Positions 1 through 64,000 of a stretch of DNA of 64,000 nucleotides are shown in pieces; positions within the stretch are counted from its first letter, which is position 1; every line of letters starts with the position of its first letter. This DNA is from Xanthobacteraceae bacterium (GTDB lineage: Bacteria; Pseudomonadota; Alphaproteobacteria; Rhizobiales; Xanthobacteraceae). Below the pieces are notes generated by a model. The model was not told where the DNA came from and made no database searches. It worked only from the letters and a program-made list of their open reading frames with translations. The stretch lies in the NCBI GenBank assembly GCA_031291445.1, contig JARLJA010000076.1, forward strand, positions 1-64,000, read 5' to 3'. Both the position numbers and the translations under genes were made by a program.

Positions 1-1733
1 CGGTCGCCAACTCCTTTACCCAGTTCGTCCCGGGCCACGTCCATCTGAAGGATATGGGCCAGCTTGTGGCCCGCGAGATCGAAGGCGCCGGCGGCGTCGC
101 CAAGGAGTTCAACACCATCGCGGTCGATGACGGCATCGCCATGGGCCATGACGGCATGCTCTACAGCCTGCCGTCGCGCGAGATCATCGCCGACAGCGTC
201 GAATACATGGTCAACGCTCATTGCGCCGACGCCATGGTCTGCATCTCCAACTGCGACAAGATCACCCCCGGCATGCTGATGGCGGCGATGCGCCTCAACA
301 TCCCCACCGTGTTCGTCTCCGGCGGGCCGATGGAATCCGGCAAGGTCACCATCAAGGGCAAGGCCAGGGCGGTCGACCTGATCGACGCCATGGTGGCCGC
401 CGCCGACGACAACGTCACCGACGCCGAGGTCGAGGTGATCGAGCGCTCGGCGTGCCCGACCTGCGGCTCGTGCTCGGGCATGTTCACCGCCAACTCCATG
501 AACTGCCTCACCGAGGCGCTGGGGCTGGCGCTGCCCGGCAACGGCTCGGTGCTCGCCACCCACGCCGACCGCAAGGGCCTGTTCGTCGAGGCCGGTCACC
601 TGATCGTCGACTTGGCGCGACGCTACTACGAGCAGGACGACGCTCGCGCGCTGCCGCGGTCGATCGCGAGCTTCAAGGCGTTCGAGAACGCCATGACGCT
701 GGACATCGCCATGGGCGGATCGACCAACACCGTGCTGCATCTGCTGGCCGCGTCCTACGAGGGCGAGGTCGGCTTCACCATGACCGACATCGACCGGTTG
801 TCGCGCCGGGTGCCGGTGCTGTGCAAGGTGGCGCCGGCGGTGGCCGACGTCCATCTCGAGGACGTCCACCGCGCCGGCGGCGTGCTCGGCATCCTCGGCG
901 AGCTCGACCGCGCCGGGCTGATCCATGCCGATCTGCCGACGGTGCATTCGCCGACGCTGAAGGACGCGCTGGAGCGCTTCGACGTGGTGCGCACCACGAG
1001 CGACAGCGTGAAGACCTTCTACAAGGCCGCGCCCGGCGGCGTGCCGACGCAGGTCGCGTTCAGCCAGGAGCGGCGCTTCGACGAGCTCGACACCGATCGC
1101 GCCAGGGGCGTGATCCGCGACGCCGCCCACGCCTATTCCAAGGACGGCGGGCTCGCCGTACTCACCGGCAACATCGCGCTCGACGGCTGCATCGTGAAGA
1201 CCGCCGGCGTCGACGACAGCATCCTGAAGTTCTCAGGCCCCGCGCGGGTCTGCGAAAGCCAGGACGCCGCGGTCGAACTGATCCTCACCAACAAGATCAA
1301 GGCCGGCGACGTGGTGGTGATCCGCTACGAGGGGCCGCGCGGCGGCCCGGGCATGCAGGAGATGCTGTATCCGACCAGCTATCTGAAATCGAAGGGCCTG
1401 GGCAAGCAGTGCGCGCTGATCACCGACGGCCGCTTCTCCGGCGGTACTTCGGGGCTCTCCATCGGCCACGTGTCGCCGGAAGCCGCCGAGGGCGGGCTGA
1501 TCGGCCTCGTCGAGGAGGGCGACCGCATCGAGATCGACATCCCGAGCCGCAGCATCCGCCTCGCGGTCGACGACGCCGAGCTCAAGCGCCGCCGCGACGC
1601 CATGGTGGCGAAGGGTGCCAACGCCTGGAAGCCGGCCGCCAAGCGGCCGCGCAAGATCACCATGGCGCTGAAGGCCTACGCCGCCATGACCACCAGCGCG
1701 GCGCGGGGCGCGGTGCGCGTGGTGAAGGAGTAG
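1..1733 (+). CDS. ilvD: Dihydroxy-acid dehydratase, 5' truncated by window start
   Basis: Frame is open from base 3 ([20 protein letters not shown]...). Contains [57 protein letters not shown] and [15 protein letters not shown], typical of IlvD. Confidence 0.97.
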
Positions 1734-1786
1734 GGGCGGCAAACCTCAGCGCATAGGCGTCCCCCCGTTCGTCTTACCTCTCCGCT

Positions 1787-1877
1787 CGTCATGCCCGCGC
1801 TTGTCGCGGGCATCCACGCCTTGACTGCTCGTCGACGAGAAAAGTCGTGGATGGCCGGGACAAGCCCGGCCATGACG
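1787..1877. repeat. REP-like twin-hairpin element (family A)
   Basis: cgtcATGCCCGCGcttgtCGCGGGCATccacg ... cgtggATGGCCGGGacaagCCCGGCCATgacg; same layout recurs at 3427, 12036, 15646, 18763 and 40891. Confidence 0.8.
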
Positions 1878-2045
1878 ATGGAACGGGTGCGCTCGCGGTC
1901 CCCTGCCACGTGTGTCTCATTGCGATGTCCATCTGCATTGTCGCGCGGTTCAGCTATTATTTCTCGCGTCGCGAGATTGAGTGAGCGGGGCAGCAGCGTT
2001 TGGGGAACCGACCTCGCTCATTCGAACCAAAGAACGCACGAGCAG

Positions 2046-2441
2046 TCACTTCTTCCGCACCGCCGTCGTGTTGGCGCGCAGCCATTCAGCGTAGTCCGCC
2101 TCCGTGATGGTGCCCGCCGCGAGAGACAACATTGTCGTTGTCGCGGCGACCTCGTCCGCGATCAGGTCTCGGCCGTTGAGGCGCGGGAATACATAGGCCG
2201 CCAGAAACGCGGTTCGCTTGTTGCCGTCGATGAACGGATGATTGCGGACGATGCCGAAGGCATAGCTCGCCGCAAGCGCGCAGCGGTCGTTCTCGCCGTG
2301 CGCGTGCAGGTTGAGCGGCCGCGCGAGGGCGGAGTCCAGAAGGCCGCTGTCGCGGATGCCGGCGGCGCCGCCATGCTCCGCCAGCTGCACGTCGTGAATT
2401 GCGTCGATGGTGCTTCGTCGCACCCAGACGGGATCCTTCAT
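2046..2441 (-). CDS. Type II toxin, death-on-curing (Doc/Fic fold) family
   Basis: 131 aa with HPFIDGNKRT (HxFx(D/E)GNKR motif); adjacent AbrB-type antitoxin. Confidence 0.9.
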   Translation of the reverse strand: MKDPVWVRRSTIDAIHDVQLAEHGGAAGIRDSGLLDSALARPLNLHAHGENDRCALAASYAFGIVRNHPFIDGNKRTAFLAAYVFPRLNGRDLIADEVAATTTMLSLAAGTITEADYAEWLRANTTAVRKK

Positions 2442-2449
2442 TGCCCGCC

Positions 2450-2677
2450 TTACTTGGCGAGTTCGCGCAGTGTGTTGCGGAACTTGGCCATGCCTTCGCG
2501 CGCGATCCGCATCTGGCTTTCGAACTCGGGATCATAGGGCGTGATCCGCATCGAGCCGTCGGGAGCTTCGGTCAGGTAGAGAGCGTCGCCCTCCCGCAGG
2601 TTGAGGCGCGCAAGCGTCTCCTTCGGCAACACAACGCCGAGAGAATTTCCGACCTGACGGACCTTGAGTTGGGCCAC
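2450..2677 (-). CDS. AbrB/MazE (SpoVT-AbrB domain) antitoxin
   Basis: GTG start at 2677; VAQLKVRQVGNSLGVVLPKETLARLNLREGDALYL is a typical AbrB swapped-hairpin sequence. The longer ORF to 3457 runs antisense through nuoB. Confidence 0.88.
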   Translation of the reverse strand: MAQLKVRQVGNSLGVVLPKETLARLNLREGDALYLTEAPDGSMRITPYDPEFESQMRIAREGMAKFRNTLRELAK

Positions 2678-2836
2678 CGCATGCTCCTGAGGAATGATGT
2701 TATAACTTAAATTATAACTTGCGTTTCTCGAAGATTCAAGACGCGTCGTGCACGGGCAACGAATATCGGTCGGCCTTGCACCTCGGCCCATTGCGATGCA
2801 CAATCCAGCCGTTGCGAATTTCGCTGAGGCTCGGCC

Positions 2837-3394
2837 ATGTCCCTGTCCCTCGAAACCGAAGCGCCGGGGTCCGGTTCGCCCGGCGTGATCACACCCGGCC
2901 ACGACCGCCTGTTCCGCGACATCACCGACGACCTCGCCGACCGCGGCTTCTTCACCGCCGTGAGCGACGACCTCATCACCTGGGCCCGCACCGGCTCGCT
3001 CTATCCGATGCTGTTCGGGCTCGCCTGCTGCGGCGTCGAGATGATGCAGGTGATCACGCCGCGCTACGACGTCGAGCGCTTCGGCGCCGCGCCGCGGGGC
3101 TCGCCGCGCCAGTCCGACCTGATGATCGTCGCCGGCACGCTGACCAACAAGATGGCGCCGGCGCTGCGCAAGGTCTACGACCAGATGCCGGAGCCGCGCT
3201 ACGTCATCTCGATGGGGTCGTGCGCCAACGGCGGCGGCTACTACCACTATTCCTATTCGGTGGTGCGCGGCTGCGACCGGGTCGTGCCGGTCGACATCTA
3301 CGTGCCGGGCTGCCCGCCGAGTGCGGAAGCCCTGCTCTACGGCATCCTGCTGCTGCAGAAGAAGATCCGCCGCACCGGCACCATCGAGCGGTGA
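2837..3394 (+). CDS. nuoB: NADH-quinone oxidoreductase subunit B-like protein, orphan (no other nuo genes in window)
   Basis: [10 protein letters not shown] ... [53 protein letters not shown]; all N2-cluster Cys present. Confidence 0.92.
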
Positions 3395-3426
3395 GCGGCG
3401 TCTGATCAACACGACGGACCCACCTT

Positions 3427-3518
3427 CGTCATTGCCGGGCTTGACCCGGCAATCCACTCTTTCCTTCGAGGCGTTGGCCGCAAAGCGTGGACCCGCGGAT
3501 CAGGTCCGCGGGTGACGC
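3427..3518. repeat. REP-like twin-hairpin element (family A)
   Basis: cgtcATTGCCGGGcttgaCCCGGCAATcca ... cgtggACCCGCGGatcaggtCCGCGGGTgacg, 33 bp after the nuoB stop. Confidence 0.75.
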
Positions 3519-3552
3519 GGAAAATCCAGCCACGACACGGTTCAGTGCAACC

Positions 3553-4533
3553 CTACTTCTTTTTCGCCTTGAGCTCGTTCATCCAGGCGATCGCGTAGGT
3601 GTCGGTCGGATCGATGCGCAGCGCGGCGCTGTAGTCGTCCATCGCCTTGTCGTACTGGCCGGAGAGGAAGTAGGACCGGCCGCGCATGTCATAGTGGTAG
3701 TTGCCCTGCGGATCGAGCGCGATGGCGGCGCCGTAGTCGGCGATCGCCGCGGCGTATTGCTGGGACTCGTAGTAGGCGCGGCCGCGAAACTCGTGGCCGA
3801 ACACCGAATCCGGCTCCATCTGCAGGATCTTGTTGGCGTCGTCGAATTCCAGCCGCCAGTTGCTGAGCGCCTCGTAGATTCCGGCACGCACCACATAGGG
3901 CCAGACCAGCTTGTCGTTCTTGGTGATGGCGATATTGGCCTGTTCCAGTCCCTCGAGGTAGCGCTTCTGGAGGTAGAGGATTCGTCCCCGGTTGGCGTAG
4001 CCGAGCGCGTAGTTGGCGTCGATCGCAACCGCCTTGTCGAAATCCTGCATCGCCCGGTCGTAGTCCTTGAGCACGCGCCAGGCGACCCCGCGGTCGTTGT
4101 GGTAGAGCGCCGTGTTGGGGACGATGGAGATCGCGATGTTGTAGTCGTCGATGGCGTCCCGGTAGTTGTCGGCCGCGGCCAGGGCGGCGGCGCGACGGTA
4201 GTGCCCCTCGGCGATGGCATTGCCTTTCAGCTCACCGGATTTCAGGGCCAGGGTGCAGGCGGCGATGCGGCTCTGGGTCGTGCCCGACCGGCAGGGGCCG
4301 AGCAGATCCTTCGGCGGAGCGAGCGGTGGCGAGGTGTCGCGGTTGTCCGCCGGCGCCTCCGGGTTCGGCTTCGCCCAGGGCACGCCGCCCGCGCCCTGCG
4401 GCTGCCACAGCCAGACGGCACCGATGATGCCGAGCGCGACCGCCTGCGGCAGCATCAGCCAGGCGGCGCGATACCACGGGTCGCCGTACCAAAGCTGGCC
4501 GTGGCTCGGCAGCCAGCGCGCCAGCCCGCTCAT
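3553..4533 (-). CDS. TPR-repeat protein with N-terminal transmembrane segment
   Basis: Likely start MSGLARWLPSHGQLWYGDPWYRAAW at 4533; one hydrophobic segment then repeated TPR units (AIADYGAAIALDPQGNYHYDMRGRSYFLSGQYDKAMDDYSAALRIDP). Confidence 0.85.
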   Translation of the reverse strand: MSGLARWLPSHGQLWYGDPWYRAAWLMLPQAVALGIIGAVWLWQPQGAGGVPWAKPNPEAPADNRDTSPPLAPPKDLLGPCRSGTTQSRIAACTLALKSGELKGNAIAEGHYRRAAALAAADNYRDAIDDYNIAISIVPNTALYHNDRGVAWRVLKDYDRAMQDFDKAVAIDANYALGYANRGRILYLQKRYLEGLEQANIAITKNDKLVWPYVVRAGIYEALSNWRLEFDDANKILQMEPDSVFGHEFRGRAYYESQQYAAAIADYGAAIALDPQGNYHYDMRGRSYFLSGQYDKAMDDYSAALRIDPTDTYAIAWMNELKAKKK

Positions 4534-4594
4534 GGCAGGCCTCGCGGCACGGGTTCGACCGGCGGCAATGCGGCGAGCGGCGGCCACCTCATCG

Positions 4595-5617
4595 CTAGCG
4601 TCTCCGCCGCTGCATGTCGCGGATGTAGCCGAGCGTGTCAGAATCGTTGGGAACGATCCGCATCGCGATCGAATAGTCCAGCGCGGCCTTGTCGTATTCG
4701 TTGAGAAAGTAGTAGGAGCGGCCGCGCAGCCGGTAGGAGTAGATCTCCTGCGGCGCGATCGTGATCGCCTTGGTGAAATCGGCGATCGCCGCCTGGTACT
4801 GCCCGTTCTCGAAGAAGGCGTGACCCCGGTACTCGTAGCCGGTGCGATCGTTCGGCATCAGCTCGATCATCTTGGCGGCGTCCTCGAACATCAGCCGCCA
4901 GCTCTTCAGCTTCTCGAAGATGTTGGCGCGGCCTTCGTAGGCGAGGGTGTTTTTCGGGTCGCGGATCAGCGCGCTGTTCATGTCGCCGAGCGCGTCGTTG
5001 GGGCGATTGGCGGCGATCAGGAGCCAGCCGCGGCTCGCATAGGCTTCCGCGAAATCGGGCTTCAGCGCGATGGTCCGGCTGAAGTCCTCGTAAGCGCGTT
5101 CGTTGTTCTTCAGCACGTCGCGCCAGAGCCGGCCGCGGTCGTTGAAGATGCGGTAATCGTTCGGGGTGAGAGCGATGGCGCGGTTGTAGTCGTCGAGCGC
5201 GAGCTGCGGCTGGTTGACCTGGCGGTAGGCCCAGGCCCGCTGGAAGTAGCCCTCCGGCATCAGGTTGGCCGGCGTCGAGGCCGACGACAACAACAGCGTG
5301 CATGCCTGCACCACCGCGTTCCAGTCGTCGGTGCGCTGGCAGGGCGCCAGCAGGTTCTGTTCGGCCAGCGGAGGCGCCTCGTAGGGCTTCTGCTGCGGCG
5401 GGTTTTGGGCGGGCGGTTCGTCCTTGCGCTCGGCGGGCCGCTTCTCGGACTGCTCGCCCGGCTTCGCCCAGGGAACGTCGCCGGGCGCCGCCGGCCGCGC
5501 CAGCCAGGCCCAGCCGACGACGAACAGCGCGGCGGCCTGCGGCAGCGCCAGCCACGCGGCGCGATACCATGGGTCGTCGTACCAGAGCTTGCCGTGGGCC
5601 GGGATCAGCGACGTCAT
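4595..5617 (-). CDS. TPR-repeat protein with N-terminal transmembrane segment, paralogous to the downstream gene
   Basis: MTSLIPAHGKLWYDDPWYRAAWLALPQAAAL shares its N-terminal motif with 3553..4533; multiple TPR units; ATGA overlap with the upstream AAA gene. Confidence 0.87.
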   Translation of the reverse strand: MTSLIPAHGKLWYDDPWYRAAWLALPQAAALFVVGWAWLARPAAPGDVPWAKPGEQSEKRPAERKDEPPAQNPPQQKPYEAPPLAEQNLLAPCQRTDDWNAVVQACTLLLSSASTPANLMPEGYFQRAWAYRQVNQPQLALDDYNRAIALTPNDYRIFNDRGRLWRDVLKNNERAYEDFSRTIALKPDFAEAYASRGWLLIAANRPNDALGDMNSALIRDPKNTLAYEGRANIFEKLKSWRLMFEDAAKMIELMPNDRTGYEYRGHAFFENGQYQAAIADFTKAITIAPQEIYSYRLRGRSYYFLNEYDKAALDYSIAMRIVPNDSDTLGYIRDMQRRRR

Positions 5618-7512
5618 GACATCTTCCCGGCCGCCTGCATCAGGTCCTCGGTCGTGAGCATGCCGAGATCGGCTGCCGGATCACGCGCGATGCGCATCGC
5701 CTGGGCCTCGCGGGTCCGCTCGAACAGCGTGCGCATCGAGCGCGCATTGCCCCAGTCCGGGCGGCCGATCCGGGTCTCCAGCCAGGGCCCGAGGGCGGCG
5801 GCGAAATTCTCCGGCAGTGAGAAGCGCTGCTGGGCGGCGAGGCCCGCCAGGATCCGGCAGAGTTCGTCGCTGTCGTAGGGGGGGAACGCGATGGTTCTTC
5901 CGAACCGGCTGGCAAGCCCCGGATTGCTGCCGATGAACTCCTCCATCTGGCGGGGGTAGCCGGCGACGATCACCACGATGCGGTCGCGGTTGTCTTCCAT
6001 GAACTTCAGCAGGGTATCGATCGCCTCCTGACCGAAATCCCTCTCGCTTTTTCCCGCCAGCGTGTAGGCCTCGTCGATGAACAGGATGCCGTCGAGCGCG
6101 CTGCGGCAGACATCGAGGGTCTTGATCGCGGTCTGGCCGATGTAACCCGCCACCATGCCGGAGCGGTCGGCCTCGACCAGATGCCCCTTGGTGAGCACCT
6201 TGAGCTGCTGGTAGATCCGGCCGATGCTGCGGGCGACTTCGGTCTTGCCGACGCCGGGCGGTCCGGTGAACACCATGTGCAGCGCGATGTTGGAGACCGG
6301 CAGCCCCTGCTCGCGGCGGCGCTGCTCGACCTCGAGGCGGGCCACCAGCGACGCCACCTCGCTCTTGACCGAGGCGAGGCCGACCATGCGGTCGAGGTCG
6401 GCCAGCGCGTTGTCGAGCGGCGGCGCTGCGGCCTCCTCGCGCACCCCGATGGCCTGTTCGAGATCGGCGATGGTGAGCTGCGACAGATCGGCGTCGGCGT
6501 CGGCGGCGATGCGGATCGCCTGGGCCTCCCGCATCTTCTCCAGCAGCGTGCGCATCTCGCGCGCGTTCGCCCAGTTGTCGGCGCGCGAGCGCTGCGCAAT
6601 CCAGGGCAGCAGCTTGTCCCCGAAGTTCTCCGGGAGGACGAACTGCTGGCGCTTGGCCATGTAGGCCAGGATCTGGCCGAGCTCGTCGGGCGAATATTTC
6701 GGGAATTCGATGGTCTTGGTGAAGCGTCCGGCGAGGCCCGGGTTGGTATCGAGGAAGCGGCGCATCTCGTTGGAATAGCCGGCGACGATCACGATCAGGC
6801 GGTCGCGGTTGTCCTCCATGAACTTCAGAAGCGTGTCGATCGCCTCCTTGCCGAAGTTCTCGCCGGACTCCGATCCGGCGAGCGAGTAGGCCTCGTCGAT
6901 GAACAGGATGCCGTCGAGCGCCTCGCGGCACCGGTCCAGCGTCTTGATCGCGGTCTGGCCGAGATAGCCGGCGACGAGCTGGGCGCGGTCGACCTCGACC
7001 ACGTGGCCCTTCCGCAGCACGTTGAGATTGCGAAGGATCTCGCCGACGCAGCGCGCCACCTCGGTCTTGCCGACGCCGGGCGGCCCGGTGAACACCATGT
7101 GCTGGCTCAGCGCGCCGACTTCGAGGCCGCGCTCGCGCCGCTTCTGCTCGACCTGAACCCGGGCCATCAGCGCCTTGACCTCGCGCTTGACCGGCGCGAT
7201 GCCGACCATGGCCTCGAGCCGTTCCAGCGCGCCGCTCGGCGGCGGTCCGGTCTCTTCCGTTTCGGTGAACGCGATCGGGCGGATCGGCTCGGCGCCGGCG
7301 CTGGCGAGCGCCAGCGCCTTCTGGGTCTGCGACACCCTGAGCGCGATGTAGCCGAAGCTCGCGACCGCGAGCGCCGCGCACAGCCCGATCAGCGCCTTCG
7401 CAAACAGCGGCCCGCCAGCCACGAGCTGCGTTCGCGTGCCGACCAGCGCCACGATCAGCGCCGCGATCACCAGCCCCGCAAGGAGACTCGGCAGCCCGCC
7501 CCTGGAATTCAC
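5614..7512 (-). CDS. Membrane-anchored AAA+ ATPase with two CbxX/CfqX (SpoVK/EccA-like) modules
   Basis: Two copies of GPPGVGKTEVAR (Walker A) and ILFIDEAY (Walker B); N-terminal hydrophobic segments. Confidence 0.92.
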   Translation of the reverse strand: MNSRGGLPSLLAGLVIAALIVALVGTRTQLVAGGPLFAKALIGLCAALAVASFGYIALRVSQTQKALALASAGAEPIRPIAFTETEETGPPPSGALERLEAMVGIAPVKREVKALMARVQVEQKRRERGLEVGALSQHMVFTGPPGVGKTEVARCVGEILRNLNVLRKGHVVEVDRAQLVAGYLGQTAIKTLDRCREALDGILFIDEAYSLAGSESGENFGKEAIDTLLKFMEDNRDRLIVIVAGYSNEMRRFLDTNPGLAGRFTKTIEFPKYSPDELGQILAYMAKRQQFVLPENFGDKLLPWIAQRSRADNWANAREMRTLLEKMREAQAIRIAADADADLSQLTIADLEQAIGVREEAAAPPLDNALADLDRMVGLASVKSEVASLVARLEVEQRRREQGLPVSNIALHMVFTGPPGVGKTEVARSIGRIYQQLKVLTKGHLVEADRSGMVAGYIGQTAIKTLDVCRSALDGILFIDEAYTLAGKSERDFGQEAIDTLLKFMEDNRDRIVVIVAGYPRQMEEFIGSNPGLASRFGRTIAFPPYDSDELCRILAGLAAQQRFSLPENFAAALGPWLETRIGRPDWGNARSMRTLFERTREAQAMRIARDPAADLGMLTTEDLMQAAGKMS

Positions 7513-7560
7513 ACCGTCCTCCTCATCCCGCGCACCGGGCGCCCCATGTCCGTCGTCATC

Positions 7561-8676
7561 TCAGCTCCGCGACATCGCCTGGACCAGGTCATCGAGTTCG
7601 ATCCGCGACAGGTCGGCGTCCGGCTGGCGCGCCACCCGCAGCGCCTGGGCCTCGCGGGCGCGCTCGAACAGCGTGCGCATCTCGCGGGCGTTGGCCCAGC
7701 TGTCGCTCCGGATCCGCTCGTTGACCCAGGTCACCACCTTGGCCTCGAAGCCGTCCGGGAGCACGAAGCGCTGCTTGCGCGCCATCCGCCGCAGGATCTC
7801 GCAGAGGTCCTGCGGGCTGTATTTCGGGAACTCGATGGTCTTGGTGAAGCGGCCGGCAAGCCCGGGATTGGTGTCGATGAAGCGGCGCATCTCGTTGGGA
7901 TAGCCGGCGACGATCACCACGATGCGGTCGCGGTTGTCTTCCATGAACTTGAGCAGCGCGTCGATCGCTTCCTTGCCGAAGTCGCCCTCGGCGCCTGGCG
8001 TGCCGGCAAGCGTATAGGCCTCGTCGATGAACAGGATGCCGTCGAGCGCCTTGCGGCACATCTCCAGCGTCTTCGGCGCGGTCTGGCCGATCCAGCCGGC
8101 GACGAGGCTCGAGCGATCGACCTCGATCAGGTGGCCCGACCGCAGCGCCTTGAGCGAGCGGAAGATGGCGCCGAGCGCCCGGGCGACTTCGGTCTTGCCG
8201 ACACCGGGCGGACCGGTGAACACCATGTGCATGCTGGTGGAAGCCACCGGCAGGCCCTGTTCGCGGCGCTTCCGTTCGATCTGCAGCCGCGCGATCAGCG
8301 AATTGACCTCGCGCTTCACCGCGGCCAGCCCGACCATCTCCTCCAGCGCCTCGATGGCGTCGTTCGGCGACTGCTCGGCGACGGTTCGTTGCGGCGCGAA
8401 CATCAGCGCCAGCGCATCGGATGCGCCGGTCCCGGCCGGTTGCGCTGCGCCGCCCCGGGCGGCGATGGCGACGATGTAGCTCACCATCAGTCCGATCGCG
8501 ACCAGGCCGCAGATCAGCACGCCGGAGGTGATCTCCGATTGCGTCGCGGCGTCCAGCAGCTTGAACCAGCCGAGCGGCCCGGTCTCGGGATTGAGGATCC
8601 AGGCCGCGATCACCGCGCCGGCGATGCCGACGATGGTGAAGCCCAGCATCTGGTGGTCGCGAAAGAAGTTCTTCAC
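7561..8676 (-). CDS. Membrane-anchored AAA+ ATPase, single CbxX/CfqX module
   Basis: N-terminal hydrophobic segments; GPPGVGKTEVARALG, GILFIDEAYTLAG. Confidence 0.92.
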   Translation of the reverse strand: MKNFFRDHQMLGFTIVGIAGAVIAAWILNPETGPLGWFKLLDAATQSEITSGVLICGLVAIGLMVSYIVAIAARGGAAQPAGTGASDALALMFAPQRTVAEQSPNDAIEALEEMVGLAAVKREVNSLIARLQIERKRREQGLPVASTSMHMVFTGPPGVGKTEVARALGAIFRSLKALRSGHLIEVDRSSLVAGWIGQTAPKTLEMCRKALDGILFIDEAYTLAGTPGAEGDFGKEAIDALLKFMEDNRDRIVVIVAGYPNEMRRFIDTNPGLAGRFTKTIEFPKYSPQDLCEILRRMARKQRFVLPDGFEAKVVTWVNERIRSDSWANAREMRTLFERAREAQALRVARQPDADLSRIELDDLVQAMSRS

Positions 8677-8692
8677 GGCACGCGGCTCCGCA

Positions 8693-9247
8693 TCAGCAGG
8701 GCTTCCTGGGAACCCACCAGACCGAGATCGGGCTCGATCCCTTGAGGGCTTCGATGTTGACGGCCGGGTAGAGACTGACCACGGCGCCGCTGGCCTCCCC
8801 CTCGACGTTGAGGGTGCCGATGCCGGTCGGGTAGGGCGTCGGGAACGGGATTGCCACGCGCTGCGGCGTGTCCCCGAGGGTGAAGGCCGGCGAGACGTAG
8901 GAGCCGGAGCGGATCCGGATCACGCCCGGTGCGGTCCCCGGCTTTTTTGCAATGGTGATGGCCGCCATCGGCGTCTTGCAGCTCTTGGCCTCTTCGACCG
9001 CATTGGCTGCCTGCGCGCTCAGCGTCGCCGCCGCCGCGGCGATGTCGCCCTGGGCGACGATCGCGATCTCCGAGCCGTTCGACGGGGTGCCGTGCATTCG
9101 GGCGCCGATGACCGTGGCGCCGACGACGAGCGCGGCGCCGATCCCGACCACCGCCATCAGGGTGCCGCCGCCTCCCGCCGATTTGCCGCCGCCGGCTCCC
9201 GCGCCGGTGGCGACCTGTTGGTTTGGAGGGTCGGCTGGATCTGGCAT
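8693..9247 (-). CDS. Hypothetical single-pass membrane protein; first gene of the AAA/TPR cluster
   Basis: Gly/Pro-rich N-terminus, one TM (GTLMAVVGIGAALVVGATVIG), then a soluble domain; co-directional and closely spaced with the downstream AAA genes. Confidence 0.7.
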   Translation of the reverse strand: MPDPADPPNQQVATGAGAGGGKSAGGGGTLMAVVGIGAALVVGATVIGARMHGTPSNGSEIAIVAQGDIAAAAATLSAQAANAVEEAKSCKTPMAAITIAKKPGTAPGVIRIRSGSYVSPAFTLGDTPQRVAIPFPTPYPTGIGTLNVEGEASGAVVSLYPAVNIEALKGSSPISVWWVPRKPC

Positions 9248-9461
9248 GGACCTGTTCCTGACCTCAGAAACTACCGGAGGGCGTCAAAGCCATCGCGTTG
9301 GCTGAAGCCCGTCATTTGATCGTCATTCTATCGGACGCACCGGGCATACTGGCCCGCTGATCGTATGCGGCAATCGGAGCCATATCCGCGCCAATCCTCC
9401 CCGCTTGATCACACAACGTCAAGGGCCGGCGGGCAAGGCCGTCACGCGTCCGCATCGTCCA

Positions 9462-9565
9462 GTCGACATCTGCATGTCGGGCCGTTTGCCGAGTGCGGAA
9501 GCGCTGCTCTACGGCATCCTGCTGCTCCGGAAAAGATCCGTCGCAGCGGCACCATCGAGCGGTGA
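9462..9565 (+). pseudogene. Remnant copy of the nuoB 3' end
   Basis: Hand alignment to 3290..3394: 91 of 105 columns identical with one 1-nt deletion; shares gccgagtgcggaagc, ctgctctacggcatcctgctgct and ggcaccatcgagcggtga. Confidence 0.9.
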
Positions 9566-9577
9566 TGGTTTGCTTCC

Positions 9578-9731
9578 GTCATTCCGGGGCGGCCTCGAGA
9601 GCGCGTGCACGCGCGCTCATATCGACCAGCGCAATATGCGAGATCACGGCGTGGCCGGCTCGGTGGCCACCACCAATGCCGGGGTTATGGGTTCCGGGCT
9701 CGACGCTTCGCGTCGCCCCGGAACGACGCAG
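9578..9731. repeat. Family B dispersed repeat (gtcattccggggc ... gccccggaatgacg)
   Basis: Terminal inverted repeat GTCATTCCGGGGC/GCCCCGGAATGAC; related copies near 9747, 16856 and 25577. Confidence 0.7.
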
Positions 9732-9746
9732 TGATGTGAGGCCTTG

Positions 9747-9862
9747 TCATTCCGGGGCGCGCCGCGAAGCGGCGCGAGCCCGGAATCCATTTCCCCGGTG
9801 CCGAAGAGGCCACCGCGTCAGCTGCGATCTCCAATTGACATTGATGGATATGGATTCCGGCG
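9747..9862. repeat. Family B dispersed repeat, truncated; overlaps the 3' end of the O-antigen ligase ORF
   Basis: gtcattccggggcgcgccgcgaagcggcgcgagcccgga ... atatggattccgg; the downstream arm is missing. Confidence 0.65.
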
Positions 9863-11179
9863 TGGCCCTGCCGTGCCCAATCGCTCCCGCATCACCACGC
9901 CGCCGGCGATGCCGACCGCGAGCACGTAGACCCAGCCCTGGTAGAAATCGAACAGATGCGAGTTGAAGAGCGAGCCGAGAATGTTCTGCGTCACGGCGAC
10001 GAGGCCGATGAAACCGGCGAAGCCCGCCATCCAGCGGAACAGCACGAGGTGCGATGCCCACATCGCCCACAGCAGCGCGACGCCGACGAGGCCCCATTGC
10101 AGTGCCGTCGCCAGCGTCTGGTTGTGCGGGTTGTAAGTCACTAGCGCTTCGAGATCGGTCTTGCCGGCGGCGTCGCGCTGGAACAGCTCGCGGATCGCGC
10201 CGGTGCCGTGGCCGATCAGCGGCGCGGCGCGGATGAAGGCGAGCGACTTCTGCCAGTATTCCAGCCGCATCGCCGCCGAGGCTGGGCCCTCGGCGCCGAT
10301 CGGAGCGCCGTACCGGGCGGTTTCGCTGGAGATCCGCGCCGCCTTGTGCTGCAGGTTGGGCGAGGCGGCGAATGCCGCGGCGGCGGCGACCGCCAGCGCC
10401 GCGACGGCGAGCGCGAGGCGCCGGCCGCTGAGGCTGCGGATCAGCAGCAGCAGCGCCATCACCGGCAGGTAGACGAACGCGGTGCGGGCCAGGTTGACGA
10501 AGGCGAGGTTGAGCACGAAGGCCGCCGCCAGCGCGCCGAACAGCGCGGCGCGACGGCTGAGGCCGGCGCGCGCGCCGTCGATCGCCAGCGCCGCCAACGC
10601 CACCGCGCAGAGCGCGAAGCCGTGGCTCTGGTCGATGTAGTTCTTCACCGCCACGCCCGGCTGGTCGGGCTTGTCGACCAGCGCGGCCTGCGGCAGCGCG
10701 TAGACGCCGTAGGAGAACGCGAGCAGGGCGACGTTGGAGGCAACGAAGGCCGCCAGAACCCAGCCGGCGCGGGGCGATTCCCGGTAGTGGATGACCAGCA
10801 GCGGGATCATCGTCAGCTTGTAGACCTGGCCGATGGCGCGCAGCTTGTCGTGGCCGGAAACGCCGTGGGCCCACAGCGTGCCGGCCAGCGCCAGCAGGAA
10901 GATCGCGAGCGTCAGCCCGCAGGCCGGCCGCGCGAGGGTCGAGGGCCACTGCGCGTAACGCGTGGTCAGCAGCAGCAGGGCGAAGGCGGCGATCAGCGCG
11001 CCGAGCGCGCCCGCGGTGGTCCAGGGCAGCGCCGCGGCCGCCACCACCAGCGCGACGTCCACGGCGCGCAGCCGGGCGTTGCGTGCCTGTGCGGCTTGCG
11101 GGCCGGAGAACGTCGTCAGCGCCAGCCGGGTCTCGGCCGCGAGCCAGGCCAGCGCGGCCGCGATCGGCTCCCTCGACAT
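9818..11179 (-). CDS. O-antigen ligase/polymerase (WaaL/Wzy) family membrane protein
   Basis: 453 aa polytopic; GHGTGAIRELFQ and HNQTLATALQWGLVGVALL are typical of Wzy_C. Confidence 0.85.
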   Translation of the reverse strand: MSREPIAAALAWLAAETRLALTTFSGPQAAQARNARLRAVDVALVVAAAALPWTTAGALGALIAAFALLLLTTRYAQWPSTLARPACGLTLAIFLLALAGTLWAHGVSGHDKLRAIGQVYKLTMIPLLVIHYRESPRAGWVLAAFVASNVALLAFSYGVYALPQAALVDKPDQPGVAVKNYIDQSHGFALCAVALAALAIDGARAGLSRRAALFGALAAAFVLNLAFVNLARTAFVYLPVMALLLLIRSLSGRRLALAVAALAVAAAAAFAASPNLQHKAARISSETARYGAPIGAEGPASAAMRLEYWQKSLAFIRAAPLIGHGTGAIRELFQRDAAGKTDLEALVTYNPHNQTLATALQWGLVGVALLWAMWASHLVLFRWMAGFAGFIGLVAVTQNILGSLFNSHLFDFYQGWVYVLAVGIAGGVVMRERLGTAGPRRNPYPSMSIGDRS

Positions 11180-11180
11180 G

Positions 11181-11897
11181 TCAGCGCAGACCCGGATTCG
11201 GCCGCGGCGAGGTGATGCTCGCCAGCAGCACCGAGAGAATGCCGGTGAGGAAGATGCCGTCGAAGGTGCCGGCGCCGCCGATCGAGGCGACCGGCGCGCC
11301 GAGCCCGCCGATCTTGTCGAGGTTGAGCAGGTCGGCGCCGATCAGGGTGCCGAGCGATCCGGCGATGTAGGCGATCTGCGGCGCGGTGGCGCGCGACAGC
11401 AGCATCGCCGTGATCGCGGTGATCAGCGCCGGCGCGAACACCGGCACGGCGATGCCGAGCCCCGGCACCGGATTGGCGAGCGCGTGGATGATGGCGGCGA
11501 CGATCGCGGTGGCGATGGCGGCGCGCAGCCAGACGCCATAGCGGATCAGGAGATAGGCCGACATCAGCACCGGGATCACCGCGCCGCCGACATTGACGGC
11601 GATCACCGTGCCCGGCCAGTCCACGACGTGCGGGATCACGTAGTCCATGCCGAAGATATGGACGATCTGGCCGGTGACGTGCTGGCCCGGCACCATCGCC
11701 ACCGGGATGTTGAAGTAGCTGCCGACCAGCGATCCGATCAGCAGCAGGAACGCGCCCTGCGACGACAGCCCGAGCCGCATGAAGGCGTAGCGCAGCACGT
11801 TGAGCTGGATCAGGATCATGAGCCCGGCGACCACGATGAACAGGATCGCGAACACCACCGGCGTGAGCGGGAGATAGTGGGTCTGGCTCATGGGCAT
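11181..11897 (-). CDS. DUF1614-like polytopic membrane protein
   Basis: MPMSQTHYLPLTPVVFAILF...; PQIAYIAGSLGTLIGADLLNLDKI...GGAGTFDGIFLTGILSVLLA; many TM segments. Confidence 0.7.
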   Translation of the reverse strand: MPMSQTHYLPLTPVVFAILFIVVAGLMILIQLNVLRYAFMRLGLSSQGAFLLLIGSLVGSYFNIPVAMVPGQHVTGQIVHIFGMDYVIPHVVDWPGTVIAVNVGGAVIPVLMSAYLLIRYGVWLRAAIATAIVAAIIHALANPVPGLGIAVPVFAPALITAITAMLLSRATAPQIAYIAGSLGTLIGADLLNLDKIGGLGAPVASIGGAGTFDGIFLTGILSVLLASITSPRPNPGLR

Positions 11898-12035
11898 GGC
11901 ATGCGGACCTTCGGACGACGGTGGAAGCGGGTTGAACCATAGCGGAAGCGGGCGGGCAAATGGACGCCGGCGGGACCGCGCGCGCCCGGGTATGTCACCG
12001 CCTGTTGCCGCCCGGCCACAGGAAAGCGACCTACC

Positions 12036-12162
12036 CGTCATGCCCGCGCCTGTCGCGGGCATCCACGTCTTCACTGCTTCGCAACAAGCAAGTCGTGGAT
12101 GGCCGGGAGACCTCAGTCCTGGCGATCCGCCGAAGACGGATCGCGCTGCCCGGCCATGACGA
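12036..12162. repeat. REP-like element (family A) with extra sequence in the second arm
   Basis: cgtcatgcccgcgcctgtcgcgggcatccacg ... cgtggatggccggga[gacctcagtcctggcgatccgccgaagacggatcgcgct]gcccggccatgacg. Confidence 0.7.
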
Positions 12163-12200
12163 CCAAAACCGTCGTGTGTCCGCCCCCATCGATCATCCCG

Positions 12201-12830
12201 TCACGCCCGCAGCAGGCGTTCGGCTTCGGCGAGATCCTCGGCGGTGTTGATGTTGAAGAACGGATCGAGCGGCGTGTCGGGCCAGCCCACCACCGCCTCG
12301 CGGTGGCGCGCGGCGAAACGCTGCACGGCGTGGCAGTGCTCGTCGATCAGGGCATGGCGCAGGTCGTGGCGGAGCTCGACGCTCCACAGCGCGATGGTCG
12401 GATGAAGCTGGCCGCCGGAGGCCGCGATGGCGAGGTCGGCCCCCTGATGGGCGCGGGCGTGCGACAGCCGCGCCACCAGGTCGCTCGGCAGGAACGGACA
12501 GTCGCCGGCGACGCTCAGCATCTCGCGGGCGTCGGGCCGTTCGCGGGCGACGTGGTCGAGGCCGGCGAGAATGCCGGCGAGCGGCCCGGCGAAGCCCTCG
12601 ACGGCGTCGGCGATCACCGGCAGGCCGTAGATCGAGAATCGCGCCGGATCGCCGTGGCTGTTGAGGATCAGGCCGTCGCATTGCGGGGCGAGCCGGGCGA
12701 TGATGTGGTCGAGCAGCGGCCGGCCGGCGAGGGTGCGCATCGGCTTGTCTCCGCCGCCCATGCGCTGTGCCCGCCCGCCGGCGAGAATGAGGCCGGGGAT
12801 TCCGCTGCTGTCGCCCATGCGGCCTGACAT
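12201..12830 (-). CDS. mobA: Molybdenum cofactor guanylyltransferase
   Basis: [59 protein letters not shown]. Confidence 0.95.
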
Positions 12831-13165
12831 AGCGGGGCCGGGCGGATTTGCAATGGCGCCGGCGCCGGTGCTGGCGGTCGCCGCGGCGGTCGCGCATGTC
12901 GCGCTGCCGCGTGACGCCGTGCCGTGGGGAACCGGAGCACGGAGGGTTCAAGGCCGAGTCGAATTGCCCGCCTTGGGCGGATGTGACAGTCTCGCCCGGT
13001 GCCGCCCCGCTCCCGACCTGCCGCGCCCGCGCTGCATCCGCCGCAAGCGCTTTGCCTCGAATTTGCGCTTCCCAGAAACATGAAAAGTCATCATTTTAAT
13101 CTTAAACGAATTGGCGGGTTGGGCTATGCTGGCCCGGACGGGATCGCCAACGCAGAGGGTCGTGC

Positions 13166-14013
<848 letters not shown>

Positions 14014-14017
<4 letters not shown>

Positions 14018-14829
14018 GCGCGGTCGCCGGCGACGGCACGGCAACGGCCCGCATCGGCATCAGCATCGCTCCGTTCGCGCCGCTGCTCGCCTGCCTCGGC
14101 CTGCTGGCGGCGTGGCAGATCGGCGCTCTGCTGCTGGGCACCGACAGCATCCCCACCGCGCTCGACGCGCTGCGCGCCGTGCCCGACATCCTCGGCGACC
14201 GCAGCGGGCTCGCCAACATCCTCGATTCGATCCGCCGCATGGCGATCGGGCTCGCCAGCGCGGTGGTGGTGTCGATCCCGCTCGGGCTCGCCATGGGCCG
14301 GGTGCCGGCGGTGGCGTCGTTCTTCAACCCGATCCTGATGGTGACCTATCCGGTGCCGAAGGCGGCCCTGATGCCGGTCATCATGCTGTGGCTCGGCGTC
14401 GGCGATCTCTCCAAGACGCTGGTGATCTTCCTCGCGGTGACGCTGCCGATCATCTACCACTCCTTCGAGGGCGCCAAGGCGGTCGAGGAGAAGATGATCT
14501 GGTCGGGCGCCGCCATGGGGATGTCGCGGCTGCAGATCATGGCCCGCATCGTGCTGCCGGCGGCGCTGCCGGAGATCCTCGCCGGCTGCCGCACCGGCCT
14601 GGTGCTGGCGCTGATCACCATGGTGACCAGCGAGATGATCGCGCGCAAGTCCGGCGCCGGCAACATCCTGTTCAACGCCCTCGACATGGGCCAGTACGAC
14701 ACCGTGTTCGCCATGATCATCATCATCGGCGCGCTCGGCATCATCTTCGACGCCGCCTTCGACCGGTTGCGCCGCGCGCTGGTGGCATGGTCGGACACCC
14801 GCCAGGACATCCCGTTGAGCTTCTCATGA
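14014..14829 (+). CDS. ABC transporter permease
   Basis: ATGA overlap with upstream gene; BPD-transporter permease EAA-type loop ([29 protein letters not shown]). Confidence 0.93.
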
Positions 14830-15590
14830 GAGCGACCCTGTCCCGCGATATCGTGCTCGGCGCCATCCCGCTCATCCTGATCGCCGCGGTGTGGCAGGCC
14901 ATCGTGTCGTTCGGCTACGCGCCGGCGGCGCTGCTGCCGCCGCCGGGCGCCGTCTTCGTCCGCCTCGTCCACCAGCTCGGCGGCACCGATTTCCTGGCCC
15001 AGGGCGGCGCCACGCTGCTGCGGCTGTTCGTCGGCTTCACCATCGCCGCGGTGCTCGGCATCGGCATCGGGCTGATGGCGGCGGTGCACCGCGGCGTCGA
15101 CGCCGTGGTCCGGCCGCTGGTGCGGGTGCTGGCGCCGGTGCCCAAGGTCGCGCTCTATCCGGCGCTGCTGCTGCTGCTCGGCTTCGACCACGCCTCCAAG
15201 ATCGCGCTGGTGGTGGCGGACGCGCTGTTTCCGATCCTGCTGTCGACCTATTACGGCGCCACCACCATCGAGCAGAAGCTGGTGTGGTCGGCGCTGGCGG
15301 CCGGCACGCCGCCGCACCAGGTGCTCTACAAGGTGGTGCTGCCGGCGGCGATGCCCTCGATCCTGACCGGCTGCCGCATCGCGCTGGTGATCTCGTGCAT
15401 CGTGGTGTTTCTCGCCGAGATGATCTCCTCGACCGACGGGCTCGGCTACCTGCTGGTGCGCGCGGCGCGCAGCTTCCAGACCGTCGACATGTTCGTGCCG
15501 CTGATCTCGATCTCGCTGCTCGGGCTGATCCTCAACGCCCTGTTGTACGGCGCCCGCAAGGTGCTGCTGCGCGGCTTTCCGGAGGTGTGA
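14826..15590 (+). CDS. ABC transporter permease
   Basis: ATGA overlap; AAGTPPHQVLYKVVLPAAMPSILTGCRIAL. Confidence 0.93.
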   Translation: MRATLSRDIVLGAIPLILIAAVWQAIVSFGYAPAALLPPPGAVFVRLVHQLGGTDFLAQGGATLLRLFVGFTIAAVLGIGIGLMAAVHRGVDAVVRPLVRVLAPVPKVALYPALLLLLGFDHASKIALVVADALFPILLSTYYGATTIEQKLVWSALAAGTPPHQVLYKVVLPAAMPSILTGCRIALVISCIVVFLAEMISSTDGLGYLLVRAARSFQTVDMFVPLISISLLGLILNALLYGARKVLLRGFPEV

Positions 15591-15645
15591 TGGGGCGTGC
15601 GGCGAACGGCATTCATGTGTCTCGTCGCGCCAGTCCGATATTCGG

Positions 15646-15737
15646 CGTCATGCCCGCGCTTGTCGCGGGCATCCACGTCTTTACGACGTCGCCGCGAAGC
15701 AAGACGTGGATGGCCGGGACGAGCCCGGCCATGACGA
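15646..15737. repeat. REP-like twin-hairpin element (family A)
   Basis: cgtcatgcccgcgcttgtcgcgggcatccacg ... cgtggatggccgggacgagcccggccatgacga. Confidence 0.8.
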
Positions 15738-15833
15738 CAACGAGGGCTTCGTGCGACGCGCATTGCCCGTTGCCCGGACATTTGAAGCATGGAACACTTT
15801 GACCGCCACCCCGATGCTGCGAGGAGCCTCCGA

Positions 15834-16817
15834 ATGCGCCCGACGATGAAACGCCTCATGCTGATCGCTGCCACGGCCGGTGCCGTGCTGTCGGCGGGGT
15901 CAGCCTTCGCGATCGACACCATCCGGGTCGGCTTCACCATTCCGGCGGAGGAATCCAAGTACTGGATGATGAAGCGCCCCGAGCGCTTCCCCGACATCGG
16001 CAAGACCTACAATATCGAGTGGACCCAATTCCAGGGCACCTCGCCGATGACCCAGGCGCTGGCCGCCGGCGCGGTCGACTGCGCGACCCAGGGCGTGCTG
16101 TCGCTCGCCAACGGCGCCGTCAACGGCGGCCTCAAGGCCTACATCGTCGCCCAGCACGTCTACGAGAAGCCGGGCGGTTTCTCGGTCTACTGGGCGGTCA
16201 AGGACGATTCGCCGATCAAGACGGTGGCCGACCTGAAGGGCAAGACGGTCGGCATCTCGGTGCTCGGCGGCGGTACCTACGGGCCGTTCGCCATGATCCT
16301 GCGGAAGGCCGGCGTCGATCCGGAGAAGGACATCAAGCTGGTGGAGACCGGATTTGCGGTGTCGGAGGACGCGCTGCGCCAGGGCCGGGTCGACGCAGTC
16401 AACATGAACCAGCCGTTCGCCGCCCGCGCCGAGGCCAAGGGCGGCATCCACAAGCTGTTCTCGCTGTCGGAGGCGATGCCCAACATCGTCCACATCCTCG
16501 AGGCCTGCCGCGCCGACTTCGTCGACAAGAACCCGGCGCTGGCGAAGGCCTATGTCCGCGACATCACCCACGGCATGGAGATGGCGCTGGCCGATCGCGC
16601 CGAGACGCTGAAGGTCGTCAACGAGGTGCTCAAGGCGCCGATCCCGGTGCTCGATACCTATCTCCTGAAAGACAACGATTTCGGCCGCGACCCCAAGGCG
16701 GCGCCGAATTTCGACGCCATCCAGCTCATGCTCGACATCTACGCCGAGACCGGCATGCTGCCGAAGCTCAGCGTCCGGCAGTTCTACAATCCGAACGTGG
16801 TCGCGCCGATCGAGTAG
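15834..16817 (+). CDS. ABC transporter substrate-binding protein (NitT/TauT/SsuA-like)
   Basis: Signal peptide MKRLMLIAATAGAVLSAGSAFA; SBP body; follows the transporter genes. Confidence 0.9.
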   Translation: MRPTMKRLMLIAATAGAVLSAGSAFAIDTIRVGFTIPAEESKYWMMKRPERFPDIGKTYNIEWTQFQGTSPMTQALAAGAVDCATQGVLSLANGAVNGGLKAYIVAQHVYEKPGGFSVYWAVKDDSPIKTVADLKGKTVGISVLGGGTYGPFAMILRKAGVDPEKDIKLVETGFAVSEDALRQGRVDAVNMNQPFAARAEAKGGIHKLFSLSEAMPNIVHILEACRADFVDKNPALAKAYVRDITHGMEMALADRAETLKVVNEVLKAPIPVLDTYLLKDNDFGRDPKAAPNFDAIQLMLDIYAETGMLPKLSVRQFYNPNVVAPIE

Positions 16818-16855
16818 GAGCGAACCATCGAAGCGCCAGCCGAGGGGAAACAGCG

Positions 16856-17029
16856 TCATTCCGGGGCGCGCCGCGAAGCCGCGCGAGCCCGGAAACCATA
16901 CTCCCGGTGCGGCTTGAAGCCTTCGGACCGAAAACAGGCGTGCAGATCAATGACGCCGCAGACCACTGCAGACACTGGGGGTATGGATTCCGGGTTCGGC
17001 GCGCCTTCGCGCGCCGCCCCGGAATGACG
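16856..17029. repeat. Family B dispersed repeat
   Basis: cattccggggcgcgccgcgaagccgcgcgagcccgga ... attccgggttcggcgcgccttcgcgcgccgccccggaatgacg. Confidence 0.7.
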
Positions 17030-17041
17030 TGGGTGTGATCA

Positions 17042-18589
17042 TCACGCCGCCTTCGGCAGCTTGCGGCCCAGCGCGGCGCGGGCGGCCCAGCCGCCGCCGA
17101 GCATGGCGCCGGTGAATCCGCCGCCGCCGGTGAAGGCGGAAGCGAGGTAGAGCCCGTCGATCGCGGTGCGCGCCAGCGGCCGGAAGCCACGGGACTGCGG
17201 CGCGAAGCCGTAGGTCGCTCCGCCGGGCGTGTTGAGATAGTGCTGCATGGTCTCCGCCGTCGACAGCTCGCGCTGGGTGACGGCGCCGGCGATCCCTGGA
17301 AACCGGTGGTCGAGATCGGCGACGACGAGGTCCATCCAGCGCTCCTTGCGGGCGCGGCGCGCGTCGTCGGACAGTCCGGCCCAGTTCTCGATGCGGTCGG
17401 GGCCGGCCAGCGAGGCGAGATACGGCCCCTCGCGGTTGAGGCCGGAATCGACCTGGTCGTAGGCCACGAGGCTGTAGGGCGTCAGCCGCGACGGCTGATC
17501 CTCGCCGAGCAGGCCGGTGGCCTCCTTCATCCGCGCCAGGGCGTCGAGCCAGTCCGGCAGCACCGAGGTCGAGTAGTTCGTGACGCCGAACGAGCGCGAC
17601 GGCCGGTCGAGCCCGATCGCCATGCTCCACAGCGACATCGATGGCCGGCGCGCCTGATAGGGCGCGAGGAAATCCTGGCGCTTGCCCTGCGGCAGCATCG
17701 CCGCGAGCACGGCGGGCGCGGCGTTGCCGAAGATCACCGCGGCGTATTCCTCGCGGACGTCGTTGCCCTCCAGCGTGGCATGGCGCACGCCGCGCGGGCG
17801 GTCGCCGTCGAGCAGGATGGCGTCGACCACCCGCCCGGACTCGGCCTCGCCGCCGGCCTCGTGCACGATGGCGAGCAGCCGGTCGGCCAGCACCTTCGAG
17901 CCGCCGCGGATGTAGTGGCCGCCGCCGGCGAGGAAGGAGGCCTGCGGGATCGCGTAGGCGACGAACGGCATGGTGTCGGGATCGTCGGTGTAGTAGCCGA
18001 GGTTCGAGGCCAGCGCGAGCTTGACCGCCTCGTCGGCGCCGAACAGTTCGGCGAGCACGCCGCTCACGGTGGCGTGGCGCTGGCGGATCAGCGGCCACAG
18101 CCGCGCCGGCAGGCGCGCGGCGTTGCGCAGCCACCAGCTGCGGTCGTCCTGGTGCTGGGCGAGGGCGCTGACCGCATCGCGCAGTTCACGCAGGCGGCGG
18201 AAATAGTCTTCGAGCGCCTTGGCGTGGCGCGGAAAGCGCCGGCTGGTGGCATCGAGCGCGGCGTCGTAGCCGTGCGGCAGCACGAAAGGCTCGCCGATCA
18301 GCGGGCTGCGGACCTCGTGGAGGGCGCCGATCTCGACGAACGGGATGTCGCGGTCGAGCCCCAGCGCCTGCAGGATCGGCGCCTTGGCGTCGCCGGCGTC
18401 GAGGCCGTCGATCTCGTGCAACGAGGCCTCGATCGACAGCGCGCCGTGGCGATAGACCGTGGCGGCGCCGCCGAACGCGGCGTTGCGTTCGAGCACAAGG
18501 ACCCGCTTGCCGGCGCGGGCGTAGAGCGCGGCCGCGGTGAGGCCGCCGAGCCCCGACCCGATCACGATGGCATCGAACTGGTGTGACAT
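17042..18589 (-). CDS. FAD-dependent phytoene desaturase-like (COG1233-type) oxidoreductase
   Basis: MSHQFDAIVIGSGLGGLTAAALYARAGKRVLVLERN (GxGxxG); C-terminal DGLYLASAFTGGGGFTGAMLGG. Confidence 0.85.
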   Translation of the reverse strand: MSHQFDAIVIGSGLGGLTAAALYARAGKRVLVLERNAAFGGAATVYRHGALSIEASLHEIDGLDAGDAKAPILQALGLDRDIPFVEIGALHEVRSPLIGEPFVLPHGYDAALDATSRRFPRHAKALEDYFRRLRELRDAVSALAQHQDDRSWWLRNAARLPARLWPLIRQRHATVSGVLAELFGADEAVKLALASNLGYYTDDPDTMPFVAYAIPQASFLAGGGHYIRGGSKVLADRLLAIVHEAGGEAESGRVVDAILLDGDRPRGVRHATLEGNDVREEYAAVIFGNAAPAVLAAMLPQGKRQDFLAPYQARRPSMSLWSMAIGLDRPSRSFGVTNYSTSVLPDWLDALARMKEATGLLGEDQPSRLTPYSLVAYDQVDSGLNREGPYLASLAGPDRIENWAGLSDDARRARKERWMDLVVADLDHRFPGIAGAVTQRELSTAETMQHYLNTPGGATYGFAPQSRGFRPLARTAIDGLYLASAFTGGGGFTGAMLGGGWAARAALGRKLPKAA

Positions 18590-18762
18590 GGCTGTCTCCG
18601 CGAGGGTGCGAGCGCGCTCGACTGCGTGAGGTAACGCATCATGGATCGGGGCGGCGAGGTGGCGTTGACCTGGGTCAAGGGAGCGGGGGCTTGATCGGCG
18701 TCGAGTGGGGGGCCGTCCACTCGCGGGCGAGCGATTGATCCGCTGAGCTTCCGCAATCTCCT

Positions 18763-18855
18763 CGTCATTGCCGGGCTTGTCCCGGCCATCCACGCTTTCT
18801 TGCTTTCAGCAGCAGCCGTGAAGAGTGGACCCGCGGGTCAAGCCCGCGGGTGACG
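18763..18855. repeat. REP-like twin-hairpin element (family A, mixed arms)
   Basis: cgtcattgccgggcttgtcccggccatccacg ... gtggacccgcgggtcaagcccgcgggtgacg. Confidence 0.75.
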
Positions 18856-18993
18856 CAGAAGATTTGGTGAGGTCGTGGTTATCCGCTTTGGGTTCAGTGA
18901 ATGTGCGCGCTAATTGACCTGCTGCGTTTCGATAACTTCTGGGTCATGGCCGGGCATGACGAATAAAATAGCGACTCATCGCCGCTCGCCCCC

Positions 18994-20601
18994 TCACACC
19001 GACGGCGCGTGGACGCTTCCCGCCCTGACCGCCGCGCGCCAGCGTTCGACCTCGGCGAGCTCGGCCTCGGGCCGCCTCACCACGATGTCCCGGCGCCCCG
19101 GATAGATGCCCCCGGTGTCGCCGTCGATCGCAATCCAGTCGCCCTCGGCCAGCGCGGTGTCGCCGAGCCGGGCGCAGGCCGCGGCTTCGTCGATCACGAG
19201 CCCGCCGCAGCCGACCACGCAGGGCTTGCCGAGCTGGCGGGCCACCAGCGCGGCATGGGCGGTGCGGGCGCCGGCCGCGCTGACGATGCCGGCGGCGGTG
19301 GCGAAGCCGGCGACGTCGGCGGTGGAGGTCTCGGGGCGCAGCAGGATGACCGGTTCGCCGGAGGCGGCGAGACGGGCGGCAGCCTCGGCGGTAAAGGCGG
19401 CGCGGCCGACGGCGACGCCGCCCGAGGCGCCGGTGCCCGACAGCACCGCGGCGCCGTCGCCGGCGAGACGGGTCTCGGTCAGCGCGTCGAGGTCGATGTC
19501 CTCGATCCGGCGCAGCGCCTCGGCCGGGGCGATCAGGCCCTCGCGGACGAAGTCGGCGGCGATCCGCAGCGCCGCGCGCGGCGTGCGCTTGGCGGCGCGG
19601 GTCTGCAGCACATAGAGCTTGCCGTCCTCGACGGTGAACTCGACATCCTGGACGTCGCCGAATTCGCGCTCCAGCAACCTCAGCACGGCGCCGAGCTCGC
19701 CCGAAAGCCGCGGCAGCGCGCGCGCGATCATGGCCGGGCCGTCCGGCGGCCGCCGGCCCGAGACCACGTCCTCGCCCTGGCCCTCGAGCACCATGTCGAT
19801 CATCGGCTCCGGCGCGCCGGTGGACGGATCACGCGAGAACGCGACGCCGGCGCCGGACGTCAGCCCGGCATTCCCGAACACCATCGCCTGCACCGTGACC
19901 GCGGTGCCGGCGAGGTGTTCCAGATTCTCCAGCCGCCGGTAGGTCTTCGCCCGTTCGCTCATCCACGAGCGGTAGACCGCGCGCGCCGCGGCTTCGAGGT
20001 GGCTCATGGCGTCCTCGGCGAAGCCGTCCTCATGCTCCTCGATCAGGAGCTGTTCGTGATGCGCCAGCTCCTCGATCGCGGCGCTGTCGAAGTCGCGATC
20101 GCTGGCTGCGGCCTCGGCCGTCTTCATGCCGGCGAGCAGTTGCGCGAACGGCCCGGGATCGATCCCGAGCACGGTTTCGGCGTAGCTCTCGAGAAAGCGC
20201 CGGCGGCAGTCCCAGGCGAGCCGCGGCCGGCCGGTGGCGCGGATCAGGCCGTGGACGGCGTCCGCGGTGCAGCCGACGTCGAGCACGGTGTCGAGCATGC
20301 CGGGCATCGAGCGCTCCGCGCCGGAGCGCACCGAAACCAGCAGCGGTTGGCGGCGGTCACCGAATGTCTTGCCGGTCGCATGTTCGAGATAGGCGATGCC
20401 GTCGCGCAGCCCGTCGTGGAGGTGCTGGGCGGCGCGGGCGTCGCCCCTGATGACGGCGGCGCACAGCTTGATGGGGAGCACGAAGCCCGGCGGCACCGGC
20501 AGGCCGATCGCGGCCATGCGGATCAGATTGGCCGCCTTGGCGCCGACGCTGGCGGCGGAATGGAGATGCCCCGATCCGTCGCCGATCCGAATGATCTGCA
20601 C
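18994..20601 (-). CDS. PEP synthase/PPDK-like protein: ATP-binding domain plus swivelling phospho-His domain, no PEP-binding TIM barrel
   Basis: GAKAANLIRMAAIGLPVPPGFVLPI; GVAFSRDPSTGAPEPMIDMVLEGQGEDVVSGRRPP; GIVSAAGARTAHAALVARQLGKPCVVGCGGLVID; ends after the swivel domain. Confidence 0.85.
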   Translation of the reverse strand: MQIIRIGDGSGHLHSAASVGAKAANLIRMAAIGLPVPPGFVLPIKLCAAVIRGDARAAQHLHDGLRDGIAYLEHATGKTFGDRRQPLLVSVRSGAERSMPGMLDTVLDVGCTADAVHGLIRATGRPRLAWDCRRRFLESYAETVLGIDPGPFAQLLAGMKTAEAAASDRDFDSAAIEELAHHEQLLIEEHEDGFAEDAMSHLEAAARAVYRSWMSERAKTYRRLENLEHLAGTAVTVQAMVFGNAGLTSGAGVAFSRDPSTGAPEPMIDMVLEGQGEDVVSGRRPPDGPAMIARALPRLSGELGAVLRLLEREFGDVQDVEFTVEDGKLYVLQTRAAKRTPRAALRIAADFVREGLIAPAEALRRIEDIDLDALTETRLAGDGAAVLSGTGASGGVAVGRAAFTAEAAARLAASGEPVILLRPETSTADVAGFATAAGIVSAAGARTAHAALVARQLGKPCVVGCGGLVIDEAAACARLGDTALAEGDWIAIDGDTGGIYPGRRDIVVRRPEAELAEVERWRAAVRAGSVHAPSV

Positions 20602-20616
20602 TGTCGGCTCCTTCGC

Positions 20617-22545
20617 TCAGGTGGAGAGGTCGGTGATGACGTGGTGGCGCAACAGGTGTGCGAACCCGGCCAGCCGGTCGGTGGCGCGCTCCAGCGCGCG
20701 GGCGAGTTCGAGCAGGCCGAGCGCGGCCGCGACCTCGAAGCTGTCGGTCAGGATGCGGCGCGTCACCTCGCGCTCGAGCCGGTCGGCTTCGTGTTCGGCG
20801 TCGATCAGGCGCGTCACCTGGGCGAGCGCGTCGTCGGCGTCGATGCGATGGCCCTCGGGGCTGTCGGCAGCGGCCACCAGTCCCGACGCCGCGGCCTCGG
20901 TCGCGGTCATGGCGACGCCGCACAGCGCGGCGACCTCCGCCAGCACCTCGGCGTTGGCGCCGGCCGGCAGCAGCGAGGCGATGAAGGCCGCCTGCTCCAG
21001 TTCGTCGGTCGCCTGCTCGACGAGATCGGCGAGCTGGGCGATCACGCCGTGGGCGTTGAGGCGGCTGGTCTCGGCGCGGGCCTCGACCGCGATGCGGTCG
21101 GCCTTCTGTTCGATCTGCGCGGCGCGCGCAGCGAGGTTGGCCGCGGAGGTGACGTTGCCGGCCTGCAGCGCCGCCAGATGATGGGCGAGCAGCCCCGCGA
21201 TGTCGCGGCCGAGTCCGGCCTGGCGGACCACGATGGCGAGCAGCGTGCTGTCGACGCGCTCGAGGTGGCGGATCAGCTCGGCTTCGATCTGGTCGTGGAT
21301 CAGCCGCGCCGAGCGGCCGGCAACCAGGGATTCGGTCGAGATCCGCAGCACGGTCTTGAGAAAGTCGATCGCGGCGTCGCGGCCCAGCGCCTGTTCGAGC
21401 CGCTCGCCGAAGCCGATCCGGGTCGGGGCGGCGTTGCGCACGGCGGCGCTGATCAGGGCTTCGCCACCGAGTTCGAGGAAGCCGCGATGGCCGACGCGGT
21501 GGCGCGCCGCCCAGGTCAGGATCTGCACCGCGTCGGACTTGGAGACCAGGTTGCGCAGCACCTTGCGTGCCTTGTTCCAGTCGATCAGGAACACCAGCGC
21601 GGCGCCGAGCGCGGCGAGGCAGCGGTCGCGGTCGGTGGCGGTCTCGGCGTCGAAGCGTCCGGTGACGAGGTAGAACGTGCCGTCGTCGCCGAGGCCCTGC
21701 GCGGCGTGGCGGTCGAGCCCGCTCCAGGTCATGGCGAAGCCGTCGAGCAGGCTGACGAAGAAACGGGCGCGGGCGCGGTGCACGTCGGTATAAGTGACGG
21801 TCACGGTGTTGTCTTCGACCGCGATGACGACGACATGGGCGTCGGTGGTGCCGATGTCGTTCTGGATCACCAGCCGTTCGCCGGCGCGCGTCGCCATGGT
21901 GTCGAGGCCGGGATGATCGAATTTCAACGGCCTGGTCTCGTTGAGGCCCCGCATGAAGCCTTGCACCGCGCCGTGGTCGTCGGGCCGCAGCCCGAACGCA
22001 TGGGCGCCGGCGACGGTTTCCTCGGCGCAGGCCGCGGCGAGGCGGTTGAGCGCCTTGTGCAGGTCCATGACCAGGCGATGCAGGCTGTCGGCGCCGTCGG
22101 ACGCGACCGTGGTGAGGGCTGCGACCCGCGCCGGCGGGATGGTGTCGGCGGGCGCGAGCGCCCCCGCGGCCACGATCGCCTCGAACCGCTTTGTCATGGC
22201 GGCGCCGGCGGCGGCGTCGCCGGCGGCGACCGCGTGAATCATGGTGTCGGCGTCGCCGGCGATGTCGGCCAGCAGCGCTCCCAGGTTGGCGGCCTCGATG
22301 CCGCCCGCGGCGTTGAGATGCGCCCCGTTGATCAGGGCGGTCATCGCCGCGGCCGGAACGCCGGCGGCGCGGCATTCGGCCTCGAGATCGACGGCGACGC
22401 GGCCGGGCTGTTCCGCGCGCGCGGCCGCCGCCTGCAGCACGCTCAGGCGCAGCTTGATGCGATCGTTGGCGGCGAGCCCTTCGCCCACCAGCGCGGGAAG
22501 CAGGATGCCGCCTTCGCCGAGTTCCTCTATGATCCGTGACTTCAT
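20617..22545 (-). CDS. Uncharacterised 642 aa protein with PhoU/DUF47-like C-terminal region; probably co-transcribed with the PPDK-like gene
   Basis: Helical C-terminus with EHEADRLEREVTRRIL, typical of PhoU/DUF47; 15 bp from the downstream PPDK-like CDS. Confidence 0.65.
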   Translation of the reverse strand: MKSRIIEELGEGGILLPALVGEGLAANDRIKLRLSVLQAAAARAEQPGRVAVDLEAECRAAGVPAAAMTALINGAHLNAAGGIEAANLGALLADIAGDADTMIHAVAAGDAAAGAAMTKRFEAIVAAGALAPADTIPPARVAALTTVASDGADSLHRLVMDLHKALNRLAAACAEETVAGAHAFGLRPDDHGAVQGFMRGLNETRPLKFDHPGLDTMATRAGERLVIQNDIGTTDAHVVVIAVEDNTVTVTYTDVHRARARFFVSLLDGFAMTWSGLDRHAAQGLGDDGTFYLVTGRFDAETATDRDRCLAALGAALVFLIDWNKARKVLRNLVSKSDAVQILTWAARHRVGHRGFLELGGEALISAAVRNAAPTRIGFGERLEQALGRDAAIDFLKTVLRISTESLVAGRSARLIHDQIEAELIRHLERVDSTLLAIVVRQAGLGRDIAGLLAHHLAALQAGNVTSAANLAARAAQIEQKADRIAVEARAETSRLNAHGVIAQLADLVEQATDELEQAAFIASLLPAGANAEVLAEVAALCGVAMTATEAAASGLVAAADSPEGHRIDADDALAQVTRLIDAEHEADRLEREVTRRILTDSFEVAAALGLLELARALERATDRLAGFAHLLRHHVITDLST

Positions 22546-22900
22546 CGGTTTCCGTCCGCGTTTCGCCGGTCACATTATGCGGAGCGGGGAACGCAGCCTT
22601 GCGCTAGATCATTCATGAAAGTGTCGCATTCGCCGCGACGCGCCGGGCCGGCAAAACGACGGTGGATGGGTCGCAATTGCGGTGGATCAATCGCGTCTCG
22701 CGCGGCCGGCGTTATGGGTGGCCCTTGAAAAAAAAGACGCAGCCGCCATAGCCTGTAAACGGCGCCGAGTCCTTTATCATCGCTGCCGCCCTGGCGTTCG
22801 CAAAAGGAACGCAAACAGCGACTACAGGTTGGTGCTTGGCACTGTCGCGCGATTCACCGGCGCGGCGACGTCATCGGCGGATCGGAAGATCGGGGATGCG

Positions 22901-23152
22901 ATGATCATTACTGACGTCACATGCGAGTGCGGAGCGTCATACCGGTGCGCGGAGTCGCACACGCTGAGCGGGACCGCCGGCGAGTTCGTCTGCGTGTGCT
23001 GCGGCGAGCTGCTGGAATCGTGGACCGAACCCCGGGAGCGGGCCTACCGGCTGGTGACCTCCACCGAGCGTCTCTACGCCCATCCCAAGGTGCCGCCGTC
23101 ACCGCTGCACGCGAGCCCGCCGGTCGCGGCCGAGGCGCCGGTCGCCGGATGA
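22901..23152 (+). CDS. Small Cys-rich putative zinc-binding protein
   Basis: MIITDVTCECGASYRC ... FVCVCCGELLESW: CxC...CxCC pairs as in a zinc ribbon. Confidence 0.55.
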   Translation: MIITDVTCECGASYRCAESHTLSGTAGEFVCVCCGELLESWTEPRERAYRLVTSTERLYAHPKVPPSPLHASPPVAAEAPVAG

Positions 23153-23454
23153 GACGACCGCTGGCGGCGCGGCGCTCCACCCGCTGCCTGGCGTAGTTTC
23201 AAGCGATTCTAAATTCGCGCCGCCGCTGCCCGGGAACGGGTGGGGCCTCGCAAATGCCCGAAACTCAACGACAAATCCTGCCGTTTGGAACGGCTCGAGA
23301 CTGCGTGAGTCAGTTTGTAATCGCTCCAGACTGGCCGCCGGTCGCTTGATCGCGCCGATCGGTCGCGTACTCCTGCACATCATTGTCGTGAGCAGCACTT
23401 GCGTCGGGCGCGGCCCACGAACGGGGTGTCGCGGGCAGGCGGGAGCGGGGACTG

Positions 23455-25542
23455 GTGCGACTGCTGGGAATTCATCGGCGGGTCGGCGCGGTCGCGGTTT
23501 CGCTTCCGCTCCTGGGTGCGCCGCTGGCCGCCGCCGACTTCGCCACGCCGTTCGCCGTGAAGGCGCCGCCGGCCTCGCCGCTATACGACTGGACCGGGTT
23601 TTATGTCGGCGGCCATGTCGGCCTCGCGTTCGGGGATTCGAACTGGACCGCAAGCGCCACGGGGGCGGGGACGCCGGCCGCCGCCGGATCGCTCACCATG
23701 TACCAGTCGCCCAACGCGTTCTATGAGAGCGGCAGCTGGCTGCTGGGCGTGCAGGGCGGCTACAACTACATGCTGACCAATCGCATGGTGCTCGGCGTCG
23801 AAGTCGACGCCACGTTCCCGGCATTCCAGAACCCCGCCGGGCTTTCCACCGGCGGCATCGCCAGCTTCACCGCGCCGACCCTCGGCGCGGTCACCTACAG
23901 CGAGACCATGCTGTCGTCCGGCACGGTGCGCGGCCGCATCGGCTACGCGCCCGGCAACTGGCTGTTCTACGGCACCTTCGGCTTCGCCTGGACCTATGAC
24001 CAGCAGACGCTGACGCAGGCCGCCTCCGGCTTTTCCGAATCCCCGCTGCTGTGGCGGCTCGGCTGGGCCGCCGGCGCGGGCATCGAGGCGCCGATCGCGC
24101 CGAGCTGGACGGTGAAGGGCGAGTACCTGTGGACCGGCTTTCCGAGCCAGAGCGTCAGCTATCCGGCCTCCGGGCAGCGCATCGGCTCCTCGCTCGCGTT
24201 GCAGGAGCTTCGGCTCAGCCTGAACTACCGCTTCGACGATCCGTCGCGGCCCGCGGCCTTCGCCCCGTCGCGGTTCACGCCGACGGCCGACGTGTTCGCC
24301 GTCCACGGCCAGGCGACGTTCACCGAACAGGCCTATCCTTCGTTCCGTTCGCCTTATGCGGGCCAGAACAGCCTCGACGGCACCGCGCAGGGCCGCGAGA
24401 CCATCGACGCCACGCTCTCCACCGGGGTGAAGCTGTGGCCGGGCGCCGAGTTCTGGGCCAACCCGGAGATCGACCAGGGTTTCGGCTTCAACAACACCCA
24501 CGGTCTCGCCGGCTTTCCCAGCGCCGAGTCCTATAAGCTGGGCTGGGCCTATCCTTACGCGCGCGTCCAGCGCGCCTTCGTGCGCCAGACCATCAACCTC
24601 GGTGGCGAACCCGAGACCGTCGACGCCGACTTCACCCAGTTCGCCGGCACACGCTCGGCCGACCGCCTGGTGCTGACGGTTGGGCGCTTCGGCGTCGTCG
24701 ACATCTTCGACACCAACCGCTTCGCCAACAACCCCAAGTCCGACTTCCTCAACTGGTCGATGATCAATACCGGCACCTTCGACTATGCCGGCGACGGCTG
24801 GGGCTACACCTACGGCGCCGCGGCCGAATGGTACACCGGGCGCTGGACCTTCCGCGCCGGCGTGTTCGACCTCTCCAACACGCCGGCCGGCGGCGCGAGC
24901 CCGACCGCCTACGCGCTCGATCCGACCTTCCGGCAGTTCCAGATGGTCGGCGAGATCGAGGAGCGGCATGAATTGTGGGGCCAGCCCGGCAAGATCAAGG
25001 TCACCGGGTTCCTGAGCCGCGGCGCGGCCGGCGCCTACGATGCGGCGGTGGCGATCGCGCAGGCGACGGGCCAGCCCGCCGATATCAACGCGGTGCGCGC
25101 GACCACCAGCCGGCCCGGCGTCAGCGTCAATTTCGAGCAGCAGCTCACCGAGACGCTGGGCGTGTTCGGGCGCGCCGGCTGGGCCGACGGCAACGTCGAG
25201 CCGTGGGACTTCACCGACATCGACCGCACGGCGCAGCTCGGCGTGTCGATCAGCGGCAAGGCCTGGGGCCGGCCCGACGACACCATCGGCGTGGCCGGCG
25301 TGCTCAACGGCATTTCCAGCCAGCACGTGGCGTTCCTCAACGCCGGCGGGCTCGGCATCCTGATCGGCGACGGCCAGCTGACCAACTATGGGATCGAGAA
25401 GATCTTCGAGGCCTATTACAGCTACGCGCTCACCGCGTCGACGAAGCTGACCTTCGACTATCAGTTCATCGCCGATCCCGGCTACAACGCCGACCGCGGC
25501 CCGGTGAACATCTTCGCCGGCCGCGTCCACTGGCAGTTCTAG
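23455..25542 (+). CDS. Two-part outer-membrane protein: Omp25-like N-terminal barrel plus OprB-type carbohydrate porin C-terminus
   Basis: N-terminus YDWTGFYVGGHVGLAFGDSNW...GYNYMLTNRMVLGVEVDATF; C-terminus EAYYSYALTASTKLTFDYQFIADPGYNADRGPVNIFAGRVHWQF; GTG start. Confidence 0.88.
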   Translation: MRLLGIHRRVGAVAVSLPLLGAPLAAADFATPFAVKAPPASPLYDWTGFYVGGHVGLAFGDSNWTASATGAGTPAAAGSLTMYQSPNAFYESGSWLLGVQGGYNYMLTNRMVLGVEVDATFPAFQNPAGLSTGGIASFTAPTLGAVTYSETMLSSGTVRGRIGYAPGNWLFYGTFGFAWTYDQQTLTQAASGFSESPLLWRLGWAAGAGIEAPIAPSWTVKGEYLWTGFPSQSVSYPASGQRIGSSLALQELRLSLNYRFDDPSRPAAFAPSRFTPTADVFAVHGQATFTEQAYPSFRSPYAGQNSLDGTAQGRETIDATLSTGVKLWPGAEFWANPEIDQGFGFNNTHGLAGFPSAESYKLGWAYPYARVQRAFVRQTINLGGEPETVDADFTQFAGTRSADRLVLTVGRFGVVDIFDTNRFANNPKSDFLNWSMINTGTFDYAGDGWGYTYGAAAEWYTGRWTFRAGVFDLSNTPAGGASPTAYALDPTFRQFQMVGEIEERHELWGQPGKIKVTGFLSRGAAGAYDAAVAIAQATGQPADINAVRATTSRPGVSVNFEQQLTETLGVFGRAGWADGNVEPWDFTDIDRTAQLGVSISGKAWGRPDDTIGVAGVLNGISSQHVAFLNAGGLGILIGDGQLTNYGIEKIFEAYYSYALTASTKLTFDYQFIADPGYNADRGPVNIFAGRVHWQF

Positions 25543-25576
25543 CGTGTCGAGCCGCCATTTCCGGTGCCGAGCACTT

Positions 25577-25690
25577 CGTCATTCCGGACGGCCCACGCAG
25601 TGGGCCGAGCCGGAACCCCGCAATTTGAGCCGCTGAGCATCCCAACTTCGAGATTCCGGGCTCGATGCTTCGCATCGCCTCGGAATGGCG
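25577..25690. repeat. Family B dispersed repeat
   Basis: cgtcattccggacggcccacgcagtgggccgagccgga ... attccgggctcgatgcttcgcatcgcctcggaatgg. Confidence 0.6.
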
Positions 25691-25698
25691 AATCAACC

Positions 25699-25739
25699 AC
25701 CCCTACAAGAAGGGCGACGTCAGCGAGGGCGGGCCTTCG
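25699..25739. repeat. 41-bp direct repeat, left copy (match to mocR 3' end)
   Basis: ACCCCTACAAGAAGGGCGACGTCAGCGAGGGCGGGCCTTCG, 39/41 identical to 35963..36003. Confidence 0.9.
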
Positions 25740-25887
25740 GGACTGAAGCTGCCGCACGAACCGTCCTGAAGGCGAGGGTGCGTCGGTAGTCTTAGGTTGG
25801 CGTCAGGGACTGCTCAGCGCGGTCGTTTCCATATTGCGCGCTGAACGATCGTTCTGGTAGCGTTCCACCTCGCAGCTTGGCGGTTCC

Positions 25888-26976
25888 ATGCGTGCCCAGT
25901 GCACTGGGGTTAGAGCGGTGAGTCGAGCAAGTCTGAAGATCGCCCTATTGGTGCCTCAAGAAGGCCCGATGGGAATTTGGGCGCCGTCCTGCGAGGCAAG
26001 CGCCATCCTTGCCGTTGCGGAGCTCAACTACAACGGCGGCGTTCTTGGGCGCCAGCTGGACCTCGTCGTGGTGAATGCCGGCATGACCGATGCCAGTGCC
26101 GCCGCCGCAGCAGCGACGGTCGCCGGCATCGACAGGGTCGACGTCGTTGTCGCGATGGTGACGAGCTCTGCGAGAAAGCTGGTCGCGCGCGAGCTGCACA
26201 GGCGCTGCGTGCCATTCATCTACACACCGCAGTTCGAGGGTGGGGCACTCGATCCCGGTGTTGTCGCCGTGGGTGAGACCGCCGAGGACCTGTTGAGGCC
26301 GGGACTTTCCTGGCTTGCCGACGAAAAGAACGCCAGCCGTTTCTTCCTGGTGGGCAACGACTACGTCTGGCCGCTGCAATCAATGACGCGAGCACGTCAT
26401 ATGATCTGCGATATGGGTTGCCTCGTCGTTGGAAACGCCATAGTCCCTTTCGGTGTCGAAGATCACGAGCAACTGCTGAGGCGGATTTCCCAAGCTCGTC
26501 CGCACGTCGTCGTATCATGGCTATTGGGGCAGGAGGCGGTCGTTTTCAATCGAGCCTTCGCGGCTGCGGGACTGTCGTCCCGAATCCTGCGTTTCAGCAC
26601 CGCTATCGACGAAACCATCCTCTACGCCATCGGGGAAGCCTGTTCTGCGGATCTCTATGTCGCCTCGGGATATTTCTCCAGCCTCCGTTCTCATAACAAC
26701 GCCGCGTTTCTGGAGCGTTATCATACCTATTTTGGAGACACGCCGCCGCCTATCAACGCGTTTGGCGAATCCCTCTACGAAGGCGTTCACTGCGTTGCGG
26801 GTCTGGTCGAGGCGGCTGGCAGCCTGCATCCTTGGGACCTGCGCCGGAAAGTCGGACGTGCGGCGCAGGAACGGACGGCTCGCGGCTTCAAGAACCAAAT
26901 CGTTGCAGGTGCCGCTCACCCGATCCACTTGGCCATAGCCGAGGGACACGATTTCCGGGTGATCGCGCCTCGGTAA
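25888..26976 (+). CDS. AmiC-like amide/nitrile-sensing periplasmic-binding-fold regulator
   Basis: SLKIALLVPQEGPMGIWAPSCEASAILAVAELNYNGGVLGRQLDLVVVNAG; NAFGESLYEGVHCVAGLVEAAG; location in nitrile hydratase cluster. Confidence 0.8.
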   Translation: MRAQCTGVRAVSRASLKIALLVPQEGPMGIWAPSCEASAILAVAELNYNGGVLGRQLDLVVVNAGMTDASAAAAAATVAGIDRVDVVVAMVTSSARKLVARELHRRCVPFIYTPQFEGGALDPGVVAVGETAEDLLRPGLSWLADEKNASRFFLVGNDYVWPLQSMTRARHMICDMGCLVVGNAIVPFGVEDHEQLLRRISQARPHVVVSWLLGQEAVVFNRAFAAAGLSSRILRFSTAIDETILYAIGEACSADLYVASGYFSSLRSHNNAAFLERYHTYFGDTPPPINAFGESLYEGVHCVAGLVEAAGSLHPWDLRRKVGRAAQERTARGFKNQIVAGAAHPIHLAIAEGHDFRVIAPR

Positions 26977-27018
26977 ACCGGAGCGAGCTCAACGGCGCGC
27001 AAGCCGGAGCCGGCCGCA

Positions 27019-27444
27019 TCACTCGCGCATCAGCCCGCGCAACAGGCGGGTAAGCTCCTTGGCTTTCGCCAGGTCCAGCCGCTCGACCAGATTGCGTTGC
27101 TGCGCGCTCAGAATTCCCTTCAGCCGCTTGTGCAGCGCATTGCCCTTTGTCCCCAGGAAGATCCGAATCCGGCGCCGGTCGTTGGGCGCGACGGCGCGGT
27201 ACACCAGCGCTTCGACCACCATGCGATCCACGATCTTGGTCAGCGACGAAGCGTCGACGAGCACGGCCGATGCGAGCTCTCCCATCGATAGACCGTCCGA
27301 TTCAGCCAGCGCGTTCAGGATTCGAAACTGTTCGATTGGAATCCCCTCGGGACGAAGGGATTCCTGCAGTTCTTCCTCAAGCTGACGATTAACGGTGGCG
27401 ATCAAATAGGCGATTTGATCTTGCATAGTCGTGCGGTCGGCCAC
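27019..27444 (-). CDS. MarR-family transcriptional regulator
   Basis: PIEQFRILNALAESDGLSMGELASAVLVDASSLTKIVDRMVVEALVYRAVAPNDRRRIRIFLGTKG. Confidence 0.92.
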   Translation of the reverse strand: MADRTTMQDQIAYLIATVNRQLEEELQESLRPEGIPIEQFRILNALAESDGLSMGELASAVLVDASSLTKIVDRMVVEALVYRAVAPNDRRRIRIFLGTKGNALHKRLKGILSAQQRNLVERLDLAKAKELTRLLRGLMRE

Positions 27445-27680
27445 GAGAGATCCCAGTTCAAAACGGCGTCGTTCGCGAGTATCTCAACTCAGAATGGATG
27501 AAGTTCCGGCGACCTGCAAGTTATTTGGGCGTCGGATGCCGAACAGTTGAGCGAAGCGCCGCGCCGCGGGTTGCATTGGCGAACCGATTCTCCCGGTCAC
27601 GAGGACAATTCATGAGTTCGCAGTCGAGCGGTCGCGTCCGCGCGCCCGAATGCACGTGAGGCGCGTCTCCGTCCCCGCTT

Positions 27681-27696
27681 AATTACTAGCGATTAC
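27681..27696. promoter_or_regulatory. Candidate operator, imperfect palindrome AATTACTAGCGATTAC
   Basis: Shares AATTACTAG with the perfect palindrome at 29051..29064; between divergent marR and the cobalt transporter gene. Confidence 0.5.
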
Positions 27697-27741
27697 AAAT
27701 ATCGTAATTGACACTAATCGTCAACTTGATCAGATTGTCGG

Positions 27742-28854
27742 GTGGGCCGCCTGTCGCATGTCATCGATCGGGTACGACCGCGAGCGAGCGGAGGAGAGCT
27801 GGTGCTGATCCATGGCGGAGCGCTCGAGTGTGAGGGGCGAGGTGGATTCCGGGCCAAGCTGGCTGGGGTGATTACGGCTCTCATCCTGGCCAATCTGCTG
27901 GCGTGGGGTTGGGCGGCCAGTGCGTTCTCCGCTCAGCCGGTTCTGATGGGAATGGCTCTGCTTGCGTTCAGCCTCGGGCTTCGCCATGCCCTCGATGCGG
28001 ACCACATTGCGGCAATCGACAACGTGACGCGCAAGCTGATGCAGGAAGGAATGCGGCCCGTTGCCGTCGGCCTTTTCTTCGCTCTCGGCCATTCCGCGGT
28101 CGTGGTGATCGCCTCCATCGCGGTTGCGTCCACGGCGAGATCGTATGCCGACCAACTGGCTCCCTATCGGGAGATCGGCGGCCTGTTGGGAACGTCGGCC
28201 TCAGCCCTGTTTCTGCTCGCGATTGCAGCCGCGAACCTCAGTGTGCTGGTCGCGGTCCTTGGCGCACTCAGAGGCGGCAACGACGGCCGGACTCTTCGCG
28301 ACGAGGAGGTCGATGCCCTGCTGGTGCGGCGCGGATGGCTGGCGCGTCTGCTAGCGCCAGTATTCGGGTTGGTATCGCAAAGCTGGCATCTGTTTCCCGT
28401 CGGATTTCTCTTTGCGCTCGGGTTCGAAACGGCGAGCGAGGTGAGCCTGTTCGGTCTGGCGGCCGGCGCGTCCAGCGAAGTCTCCGGCTGGACGATCCTG
28501 ATCTTTCCCCTGCTGTTCACGGCCGGCATGACGTTGCTTGATTCCGTGGATGGCATCCTCATGCTCGGCGCTTACGGCTGGGCCTATCGCAAGCCGACGC
28601 GCAAACTGTTCTATAACTTGACGGTTACATCGATCTCCGTCCTCGTCGCCTTCCTGATCGGTGGCATAGAGGTGCTCGGGCTGATCGCTCAACGCCTGGA
28701 CCTCGATGGTGGACTCTGGGCTTGGATCGTCGAACTCAACGCAAGCTTCGGCATGCTCGGCTGCGCGATCGTTGTCCTGTTCGTCGTGAGCTGGGGAGTG
28801 TCGGTCGCGATCCATCGTTGCAGGCGCCACGATCGGATCGACGAGGGAGCCTGA
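27742..28854 (+). CDS. NiCoT-family nickel/cobalt transporter (NhlF-like)
   Basis: Signature RHALDADHIAAIDNVTRKL (HX4DH); polytopic; next to a Co-type nitrile hydratase. Start codon uncertain. Confidence 0.92.
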   Translation: MGRLSHVIDRVRPRASGGELVLIHGGALECEGRGGFRAKLAGVITALILANLLAWGWAASAFSAQPVLMGMALLAFSLGLRHALDADHIAAIDNVTRKLMQEGMRPVAVGLFFALGHSAVVVIASIAVASTARSYADQLAPYREIGGLLGTSASALFLLAIAAANLSVLVAVLGALRGGNDGRTLRDEEVDALLVRRGWLARLLAPVFGLVSQSWHLFPVGFLFALGFETASEVSLFGLAAGASSEVSGWTILIFPLLFTAGMTLLDSVDGILMLGAYGWAYRKPTRKLFYNLTVTSISVLVAFLIGGIEVLGLIAQRLDLDGGLWAWIVELNASFGMLGCAIVVLFVVSWGVSVAIHRCRRHDRIDEGA

Positions 28855-29050
28855 CGCCGGTCTTCGGCATGTGACGTGCCGAGAGGCGACGACCAATTTT
28901 CGTACAGCGCGCCCGGATCTTCATCCGCTGTTCGCGCCAGGGCAGCTGTGTCCGCGTGTAACAAGCCGCGCCGCCATTGCAAGCTCGAATGATTTCGCAC
29001 GAGACCGCGTTTCGCAGTTTGACAAGGTGGAGCTCCGATGTATTATTCGT

Positions 29051-29064
29051 AATTACTAGTAATT
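29051..29064. promoter_or_regulatory. Perfect 14-bp palindrome AATTACTAGTAATT upstream of the nitrile hydratase operon (candidate MarR operator)
   Basis: Self-complementary; 70 bp upstream of the nitrile hydratase alpha ATG. Confidence 0.6.
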
Positions 29065-29133
29065 GTCCGGGTCTGGAAAATGCGACGCGTCCGCGGGCGA
29101 AGGTCGCGCGTTTGAAACAGCGAGGGAGCCAAG

Positions 29134-29754
29134 ATGTCGAAGCCTGTCTCAAAGCCTGAATCCGATCCTGCCGTTCGGACGCGCGCTCTCGAGTCGATTC
29201 TGGTCGAAAAGGGACTTCTCGATCCGAAGGCGCTCGACGCTCTGGTCGATATCTATGAGCACAAGGTCGGTCCACGTAACGGCGCCAAGGTGGTGGCGCG
29301 TGCCTGGGTCGATCCGGAATACAAGAAGCGGCTGCTTTCCGATGCGACGACCGCGATCAAGGAGCTGGGTTTCTCCGGTCTGCAAGGAGAGGACATGGTC
29401 GTGGTCGAGAACACGCCCGAGGTCCATAACCTCGTCGTGTGCACGCTCTGTTCCTGTTATCCGTGGCCGACGCTCGGCCTGCCACCGGTGTGGTACAAGT
29501 CGGCGCCCTATCGCGCCCGTGCCGTCAGTGATCCGCGTGGCGTGTTGAAGGAATTCGGCACCACGCTGAGCGAGAACGTGGAGGTCCGCGTGTGGGATAC
29601 GACGGCGGAGCTGCGGTACCTCGTGTTGCCTGAACGCCCCGCGGACACGGAAAACCTGACGGAACAGCAGTTGGCCGACCTCGTGACGCGGGATTCGATG
29701 ATCGGCGTCACGACGCTCGGTTCATCGGCGCCGACTTCCGCTTCCAAGCACTGA
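29134..29754 (+). CDS. Nitrile hydratase alpha subunit, cobalt type
   Basis: [48 protein letters not shown] (Thr) is the Co-type metal motif. Confidence 0.96.
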
Positions 29755-29772
29755 GCACGGAGGAACGACCCC

Positions 29773-30102
29773 ATGAATGGAATTCACGATTTAGGCGGCA
29801 GGCACGGCATAGGGCCGATCGTGCGCGAGGAAAACGAGCCGGTCTTCCATGCGGAGTGGGAGCGGCGGGCATTCGCAATGTTTGCGGGCACTTTCGTTTT
29901 CGCCGGCTACTCGGTCGACGAGTTTCGCCACGCCATCGAGAACATCGATCCGGCCCACTATCTCGAATCGAGCTACTACGAGCATTGGCTGCATGCGTTC
30001 GAAGATATCCTGGTCAAGCGCGGCTTCATCACGCGCGAGGAATACGACGCGCGCATCGCCAAGCTCGTGAAAAATGGAGGAAACGATGTTGTTGACGCCT
30101 GA
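29773..30102 (+). CDS. Nitrile hydratase beta subunit, N-terminal half as a separate gene
   Basis: MNGIHDLGGRHGIGPIVREENEPVFHAEWERRAFAMF...YYEHWLHAFEDILVKRGFITREEYDARI; 109 aa. Confidence 0.9.
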   Translation: MNGIHDLGGRHGIGPIVREENEPVFHAEWERRAFAMFAGTFVFAGYSVDEFRHAIENIDPAHYLESSYYEHWLHAFEDILVKRGFITREEYDARIAKLVKNGGNDVVDA

Positions 30103-30433
30103 TATCGTTTCAGCCGTTGCATCCACCGGTGCCTCGGCCCGTGTCGCCGAGCACGTCGCGCCGCGCTTCCGCGTCGGCGACAGGATTCTCGTTCGAAACT
30201 ACAACCCCGCCACACATACGCGGCTGCCCGGCTATCTACGGGGGAAGCGCGGCATCGTCGAAGCCGACTATGGCGTGTTCGCATTTCCCGATACCCACGC
30301 GCACAGCCTGGGTGAGAAGCCGCAGCATTGCTACAGCGTTCGGTTCACCGCTCGCGAACTGTGGGGGGAAACGGCGTCGGACCGGGATACGTTGAGGGTC
30401 GACGTTTTCGACGACTACATGGACCTGGTGTGA
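30086..30433 (+). CDS. Nitrile hydratase beta subunit, C-terminal half as a separate gene
   Basis: [70 protein letters not shown]; own SD (ggagg 30077..30081) and ATG; an in-frame ATG at 30074 is an alternative start. Confidence 0.9.
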
Positions 30434-30444
30434 CGGAGGTGGCC

Positions 30445-30789
30445 ATGGAAGTCGAGGCGCAGTCGCCCTTGCTTTGCAAAGGGCTTCCGATCGGTCCGGA
30501 CAGCGACGTAAAGTTCGACGAACCGTGGGAGGCCAGGGCATTCGCGATCATTGTCCGACTGGCGCAGGACGGCTATTTCGAATGGTCGGAGTGGGTGGAG
30601 TGCTTCTCCAGGGAGGTCGCCGCCGAGACCGCGGTCGAGGCGTCGGGCGGCGTTCCGCGCCCCTACTACGAGCAGTGGCTGGGCGCGGCCGAGAAGCTTC
30701 TGATCGCCAGGGGAGTGACGAACGAGGCGCAGTTGCGCGCACGACGCTTCGCGGCCGGTTCGGTCGGACCGACCAATGTGATGAAATGA
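30445..30789 (+). CDS. Nitrile hydratase accessory/activator protein (NhlE/P14K-like, beta-N homologue)
   Basis: [34 protein letters not shown]...[18 protein letters not shown]. Confidence 0.85.
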
Positions 30790-31787
30790 CGCGGTCCACG
30801 ATGACGAACACGAGGCAAAAGGTTCCGGTTACGATTCTTACCGGTTTTCTCGGCGCCGGGAAGACCACGCTGTTGAACCGCATCCTGCGCGAGCGGCACG
30901 GTGAGCGGATTGCCGTCATCGAAAACGAGTTCGGAGAGGCGGGCGTCGACAACGATCTCCTGGTGGTGGGCGATCAGGAGCAGATCGTCGAGATGAACAA
31001 CGGCTGCATCTGCTGTACGGTGCGCGGCGACCTGGTCCGGATCCTGGGCGACCTCCGGAAGCGCCGGGAGGCGAACCGCGACTCGTTTGATCGCGTCATC
31101 ATCGAGACGACAGGGCTGGCCGACCCGGCTCCCGTCGCCCAGACCTTCTTCGTCGAGGATGACGTCGCTTCGTACTACCTGCTCGATGCCATCGTCACGA
31201 TCGTCGATGCAAAGCATGCTGCCGTTCAGTTGGACGAATTCCACGAGGCGCAGGAGCAGGTGGGGTTCGCAGACCGGATCCTGCTCAGCAAGGCGGATCT
31301 CGTGAGCGAGACGGAGCTGGGGCGACTTTCCGAAAGGCTGGTGCAGATCAATCCGCGTGCGCCGATCAAGTCGGCGCGCTTCGGCGATGCTCCGATCGCC
31401 GAGCTGCTCGACATTCGCGGCTTTTCTCTGGACAGCATTCTGCAGATCGAGCCCGGCTTTCTCGGTGAGGATCACCACACGCACGACGATTCGGTGCAAT
31501 CGTTTGTATTCTCGAGCCCTAAGCCATTCGATCAGGACCGGCTGCAGGAGTTCTTCCGCGAGGCGGTCGCCCGGGTGGGAAGGGACCTGATGAGATACAA
31601 GGGCATCGTCGCGTTCGAGGGTCTCGACCATCGCGTAATCTTCCAGGGCATCCATATGTTGATGAATTCCGATCTGGGGGCCCCCTGGTCGCCGGACGAG
31701 ACCCGCGCCTCGAAGCTGGTCTTCATCGGCCGCAGGCTTCCGAAAGCGGAGATGATCGCAGATCTGACCGCGTGCCTGGCACAATAG
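30786..31787 (+). CDS. CobW/P47K-family GTPase, putative metallochaperone
   Basis: [48 protein letters not shown] (CxCC); ATGA overlap with upstream gene. Confidence 0.95.
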
Positions 31788-31877
31788 TCCGGCCGCGATC
31801 GCCTCCGCCGCCTGCACGTTCGCGAGTCCATCCGCTGCCGGCATTGCCGACAGCCTGTCCCGTTTTGGAGAAATGCC

Positions 31878-33401
31878 ATGAGTGTGAAGAGGCCGACCAC
31901 GAAAGAAATGTCCGCGATCTGTGAAACGCTCGGCATGAACATGTCGGTTGCGGAGATCGAGGCTTTCATCGAACAAATGGACGGAGCCGTGGCCGGGTAC
32001 AACGCGCTCGACGCGATGCCCGATGAGCTGCCGCCGGTCAAATATCCCCGCACGCCGGGTTACCGGCCGAGTGGCGCGGAGAACGCATACAACGCCTGGT
32101 ACCGCAAGACCGAGGTGAGGGGGGCTTCGTCGGGCAAGCTGCATGGCAAGACGGTCGTGCTCAAGGACAACGTGCTGCTGGCCGGCGTGCCGATGATGAA
32201 CGGGGCGTCGAGTCTGGAAGGGTACATCCCTGACGTCGACGCGACCATCGTGACGCGAATGCTCGACGCGGGCGCCACGATCGTCGGCAAGGCCCATTGC
32301 GAGTATTTCTGCTTTTCGGGCGGCAGCCATACCGGCGCGCTCGGTCCAGTGATCAATCCGCGCAAGGCCGGCTATTCCGCCGGGGGCTCTTCGTCCGGCA
32401 GCGCCGTGCTGGTCGCCGCAGGAGAGGTCGACATGGCGATTGGTGGGGATCAAGGTGGATCGATTCGCATACCTTCCGCTTACTGCGGGACGTACGGCAT
32501 GAAGCCGACACACGGGCTGGTCCCCTATACCGGCGTGATGCCGATCGAGGCGACGCTCGACCACACTGGACCGATCACGGCGAGCGTCGCGGACAACGCG
32601 CTGCTGCTCGAGGTTCTGGCCGGTCCCGATGGCCTTGATCCTCGGCAGGTCGATATTTCGACCGCCGAGTACACGAGCGCGCTCGGCAAGAACGTCAAGG
32701 AGCTGCGGATCGGCGTGGTCAAGGAAGGCTTCGGCCATCCCAATTCAGAAGAAGACGTGGATGCATCGGTAAGAAAGGCCGCGGACCGGTTTCGCAAGCT
32801 GGGTGCCGACGTCAGGGAGGTATCGATTCCGATGCATCTCGCGGCCGGCGCCATCTGGTCGGCGATTGCCCACGAGGGCGCGACCGTGCAGATGATGCAT
32901 GGCAATGGCTACGGATTTAACTGGAAGGGGCTCTACGTCACGAGCCTGATGCAGGCCCATGACGCCTGGCGCACGCGCGCCGATGGCCTGTCGGACACCC
33001 TCAAGGTTACGATCATGATGGGCCAATACATGCTGGAGAAGTACCGCGGTGTGTATTACGCCAAGGCGCAGAACCTGGCGCGGCGGCTGCGGGCGGCGTA
33101 CGACGATGCGTTAGCTGGTTGCGACTTGTTGCTCATGCCCACGTTGCCCCTGAAGGCCACCAAGTTGCCAGGGCCGTCGGCTCCGCTGTCGGAAGTTCTG
33201 CAGCGTGCGTTCGAGATGCTCGGCAATACGGCGGCTTTCGACGTGACCGGCCATCCCGCGATGTCGGTGCCGTGCGGCATGAGCCAGGGGCTGCCGGTGG
33301 GCATGATGCTGATCGGGAAGCATTGCGCCGAGACGACAATCTACCGGGCGGCTCATGCCTTCGAGCAGTCGGAGGATTGGAAGACGATCGGAGCCGGCTA
33401 G
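31878..33401 (+). CDS. Amidase-signature-family amidase
   Basis: GKTVVLKDNVLLAGVPMMNG; YSAGGSSSGSAVLVAAGEVDMAIGGDQGGSIRIPSAYCGTYGMKPTHGLVPYTG. Confidence 0.95.
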   Translation: MSVKRPTTKEMSAICETLGMNMSVAEIEAFIEQMDGAVAGYNALDAMPDELPPVKYPRTPGYRPSGAENAYNAWYRKTEVRGASSGKLHGKTVVLKDNVLLAGVPMMNGASSLEGYIPDVDATIVTRMLDAGATIVGKAHCEYFCFSGGSHTGALGPVINPRKAGYSAGGSSSGSAVLVAAGEVDMAIGGDQGGSIRIPSAYCGTYGMKPTHGLVPYTGVMPIEATLDHTGPITASVADNALLLEVLAGPDGLDPRQVDISTAEYTSALGKNVKELRIGVVKEGFGHPNSEEDVDASVRKAADRFRKLGADVREVSIPMHLAAGAIWSAIAHEGATVQMMHGNGYGFNWKGLYVTSLMQAHDAWRTRADGLSDTLKVTIMMGQYMLEKYRGVYYAKAQNLARRLRAAYDDALAGCDLLLMPTLPLKATKLPGPSAPLSEVLQRAFEMLGNTAAFDVTGHPAMSVPCGMSQGLPVGMMLIGKHCAETTIYRAAHAFEQSEDWKTIGAG

Positions 33402-33411
33402 CCAGTTCGGA

Positions 33412-33446
33412 CGTCACCCGCCGACTTGATCAGCGGGTCCACGTTT
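33412..33446. repeat. Half of a family A REP-like element
   Basis: cgtcacccgccgacttgatcagcgggtccacg; spans the 3' end of the AraC-family CDS. Confidence 0.6.
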
Positions 33447-34436
33447 TTCGGGGACCGGTGCTCCAATCTGCAACGGTCCGGATCGCGCGGCGCGTCTGTA
33501 TTCCCGCGGCGAAACACCGAAATGGGCTCTGAAGCAATGATTGAAGTGCGAGATGTCGCTGAAGCCGCTTGAAAGGGCGATCGCGGAAATCGGCCGATCA
33601 GGGGCGCGCGACAACTCGGAGGCGCAGAATTGCAGTCTCCTGGTCCGCACCTCGTCGCCGAAGCTCAGTGCGGCCGCTTCAAAGACCTTGTGGAGATAGC
33701 GTGGCGAGATGCCAAATCGGCGGCAGACCGCTTCCACTGAAAGTCTTGGATCCAGCAAGTTCGTGTCGACGAACCTGAGGATGGAATTGAGAAGAACGGC
33801 GCGCGCGGACCCTCTGACACGAGCCAGCTCCCTGGCACGGGGGTTTCCGCCGAGAGACAGGGCCACCATTTCGGTGATCATGTTGGCGACGGAGTCGCTC
33901 GCCGTGGCCGGTATCGCCTCCGGCTGGCGCAGCATCGACTGCAGGAATTCGATCGCAAGCCGGCCCATCGGGGTCACTCTGGATACGCGTGTCGCCGTCA
34001 GCTGGGAGGCATCGACCAGCAGCGGATCCAGCATCGCCTTTGGAATCCGAAACGAGTAGGTCTCCGGTTTCGAGCGGTAATCGAGGTCGTAGGGCTCGGT
34101 CGAATCCACGATGTAGAATTCGTTCGGCCGGATCAGGACCTGCCGGCCTCGTTGCATGGCGAGCACCTCGCCCTGGATCTGCATATTCACGAAATAGTAT
34201 TCGAGCGGCCTTTTCCTGATCTCGGCGGGGCCGCGACGGACCAGGTGAGCCTCGTGTATCAGGCTGGTTACGTTGACCTCGGATATCATGTTGGCGGTCA
34301 CGTCGCCCGCGAACCCGGGAACGTCGCGACTTCGCGTCCGCCTCGGATCGAGCGTGATGAAGGCTTCGCACAGGACTTCACGCCAGTATCCGAACTGCTG
34401 GTCCTCGGGAACGTCCTGGGTCGTCCAGCGGGGCAT
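33414..34436 (-). CDS. AraC-family transcriptional regulator
   Basis: C-terminal HTH: VCRRFGISPRYLHKVFEAAALSFGDEVRTRRL ... IALSSGFSDISHFNHCFRAHFGVSPREYR. Confidence 0.93.
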   Translation of the reverse strand: MPRWTTQDVPEDQQFGYWREVLCEAFITLDPRRTRSRDVPGFAGDVTANMISEVNVTSLIHEAHLVRRGPAEIRKRPLEYYFVNMQIQGEVLAMQRGRQVLIRPNEFYIVDSTEPYDLDYRSKPETYSFRIPKAMLDPLLVDASQLTATRVSRVTPMGRLAIEFLQSMLRQPEAIPATASDSVANMITEMVALSLGGNPRARELARVRGSARAVLLNSILRFVDTNLLDPRLSVEAVCRRFGISPRYLHKVFEAAALSFGDEVRTRRLQFCASELSRAPDRPISAIALSSGFSDISHFNHCFRAHFGVSPREYRRAARSGPLQIGAPVPEKRGPADQVGG

Positions 34437-34679
34437 GACACCATTCCTCCCACAAGGGCACGCTAGCGCCCGTGCGCTTCAGTTGATCGTCAGCTGCGTT
34501 CTTCTGAGGATGCAAAAATGCTGCCACCTTTTCCCGAAACTGGCAACAGGCGCCGGAATGCGGCTTGCTCCGGCGGTTCGACGAATACGCTACACGCCAA
34601 CTATTCGGGCACTAAACCCCAAGAGGCGGAGATCACCCCGGTGGCAGCATCGGGCTTCCATCAACCCGAGGGGAACAGC

Positions 34680-35939
34680 ATGGGTATCGACTTCACGCTC
34701 AGCGCAGAACAGATCGGTCTTCGGCAGGCGGCGCGGGACTTCGCGACGCAGGTCCTCAAGGATGTGAGAAAGACGATCCGCCAGTACAGCAGGCCCGACG
34801 AGCGCTTCTATGCGACCCGCCCCTTCCTCCAGAAGGCGGCGGATGCGGGATTCGTGAAGGGCCTGTTTCCGAAGGAATATGGCGGAGCCGGGATTCCGAC
34901 GCTCGATTTCGCGTTGGCCGCGGAGGAACTTGCGGCGGTCGACGTCAACGTTCCGAGCACGCTGCTCGGCAACGGCCTATGCGTCAAGCCGGTGGTGATA
35001 TTCGGAACCGAGGAGCAGAAGCGGCGCTTTCTTCCGGATTTCGTCGAGGACGGCACGCGTCTCGGTGCCCTGGCTTACACGGAAGTGACGGGTGGCGCGA
35101 ACTACGACACACCGGATCCCCGCTACGGAGTGCGGACCTTCGCGATCCGGGAAGGCGACGAATGGGTCATCAACGGCGAGAAGCACTACACGACCAACGG
35201 CACCGGCTGGGACGGCAAGAACTGTCATCTCTATGCGGTGGTCTGCCGTACGGACCCGGGCAAGAGCCCGCAGGAATCGCTGGCCGTGGTCATGGTGCCC
35301 GGCAGCCTGCCCGGGATCAAGGTCACGGGGCTGATCGATACGGTCGGGCATCGGGCCACCGTCTCCCCCCGAATGAAGTTCGAGAATGTGCGGGTCCCGC
35401 TCGACAACATGATCGGCAAGCCGGGCGACGGGATCAAGATCGTCTCGACGAACTTCGCCTGGACGGCCGCACTGATCGGCGCCGCCTGCGTCGGCGTCAT
35501 GCGTGCGGCCTTCGACCATGCGCTTGAGTTCGCGAAGAAGGATGCGCGTTCCGGACCGCATCCGATCATCGACTACCCGACCGTGGGCTACATGTTGGCC
35601 GACATGAAGATGAGGATCGAGGCCTGCCGCTATCTGACCTGGAAATCATGCCAGCAATTCGATCTCTCCGGAGGCAAGGAGCAGGAGCTCGCCGTGATGA
35701 CGAAGGTGTTCTGCTCGGAAACGTGCGTCGATGTCGTCTACGACGCGATGCGCGTCGTCGGGGTCGACAGCTATACGGACATGCACCCGCTGGCCGAGCT
35801 CATGAACGATGCGATGTGCTTCCCGCTCTATGACGGCGGCAACATGGGCGCGCGGCGCCGCCAGCTGCACAGCATCATCAAGAGCCCGGGCTACGATTCG
35901 CACCTCGCGCCGTATGGGGTTTTCGGCCATGCGAAATAG
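34680..35939 (+). CDS. Acyl-CoA dehydrogenase
   Basis: MGIDFTLSAEQIGLRQAARDFATQVLK; ALAYTEVTGGANYDT; RVVGVDSYTDMHPLAELMNDAMCFPLYDGGN. Confidence 0.9.
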   Translation: MGIDFTLSAEQIGLRQAARDFATQVLKDVRKTIRQYSRPDERFYATRPFLQKAADAGFVKGLFPKEYGGAGIPTLDFALAAEELAAVDVNVPSTLLGNGLCVKPVVIFGTEEQKRRFLPDFVEDGTRLGALAYTEVTGGANYDTPDPRYGVRTFAIREGDEWVINGEKHYTTNGTGWDGKNCHLYAVVCRTDPGKSPQESLAVVMVPGSLPGIKVTGLIDTVGHRATVSPRMKFENVRVPLDNMIGKPGDGIKIVSTNFAWTAALIGAACVGVMRAAFDHALEFAKKDARSGPHPIIDYPTVGYMLADMKMRIEACRYLTWKSCQQFDLSGGKEQELAVMTKVFCSETCVDVVYDAMRVVGVDSYTDMHPLAELMNDAMCFPLYDGGNMGARRRQLHSIIKSPGYDSHLAPYGVFGHAK

Positions 35940-35962
35940 GCCGACGACGCCGTAACCCGCCG

Positions 35963-36003
35963 ACCCCTACAAGAACGGCGACGTCAGCGACGGCGGGCCT
36001 TCG
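35963..36003. repeat. 41-bp direct repeat, right copy (mocR 3' end)
   Basis: ACCCCTACAAGAACGGCGACGTCAGCGACGGCGGGCCTTCG; contains the mocR stop codon. Confidence 0.9.
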
Positions 36004-37355
36004 AGGGTGTGGGCGATGAACTCGATCGCGCTGCGCACCCGGGCCCGGCCGGTCGGGCCGCCGATGCAGATCCGCACCGCCTCGGGCGCGGGACCCGCGG
36101 CGCAGAACGGGTCGCTGGCGACCACGCCGATTCCGGTGGAACGGGTGTGATCGACGAACGCCGCGCGGGTCCACGGCGCCGGCAGCGGCATCCAGATGTT
36201 GAAGCTCAGCGGGTCGCCGCGGTAGCTGCCCTTGGCAAGGATGTCGGCGACGATCTTTTGCCGCGCCGAGGTCTCGGCGCGGATGAAGCGCAGCATGGTG
36301 TCGGCGGTGCCGTCCTCGATCCAGCGGGTCGCCAGCGCCACCGTCAGCGGCGAGGCCATGACGGTGGCCGCGCGCAGCGCCGAGGCGAACGGCCAGGCGG
36401 CGCGGGTGTCCGGCACCACCACGTAAGCGGCGCGCAGGCCCGCGCCGATGCACTTGGCGAGGCCGGCGACGTGCCAGGTCAGGTCGGGGGCGATGGCGGC
36501 GAACGGCGAATGGCCGCGGCCGTGCTCGGGAATGAAGCCGTAGGCGTCGTCCTCGATGATCGGCACGTTGAAGCGCCGCGCGATCGCGACGATCTCGCGG
36601 CGCCGCTCGTCGGGGATCGTCAGCGTGGTCGGGTTCTGCAGCGTCGGATTGAGGTAGAGCGCCTTGGGCTTCAGCTTCTTGCAGGCGTCCTGGAAGGCCT
36701 GGGCCAGGATGCCGTCGTCGTCCATGGCGAGGCCGGCGAGCGAAACGCCGAGCTGCGCGGCGATGGCGCGGATCCCGGGATAGGTGATGGCCTCGCACAG
36801 CACGGTGTCGCCGGGCTTGGCCAGGATGGTGAGGATGCCGAGCAGGGCCGGGTGAGCGCCGGGCGAGACGAACACGCGCTCCTGCGCCGGCACCAGCGCG
36901 CGCCGGCCGAGCCAGCTCGAGGCAGCGTCCTTGTCGGCCTGGGTGCCGCCGAAGCCCTGGTAGCGCAACAGCGCGACGATGTCGCGGGTGACGTGGTCGA
37001 CGCCGGCCTGCATCCGCGCGATCAGGTCGGGATCGTCGGTCTCGGGCGGCAGATTCATGGAGAGGTCGACCGGCCGTGGCGGCAGCGCGGCCTGGGTGCG
37101 GCGCGGCCGCGGCTTGTCGCGCACGAACGTGCCTTGCCCGACCTTGGACTCGATCAGCCCGCGCTTGCGCGCCTCGACATAGCCGCGCGCCACCGTGGTG
37201 AAATCGATGTCGAGCCGCTTGGCGAGCTTGCGTTGCGGCGGCAGCCGGTCGCCGATCAGCAGTTTGCCGGCGGCGATGTCGTCGGCGATCGCATCCGCGA
37301 TCGCGAGATAGCGCGGCTTGTCGCTCTGCGAGAGGTCGGGGCGCCAGTCGGCCAT
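35967..37355 (-). CDS. MocR-type regulator (GntR HTH plus aminotransferase-like domain)
   Basis: N-terminal GntR HTH (LPPQRKLAKRLDIDFTTVARGYVEARKRGLIES); PLP-type fold (YLNPTLQNPTTLTIPDERRREIV; HVAGLAKCIGAGLRAAYVV). Confidence 0.93.
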   Translation of the reverse strand: MADWRPDLSQSDKPRYLAIADAIADDIAAGKLLIGDRLPPQRKLAKRLDIDFTTVARGYVEARKRGLIESKVGQGTFVRDKPRPRRTQAALPPRPVDLSMNLPPETDDPDLIARMQAGVDHVTRDIVALLRYQGFGGTQADKDAASSWLGRRALVPAQERVFVSPGAHPALLGILTILAKPGDTVLCEAITYPGIRAIAAQLGVSLAGLAMDDDGILAQAFQDACKKLKPKALYLNPTLQNPTTLTIPDERRREIVAIARRFNVPIIEDDAYGFIPEHGRGHSPFAAIAPDLTWHVAGLAKCIGAGLRAAYVVVPDTRAAWPFASALRAATVMASPLTVALATRWIEDGTADTMLRFIRAETSARQKIVADILAKGSYRGDPLSFNIWMPLPAPWTRAAFVDHTRSTGIGVVASDPFCAAGPAPEAVRICIGGPTGRARVRSAIEFIAHTLEGPPSLTSPFL

Positions 37356-37393
37356 CGGGTTCCCGGTTCAGGTTTCATCGCGAATTGACTGTA

Positions 37394-37421
37394 GATTGTT
37401 GCATTGTATCTGGCAACAATC
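37394..37421. promoter_or_regulatory. Perfect 9-bp inverted repeat GATTGTTGC-N10-GCAACAATC between mocR and Nit1C
   Basis: 39 bp upstream of the mocR start, in the divergent intergenic region. Confidence 0.5.
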
Positions 37422-37691
37422 CTGACCCAGTTTCCTGCGGACGCCGACGGGCCGCGTACGGTCGCATTGCCCAGCAATCGAGCTTTCTGCCTGCGAATGA
37501 TAGGCAGTTCCAGCCGATGGAAGACGGCTGCGGGCGCGAGCCCGTCAAGTTTCCATTCAAGATTGAATGTATCAATGTATGGAAATTGACTGGTTTGAAT
37601 ATTCGCTGTGCAGGGCGTCGTCTGGCACATTGATTGCAATTCTCATTCGCGGGGCCGGGACGGCCCGGATGACAGCGAAAGGGAGTGCGTT

Positions 37692-38174
37692 ATGCCTGCA
37701 GTCGATATGCCAGCCCGCAAGAAGGGAGATTTCCTGGTCGATTACGAGGAGAAGGTGTTCGAGGACGTCAAGGCGGCGCCGGGAGAGAAAGCGCTGGTCA
37801 CGTTTCACACCGTCGCCTTCGAAGGTTCCATCGGTCTGGTCAACATTCTCCAGGCGCTGCGTCTCAAGCGCAAGGGTTTCGAAACCTCGGTGCTGCTCTA
37901 CGGGCCCGGCGTCACGCTCGGCATTCAGCGCGGCTTCCCCAAGATCGGCGACGAGGCGTTCCCCGGCGCGCAGAACTTCAACAACCAGCTCGCCAAGTTC
38001 ATGGACGAAGGCGGCAAGGTCTATGCGTGCCGATTCGCGCTGCAGGCGCTCTACGGCCACGGCGAGCCGTCGCTGATCCCGGGCATCCGCCCGATCAATC
38101 CGCTCGACGTGCTCGACCTCATCCTGCTTCACCGCAAGGACAACGCCTTCATGCTCCACACCTGGACGCTCTGA
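37692..38174 (+). CDS. nitB: Nit1C cluster protein (MSMEG_0572 family)
   Basis: [62 protein letters not shown]; first gene of the Nit1C order. Confidence 0.85.
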
Positions 38175-38203
38175 AGGCGCCGGACGGACGAGGGAGGATC
38201 ACC

Positions 38204-39265
38204 ATGCCGGATCAACGGAAAGTGCGGGTCGCCGCGGTGCAGATCGCGCCCGACCTCGAGGCGCCGACGGGCACGCTCGATCGCGTGCTGGCGGCGATCG
38301 GTGAGGCCGCCGGGAAGGGCGTGCAGTTCATCGTCTTCCCGGAAACCTTCGTGCCCTGGTATCCCTATTTCTCCTTCGTCCGCCCGCCGGTCCAGAGCGG
38401 CGCCGAGCACATCCGGCTCTACGACCACGCGGTCGTGGTGCCGGGGCCGGTGACCGAGGCGGTCGCGCAGGCGGCGAAACGCCACGCCATGGTGGTCGTG
38501 CTCGGCGTCAACGAGCGCGACCACGGTTCACTCTACAATGCCCAGCTGGTGTTCGATGCCGACGGCAGCCTGCTGCTGAAGCGGCGCAAGCTGACGCCGA
38601 CCTTCCATGAGCGGATGATCTGGGGCCAGGGCGACGGCGCCGGCCTCAAGGTGGTGGAGACCGCGGTCGGTCGCGTCGGCGCGCTGGCCTGCTGGGAGCA
38701 CTACAACCCGCTCGCCCGCTACGCGCTGATGGCGCAGCACGAGGAGATTCACGCTGCCCAGTTCCCTGGCTCGCTGGTGGGACCGATCTTCGGCGACCAG
38801 ATCGAGGTGACGATCCGCCACCATGCGCTGGAGAGCGGCTGCTTCGTCGTCAACGCCACCGGCTGGCTGAGCGAGGAGCAGATCGCGGCGATCTCGCCCG
38901 ACGAGGGGCTGCGCAAGGGCCTGCGCGGCGGCTGCATGACGGCGATCGTCTCGCCCGAGGGCAGCCACGTGGTGCCGCCGCTGACCTCCGGCGAGGGCAT
39001 GCTGGTCGCCGACCTCGACATGGCGCTGATCGTCAAGCGCAAGCGCATGATGGATTCGGTCGGCCACTACGCCCGCCCCGAGCTGCTGTCGCTGCTGATC
39101 GACGACCGCCCGACCGCGCCGATGATCAGCCGCAACTCCTCCCGCCTTCCCGCCGCCGCCGGAGACATGTCCGATGAATCACCTGACCCCGCACGCGCAG
39201 CCCTCGGCGATGCCGACCGAGCAGCTGATCAACGAGTTGCAGTCCTTCGGAGCTCGACTCGTTGA
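38204..39265 (+). CDS. nitC: Nit1/Nit6803-type nitrilase
   Basis: [72 protein letters not shown]: Glu/Lys/Cys catalytic residues. Confidence 0.95.
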
Positions 39266-40310
39266 TCCCAAGGCGACCGGCGTCAGCCGTCGCGGCGGCG
39301 CCGGTCCCTCGGATCACACGCCGCTGACCATCGACGGCGCGACCGTGATGGTGCCGGTGCACAACGCGCCGGCGTTCGAGAGCCCCTACGTGGTGGAGAA
39401 GCCCGACACGCTCGGCCACAGCCGCATCAGCCGCGACGGCGTCGTGCTCGGCGAGGTGACGTTCCCGCTGCGTCCGCGGTTCTACGACCTCGCCACCGCC
39501 GACGGCATTCCCTATTCGCACATCGCCACGCTGCACGGCCGCGACGTGCTGGCGACCACGGTGCTGCAGAGCTGCATCCGCTACGCCAGCCGTACCAAGA
39601 CCTGCCAGTTCTGCGCCATCGGTCAGTCGCTCGCCGCCGGCCGCACCATCGAGCGCAAGACGCCGCAGCAACTCGCCGAAGTCGCGAGTGCCGCGGTTGC
39701 GCTCGACGGCGTCAGGCACATGGTGATGACGACCGGCACCCCGCCGGGCAATGACCGCGGCGCGGCGATCCTGGCCGAGAGCGCCGCGGCGGTGAAGGCC
39801 GCGGTCGATCTGCCGATCCAGGGCCAGTGCGAGCCGCCGGACGACGATGCCTGGTTCACCCGCATGAAGGACGCCGGCGTCGACGCGCTCGGCATGCATC
39901 TGGAAGCCGTGACGCCCGCGGTGCGCGGCCGCATCATGCCCGGCAAGGCGCAGGTCTCGCTGGAGCGCTATTTCGACGCCTTCGCGGCCGCGGTGCCGGT
40001 GTTCGGCCGGGGCCAGGTCTCGACCTACATTCTCGCCGGCCTCGGCGATTCCGCCGAGGACGTCCTCGCCGTCTGCGAACGGCTGGTCGCGCTCGGGGTC
40101 TATCCCTTCGTGGTGCCGTTCGTGCCGATCGCCGGCACGCCGCTGGAGAGCCATGCGACGCCGACGCCCGCCTTCATGCATTCCATCCTCGCGCCGCTCG
40201 CAACCATGCTGCGCGACGGCGGCCTGAAGGCGACCGACATCAAGGCGGGCTGCGGCAAGTGCGGCGCCTGCTCGGCGCTGTCGACCTACGAGCGGAGGAT
40301 CAATCCATGA
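39174..40310 (+). CDS. nitD: Radical SAM protein, MSMEG_0568 family
   Basis: [20 protein letters not shown] cluster and C-terminal [10 protein letters not shown]; conserved position in Nit1C. The true start may be M at 39210. Confidence 0.9.
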
Positions 40311-40855
40311 TGTTCGAGCCATTCAAGCCGTTCGTCGCCTCCGAATTCCAGGTCAGGTTCGCCACCGCGGCCTGGGAGCGCGATGCCGCCGCGGCGCTGC
40401 GCCGCCGGGTGTTCTGCGAGGAGCAGGGGATCTTCACCGCCGACGATCGTGACCCGATCGACGACCACGCCATTCCGCTGGTGGCGCTGTCGCTGCTCGG
40501 GGTCGCCGAGGGCGAGGTGGTCGGCACCGTCCGCATCCACCGCGACGACGGCGAAGAGCACACCTGGTGGGGCTCGCGCCTCGCGGTGGAGCGGAGCTAC
40601 CGCAAGCTCGGCGCGGTCGGCGCCAGCCTGATCCGCCTCGCGGTGTGCTCGGCCCATGCCCGTGGCTGCCGCCGCTTCATCGCCAACGTCCAGAGCCAGA
40701 ACGCGCTGCTGTTCCAGCATCTGCACTGGCGCTCGCTCGGCGAGTTCGAACTGCTCGGTCGGCCGCACCACCGCATGGAGGCCGACCTCGACCGCTATCC
40801 GCCGTTCGCGACGCCGGAGATCGGCTTCGTCTCGCTGTCCAGGCTGGCGGCTTAG
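40307..40855 (+). CDS. nitE: GNAT N-acetyltransferase of Nit1C
   Basis: RRRVFCEEQGIF...GTVRIHRDDGEEHTWWGSRLAVERSYRKLGAVGASLIRLAV; ATGA overlap with upstream gene. Confidence 0.9.
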   Translation: MMFEPFKPFVASEFQVRFATAAWERDAAAALRRRVFCEEQGIFTADDRDPIDDHAIPLVALSLLGVAEGEVVGTVRIHRDDGEEHTWWGSRLAVERSYRKLGAVGASLIRLAVCSAHARGCRRFIANVQSQNALLFQHLHWRSLGEFELLGRPHHRMEADLDRYPPFATPEIGFVSLSRLAA

Positions 40856-40890
40856 ATCATGGCAATGCCTGGACAATCCATTGTTTCAGC

Positions 40891-40982
40891 CGTCATGCGC
40901 GGGCTTGACCCGCGCATCCACGCTTTTGGGCTGTGGCCGCCAAGACAAGCGTGGATGGCCGGGTCAAGCCCGGCCATGACGG
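40891..40982. repeat. REP-like twin-hairpin element inside the Nit1C gene run
   Basis: cgtcatgcgcgggcttgacccgcgcatccacg ... cgtggatggccgggtcaagcccggccatgacg. Confidence 0.8.
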
Positions 40983-41018
40983 GCGTGAGTGAGACAACAG
41001 CGGTGCCGAACATTCAGT

Positions 41019-41090
41019 CGTCACCCGCGGGCAACCGGATCCGGCCTTCGGCCGGTCCGGCTGTAAACTTGACCCGCGGGTCCACGCTCG
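41019..41090. repeat. Second, degenerate REP-like element inside the Nit1C gene run
   Basis: cgtcacccgcggg ... cttgacccgcgggtccacgctcg, interrupted by ccggatccggccttcggccggtccgg. Confidence 0.6.
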
Positions 41091-41115
41091 AATGCGGCCG
41101 ATTTGGAGATGCTCC

Positions 41116-42111
41116 ATGATCGGCTCGCTCGCCATCGATGAGATTGCCGAACGGCTTCGCCGCAGCAGCGGGCTGGCGGCGAAGGGCGACATCGCCCACG
41201 TCGCTGCGTCGCTCGGCCTCTCGGGCAGCGATGCGATCGCGGTCGGCGACGACTGTGCGGCGATCCCCGACGGCGACGGCTATACGCTGTTCGCCATCGA
41301 AGGCTTCATGAGCGAGTTCGTCGCGGCCGACCCCTGGTTCGCCGGCTGGTGCGGCGCCATGGTCAACATCTCCGACGTCGCCGCCATGGGCGGACGGCCG
41401 GTCGCGCTGGTCGATGCGGTGTGGTCCGCCGGCGAGCGCGACGCCGCGCCGCTGCTGGATGGATTAAAGTCGGCGGCGCGGAGCTTCGGCGTGCCGGTGG
41501 TCGGCGGCCACACCAACGTGCGCAGCCGCGAGCGGCAGTTCGCGGTGGCGATTCTCGGCCGCGCCCGGGCGCTGCTGACGAGCTTCGACGCCAGGCCGGG
41601 CGACCGGCTGATCGCGGCGATCGACCTGCGCGGGCGCTACCGCGAGCCGTTTGCCAACTGGGAAGCGGCGACCGACGCGTCGCCGGCGCGGCTGCGCGGC
41701 GATCTGGAAATCCTGCCGCAGATCGCCGAACGCAGGCTGTCGCGCGCCGCCAAGGATATCAGCCAGGGCGGCATCGTCGGCACCGCCGCGATGCTCGCCG
41801 AGTGCTCGCGCGTCGGCGTCGCCATCGATCTCGCGGCGATCCCGCGGCCCGACGGCGTCGCGCTCGAGCGCTGGCTGATGACCTTCCCGAGCTTCGGCTA
41901 CCTGCTGGCGGTGCGGCCCGACCTCGTCGAGGACACGCTGGCCGCCTTCCGGGGCCGCGACATCGCCGCCGCCGCGATCGGCGATGTCACCGCGGGAACC
42001 GAGGTCGAGATCCGCGACGGCCTGCGCCGCGAGACCGTCTGGGATTTCGCGCGCCAGCCGCTGATCGGCTGTGCGCCGTCGCAACCGTCGCCGCGGGGGA
42101 TGCCGGCATGA
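41116..42111 (+). CDS. nitF: AIR synthase-related protein (sll0787 family) of Nit1C
   Basis: IAVGDDCAAIPDG; MVNISDVAAMGGRPVALVDAVWS; VVGGHTNVRS; SQGGIVGTAAML: PurM/ThiL fold motifs. Confidence 0.92.
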   Translation: MIGSLAIDEIAERLRRSSGLAAKGDIAHVAASLGLSGSDAIAVGDDCAAIPDGDGYTLFAIEGFMSEFVAADPWFAGWCGAMVNISDVAAMGGRPVALVDAVWSAGERDAAPLLDGLKSAARSFGVPVVGGHTNVRSRERQFAVAILGRARALLTSFDARPGDRLIAAIDLRGRYREPFANWEAATDASPARLRGDLEILPQIAERRLSRAAKDISQGGIVGTAAMLAECSRVGVAIDLAAIPRPDGVALERWLMTFPSFGYLLAVRPDLVEDTLAAFRGRDIAAAAIGDVTAGTEVEIRDGLRRETVWDFARQPLIGCAPSQPSPRGMPA

Positions 42112-43265
42112 CACGCCCGCTGCGGATCGCGATCCTCACCCACTCCACCAACGCCCGTGGCGGGGTCGTGCACGGGCTCGAGCTCGGCGCGGCGCTGGTG
42201 CGGCTCGGCCATGTCGCGGTGGTGCATGCGCCGGACCCGGAGTGCAAGGGTTTCTCCCACCACGCCGAGGTAGCGACGCAGCCGGTCGCGGCCGGCCGCG
42301 CGCCGCGCGGCGTCACCGCCATGGTGGAGGCGCGGATCGCCGACTATGTGCGGCACTTCGAGCAGGCCGAGCACCGGCATTTCGACGTGTTTCACGCCCA
42401 GGACGGGATTTCCGGCAATGCGCTCGCCACCCTCAAGGAGCGGCGCCTGATCCATGCCTTCGCCCGTACCGTGCACCACATGGACGCGTTCGACGATCCC
42501 CGGCTCGCCGGCCTGCAGCACCGCTCGATCATGCAGGCCGACCGCCTCCTCACCGTGAGCCGGACTTGGGCCGAGCGCATCGCCAGCGAGTTCGGCGCGA
42601 CGCCGGTGGTGGTCGGCAACGGTGTCGATATCCGTCGCTATGGTCCACGGCCCGCGGCCGAGGACGCAGGCCTGCGTGCGAGGCTCGGTCTGCGCGGGGG
42701 GCCGGTGTTCCTGTGCGTCGGCGGCATCGAGGAGCGCAAGAACACGCTGATGATCCTGGACGCGTTCCACCAGCTGCGTGCCATCCAGCCGACCGCGCAG
42801 CTGGTGATCGCGGGCGGCGCGTCGGTGCTCGACCACGACGCCTACCAGCGCGAATTCCGCGCCCGGCTCGAGGCGCAGGGGCTGCCGGCCACCGCGGTGG
42901 TGCTGGCGGGGGTCATCCCGGACGCCGAGATGCCGGCGCTCTACCGGCTCGCCAGCGCGCTGGTGTTCGCCTCGCTGCGCGAGGGTTTCGGCCTCGTCGT
43001 GCTTGAGGCGATGGCGAGCGGCTGCCCGGTGATCGTCTCGCATATCGCCCCGTTCACCGAATACCTCGGCGACGACGACGTGGCGTGGTGCGATCCTCAT
43101 CATGCCGGCTCGATCGCCAACGCCATGGCGAGCGTGCTTGCCGCGCCGCTGCGCGCGCGGCTGGCCGCCGGCGGGCTGCTGGCGGCGCGGGCGCATGACT
43201 GGCTGGGCACCGCGCGCGCCCAACTTCCGGTCTATGAAGCAATCCGCGAGACCGCCGATGCCTGA
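42108..43265 (+). CDS. Glycosyltransferase, MSMEG_0565 family
   Basis: VLAGVIPDAEMPALYRLASALVFASLREGFGLVVLEAMASGCPVIVSHIAPFTEYLGDD (GT4); ATGA overlap. Confidence 0.92.
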   Translation: MTRPLRIAILTHSTNARGGVVHGLELGAALVRLGHVAVVHAPDPECKGFSHHAEVATQPVAAGRAPRGVTAMVEARIADYVRHFEQAEHRHFDVFHAQDGISGNALATLKERRLIHAFARTVHHMDAFDDPRLAGLQHRSIMQADRLLTVSRTWAERIASEFGATPVVVGNGVDIRRYGPRPAAEDAGLRARLGLRGGPVFLCVGGIEERKNTLMILDAFHQLRAIQPTAQLVIAGGASVLDHDAYQREFRARLEAQGLPATAVVLAGVIPDAEMPALYRLASALVFASLREGFGLVVLEAMASGCPVIVSHIAPFTEYLGDDDVAWCDPHHAGSIANAMASVLAAPLRARLAAGGLLAARAHDWLGTARAQLPVYEAIRETADA

Positions 43266-43545
43266 GATGCATTTCGACGTGCGCTGGCCCGACGGCGCCA
43301 CCGAGACCTGCTATTCGCCCTCGCTGGTGATCAAGGATCACCTCGCGGTCGGCGAATGCTACGCGCTCGAGGATTTCCTCGCGCGCGGCCGCGTCGCGCT
43401 CACCATCGCCAGCGACCGGGTGCGCGAGAAATACGGCTTTGCCTGCTCGCGGGCGCTCGGCCAGCTCGCCCGCATCGAGGCGGCGGCGCGACGTTTCGCC
43501 GACGACCCGAACGCCCGCGTCACGGTGCTGGCGTTCCACGACTGA
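43258..43545 (+). CDS. nitG: Nit1C small protein (MSMEG_0570 family)
   Basis: MPEMHFDVRWPDGATETCYSPSLVIKDHLAVGECYALEDFLARGRVALTIASDRVREKYGFACSRALGQL. Confidence 0.88.
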   Translation: MPEMHFDVRWPDGATETCYSPSLVIKDHLAVGECYALEDFLARGRVALTIASDRVREKYGFACSRALGQLARIEAAARRFADDPNARVTVLAFHD

Positions 43546-43565
43546 AGATCGAAACGGAGGTTGAG

Positions 43566-44861
43566 ATGTCGAGTGCAAATGCGCCGCGCCACGCGGTGAT
43601 CGTGATCGGCGGCGGCCAGGCCGGCCTCGCCATGAGCTACCAGCTGCGGCGCGCCGGGATCGACCACGTGATCCTGGAGAAGAACACCATCGCCCACACC
43701 TGGAAGACCCAGCGCTGGGACGCGTTCTGCCTGGTGACGCCGAACTGGCAGTGCCGGCTCCCCGGCTATCCCTACCAGGGCGGCGATCCCAAGGGCTTCA
43801 TGGCGCGGCAGGAGATCGTCGACTACGTCGAGGGCTACGCCCGGCACATCGACGCCCCAGTGCGCGAGGGCGTCGCGGTGACGCGGCTGTCCCGCGACGG
43901 CGCCGGCGGCTTCGCGCTCGAAACCACCGCGGGCCCGATGACCGCCGGCCAGGTGGTGCTCGCGGTCAGCGGCTATCACGTGCCCAACATTCCGCGGATG
44001 GCGGAAAGGCTCGCGCCCGGCGTGACGCAGATCCACTCGTCAGCCTACCGCAACCCGCGCCAGCTGCCGGAGGGCGCCGTCCTCGTGGTCGGCAGCGGCC
44101 AGTCGGGCTGCCAGATCGCCGAGGATCTGCACCTCGCCGGCCGCAAGGTACATCTCGCGGTCGGCAGCGCGCCGCGCTGCCCGCGGGTCTATCGCGGCCG
44201 CGACGCGGTCGAGTGGCTCGACGACCTCGGTCAGTACGACCTGCCGGTCGACCGGCATCCGCTCGGCGAGAAGGTCCGCAGGAACGCCAACCACTATCTC
44301 ACCGGCCGCGACGGCGGCCGCGACATCGACTTGCGACGCTTCGCGCTCGAAGGCATGCAGCTCCACGGCCGGCTCAAGGACATCGACGGCGGCCGCGTGC
44401 GCTTCGCCGACGATCTCGCCGCCAACCTCGACAATGCCGACCGCGTCTATAACGGCATCTGCAGCCTGATCGACGACCACATCGCCCGCAGCGGCATCGA
44501 CGCGCCGGCAGCGGCGCACTACGCGCCGGTGTGGCAACCGGGTCCGATGGCGAGCGAGCTCGATCTCGCCGCCGCCGGCATTACCGGCGTCGTCTGGACC
44601 ACGGGGTTTCGTTCCGACTGGTCGTGGATCGATCTGCCGATGTTCGACGGCGCCGGCTATCCAACCCACACGCGCGGCGTCACCTCGGTGGGCGGCGTCT
44701 ATGTGCTCGGCATGCCGTGGCTCTACACTTGGGGCTCGGGCCGCTTCGTCGGGGTCGGGCGAGATGCCGAATTCGTCGCGCGCGCGATCGAGCGGCATGC
44801 GACGACGTCCGGCGTTTCCGGCGCGGCGGAGGTCGCCCACCTCGCCGGTCACGCGGCGTAG
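43566..44861 (+). CDS. nitH: Flavin-dependent monooxygenase-like oxidoreductase (MSMEG_0569 family)
   Basis: HAVIVIGGGQAGLAMSYQLRRAGIDHVILEKNTIAHTWKTQRWDAFCLVTPNWQCRLPG; VVGSGQSGCQIAEDL. Confidence 0.93.
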   Translation: MSSANAPRHAVIVIGGGQAGLAMSYQLRRAGIDHVILEKNTIAHTWKTQRWDAFCLVTPNWQCRLPGYPYQGGDPKGFMARQEIVDYVEGYARHIDAPVREGVAVTRLSRDGAGGFALETTAGPMTAGQVVLAVSGYHVPNIPRMAERLAPGVTQIHSSAYRNPRQLPEGAVLVVGSGQSGCQIAEDLHLAGRKVHLAVGSAPRCPRVYRGRDAVEWLDDLGQYDLPVDRHPLGEKVRRNANHYLTGRDGGRDIDLRRFALEGMQLHGRLKDIDGGRVRFADDLAANLDNADRVYNGICSLIDDHIARSGIDAPAAAHYAPVWQPGPMASELDLAAAGITGVVWTTGFRSDWSWIDLPMFDGAGYPTHTRGVTSVGGVYVLGMPWLYTWGSGRFVGVGRDAEFVARAIERHATTSGVSGAAEVAHLAGHAA

Positions 44862-44930
44862 CCGTTGCCTCAGGCGCCGCCGTTCCGGGGCCCCGGCCGA
44901 CCGGCGCCCCCGGAAGGCGGGAGGCCCTTA

Positions 44931-44947
44931 ATTTGAACGGTTCTAAA
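44931..44947. promoter_or_regulatory. ICE-like (Irr iron control element) box upstream of bfd-bfr
   Basis: ATTTGAACGGTTCTAAA; two mismatches from TTTAGAAnnnTTCTAAA (recalled rhizobial Irr/ICE consensus). Confidence 0.6.
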
Positions 44948-45129
44948 CAGGGGCGCGTTGGCGGCTGAATCGATCGATATTTCCGGCGCGGCGGGCTCTT
45001 TTTGACCTGAATCAACCGGTGGCGGCGGCGTCCGGATTGGAATCCATCAAAACTGGGATCTTTCCTTTTGCATGCCGGCCGCCGCCCCCGTATCGGTGAA
45101 GCCGCACCAACGCCGGGACCTGCGCCTTC

Positions 45130-45405
45130 ATGATCATCTGCTCCTGCAACGTGCTGAGCGACCACGACGTCCGCGCCGCCGTGCACGCCGACGAGGAGCC
45201 CCGTCGCACGGTGTCGGAGGTCTATACCTGCCTCGGCTGCAGTCCGGAATGCGGTCGCTGCGCCCGCACCATCCGCAGGATCATCAACGATGCGCTCGGC
45301 GCCTGCGTCAACGGCTGCATCGACGGCTGCATGCACCAGAAATCGCAGGCCTTCCCCGAGCTTGCGGTGTTTCCCGAACTGATGGAAGACTGCGCCGACC
45401 GCTAA
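45130..45405 (+). CDS. bfd: Bacterioferritin-associated ferredoxin
   Basis: MIICSCNVLSDHDVRAAV...CLGCSPECGRCARTIRRII ([2Fe-2S] BFD domain). Confidence 0.92.
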   Translation: MIICSCNVLSDHDVRAAVHADEEPRRTVSEVYTCLGCSPECGRCARTIRRIINDALGACVNGCIDGCMHQKSQAFPELAVFPELMEDCADR

Positions 45406-45522
45406 TGGCCGCTCGCGAAGTCACGCACATGCCGGAACCGGGACAGCGGTTTTGGCGCTTGACCTTTGCGCGGCGAAAGACTGAGTTAAGCTTCCGAATC
45501 CGCTGCAAGCGAGGAGCCCGCG

Positions 45523-46005
45523 ATGAAGGGTGACGCCAAGGTTATCGACTATCTCAACAAGGCGCTCCGCCACGAGCTGACCGCGGTCAACCAGTACTGG
45601 CTGCACTACCGCATGCTCGACAACTGGGGGCTGAAGGACCTCGGCAAGAAGTGGCGCAAGGAATCCATCGAGGAGATGGAGCACGCCGACAAGCTGATCG
45701 ACCGCATCATCTTCCTCGACGGCTTTCCCAACCTGCAGGTGCTCGATCCGCTGCACATCGGCCAGACCGTGCCGGAGATCCTCGAGTGCGATCTCAAGAC
45801 CGAATATTCCGCCCGCGCGCTCTACGAGGAGGCCGCGCACTACTGCCATGGCGTCAAGGACTACGTCACCCGCGACATCTTCGAGGCGCTGATGAAGGAC
45901 GAGGAACACCACATCGACTTCCTCGAGACCCAGATCGACCTGGTCAAGCGGATCGGCGCCGAGCTCTATTCCCAGAAGCATATCGGCAAGCTCGACGAGG
46001 AGTGA
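45523..46005 (+). CDS. bfr: Bacterioferritin
   Basis: [72 protein letters not shown]. Confidence 0.97.
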
Positions 46006-46052
46006 GGGGGGGCGGGCGGCGATGACGTCCAACGCGCCCCCTGGGCGCCCGG

Positions 46053-47306
46053 TTACGTCCGCTCCGGCTCGCGGCCTCCAACGCCCAGCACCACGGCGGC
46101 CGCGAGCGCGACGCCCGCGCCCGCCCAATAGGGCGCGCCGGCGCCGAAAGAGTAGAGCAGGGCGCCGAGCAGGGGGCCGAGCATCCGCGCGAGGGCCTGT
46201 TGCGCCTGGTTGGCGCCCTGCACCAGCCCTTGCGCGTCGGCGGGCGCGGCGTTCGCGATCATGCCGCTGACCGACGGCTGGAATAGCCCGTCCCCCAGCG
46301 CGAAGACCATGATGGCGCCGAGCAGGAATCCGGCGTGCGGGACCAAGGTCGTGGCGGCGATCAGCGCGAAGCCGACGGCGTTGACGACGAGGCCAGATCG
46401 GGCGAGCACGCGGGCGTCGACATAGGGCAGGAGCGTCCGGGCGAGCACGCCCTGGCTCACGATGTCCATCACGCCGACGCCAAACAGGATCCATCCGATT
46501 CCGCCCGGGCCGAGGTCCAGAACGTCCTTCAGATAGACCGCGAGATTGCTTTGCAGCATGGCGCCCGCGAAGAAGAACAGGAACGCGGCGGCGAATGCGC
46601 TGCGCAGCGTGGCGATGCCGAGGGCCCTGGAGAGCGGGGCGAGGGGATCGAGGTGGCGCCAGGTCAAGGCCGGACGCGCGCGTCCGGGCGCCACGCTTTC
46701 GGGCATGGCCAGACAGACCCACGCGATGTTGACGATCGTCAGCAGCGCCGCGGCAAATAGCGGCATCGTGGGCTGGATCGCGCCCAGCAGCCCGCCGGCG
46801 ACGGGCCCGAGCATGAATCCCAGTCCGCCGACCGCACCCAGCAGCCCATAGACGCGCCCGCGCTCCGCGGGCGCGGTGGTGTCGGCGACGTAGGCGAACA
46901 TCGTGCTGATATTGCCCGCCGTCAGCCCGTCGATGATCCGTCCCGCGAACAGCACCCACAGTGCGCCGCCGATGCCGAAAATCACGTAGCCGACCGCCGA
47001 CCCGAGCAGGGACAGCACCAGGATCGGCCGGCGGCCGAAGCGGTCGCTCAAGGCTCCCAGCACCGGGGCCGCGAAGAACGAGCAGGCGGCATAGATGGAA
47101 ACGATCAGGCCGACCAACAGGCCGATCCGGGATGATGGCACATAGCGGCCAATCAGGAACGGGACCACCGGAATGATGAGGGTGAACCCGGCGACATTCA
47201 GGAATACCGACATGGCGACGGCAAGGGTGGCGCCCTTGAAGGACTTGCCGGCATGGGCATGATCGGCGGGGTATTGGTCGGCGTCTGCCGTATGAAGGGT
47301 GTTCAT
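46053..47306 (-). CDS. MFS transporter (TetA-like drug:H+ antiporter family)
   Basis: FGRRPILVLSLLGSAVGYVIFGIG; AGNISTMFAYVADTTAPAERGRVYGLLGAVGGLGFMLGPVAGG. Confidence 0.9.
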   Translation of the reverse strand: MNTLHTADADQYPADHAHAGKSFKGATLAVAMSVFLNVAGFTLIIPVVPFLIGRYVPSSRIGLLVGLIVSIYAACSFFAAPVLGALSDRFGRRPILVLSLLGSAVGYVIFGIGGALWVLFAGRIIDGLTAGNISTMFAYVADTTAPAERGRVYGLLGAVGGLGFMLGPVAGGLLGAIQPTMPLFAAALLTIVNIAWVCLAMPESVAPGRARPALTWRHLDPLAPLSRALGIATLRSAFAAAFLFFFAGAMLQSNLAVYLKDVLDLGPGGIGWILFGVGVMDIVSQGVLARTLLPYVDARVLARSGLVVNAVGFALIAATTLVPHAGFLLGAIMVFALGDGLFQPSVSGMIANAAPADAQGLVQGANQAQQALARMLGPLLGALLYSFGAGAPYWAGAGVALAAAVVLGVGGREPERT

Positions 47307-47624
47307 CGCAATTCTCCAGGTTGAAGGTCCACCCGGAGCAGCGCGTCGCACGACACCCACACGGACGAACCTCGGGCGCAATTGCGCCGGGATCGTCGGG
47401 GGATCTCATGCGTCGCAGGGAACTGCGATGCAAGGAACAGAGCTTCCGATATCGGACGGGTCCGTCTCGGAAGTGCTTGGGCCTACCCAGACCAAGCCTG
47501 CCTTTTTCGACGCCGCGTCATAGCCGGGTCGCCTGGCCGCGGTCAACCGAATTGTTGCCGCCCGGCGCATCGGCGACTTGCCGGAGGCGGCGCGACGTTT
47601 CGCTCTTTCCGGCCGCGCCGCCGC

Positions 47625-47727
47625 TCACCCCTTCCGCTCGCTGCCGCCGATCAACAGGTCGAGCGCATGCTTGATCGCGCCGCGCGTTCCTCGTCCGAGA
47701 GCTGCGCGTGCAGAGCCGCCTCGTAGA
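47625..47727 (-). pseudogene. Remnant copy of the 3' end of the flavin reductase-MarR gene
   Basis: First 52 nt (47625..47676) match 57222..57273 at 49/52, then a frameshift and weaker similarity to about 47727. Confidence 0.85.
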
Positions 47728-47739
47728 GGCGCAGTCGCC

Positions 47740-50700
47740 TCACGTGTGCGGCGAGGCCAGGAACGCGGTCAGCGCCGCGCCGGTGAGGTGCGGGTCGGAC
47801 ACCAGCGTGCCGCCGGCGCCGTCGCTCGAAAGCGAGAAGTCCGCCGCGGCGTACTGGCCGATCAGCGCGATGGTCGCGGCGTGGGTGCCGTCGCTGACCG
47901 AGAGCGTGCCGCCGGAGTCGGCGGAGTTCGCGGCGTAGGCCAGCGTGGTATCGGCTCCGAAGCCGACGGATGACAGGTCGATGCCGGCCGGTTGCGAGGC
48001 CGCGGCCGCGGTGCTGACCGCCGACTGGGTGACGAAGAAGCCGGTGTTGGCCACGTCGAAAACCGTCGTATAGCCGCCGCCAGTGGTCCTGCCGATCAGG
48101 TCGCCGTTGGGACCGGCGGCGAGACTGACGGGGCCGTTGCCGTTGCCGCCGTCGAACCAGCTCAGGATGGTCGGGGTCGAGGCATAGCCGGTTGCGGTGC
48201 GCGCGATTTCGAACACCGTGCCGTCGCCTCCGGGGCCGCCGGAATAGGTGGTGCCGAACAGGTCGCCATTGGCGTCGGCGATCAGGTTCGAGGCCGGGAT
48301 CGCGCCGTCGGTGAAGTTGAAGCTGGCGAGCGTCGTCATTGCCGTAGCGTAGCCGGAGGGCGTGTTCGCGAGCTCGAATACCGTCCCGTTGCCGTAGGCG
48401 CCGCCGGAGGCGGTGGTACCGAACAGATCGCCGTTGGCATCGATCAGCAGCGGAGCATAGGGTGAACCGCCGCTGAAGCTGGCGAGAGTCACGGGCACGG
48501 GACTGTAGCCGGCCGCGGTCTTGACCACTTCGAAAACGAAGCCGTCGTTGTTCGACCCGCCCGCCAGCGACACGCCGAACAGATCGCCGCTGGCGTCCGC
48601 GACCAGGCCAAAGGCCAGCGTGGCAGGGGTAGGGACCGCGCCATAGAAGCTCGCGATCTGCACGGCGCTGGTGCTGTATCCGGTCGCGGTCCTGGCCAGC
48701 TCGTAGATGTCACCGACGGTCGTCACTCCGAACAGGTCGCCGTTGGAGTCGACGAGAAGATCGCCTGCCGTTTCCGAGGGCGCCGTCGCGATCATCGTGG
48801 GCGTACTGGCATAGCCGGTCGCGGTCCTGGCGATCTCAAAGAATCCGCTTCCAAGTCCGAACAGGTTGCCGGCCGCGTCGGCGACCACGCCATCGTCCGG
48901 GCCGCCCGTCCCTCCAGGGAGATATGGCGGGATCCACGATTCGACCGCCGTGGGGCTGGTGGCATAGCCCGTGGGCGTCCTGGCCAGTTCGTAGAGGGTG
49001 CCGGACGACGTAAAGAGAATGTTGCCGTTGGCGTCCACGATCGGGTCATTCGGAATGCTGTAGCTCAGGGAATCATAGGGGCCATAGGTGAAGTTGCTGC
49101 TCAGCAACGTAATGTGGGAGCCGTTGCTGACAGCGAGCTGCCCGGCGTACTGGGAGAGGACTGCCAACCCCGAGAAATTTGGGGACTTTCCAAAGCTGTC
49201 GGCCACCGTGCCGCCGCCGATACCCGTGACCCTCAGGCTGTTGACGCCCTGGTCGGACGGGCTCACGGTGTAGTCGAACACCAGCGCCGCCGGATTGCCC
49301 AGCGCGGCCGTCGCCGCCGCGTCATAGGTCGCGATGCCTCCGTCGTTGAGCTGGAGCGTCGGCGTGCCCGACACCGCGACGGGGCTGCTCATGAACACCG
49401 TCACGCTGATCGACTGGCCGGTCCAGAGAATGCCTTGCAATTGCGAAAACGCGACGCCCGTGACGGTCGCCGGCTCATACACGGAAAGTCCCGGCAAGAT
49501 CGCGTAAGTCGAGAACAGCGCCGAGAAGTCCGGCACGTTTCCGTTGGAATCCGTGATGGTCGCGTTGCCTGGACTGCCGCCGATGATCGCGAGCTGATCC
49601 GCGCGTATGTCCGAGGGAAGCACCGTGTAGTCGAAAACCAGCTTGGTCGGATCGCCGAGCGCAGCGGTCTTCGCGGCGTCGTAGTACGCTTTGCCGCTGT
49701 AATACGATGTGCCGCCGTCGTTCAGCGTGATCGTCGGCGTGCCGCCGGTAACGGTCACCGCGCTGCTCATGCTGATCGTGAGGGTGATCGATTGGCCGGT
49801 GGTCAGCGCGCCGGTGGTGGAGGGCGTCACGCCGGTCACGACTGCCGGCGCATGCACCACCACCGCCGGGCCGCTCCCGAGCAAAAGGTTGGAGAAGTCC
49901 GGGCCGAGACCCGCGCTGTCGACGATGACCGCCCCGCCGAGGCTGCTGGAGACGACCGTGAGCTGGGAGACATTGTGATCGGCGGCACTGACCGTGTAGT
50001 CGAACACCAGATTCGTCGCGGTGCTCGCCGTCGCGTCGTAGGTTGCCGTGCCGCCATCATTGAGCAGGAGGGTCGGGGTGCCGCCGCTCACCGTCACGGC
50101 GTTCTGCAGGCCCACGTCGATGTGAATCGATTGTCCGGGCGCAAGCGGCCCGACGAGCGCGCTGCCGTCCACTGCGGTGAAGGTCGGGGCGCTCGCCTTG
50201 GGCGACACGAGCTCCGACGTGGTGGACAGGTTGAGGGCCGTCGCCACGTATTGGGGGTTGTCGAACAGGAGCGAAAAGTCCGGCGCCTGTCCGTCCGGGC
50301 CGGCAATCGTGGCGCCGCCAGGGCTGCCGCCGACGAAATCGAGGTGGCGCAACTGCGCGTCGGCCGCCCCCACGGTATAGTCGAACATCAGCCTGGTGGG
50401 ATCGCCGAGCGCGGCAGTGGCTGCGGCGTCGTAGATGGCGGTGCCGCCATCGTTGAGGGCAAGTGTCGGGGTGCCGCCGGTCACCGTCACGGCCTTGGTC
50501 ATGGACACCGTGATCGTGACGGTCTCGCCGACTGCGAGCACCGTGCCCGCGGCGGAGCTGCTGACACTGGTCGCCTTCAGCGGCGTCGAGACGGCGACGC
50601 TGGCAAGGGCGGCGTAGGTGGTGAACAGGCCGGTGAAGTCGGGGACGTTGCCGGTTGCGTCGAGGATGATGGCGCCGTTCGGGCTTCCGCCGGTGATCGC

Positions 50701-50940
50701 GAGCTCGGCGACGTTGCTGTCGCCCGCGCCAACGGTGTAGTCGAACACCAGCTGGGTCGGGTCGTTGAGGAGACTGGTGGCGAACAGGTCGTAGGTCGCG
50801 GTGCCGCCATCGTTCAGAGTCAGCGTCGGAACGCCGACCACCGAGACCGCGCCGCTCATGGTGACCCTGATGGTGATGCTCTGGCCCGCGGTCAGCTGAC
50901 CGGTCTGTGAAGGCGTGACCCCAACGACGGTGGCGCTCAT
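47740..50940 (-). CDS. Giant repeat protein 1: five stalk repeats, seven GloVer-type repeats, shared C-terminal domain
   Basis: 1066 aa; stalk units end in GTPTLxLNDGGxATYDAAATAALGDPTxLVFDYTVG...; propeller units LLIDANGDLFGTTASGGAYGNGTVFELA; C-terminal QPAGIDLSSVGFGADTTLAYAANSADSGGTLSVSDGTHAATIALIGQYAAADF. Confidence 0.85.
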   Translation of the reverse strand: MSATVVGVTPSQTGQLTAGQSITIRVTMSGAVSVVGVPTLTLNDGGTATYDLFATSLLNDPTQLVFDYTVGAGDSNVAELAITGGSPNGAIILDATGNVPDFTGLFTTYAALASVAVSTPLKATSVSSSAAGTVLAVGETVTITVSMTKAVTVTGGTPTLALNDGGTAIYDAAATAALGDPTRLMFDYTVGAADAQLRHLDFVGGSPGGATIAGPDGQAPDFSLLFDNPQYVATALNLSTTSELVSPKASAPTFTAVDGSALVGPLAPGQSIHIDVGLQNAVTVSGGTPTLLLNDGGTATYDATASTATNLVFDYTVSAADHNVSQLTVVSSSLGGAVIVDSAGLGPDFSNLLLGSGPAVVVHAPAVVTGVTPSTTGALTTGQSITLTISMSSAVTVTGGTPTITLNDGGTSYYSGKAYYDAAKTAALGDPTKLVFDYTVLPSDIRADQLAIIGGSPGNATITDSNGNVPDFSALFSTYAILPGLSVYEPATVTGVAFSQLQGILWTGQSISVTVFMSSPVAVSGTPTLQLNDGGIATYDAAATAALGNPAALVFDYTVSPSDQGVNSLRVTGIGGGTVADSFGKSPNFSGLAVLSQYAGQLAVSNGSHITLLSSNFTYGPYDSLSYSIPNDPIVDANGNILFTSSGTLYELARTPTGYATSPTAVESWIPPYLPGGTGGPDDGVVADAAGNLFGLGSGFFEIARTATGYASTPTMIATAPSETAGDLLVDSNGDLFGVTTVGDIYELARTATGYSTSAVQIASFYGAVPTPATLAFGLVADASGDLFGVSLAGGSNNDGFVFEVVKTAAGYSPVPVTLASFSGGSPYAPLLIDANGDLFGTTASGGAYGNGTVFELANTPSGYATAMTTLASFNFTDGAIPASNLIADANGDLFGTTYSGGPGGDGTVFEIARTATGYASTPTILSWFDGGNGNGPVSLAAGPNGDLIGRTTGGGYTTVFDVANTGFFVTQSAVSTAAAASQPAGIDLSSVGFGADTTLAYAANSADSGGTLSVSDGTHAATIALIGQYAAADFSLSSDGAGGTLVSDPHLTGAALTAFLASPHT

Positions 50941-51075
50941 GGATCCTCCTCTGGGCCGAAATCAATCTGCAGGCGAAAGATTAAATAGATATCGTAACAG
51001 AATTGTATCACCGCCGTAACGACACGCGCCCCGGTTGTCCGGGGCGCCGGGCCGAGTCACGGACCGCCGCGCTTC

Positions 51076-53664
51076 TCAGCTGTGCGGCGAGGCCAGGAAC
51101 GTGGTCAGCGCCGCGCCGGTGAGGTGCGGGTCGCTCACCAGCGTGCCGCCGTGGCCGTCGCTCGACAGCGCGAAATCCACCGCGGCGTATTGCCCGATCA
51201 GCGCGATGGTCGCCGCGTGGGTGCCGTCGGTGACCGAGAGCGCGCCGCCGGAGTTGCCGCTGTTCGCGGCATAGGCGAGGGTGGTGTCGGCCCCGAATGC
51301 GACCGACGATAGGTCGATGCCGGCCGGCTGCGACGACGCCGTTGCAGCAGAGGTCGATGTTTGAGTCGCATTCACAGCGAAGCCGCCGCCGACTACGGCG
51401 AAGACTGTTCCTCCAACGAAGACTGCATCCAAGCCTTCCGGTGCTAGCCATCCATAGGCATTCGTTCCAAGAAGATTGCCGTTTGGATCAGCATATAGGC
51501 CACTGTCGGTCCCATAGCCGTACCCGTCGGACCCGTTGAATGATGCCAGAAGAGTGGGGATATTTGCGTAGCCGTCAGTTGTCTTGGCGATCTCGAACAC
51601 GGCACCGCCATCTGCCACGCCGATGCTGCTGGTGGTTCCATACAAATTGCCATCTGCGTCGGTAATCAGATTGGCAACAGGATAGCGACCGTCGATGCCA
51701 CTGAAGTTTACAATTGTAGTCGGGGAGGCGTCATAGCCCGATACGCTGTGCCGAATCTCGAACACGGTTCCATCCGAGTTGGAGCCGCCGAGCATGGTTG
51801 TGCCGATCAAGTCGCCATTTGTATCGAGTAAGAGGGAGCCGGTTGGGTTGTCGCCGTTGGCACCGTCAAACGTCGTCAGAGTAGTGAGACTGGAAGCGTA
51901 CCCCGTCGACGTTTTTGCGATTTCGAAAACAGTGCCGTACCCACTATTCCAATAGCTCGTCGTGCTAAATAAGTTGCCATCAGCATCCGCGATCAGTGCG
52001 CCCAACGGATGGGACCCGTCTTGCTTGTTGAAGCTTACCAGCGTTGTCGGTTCGGAAGCAAAACCGCTAGTGGTTTTCTGAATTTCGAAGACCGTACCGT
52101 AGCCGTAAAGACCGCCCGTCGCTGTCGTCCCGATCAAATTGCCCTGAGAATCAGCAAACAAGCCGGCGTCAGGTGAGGATCCATCCAGCCCATTGAAACT
52201 TATCAGGGTAGTTGGCGACGTGTCATAACCAGCAGAGGTTTTCCGGATCTCGAAAACGGTACCCTTGTTGTTCGATCCGCCTAAGCTCGTCGTGCCGAAC
52301 AGATCACCACTGGCATCGGCTATCACGCCTCCAACCGGATACGAGCCGTCGGGCCCGCTGAAGCTGGCAAGGAAGGTCGGATAGAGATAGCCTCCTTGGG
52401 TCTTCTGCATTTCATAGACGCCACCAATACTATTGCTCCCATAATCGACGGTCGTGCCGAAAAGGTCGCCCGCGGCGTCGGCGATCAAGCTGCCGTTTCC
52501 GTTGATGGGCAAGCCTATGATGCTCGCTCCGCCAAGAGCTGAATTGTAACCGTTGTACGAAAGCCCAGCCAGACCAAAGAGTCCTGTGCCGGCGCTGGGC
52601 GCCGTGAACGGCAGCGTGGTGAGATTCGAGAGGTCGGCCAAGTTGCCGTCATTTGCGTCCCGGATCGTCGCGCCGCCGAGCGTCCCGCCAGTGATGGCGA
52701 GCTGCAGTACCGGCTTATCCTGAGCGCCGACCGTGTAGTCGAACACGAACCTGGTCGGATCGTCGAGCGCCGCGGTCGCGGTCGGGTCGTAGACCGCCCT
52801 GCCGCCGTCGTTGAGCAACAGCTCGGGCGCGCCGCCGGAGATGGTGACCGCCTTGCTCATGGTGATGGTGAAGGTCATGGTCTCGCCGACCGCGACATTG
52901 CCGTTGCCGACCGAACTCGTGATCGCGGCGATGGTCGCCGGCGCGCCGGTGAACACCGACACGCCGGGCAGGCCGGTGTAGAGCCCGGTGAAGTCCGGCA
53001 CGTAGCCGTTGGCATCGACGGCGGTGGCGCCGTTGAGGCTGCCGCCGACGATGGCGAGCTCGGCGACATTGCTATCGGTCGCGGCCACCGTGTAGTCGAA
53101 CACGACCCTGGTCGGATCGTTCAGCGCCGCGGTGGCGGCGGCGTCGTAGGTCGCGGTGCCGCCGTCGTTGAGCAGCATGGTCGGCGTGCCGCCGGAGAAG
53201 CTGACCGCGTCGCTGAATGACACGATGAGTGCCAGGGACAGTCCGGCGTCGAGCGTGCCGGTGACCGACGGCGTCACCCCGGTTACGGTGGCGGGCGGCA
53301 GCAGGTCGGTATTGAGGCCCGGCAGCACCGAATCGGTGGTGAACAGGGCGGTAAAATCCGGCACGTTGCCGGCGGCGTCGAAGATGATGGCGCCGTTCGG
53401 GCTGCCGCCGACGACGGCGAGGTAGGGCTGGTTGCTGTCGGTCGCGCCGACGGTATAGTCGAACACCAGCTGGGTCGGATCGTTCAGCGCCGCAGTCGCG
53501 GGCGGGTCGTAGACCGCGGTGCCGCCGTCGTTCAGCGTCAGTGTCGGAACGCCGTCGATCACGGTGACGGCGCCGCTCATGGCGATCCTGATGGAAACGC
53601 TCTCGCCGACGGTCAGCCGGCCGGACTGGGACGCAGTGACGGAAACCACGGTGGTGGCGCTCAT
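51076..53664 (-). CDS. Giant repeat protein 2: three stalk repeats, seven GloVer-type repeats, shared C-terminal domain
   Basis: MSATTVVSVTASQSGRL...; propeller GVIADASGDLFGTTSLGGSNNKGTVFEI; same C-terminal domain. Confidence 0.85.
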   Translation of the reverse strand: MSATTVVSVTASQSGRLTVGESVSIRIAMSGAVTVIDGVPTLTLNDGGTAVYDPPATAALNDPTQLVFDYTVGATDSNQPYLAVVGGSPNGAIIFDAAGNVPDFTALFTTDSVLPGLNTDLLPPATVTGVTPSVTGTLDAGLSLALIVSFSDAVSFSGGTPTMLLNDGGTATYDAAATAALNDPTRVVFDYTVAATDSNVAELAIVGGSLNGATAVDANGYVPDFTGLYTGLPGVSVFTGAPATIAAITSSVGNGNVAVGETMTFTITMSKAVTISGGAPELLLNDGGRAVYDPTATAALDDPTRFVFDYTVGAQDKPVLQLAITGGTLGGATIRDANDGNLADLSNLTTLPFTAPSAGTGLFGLAGLSYNGYNSALGGASIIGLPINGNGSLIADAAGDLFGTTVDYGSNSIGGVYEMQKTQGGYLYPTFLASFSGPDGSYPVGGVIADASGDLFGTTSLGGSNNKGTVFEIRKTSAGYDTSPTTLISFNGLDGSSPDAGLFADSQGNLIGTTATGGLYGYGTVFEIQKTTSGFASEPTTLVSFNKQDGSHPLGALIADADGNLFSTTSYWNSGYGTVFEIAKTSTGYASSLTTLTTFDGANGDNPTGSLLLDTNGDLIGTTMLGGSNSDGTVFEIRHSVSGYDASPTTIVNFSGIDGRYPVANLITDADGNLYGTTSSIGVADGGAVFEIAKTTDGYANIPTLLASFNGSDGYGYGTDSGLYADPNGNLLGTNAYGWLAPEGLDAVFVGGTVFAVVGGGFAVNATQTSTSAATASSQPAGIDLSSVAFGADTTLAYAANSGNSGGALSVTDGTHAATIALIGQYAAVDFALSSDGHGGTLVSDPHLTGAALTTFLASPHS

Positions 53665-53762
53665 GGCAGTCCCCCGGATGCAGGCAGCATATCGGTTCGA
53701 TGACGCTCGCACGCCCCGGTTGCCCGGGACGCGCGTTTGTCAGGGGGCGTTTCGCGGTTGCC

Positions 53763-56700
53763 TCAGGTATGCGGCGAGGCCAGGAACGCGGTCAGCGCCG
53801 CCCCGGAGAGGCTCGGGTCGGACACCAGCGTGCCGCCATGGCTGTCGCTCGCTAGCGCAAAGTTGGCGGCGGCGTATTGGCCGATCAGCGCGATGGTGGC
53901 GCTATGCGCGCCGTCGGTGACCGAGAGCGAGCCGCCTGAGTTGTCGGAGTTGGCGGCGTAGGCCAGCGTGGTATCGGCGCCGAAGGCAATGCTGGCGAGA
54001 TCGATGCCTGCGGGCCGCGACGCAACGTCGGAAGCGCCGCCCGGCGCCTGGGTGACGAAGAATCCGGTGTTCTTGACCTCGAACGACGTACCGTAGCCGT
54101 AGGGGCCGCCGACGGTGCTGTAGCCGAACAGGTTGCCCTGGCCGTCGACAAACAGGCTGTTGGCGGCGCCGCCATTGGCGCCGTCGAACCAGGAGAGCAG
54201 GGTCGGACTGGAGGCATAGCCGGACGCGGTCTTCGCGATCTCGAACACCGTGCCGTAGCCGTCGCCACCGCTGGCGGTGGAGCCGAACACGTCGCCGGCG
54301 GCGTCCATCAGCAGGTTGGACGCGGGGCCGGCGCCGTCCGGGCCGCTGAAGCTGACCAGCGTGGTCGGGCTCGCGGCGTAGCCGGAGGCGGTCTTGGCGA
54401 GCTCGAACACCGTGCCGTAGCCGGAAGCGCCGCCGGCGTAAGTGGTGCCGAACAGGTCGCCGTTGGCGTCGATCAGCAGCGGCGCGGTGGGGGCGGGCGT
54501 CGCGCCATCGGTTCCGTTGAAGCTCGTCAGGATCGCCGGGGTGGCGTTGTAGCCGCCCGCGGTCTTCACCAACTCGTACACGAAGCCCTTGCCGCCCGCG
54601 CCGCCGATCTGCGACACGCCGAACAGGTCGCCGTTGCCGTCGATCACCAGCCCGGCGGTGAGCCCGGCGGTCGAGGCGGCGAAGCTCGCGATCTGGGTGG
54701 TGGACTTGGCGTAGCCGCTCGCGGTCTTGACCACCTCGAAGATCGTGCTGCTGTTCCCACCGATCCCGAACAGGTCGCCGCTGGCGTCCATCACCAGGGT
54801 GCCCTGGGCATCATAGGTCGTGGATGCGATCGGGGTGAGCGTCGAGGCGTAGCCGGTCGCGGTCTTGGCGAGCTCGAAGACGACTGCGTTGATTCCCCTG
54901 ACGCCGAGTCCGCCGAATTGTGCGACGCCGAACAGATCGCCGCTGGCGTCGGCGATGAGACCACCCTTCAATTCGGTGGCGGTGGAGTTGCTATCGGGGG
55001 CAACCAGGGTGGGGCCGGTGTAGCCGGTCGCCGTGGGCGTAAATTCGTCGATGCCGTCGGTGAAGATGTCGCCGCTGGCGTCGACGAAGACCGGAGCGTA
55101 CGCGCCGTAATCCGCGCTGCCGTTGAAGTTGATATCGGGCCCGATGCTGACCGCGATGCCGGCGAGGATCTGGGCGTAGTGGGTGGACAGCGAGGAGAAA
55201 TTCACAGGTAGGCCGAAGCTGTCGACGACGCTGCCCCCGCCGCCGAAGCCGCTTCCGATGATGTCGAGGGGGGCCTTCGCCTGGTCGGTTGCGCCGACGG
55301 TGTAGTCGAACACCACTTTCGTCGGATCGTCGAGCGCGGCAGTGGCATTCGCATCATAGACCGCGGTGCCGCCGTTGTTGAGGGCGAGCGTCGGCGTGCC
55401 GTCGACCTTCACCGCCTGGTCGAACTCGAGCGTGAAGCTTGTCGTGTCACCGGCGCGGAAGACGCCGACGTCGTTGACGATACGGCCGACGATATTGGTC
55501 GGCTGATAGACTCCGAGCCCCGGCAGGTTGGCGAAGGTGGAGAACAGTGCCGAGAAGTCGGGGACGTTGCCGTTGGCGTCGGTGATGGTGGCGCCGCCGT
55601 TGCCGCCGCCGCCGACGATGCTGAGCTGGTCGGCGCGTTTGTCGGATGTGCCCACGGTATAGTCGAACACCATCCTGCTCGGATCATCGAGGGCGGCGGT
55701 GGCGGCGGCGTCGTAGGTCGCGGTACCGCCGTCGTTGAGCTTGATAGTCGGCTTGCCGGAGCCGGTCACCGTCACCGCATTGCTCATGGTCAGCGTGATT
55801 TGTACCGACTGGCCGACCTGCATCTCGCCGGTGACCGAGGTGGTGACGCTGGTCACCACGGTCGGGGCCTGAATCAATACGGCGGGTCCCGGATACGGGT
55901 ACGTTCCATACGTAGCGAAGAGGCTGGACAGGTTCGGCGCCAGGCCGACGCCGTCGACGATCACGGCGCCGCCGGTCGAACCTGCGACGATGACGAGGAA
56001 AGGAACGTTGCGGTCGGTCGCGCCGACGGTGTAGTCGAACACCAGGTTGGTCGCCGTGCTCGCAGTGGCGTCGTAGGTCGCGGTGCCGCCGTCGTTCAGC
56101 GTCAGCGTCGGCGTCCCGCCGGTCACCGTGACGCCGTACTGCAGGCCGACGTTGATGTGGACGGACTGGCCCGCGCCCAGCGGACCGGTGAGCGCGCTGC
56201 CGTCGGGCGCGGTGTAGGTGACGCCGGTTATGCCGCCCGGCCATTGTTCCGTGGTGGTGCTGAACCCGAGCTTGGAAATCACGTAGGACGTGTTGGTGTA
56301 CAGCGGCGAAAAGTCCGGGGTGTTGCCGTGGGCGTCGGCAATGGTCGCGCCGTTGAGGCTGCCGCCGACGAAATCGACGTAGCGCTGCTGGGTGTCGGTC
56401 GCGCCGACGGTGTAGTCGAACACCAGCTTGTCGGGATTCTTCAGCGCGGCCGTCGCCGCCGCGTCGTAGGTGGCGACCCCGCCGGTGTTGAGGGTCAGCG
56501 TGGGCGTGCCGCCGGACACCGTCACGGCCTGATTCAATGTCAGTGTGATCGCGACGGATTGGCCGACCGCGAGGTAGCCCGTCCGCGATGCGGCCACCGC
56601 GGTCACCGTTGCCGGCGCGTTGACGTCGGTGGCCACGCCGGCGACGTTGGAGTAGGTCGTGAACAGCCCGGTGAAGTCGGGCACGTTGCCGACGGCGTCG

Positions 56701-56981
56701 ACGATGGTGGCGCCCTGGGGCGATCCACCGACGATGGCGAGCTGCGCGACGTCGGTGTCGGTGGTACCCACCGTATAGTCGAACACCAGCTGGGTCGGAT
56801 CGCCCAGCGCTGCGGTCGCCGCTGCGTCGTAGACGGCGGTGCCGCCATCGTTCAGCGTCAGTGTCGGCGTGCCGCCGGACACCGTCACGGCGGCGCTCAT
56901 GCCGACCGTCAGGCTGAGGGTGGCGCCCGCGCCGAGCGCGCCCTGGGTGGACGGGGTCACGGAGGTGACGGTGGTCGACAT
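53763..56981 (-). CDS. Giant repeat protein 3: five stalk repeats, seven GloVer-type repeats, shared C-terminal domain
   Basis: MSTTVTSVTPSTQGALGAG...; propeller PLLIDANGDLFGTTYAGGASGYGTVFELA; same C-terminal domain. Confidence 0.85.
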   Translation of the reverse strand: MSTTVTSVTPSTQGALGAGATLSLTVGMSAAVTVSGGTPTLTLNDGGTAVYDAAATAALGDPTQLVFDYTVGTTDTDVAQLAIVGGSPQGATIVDAVGNVPDFTGLFTTYSNVAGVATDVNAPATVTAVAASRTGYLAVGQSVAITLTLNQAVTVSGGTPTLTLNTGGVATYDAAATAALKNPDKLVFDYTVGATDTQQRYVDFVGGSLNGATIADAHGNTPDFSPLYTNTSYVISKLGFSTTTEQWPGGITGVTYTAPDGSALTGPLGAGQSVHINVGLQYGVTVTGGTPTLTLNDGGTATYDATASTATNLVFDYTVGATDRNVPFLVIVAGSTGGAVIVDGVGLAPNLSSLFATYGTYPYPGPAVLIQAPTVVTSVTTSVTGEMQVGQSVQITLTMSNAVTVTGSGKPTIKLNDGGTATYDAAATAALDDPSRMVFDYTVGTSDKRADQLSIVGGGGNGGATITDANGNVPDFSALFSTFANLPGLGVYQPTNIVGRIVNDVGVFRAGDTTSFTLEFDQAVKVDGTPTLALNNGGTAVYDANATAALDDPTKVVFDYTVGATDQAKAPLDIIGSGFGGGGSVVDSFGLPVNFSSLSTHYAQILAGIAVSIGPDINFNGSADYGAYAPVFVDASGDIFTDGIDEFTPTATGYTGPTLVAPDSNSTATELKGGLIADASGDLFGVAQFGGLGVRGINAVVFELAKTATGYASTLTPIASTTYDAQGTLVMDASGDLFGIGGNSSTIFEVVKTASGYAKSTTQIASFAASTAGLTAGLVIDGNGDLFGVSQIGGAGGKGFVYELVKTAGGYNATPAILTSFNGTDGATPAPTAPLLIDANGDLFGTTYAGGASGYGTVFELAKTASGYAASPTTLVSFSGPDGAGPASNLLMDAAGDVFGSTASGGDGYGTVFEIAKTASGYASSPTLLSWFDGANGGAANSLFVDGQGNLFGYSTVGGPYGYGTSFEVKNTGFFVTQAPGGASDVASRPAGIDLASIAFGADTTLAYAANSDNSGGSLSVTDGAHSATIALIGQYAAANFALASDSHGGTLVSDPSLSGAALTAFLASPHT

Positions 56982-57221
56982 GGGATGTCCTTTCTGATCG
57001 GAGTATGTCGAAACGGGAGTGCGCGCCGGGCGGGGCAAAATTTCAGGTTGCGCCGCGACGATGATTTAATCGTCTTGCGGTTTAATGACGCCGGAATTAA
57101 AAATGGGTGATTTAAACAGCGGCGCGCTGCGTCATCCTGTCGGTTGACAGCGATGACGCTCGTGGAGTCGCAGGTGATCGCCATCCGGGCGGGCGGCGCG
57201 GGGGCGATGGGCTTGCGCCTC

Positions 57222-58202
57222 TCACCCCTTCTGCTCGCTGCCGCCGATCAACAGATCGAGCGCGTGCTTGATCACGCTGCGCTCCTCCTCCGAGAACTGT
57301 TCGAGCAGGGCTTCCTCGTGGACTCGTGCCGCGCGCAACACCGGCTTGACCGTGGCGCGGCCCTTGGCGGTGAGATGGATCGGGGTGCGCCGGCGGTCGG
57401 CCGCGGTGCCGCGGCGCTCCACCAGGCCGTCGCCCACCATGCGGTCGAGCACCTTGGTCAGCCCCGGCTGCTTCATCAGCGCCATGGCGGCGAGTTCGCC
57501 GACCGAGAGGCCGTCGGTGTCGCTGAGGCAGGCGAGCACCCGCCATTCCGGCACCGAGAGGTCCCATTCCTTGAGCCGGCCGTGGAATTCGTTCGAGACC
57601 ACGAAGCTCGCCCGCGCCAGCAGATAGGCGAGGTAGTTCGGCACGAAGCCGGCGCCTGCGACGGGGGCGCGGCGGTTGAGCGCGACGCCGATGCCGCGCA
57701 GCACGCCGGAATGAAACAGCAGCGGCTCGTGTGCCCGGGTGACGAGGCGGGCGACCTCGCCGACCAGGATGGTGTGGTCGCCGCCGGGATAGCGCGCCCA
57801 GGTCCGGCACTCGAAGATCGGCGCGAGCTCGGTGAGCAGCGGCGCGCCGGTGATGCCGGCCTCGTGGGGGATGCCGGTGAACTTCTCGTCGTTGCGGCCG
57901 CCGAAGCGCAGCGCCAGGTCGCGGTGGCCCTCGCCGAGAAAGTGGATGGCGAAGGCGTCGGCGGCGACGAAGGCGTCGTGGCTCGGCGCCGATTTGGCCA
58001 CGCTCCACTGCACCAGCGGCGGATCGAGCGACACCGAGGAGAACGAGTTCGCCGTCATGCCGAGCCGCTGCGCGCCGTGGGCGGCGGTGACGATGGTGAC
58101 GCCGGTCGGAAACTGGCCGAGCGCGCGCCGCAGCGTCGCCGGGTCGAGCGGCGAGGCTGGTTCCGGCGCGATGCTTGCGGTAACGATCGGCTTTGCGGCC
58201 AC
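57222..58202 (-). CDS. Flavin reductase-like domain fused to a C-terminal MarR-family domain
   Basis: N-terminal LRRALGQFPTGVTIVTAAHGAQRLGMTANSFSSVSLDPPLVQWSVAKSAPSHDAF; C-terminal LSVPEWRVLACLSDTDGLSVGELAAMALMKQPGLTKVLDRMVGDGLVERRGTAADRRR. Confidence 0.93.
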   Translation of the reverse strand: MAAKPIVTASIAPEPASPLDPATLRRALGQFPTGVTIVTAAHGAQRLGMTANSFSSVSLDPPLVQWSVAKSAPSHDAFVAADAFAIHFLGEGHRDLALRFGGRNDEKFTGIPHEAGITGAPLLTELAPIFECRTWARYPGGDHTILVGEVARLVTRAHEPLLFHSGVLRGIGVALNRRAPVAGAGFVPNYLAYLLARASFVVSNEFHGRLKEWDLSVPEWRVLACLSDTDGLSVGELAAMALMKQPGLTKVLDRMVGDGLVERRGTAADRRRTPIHLTAKGRATVKPVLRAARVHEEALLEQFSEEERSVIKHALDLLIGGSEQKG

Positions 58203-58328
58203 GGCGGCTCCTGTTACGTCCCCGCCGGCGCGGCGGCGCGCCGGGGTGCTTGAACTCTAAAAATATTCCTTTTCATATATCAGAAATGGACCTACCCTCC
58301 AACGCCTATCGCACACAACGAGGATGCC

Positions 58329-59375
58329 ATGCGGGCCGACCGGATCGAAGCGAAGTGGATCGACGCCTTCTGCGAAATCTTTGAGCGCTGCGCCGTGAAG
58401 CCGGGCGACACCGCGGCGATCCTGTCCGAGACCCAGTCGCGGGCGCTCAACGTCCAGCTCGCCGAGCTGGCGCTGCTGCGGATGGGGGCGCGGCCGTTCC
58501 ATGTGGTGGTGCCGACCCCGCGCAACCGCCACGCCGTGCCGGTGCGTTCGACCGGGGCCAGCGAGGCGATCGGCCGGCTCGGCCCGGTGGTGACGGCGCT
58601 GCAGCAGGCCGGCTTCGTGGTCGACTGCACCATCGAGGGCCTGATGCACGCGGTGGAGACCCCGGACATCCTCAAGGCCGGCGCCCGCATCCTCAACATC
58701 TCCAACGAGCATCCGGAAGCGCTGGAGCGCATGGTGCCCGATCCGGCGCTGGAGCAGCGGGTCCGCGCCGCCGCCAAGATGCTGCGCGGCGCCAAGCGGA
58801 TGAAGGTGACCTCCAAGGCCGGCTCCAACCTCGACGTCGACATGGTCGGCGCCTCGACCGTGGGGGTGTGGGGCTGGACCGACCGGCCCGGTACGCTGGC
58901 GCACTGGCCCGGCGGCATCATCGTCAGCTTTCCCAAGCCCGGCACCATCAACGGCAAGCTGGTGATGGCGCCCGGCGACATCAACCTCACCTTCAAGCGC
59001 TACCTCGCCACGCCGATCGAGCTCACCCTGAAGGACGACTACATCGTCGACCTCAAGGGCGAGGGTGCCGACGCCGCCATGATGGAGCGCTATCTCGCCG
59101 CCTGGGGCGACCGCGAGGCCTATGCGGTGTCCCATGTCGGCTGGGGCATGAATCCCGGCGCCCGCTACGAGGCGCTGACGATGTACGACAAGGACGACAC
59201 CAACGGCACCGAGCTGCGCGCGGTGGCGGGCAACTTCCTGTTCTCGACCGGCGCCAACGAGTTCGCCGGGCGCTACACCGCCGGCCATTTCGACCTGCCG
59301 ATGATGGGCACCACCATCACCGTCGACGACCTCACGGTGATCAAGGACGGCGTGCTGCAGGACGTGTTCGGCTGA
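58329..59375 (+). CDS. 2,5-dihydroxypyridine 5,6-dioxygenase (NicX)/M29 aminopeptidase-like protein
   Basis: Divergent from the fusion gene; GADAAMMERYLAAWGDREAYAVSHVGWGMNPGARYEALTMYDKDDTNGTELRAVAGNFLFSTGANEFAGRYTAGHFDLPMM. Confidence 0.7.
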   Translation: MRADRIEAKWIDAFCEIFERCAVKPGDTAAILSETQSRALNVQLAELALLRMGARPFHVVVPTPRNRHAVPVRSTGASEAIGRLGPVVTALQQAGFVVDCTIEGLMHAVETPDILKAGARILNISNEHPEALERMVPDPALEQRVRAAAKMLRGAKRMKVTSKAGSNLDVDMVGASTVGVWGWTDRPGTLAHWPGGIIVSFPKPGTINGKLVMAPGDINLTFKRYLATPIELTLKDDYIVDLKGEGADAAMMERYLAAWGDREAYAVSHVGWGMNPGARYEALTMYDKDDTNGTELRAVAGNFLFSTGANEFAGRYTAGHFDLPMMGTTITVDDLTVIKDGVLQDVFG

Positions 59376-59385
59376 GGCTCGGCGG

Positions 59386-60957
59386 TCAAGCCGGATCGCA
59401 GTCGAGCGGGGCGGAGGCCGTGGTCGCTGCGTCGGGCGCCGGAGCGTCCCGGTCCGATGCGCGCGCGAGGCACGCCAGCACGACGATGGCTGACACCACG
59501 GTGATCGCGATCAGGACGTAGATCAGGATCCGGAACGCGTCGGCGTAGCTGTGGACCAGCTGGTCTCGGCTGATCCCCGGCAGCAACGACAGCGCCCGCG
59601 ACACGTCGCCGGTGGCGATCCGCGCGGCGGCTTCCGCGATCCGGCCGGCGGCGGGCGCGGCCTCGTCCGGCAGCAGGCCGCCGATTCGCGCCTGCATCAG
59701 GTCCGCGAGAATCGCGCTGACCAGCGCCAGCGCCACGCCTTCGCCGGCGACGCGGGTGGTGCTGAAGATTCCCGTCGCCATTCCGGCACGCTCCGTCGGC
59801 ACCACGCTGACCGAGAGGCCGTCCATCAGGCCCCAGGGCAGGCCCGCGCCCAGTCCGATGACCAGCATCGGCACGACGGTCGCCGTCCCATCGCCGACCT
59901 CGGCGCGGCCGAGCAGGAACAGGCCCGCGGCCGCGATCAGGAGGCCCGCGCCGGAGATCACCCCGGGCGAGAACCATCGCACCAGGGTCGCCGCAATCGA
60001 CGGCACCACCAGCATCGGCAGCGACAACGCCAGCATCAGCAGGCCCGCGTCGACCTCGCTCATGGCCTCGACGCCGATGAACCGGAGCGGCAGCAGCACC
60101 AGGAGGACGATGTAGCAGTAGCAGGTCGCGATCGGCAGCGCCTGGACGCCGACGAAGCGCGGATAGCGAAACAACGAGAGGTCGAGCATCGGCCGTGCGA
60201 CGCGGGCTTCGACCGCGACAAAGATCGCGGCGGCCAGCGCGGCGGCGGCGAACAGGCCGACGACCAGCGGGCTGGTCCAGCCGTTCTCCGGCGCCTGGAT
60301 GAGGGCGAAGGTGAACAGGGAGAGTGCGCCGGTGAACGTCGCGGTACCGAGCCAGTCGAGCCCCGTCGCGTCGAGATCGCGCGACTCTCGCATCCGTGGC
60401 GCGCCGAACGCCAGCGCCAGCAGCGCGACGACCGTCGTCGACACGAACACCGCGCGCCAGCCGAGGGCCGCGACCAGGGAGCCGGCGAGCAGCGGGCCGA
60501 AGGCGAGGCCGATGCCGAATGTGGTGCCGAGCAGGCTGAAGGCGCGCGTCCTGGCGCGACCTTCGAATTCCTGCGCCAGCGCCGCGCCGCCGCCCGCCAG
60601 GGTCGCCGCGGCCGCAACGCCCTGCACGGCGCGGCCGAGGTCGATGACCAGGACCGACGGCGCGAGCGCGAGCGCAAGCGACGCCGCGGCGAACAGCGCG
60701 ACGCCGGCGACGAACAGCCGCTTGCGGCCGAAGGCGTCGGCGAGTGCGCCGGCCGCCATCTGGAAGCCGCCGAAAGTCAGCATGAAGGCGTTGGTGATCC
60801 AGTTCAGCGCCGTGGCATCGCCGCCGAGCGCGCGGCCGATGGCCGGCGTGGCGACCGCCCCGCCGGAAAAACTCATCGGCAGGATGATGGCGGCGAGGCA
60901 GACCGCGAGCAGGACGGACGGCCTGCCGCGGTCGCGGGAGTGGGGCGGATTGGTCAT
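59386..60957 (-). CDS. MFS transporter (EmrB/QacA-like family)
   Basis: ALNWITNAFMLTFGGFQMAAGALADAFGRKRLFVAGVALFAAASLALALAPS; many TM segments. Confidence 0.92.
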   Translation of the reverse strand: MTNPPHSRDRGRPSVLLAVCLAAIILPMSFSGGAVATPAIGRALGGDATALNWITNAFMLTFGGFQMAAGALADAFGRKRLFVAGVALFAAASLALALAPSVLVIDLGRAVQGVAAAATLAGGGAALAQEFEGRARTRAFSLLGTTFGIGLAFGPLLAGSLVAALGWRAVFVSTTVVALLALAFGAPRMRESRDLDATGLDWLGTATFTGALSLFTFALIQAPENGWTSPLVVGLFAAAALAAAIFVAVEARVARPMLDLSLFRYPRFVGVQALPIATCYCYIVLLVLLPLRFIGVEAMSEVDAGLLMLALSLPMLVVPSIAATLVRWFSPGVISGAGLLIAAAGLFLLGRAEVGDGTATVVPMLVIGLGAGLPWGLMDGLSVSVVPTERAGMATGIFSTTRVAGEGVALALVSAILADLMQARIGGLLPDEAAPAAGRIAEAAARIATGDVSRALSLLPGISRDQLVHSYADAFRILIYVLIAITVVSAIVVLACLARASDRDAPAPDAATTASAPLDCDPA

Positions 60958-61085
60958 TGCAGCTCACAGGTTGGGACGAGGCTCTCGGCCTCCGGCGAAG
61001 CTGCATGGAGATATTGCGGATATGGCAACCGATAAATGGCCTCAACTTCCATTGATTACGGATAAAAACGATCTAATATCTGCGA

Positions 61086-62036
61086 ATGGACAGCCTGACC
61101 GGCCTCTTGGCTTTTGTGCGAACCGCGGAGACGCTGAGCTTTGTCGCGGCGGGGCGGTTGCTCGGCATCTCGGCATCGGCGGTGGGCAAGAACGTCGCGC
61201 GGCTCGAGCAGGCCGTCGGGGTTCGCCTGTTCCAGCGCAGCACCCGGCGCGTGAACCTGACGGCGGAGGGCGTGCTGTTCTACGAGCGCTGCCGCCGCAT
61301 TCTCGACGACCTCGCGGAGGCCGAAGCGATGTTGTCGCACGCCGCGCAGACGCCGCGCGGCAAGTTGCGCGTCAGCCTTCCCACCATCGGCTACCGGTTT
61401 CTGCTGCCGGTGCTGCCGGAGTTCGCGGCGCTCTATCCCGCGATCGAGCTCGATCTCGACTTCAACGATCGCATCGTCGACGTCATCGACGAAGGCCTCG
61501 ACGTCGTGATCCGCAGTGGCGATCTGGCGGACTCGCGCCTGATGTCGCGGCGGCTCGGGGAATTCCGCTTCGTGCTGTGCGCGGCTCCAGGCTATCTGGG
61601 GCAAGCCGGCGCGCCGACGACGGTGGCCGACCTTGCGCGCCACCGGTGCATCCGGTTTCGCTTTCCAACCTCCGGCAAGCTGCAGGACTGGTCGATGCGT
61701 GGCGATGCCGACGCCGCCGCGCGACTATCGACCGTGCTCACCTGCAACAACATGGAGGCGCTGCTGACCGCCGCGATCGACGGCTTCGGCATCGCCTACA
61801 TGCCGGACTTCCTGGCCCGGCAGGCGATCGCGACCGGAGCGCTGCGGACCATGCTCGACGATGAACTGGTCAATCCCGGGCAGTTCTGGCTGCTGTGGCC
61901 ATCGGGCCGTCACCTGTCGCCTAAGGTTCGCGTGTTCGTCGATTTCATGGCCGAGCGCCTGCTTCCGGCCGCCGCGGAGCGATCTGTGGTCCCGATATCC
62001 GGTCCGGACCGGCGTGCGCCCGTCATGCCCCTGTAA
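61086..62036 (+). CDS. LysR-family transcriptional regulator
   Basis: MDSLTGLLAFVRTAETLSFVAAGRLLGISASAVGKNVARLEQAVGVRLFQRSTRRVNLTAEG; divergent from the MFS gene. Confidence 0.96.
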   Translation: MDSLTGLLAFVRTAETLSFVAAGRLLGISASAVGKNVARLEQAVGVRLFQRSTRRVNLTAEGVLFYERCRRILDDLAEAEAMLSHAAQTPRGKLRVSLPTIGYRFLLPVLPEFAALYPAIELDLDFNDRIVDVIDEGLDVVIRSGDLADSRLMSRRLGEFRFVLCAAPGYLGQAGAPTTVADLARHRCIRFRFPTSGKLQDWSMRGDADAAARLSTVLTCNNMEALLTAAIDGFGIAYMPDFLARQAIATGALRTMLDDELVNPGQFWLLWPSGRHLSPKVRVFVDFMAERLLPAAAERSVVPISGPDRRAPVMPL

Positions 62037-62138
62037 TCAAAACGGTATCCGGCAGGGCGGCGCGGCAAACTTCACCAAATCTTGACGTTTTTCGTCAACT
62101 TTGGGGGGCCCCCGAAAGTGCCCCGCGAGCCCGTTCCG

Positions 62139-63482
62139 ATGTTTTCCGACAGCAATCTGACGATCCGCTTCCTGGTCTACGCGGTGGTGTCCGCCCTGCT
62201 GCTGATGCTGGCCTTCGGCGGCGGCGCCGGCTTCATCACGGTGCTCTATCTCAACAACCAGATCACCAGCCTGTCGGGCGATTTCGGCGCGCTGACCGGC
62301 GCGAGCCACGACCACGCGCTGGAGGTCTATCGCGCCGCCCAGGCGGCGTTCGCCTATTTCCTGATGGCCTGCGCCGCGATCACCGTGGTCGTGGCGACGG
62401 TCTGCGTCACCACCTACTTCGCCGTGCGCAACGGCATCCTCGCGCCGCTGGCGCGGATCGTGACGGCGATGCGGCAGGTCGCCGACCAGAACTACGACAC
62501 GCCGATCCCCGGGCTCGGCAAGACCAACGAGATCGGCCGGCTCGCCGCCACCCTCGAAGTGTTCAAGACCAACGGCATCGAGCGTCAGCGCCTGACCGAG
62601 CAGAAGCTGCGCGAGGCCGAGCACCAGGGCGAGCGCACCCGCTACCTCGATGAGCGGATCCGCGCCTTCAACGACCTGGTGTCCCACGTGGTCTCGAGCG
62701 TGGCGTCCTCGGCGGTGCGGCTCAAGAGCAACGCCGAGACCCTGTCGCAGGCCGCCAACGACACCTCGAGCAAGGCCAATGCGGTCGCCAGCGGCGCCAG
62801 CCAGGCCTCGACCAGCGTGCAGACGGTGGCCGGCGCCACCGAGGAACTGACCACGTCGATCGGCGCCATCAGCCAGCGCGTCACCGACGCCACCCAGCGC
62901 GCCGAGGCGGTGGCGGCGCGGGGCCAGAAGACCCGCGACACCATCCACATCCTGTCCGAAGGCGCCGACAAGATCGGCGCGGTGGTCCAGCTGGTGCAGG
63001 ACATCGCCTCGCAGACCAACCTGCTGGCGCTCAACGCCACCATCGAGGCGGCCCGCGCCGGGGAGGCCGGCAAGGGCTTCGCGGTGGTCGCCTCCGAGGT
63101 CAAGAACCTCGCCAACCAGACCAGCAAGGCGACCGAGGAAATCTCGGCGCAGGTCGCCAGCATCCAGAGCATCACCGCCGAGACCCGCGGCGCCATCGAC
63201 GAGATCTCCAACACCATCGCCGAGATCAGCGCCATCATGAGCGGGATCGAGGTCGACACCGCCCAGCAGCGGACCGCCACCCAGGGCATCGCCCGCAGCG
63301 TCCAGGACGCCGCGCGCGGCACGCTCGACGTTTCCAATCACATCGTGCAGATTACCTCGACATCCGCCGAAACCGGGCGGATGGCCAACGACGCGCGCGA
63401 GTCGGCGGTCGACCTGTCGCAGCAGGCCGAGACGCTGAAGCGCGAGGTCGACGGCTTCATCGTCAGCGTGCGCGCCATGTAG
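62139..63482 (+). CDS. Methyl-accepting chemotaxis protein (HAMP plus MCP signalling domain)
   Basis: Two TMs; hairpin tip [48 protein letters not shown]. Confidence 0.96.
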
Positions 63483-63547
63483 GGCTGCCGCCTCGGGGGG
63501 CCGTCCGATCCGCGCCGGTGGCGTGGACAGGGGCGGCGGGGGCGGCC

Positions 63548-64000
63548 ATGGCGGATGCGGTGACGGGGACGGCGACGGCGGATGCGCAGCCGCACGCCGA
63601 GATTCGCGCGCTGTTGCGGGCCGGGCGCAACGACGAGGCGATCGCGCGGCTGTGCCGGGTGATCGTCACCGCGCCGGACGACCTCAACGCCAAGCAGATC
63701 CTGTTCGACGCCTTCTTCCAGAAGCGCGACTGGGCGCCGGCCCTGGTGCTCGCCGAGGAATTGTCGCGCCGCCTGCCCGACAGCGCCCAGGCCGCCATGT
63801 TCGTGGTGGCGACGCTCAGCAACATGAAGAGCTTCGAGGAGGCGATCGCCCGCGCCCGCGCCCATCTCGAGCGCTTCGGCGAGGACGTCACCGTGCTCGA
63901 CGCGCTGAAGGTGGCGCATTTCTACACCGACCGGGTCGAGGCCGCGGTCGGCTTCGGCCAGCGCGCGCTGGAGCTGCGCGACGCCGAGGCCTGCCGCGCC
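63548..64000 (+). CDS. TPR-containing protein, 3' truncated by window end
   Basis: Open frame MADAVTGTATADAQPHAEIRALLRAGRNDEAIARLCRVIVTAPDDLNAKQILFDAFFQKRDW...; absent from the ORF track because no stop is reached. Confidence 0.6.
   Translation, partial: MADAVTGTATADAQPHAEIRALLRAGRNDEAIARLCRVIVTAPDDLNAKQILFDAFFQKRDWAPALVLAEELSRRLPDSAQAAMFVVATLSNMKSFEEAIARARAHLERFGEDVTVLDALKVAHFYTDRVEAAVGFGQRALELRDAEACRA

Follow-up and report, generated by a model that had tools for sequence, protein, structure and literature searches.

The window, here meaning the whole stretch of 64,000 nucleotides that was analysed, carries on its minus strand a cluster of five co-directional, tightly packed genes, which runs from position 9247 to position 3553 and whose members are designated g1 to g5 in their order of reading. 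These genes, the motifs located within them and the repeat found on both sides of the cluster are as follows (TM, transmembrane; loci of relatives are denoted by the prefix L).

8693..9247, minus strand: g1, open reading frame (ORF) of 184 aa; protein with one TM segment
7561..8676, minus strand: g2, ORF of 371 aa; N-terminal TM hairpin and one AAA module of the CbbX/SpoVK/EccA clade
8191..8214, minus strand: Walker A (GPPGVGKT) of the g2 module, from a motif scan
5614..7512, minus strand: g3, ORF of 632 aa; N-terminal TM hairpin and two tandem AAA modules
7063..7086, minus strand: Walker A of g3 module 1, from a motif scan
6241..6264, minus strand: Walker A of g3 module 2, from a motif scan
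4595..5617, minus strand: g4, ORF of 340 aa; WY anchor, TM segment and TPR repeats (predicted periplasmic)
5459..5596, minus strand: WY anchor of g4 (HGKLWYDDPWYRAAWLALPQ-TM-WAKP), from an alignment
3553..4587, minus strand: g5, ORF of 344 aa; WY anchor, TM segment and TPR repeats, paralogue of g4
4366..4503, minus strand: WY anchor of g5, from an alignment
3287..3394, plus strand: 3' end of a nuoB-like gene (2837-3394, Pfam match Oxidored_q6), left copy of a direct repeat
9459..9565, plus strand: degraded nuoB-like 3' end, right copy of the repeat (122-bp match, 85%)

Gaps of 16 nt, 48 nt and 7 nt separate g1 from g2, g2 from g3 and g4 from g5, respectively, and g3 overlaps g4 by 4 nt. For g5, the ATG at 4533 appears to be a likelier start than position 4587, because the latter adds an Arg-rich extension of 18 aa that is absent from relatives; the g4/g5 gap would then amount to 61 nt. 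A scan for sigma-70 promoters found no promoter. Pfam searches identified one AAA/AAA_lid_6 pair in g2, two such pairs in g3, and TPR in both g4 and g5, which are paralogues with 41% identity. The gene types given in a preliminary description of this DNA (a 1-TM protein, AAA proteins with one and with two modules, and two paralogous TPR proteins, in close co-directional array) were thereby borne out. The same description had assigned an N-terminal hydrophobic segment to all five proteins, which by hydropathy holds for g1 and g5 (one segment each) and for g2 and g3 (two each), whereas the segment of g4 (AALFVVGWAWL) falls under a simple hydropathy cut-off, but lies within the aligned anchor, for which most relatives clear that cut-off. 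The 122-bp nuoB-like repeat has one copy on either side of the operon; an integrated mobile element was considered and rejected, since the repeat is unique to the window, being found at none of 25 other loci, and no empty site was present in three congeners.

The five-gene cluster is a real co-inherited cassette. At all 27 loci carrying g1, an AAA gene of the same clade lies directly after g1 and is followed by a gene for a WY-anchored protein, a count for which the divergent loci L147 and L149 were read by eye and L137, situated at a contig end, was confirmed by a WY anchor search. Scanning of genome contigs with g2 retrieved three Methylobacterium loci at 61-65% identity, the rest being at or below 49%. 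In these Methylobacterium loci g2 and g3 are syntenic (with about 60% and 58-64% identity, respectively), g1 (36-41% identity) stands in front in the two loci that do not run off the end of a contig, and two or three further proteins are encoded downstream which share little with g4 and g5 beyond their N-terminal stretch. Among 398 genomes of the order, a g1 profile matched the window, a genome resembling Methylobacterium and two from a single large genus in the family to which the window belongs. Within that large genus (probably Bradyrhizobium), 13 of the 199 species sampled gave a strong match, and in Methylobacterium's family g1 was found in 9 of 248 genomes. When the WY anchor alone was applied to the same 199 genomes, 13 strong matches (E 6e-16 or better) were obtained in the same 13 genomes as with g1, four weak matches of either profile in other genomes (E 5e-4 or worse) being taken as noise, and in the sample of the window's class WY anchors were confined to the two genomes in which g1 is present as well. 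The phylum sample beyond the order returned just two weak g1 matches (E 6e-4): at L158, where the weakly g1-like ORF adjoins a CbbX-like AAA gene and a TraG-like gene, and at L159, where these are absent. The cassette is thus patchily distributed and missing from most species of each group, which shows it to be dispensable and makes a core envelope role unlikely. Its carriers are some soil and plant-associated bacteria, with relatives that are all alphaproteobacterial. The proposal that these genes represent an undescribed, co-inherited, membrane-tethered AAA/TPR cassette is supported, given that the genes are not scattered in relatives and that no description was found in the literature searched, subscription papers lying outside its scope. 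The preliminary description had not recognised that g1 is obligatory, that g4 and g5 share the WY anchor, or that a protease is fused to the AAA chain in some relatives.

The product of g1 is an obligatory cassette partner of unassigned fold. It consists of a disordered cytosolic N-tail, one TM segment and a C-terminal beta-sandwich of about 120 aa that is predicted to be periplasmic; AlphaFold2 placed this beta-sandwich after residue 60, with a pLDDT above 90 for most of residues 60-180. No family match was obtained in Pfam, NCBIfam, PADLOC or PHROG, and a fold search of the PDB returned nothing at E <= 0.001; NPC2- or MmpS-like beta-sandwiches were the best fold matches, but these were weak and were not used. 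In an alignment of 23 g1 sequences, C90 and C184 (window numbering) are invariant and a Y.SP motif is common, and on the strength of this invariant cysteine pair the C-terminal domain may be regarded as periplasmic and disulphide-bonded.

Alignment of g4, g5 and their counterparts yielded the signature H..LW..D.(W)YR..W...PQ-TM-W.KP, referred to as the WY anchor, in which five positions (H, W, Y, P and P) are invariant and R and W nearly so; at the DNA level the g4 anchor was also picked up as repeat D5, with 78% identity to its counterpart in g5. Behind the anchor are found TPR repeats (the window, L096 and several other loci), Sel1 (L096, L097/L098 and relatives), Sel1 combined with the peptidoglycan-binding-like PG_binding_1 (L010) or an unrelated domain (L147-L149), TPR being just one version of the anchored partner protein. 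As judged from these alignments, the WY anchor is the element common to g4 and g5, and the part behind it is exchangeable. Since the membrane-proximal segment is conserved and the periplasmic parts behind it vary, the anchor may be read as a docking element, while hydropathy and the domains of relatives indicate that the g4 and g5 repeats are probably located in the periplasm.

A motif scan agreed with the earlier statement that Walker A and Walker B are intact in the window's three AAA modules, all of which contain GPPGVGKT, LFIDEAY, a conserved Arg after NPGL and a sensor-2 NAR. Across the cassettes, motifs were intact in every one of the 47 modules scanned, with NxGLxxR in 47/47, a GNAR-type sensor 2 in nearly all, and sensor-1 AGY in 47/47, the last having been required by the scan pattern. 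The system modules accordingly bear the signatures by which the SpoVK/CbbX/EccA higher-order clade is defined in PMC10659427, namely a sensor-1 GY, an Asn before the first Arg finger and a sensor-2 Arg. Position N+4 is occupied by a small residue (A, S or P) in 46 of 47 modules and by Arg in CbbX and EccA1. Loss of an Arg finger was considered on this basis and rejected, the Arg at N+6 being present in 47/47 system and 57/57 control modules. The N+4 residue, two positions before the conserved Arg, may correspond to what PMC10659427 calls the first Arg finger. In a quick tree, which contains long branches, the AAA modules of all loci grouped with those of the conjugation-linked L105 and L158 in one clade (97% SH-aLRT), separate from the CbbX encoded in this genome and from relatives in Firmicutes and actinobacteria. 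The tree gives no support for orthology of the three modules, position by position, between species, and suggests that they may have undergone repeated duplication or gene conversion. The nearest solved structures are CbbX (3zuh/3syk) and EccA1 (9lur). The AAA chains examined have one or two hydrophobic N-terminal segments, mostly a hairpin, before the AAA part, and occur as one module, as one plus two modules (the window, L096 and Methylobacterium) or as two modules with a C-terminal trypsin-like domain; the tandem modules of g3 would be expected to form a double ring.

Assignment to a named member of this clade was rejected in each case. The cassette modules score 220-224 bits each against the TIGR02880 (CbbX) cut-off of 459 and cbbLS are not linked to them; a true CbbX (523 bits against the same cut-off), adjoined by cbbS- and cbbL-like ORFs, is encoded elsewhere in the same genome, so that the reported absence of Rubisco genes is correct for the cluster but not for the genome. 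For SpoVK, g2 reaches 250 bits against a TIGR02881 cut-off of 423, and the host is not one of the sporulating Firmicutes. For EccA, g2 reaches 248 bits against a TIGR03922 cut-off of 466.65, and no ESX component was recognised by eye among the genes called near the cassettes, in line with the preliminary description. Tandem-module chains such as g3 constitute an annotation trap, as they pass the SpoVK and EccA cut-offs (511 bits for TIGR02881 and 469.7 bits for TIGR03922) only through the summing of two modules.

In two lineages, yet not in the window, the AAA chain continues as an AAA-AAA-Trypsin_2 fusion (L097, L098, L131-L134, L147 and L148). The Pfam match to Trypsin_2 had E values of 1e-25 to 6e-32 in the four fusions tested, and the catalytic triad His/Asp/Ser is present in eight of eight, which makes the fused protease a candidate for ATP-dependent proteolysis. 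PMC10659427, the one published survey of this AAA clade, portrays the CbbX/SpoVK/EccA clade as dedicated chaperones without a peptidase link and explicitly reports having found no association with peptidases; the fusions contradict this statement, which is an observed generalisation rather than a definition. As most cassette members are without the protease, degradation cannot be the general output.

The reading that we favour, at a probability of about one half, is a remodelling machine of AAA proteins tethered to the membrane, whose periplasmic adaptors are docked through the WY anchor and which is coupled to proteolysis in two lineages. According to this model g2 and g3 would be held by their TM hairpin with the AAA rings on the cytosolic face of the inner membrane, g4 and g5 would act as adaptors that a short cytosolic or interfacial WY anchor and one TM segment dock to the motor, with the periplasmic TPR domain gathering clients or reading the envelope, and g1 would supply a disulphide-bonded periplasmic beta-sandwich, a topology predicted from hydropathy, the Cys pairs and the peptidoglycan-binding-like domains of relatives. 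ATP would then drive pulling on the tails of the anchored proteins or of their clients, much as CbbX pulls the tail of Rubisco, by which envelope proteins may be remodelled or extracted, and in the two lineages the product would be handed to the fused trypsin-like protease, which this model places in the cytosol. The pulling on the tail of a dedicated target is suggested by analogy with the AAA clade, and complex formation, pulling and a role in envelope quality control are what we infer for the cassette as a whole.

Alternatively, the cassette could encode a receptor-controlled cytosolic chaperone, in which the envelope is sensed by the periplasmic TPR/Sel1 proteins together with g1, and the target of the AAA proteins is a single cytosolic enzyme that takes part in envelope synthesis. 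This possibility, which we consider unlikely, has analogies in the activation of MurG by SpoVK and the link of EccA1 to mycolate synthesis, as given in PMC10659427, and is consistent with the peptidoglycan-binding-like domains of some WY proteins and with the LuxR-type response-regulator gene that lies divergently beside the Methylobacterium cassettes, but a protease fusion is ill-suited to a pure activator and no constant envelope enzyme was seen beside the cassettes in the loci inspected. An accessory function in secretion or conjugation, in which an EccA-like chaperone would load a transport system, is distinctly less probable: most cassettes are surrounded by housekeeping genes, away from any genes for secretion or transfer, and none of the latter were present in the 14 kb of the window examined, against which stand the conjugative coupling-protein genes adjoining the AAA-clade relatives at L105 (a conjugative plasmid) and at L158 with its weakly g1-like ORF, the ORFs upstream in L141 that by eye resemble virB8-B11, and one Methylobacterium cassette located on a plasmid. 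Least probable is a mobile and sporadic anti-phage or other conflict system, and the earlier suggestion of a defence role finds no support, for although the patchy distribution (13/199 and 9/248 genomes), the flanking 122-bp repeat, the two cassette copies in one genome, the IS-like genes around L148 and the use of TM-anchored Sel1 proteins by iSTAND ternary systems (PMC7159879) agree with it, PADLOC (2023) matches were confined to weak, generic hits to AAA and TPR, of which IetA was the best (6e-18 over both modules), inspection of the neighbourhoods by eye revealed no recognisable defence genes, L136-L140 occupy one common chromosomal site in several species of the large genus, and most members are without an effector domain.

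With the exception of g1 and the WY anchor, the parts of the cassette are known domains. Somewhat more tentatively than the membrane-tethered remodelling machine itself, we propose that it typifies a new class of membrane AAA machine, composed of a CbbX-clade motor, an anchor with pluggable receptor domains, g1 and, in two lineages, an ATP-dependent membrane serine protease that differs from FtsH, Lon and Clp. This would represent a branch of the clade that is bound to the membrane, keeps the same partners throughout, varies its periplasmic domains and in some species carries a serine protease fused to the motor. If true, it would offer a testable route for cytosolic ATP to reach the periplasm and, through its members with and without the protease, a natural experiment on the conversion of a chaperone into a protease.

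Among known systems, the MoxR-vWA and iSTAND ternary conflict systems (PMC7159879) likewise combine an NTPase with TM-anchored Sel1-type proteins, but the cassette is without MoxR, vWA or beta-propeller components, and PMC7159879 mentions trypsin-like domains with no mention of CbxX, CbbX or EccA. EccA of type VII secretion also joins TPR with a CbxX-type AAA and has a link to the envelope; in EccA, however, an N-terminal TPR part and the AAA part form one soluble, cytosolic chain, whereas here TM hairpins precede the AAA modules, each far below the equivalog cut-off, and the TPR repeats belong to separate genes for membrane-anchored, probably periplasmic proteins, so that the term 'split EccA' does not apply. 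The wider SpoVK/CbbX/EccA clade shares the Walker motifs, the GY sensor 1, the NxG before the Arg finger and AAA_lid_6, and differs in having a soluble N-domain in place of the TM hairpin; in the cassette a chain holds one or two modules, with three altogether in the window, g1 and a WY protein are obligatory partners, some members have a protease fusion, and A/S/P stands at N+4. FtsH and other membrane AAA proteases possess a membrane hairpin and a cytosolic AAA part, the protease of FtsH being a zinc metalloprotease. The hairpin and the cytosolic AAA part are common to these enzymes and the cassette, as is a protease domain at the C-terminus in two of its lineages, and the CbbX clade is placed as sister to FtsH in PMC10659427; in contrast to FtsH, most members here are without a protease, the AAA part is of the CbbX clade, and the protease, where present, is a trypsin-like serine protease (Trypsin_2).

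The operon of the window is flanked by two nuoB-like 3' ends, which match each other over 122 bp with 85% identity:

3287-3394, 3' end of the nuoB-like gene (2837-3394), first copy
9459-9565, degraded second copy of this 3' end, beyond the other end of the operon

It looks as if the cassette was either inserted at that gene end or carried the gene end along. Judged by eye only, two small ORFs at 2046-2632 resemble a toxin of the Doc/Fic type and an antitoxin of the AbrB/MazE type.

In Methylobacterium, the cassettes are followed by a secreted Cys-rich protein of approximately 440 aa and by at least one secreted protein of a second kind; for the examples tested, Pfam matched neither kind:

L009:17275-19409, stretch 3' of a Methylobacterium cassette
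L010:15896-18943, the same
L095:13942-16121, the same

The cassette at another locus, L141, encodes two WY-anchored proteins; immediately upstream (L141:1-3444), virB8, virB9, virB10 and virB11 look-alike ORFs were noted by eye only.

At two further loci, a TM-anchored CbbX-clade AAA is encoded beside a TraG-type coupling-protein gene and genes for two other products, one a small TM protein and the other secreted; L158 contains in addition a weak g1-like ORF (E 5e-5):

L105:4983-9131, conjugation-linked relative
L158:6706-12219, conjugation-linked relative

The two-module AAA protein g3 (5614-7512) scores above the NCBIfam equivalog cut-offs of both SpoVK and EccA, solely because the scores of its two modules add up, and automatic annotation would give it a wrong name. 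The operon AAA proteins are not the Rubisco activase of this genome, since a true cbbX, adjoined by cbbS- and cbbL-like ORFs, is present outside the operon:

L154 (G000:C130:89743-90594), true cbbX
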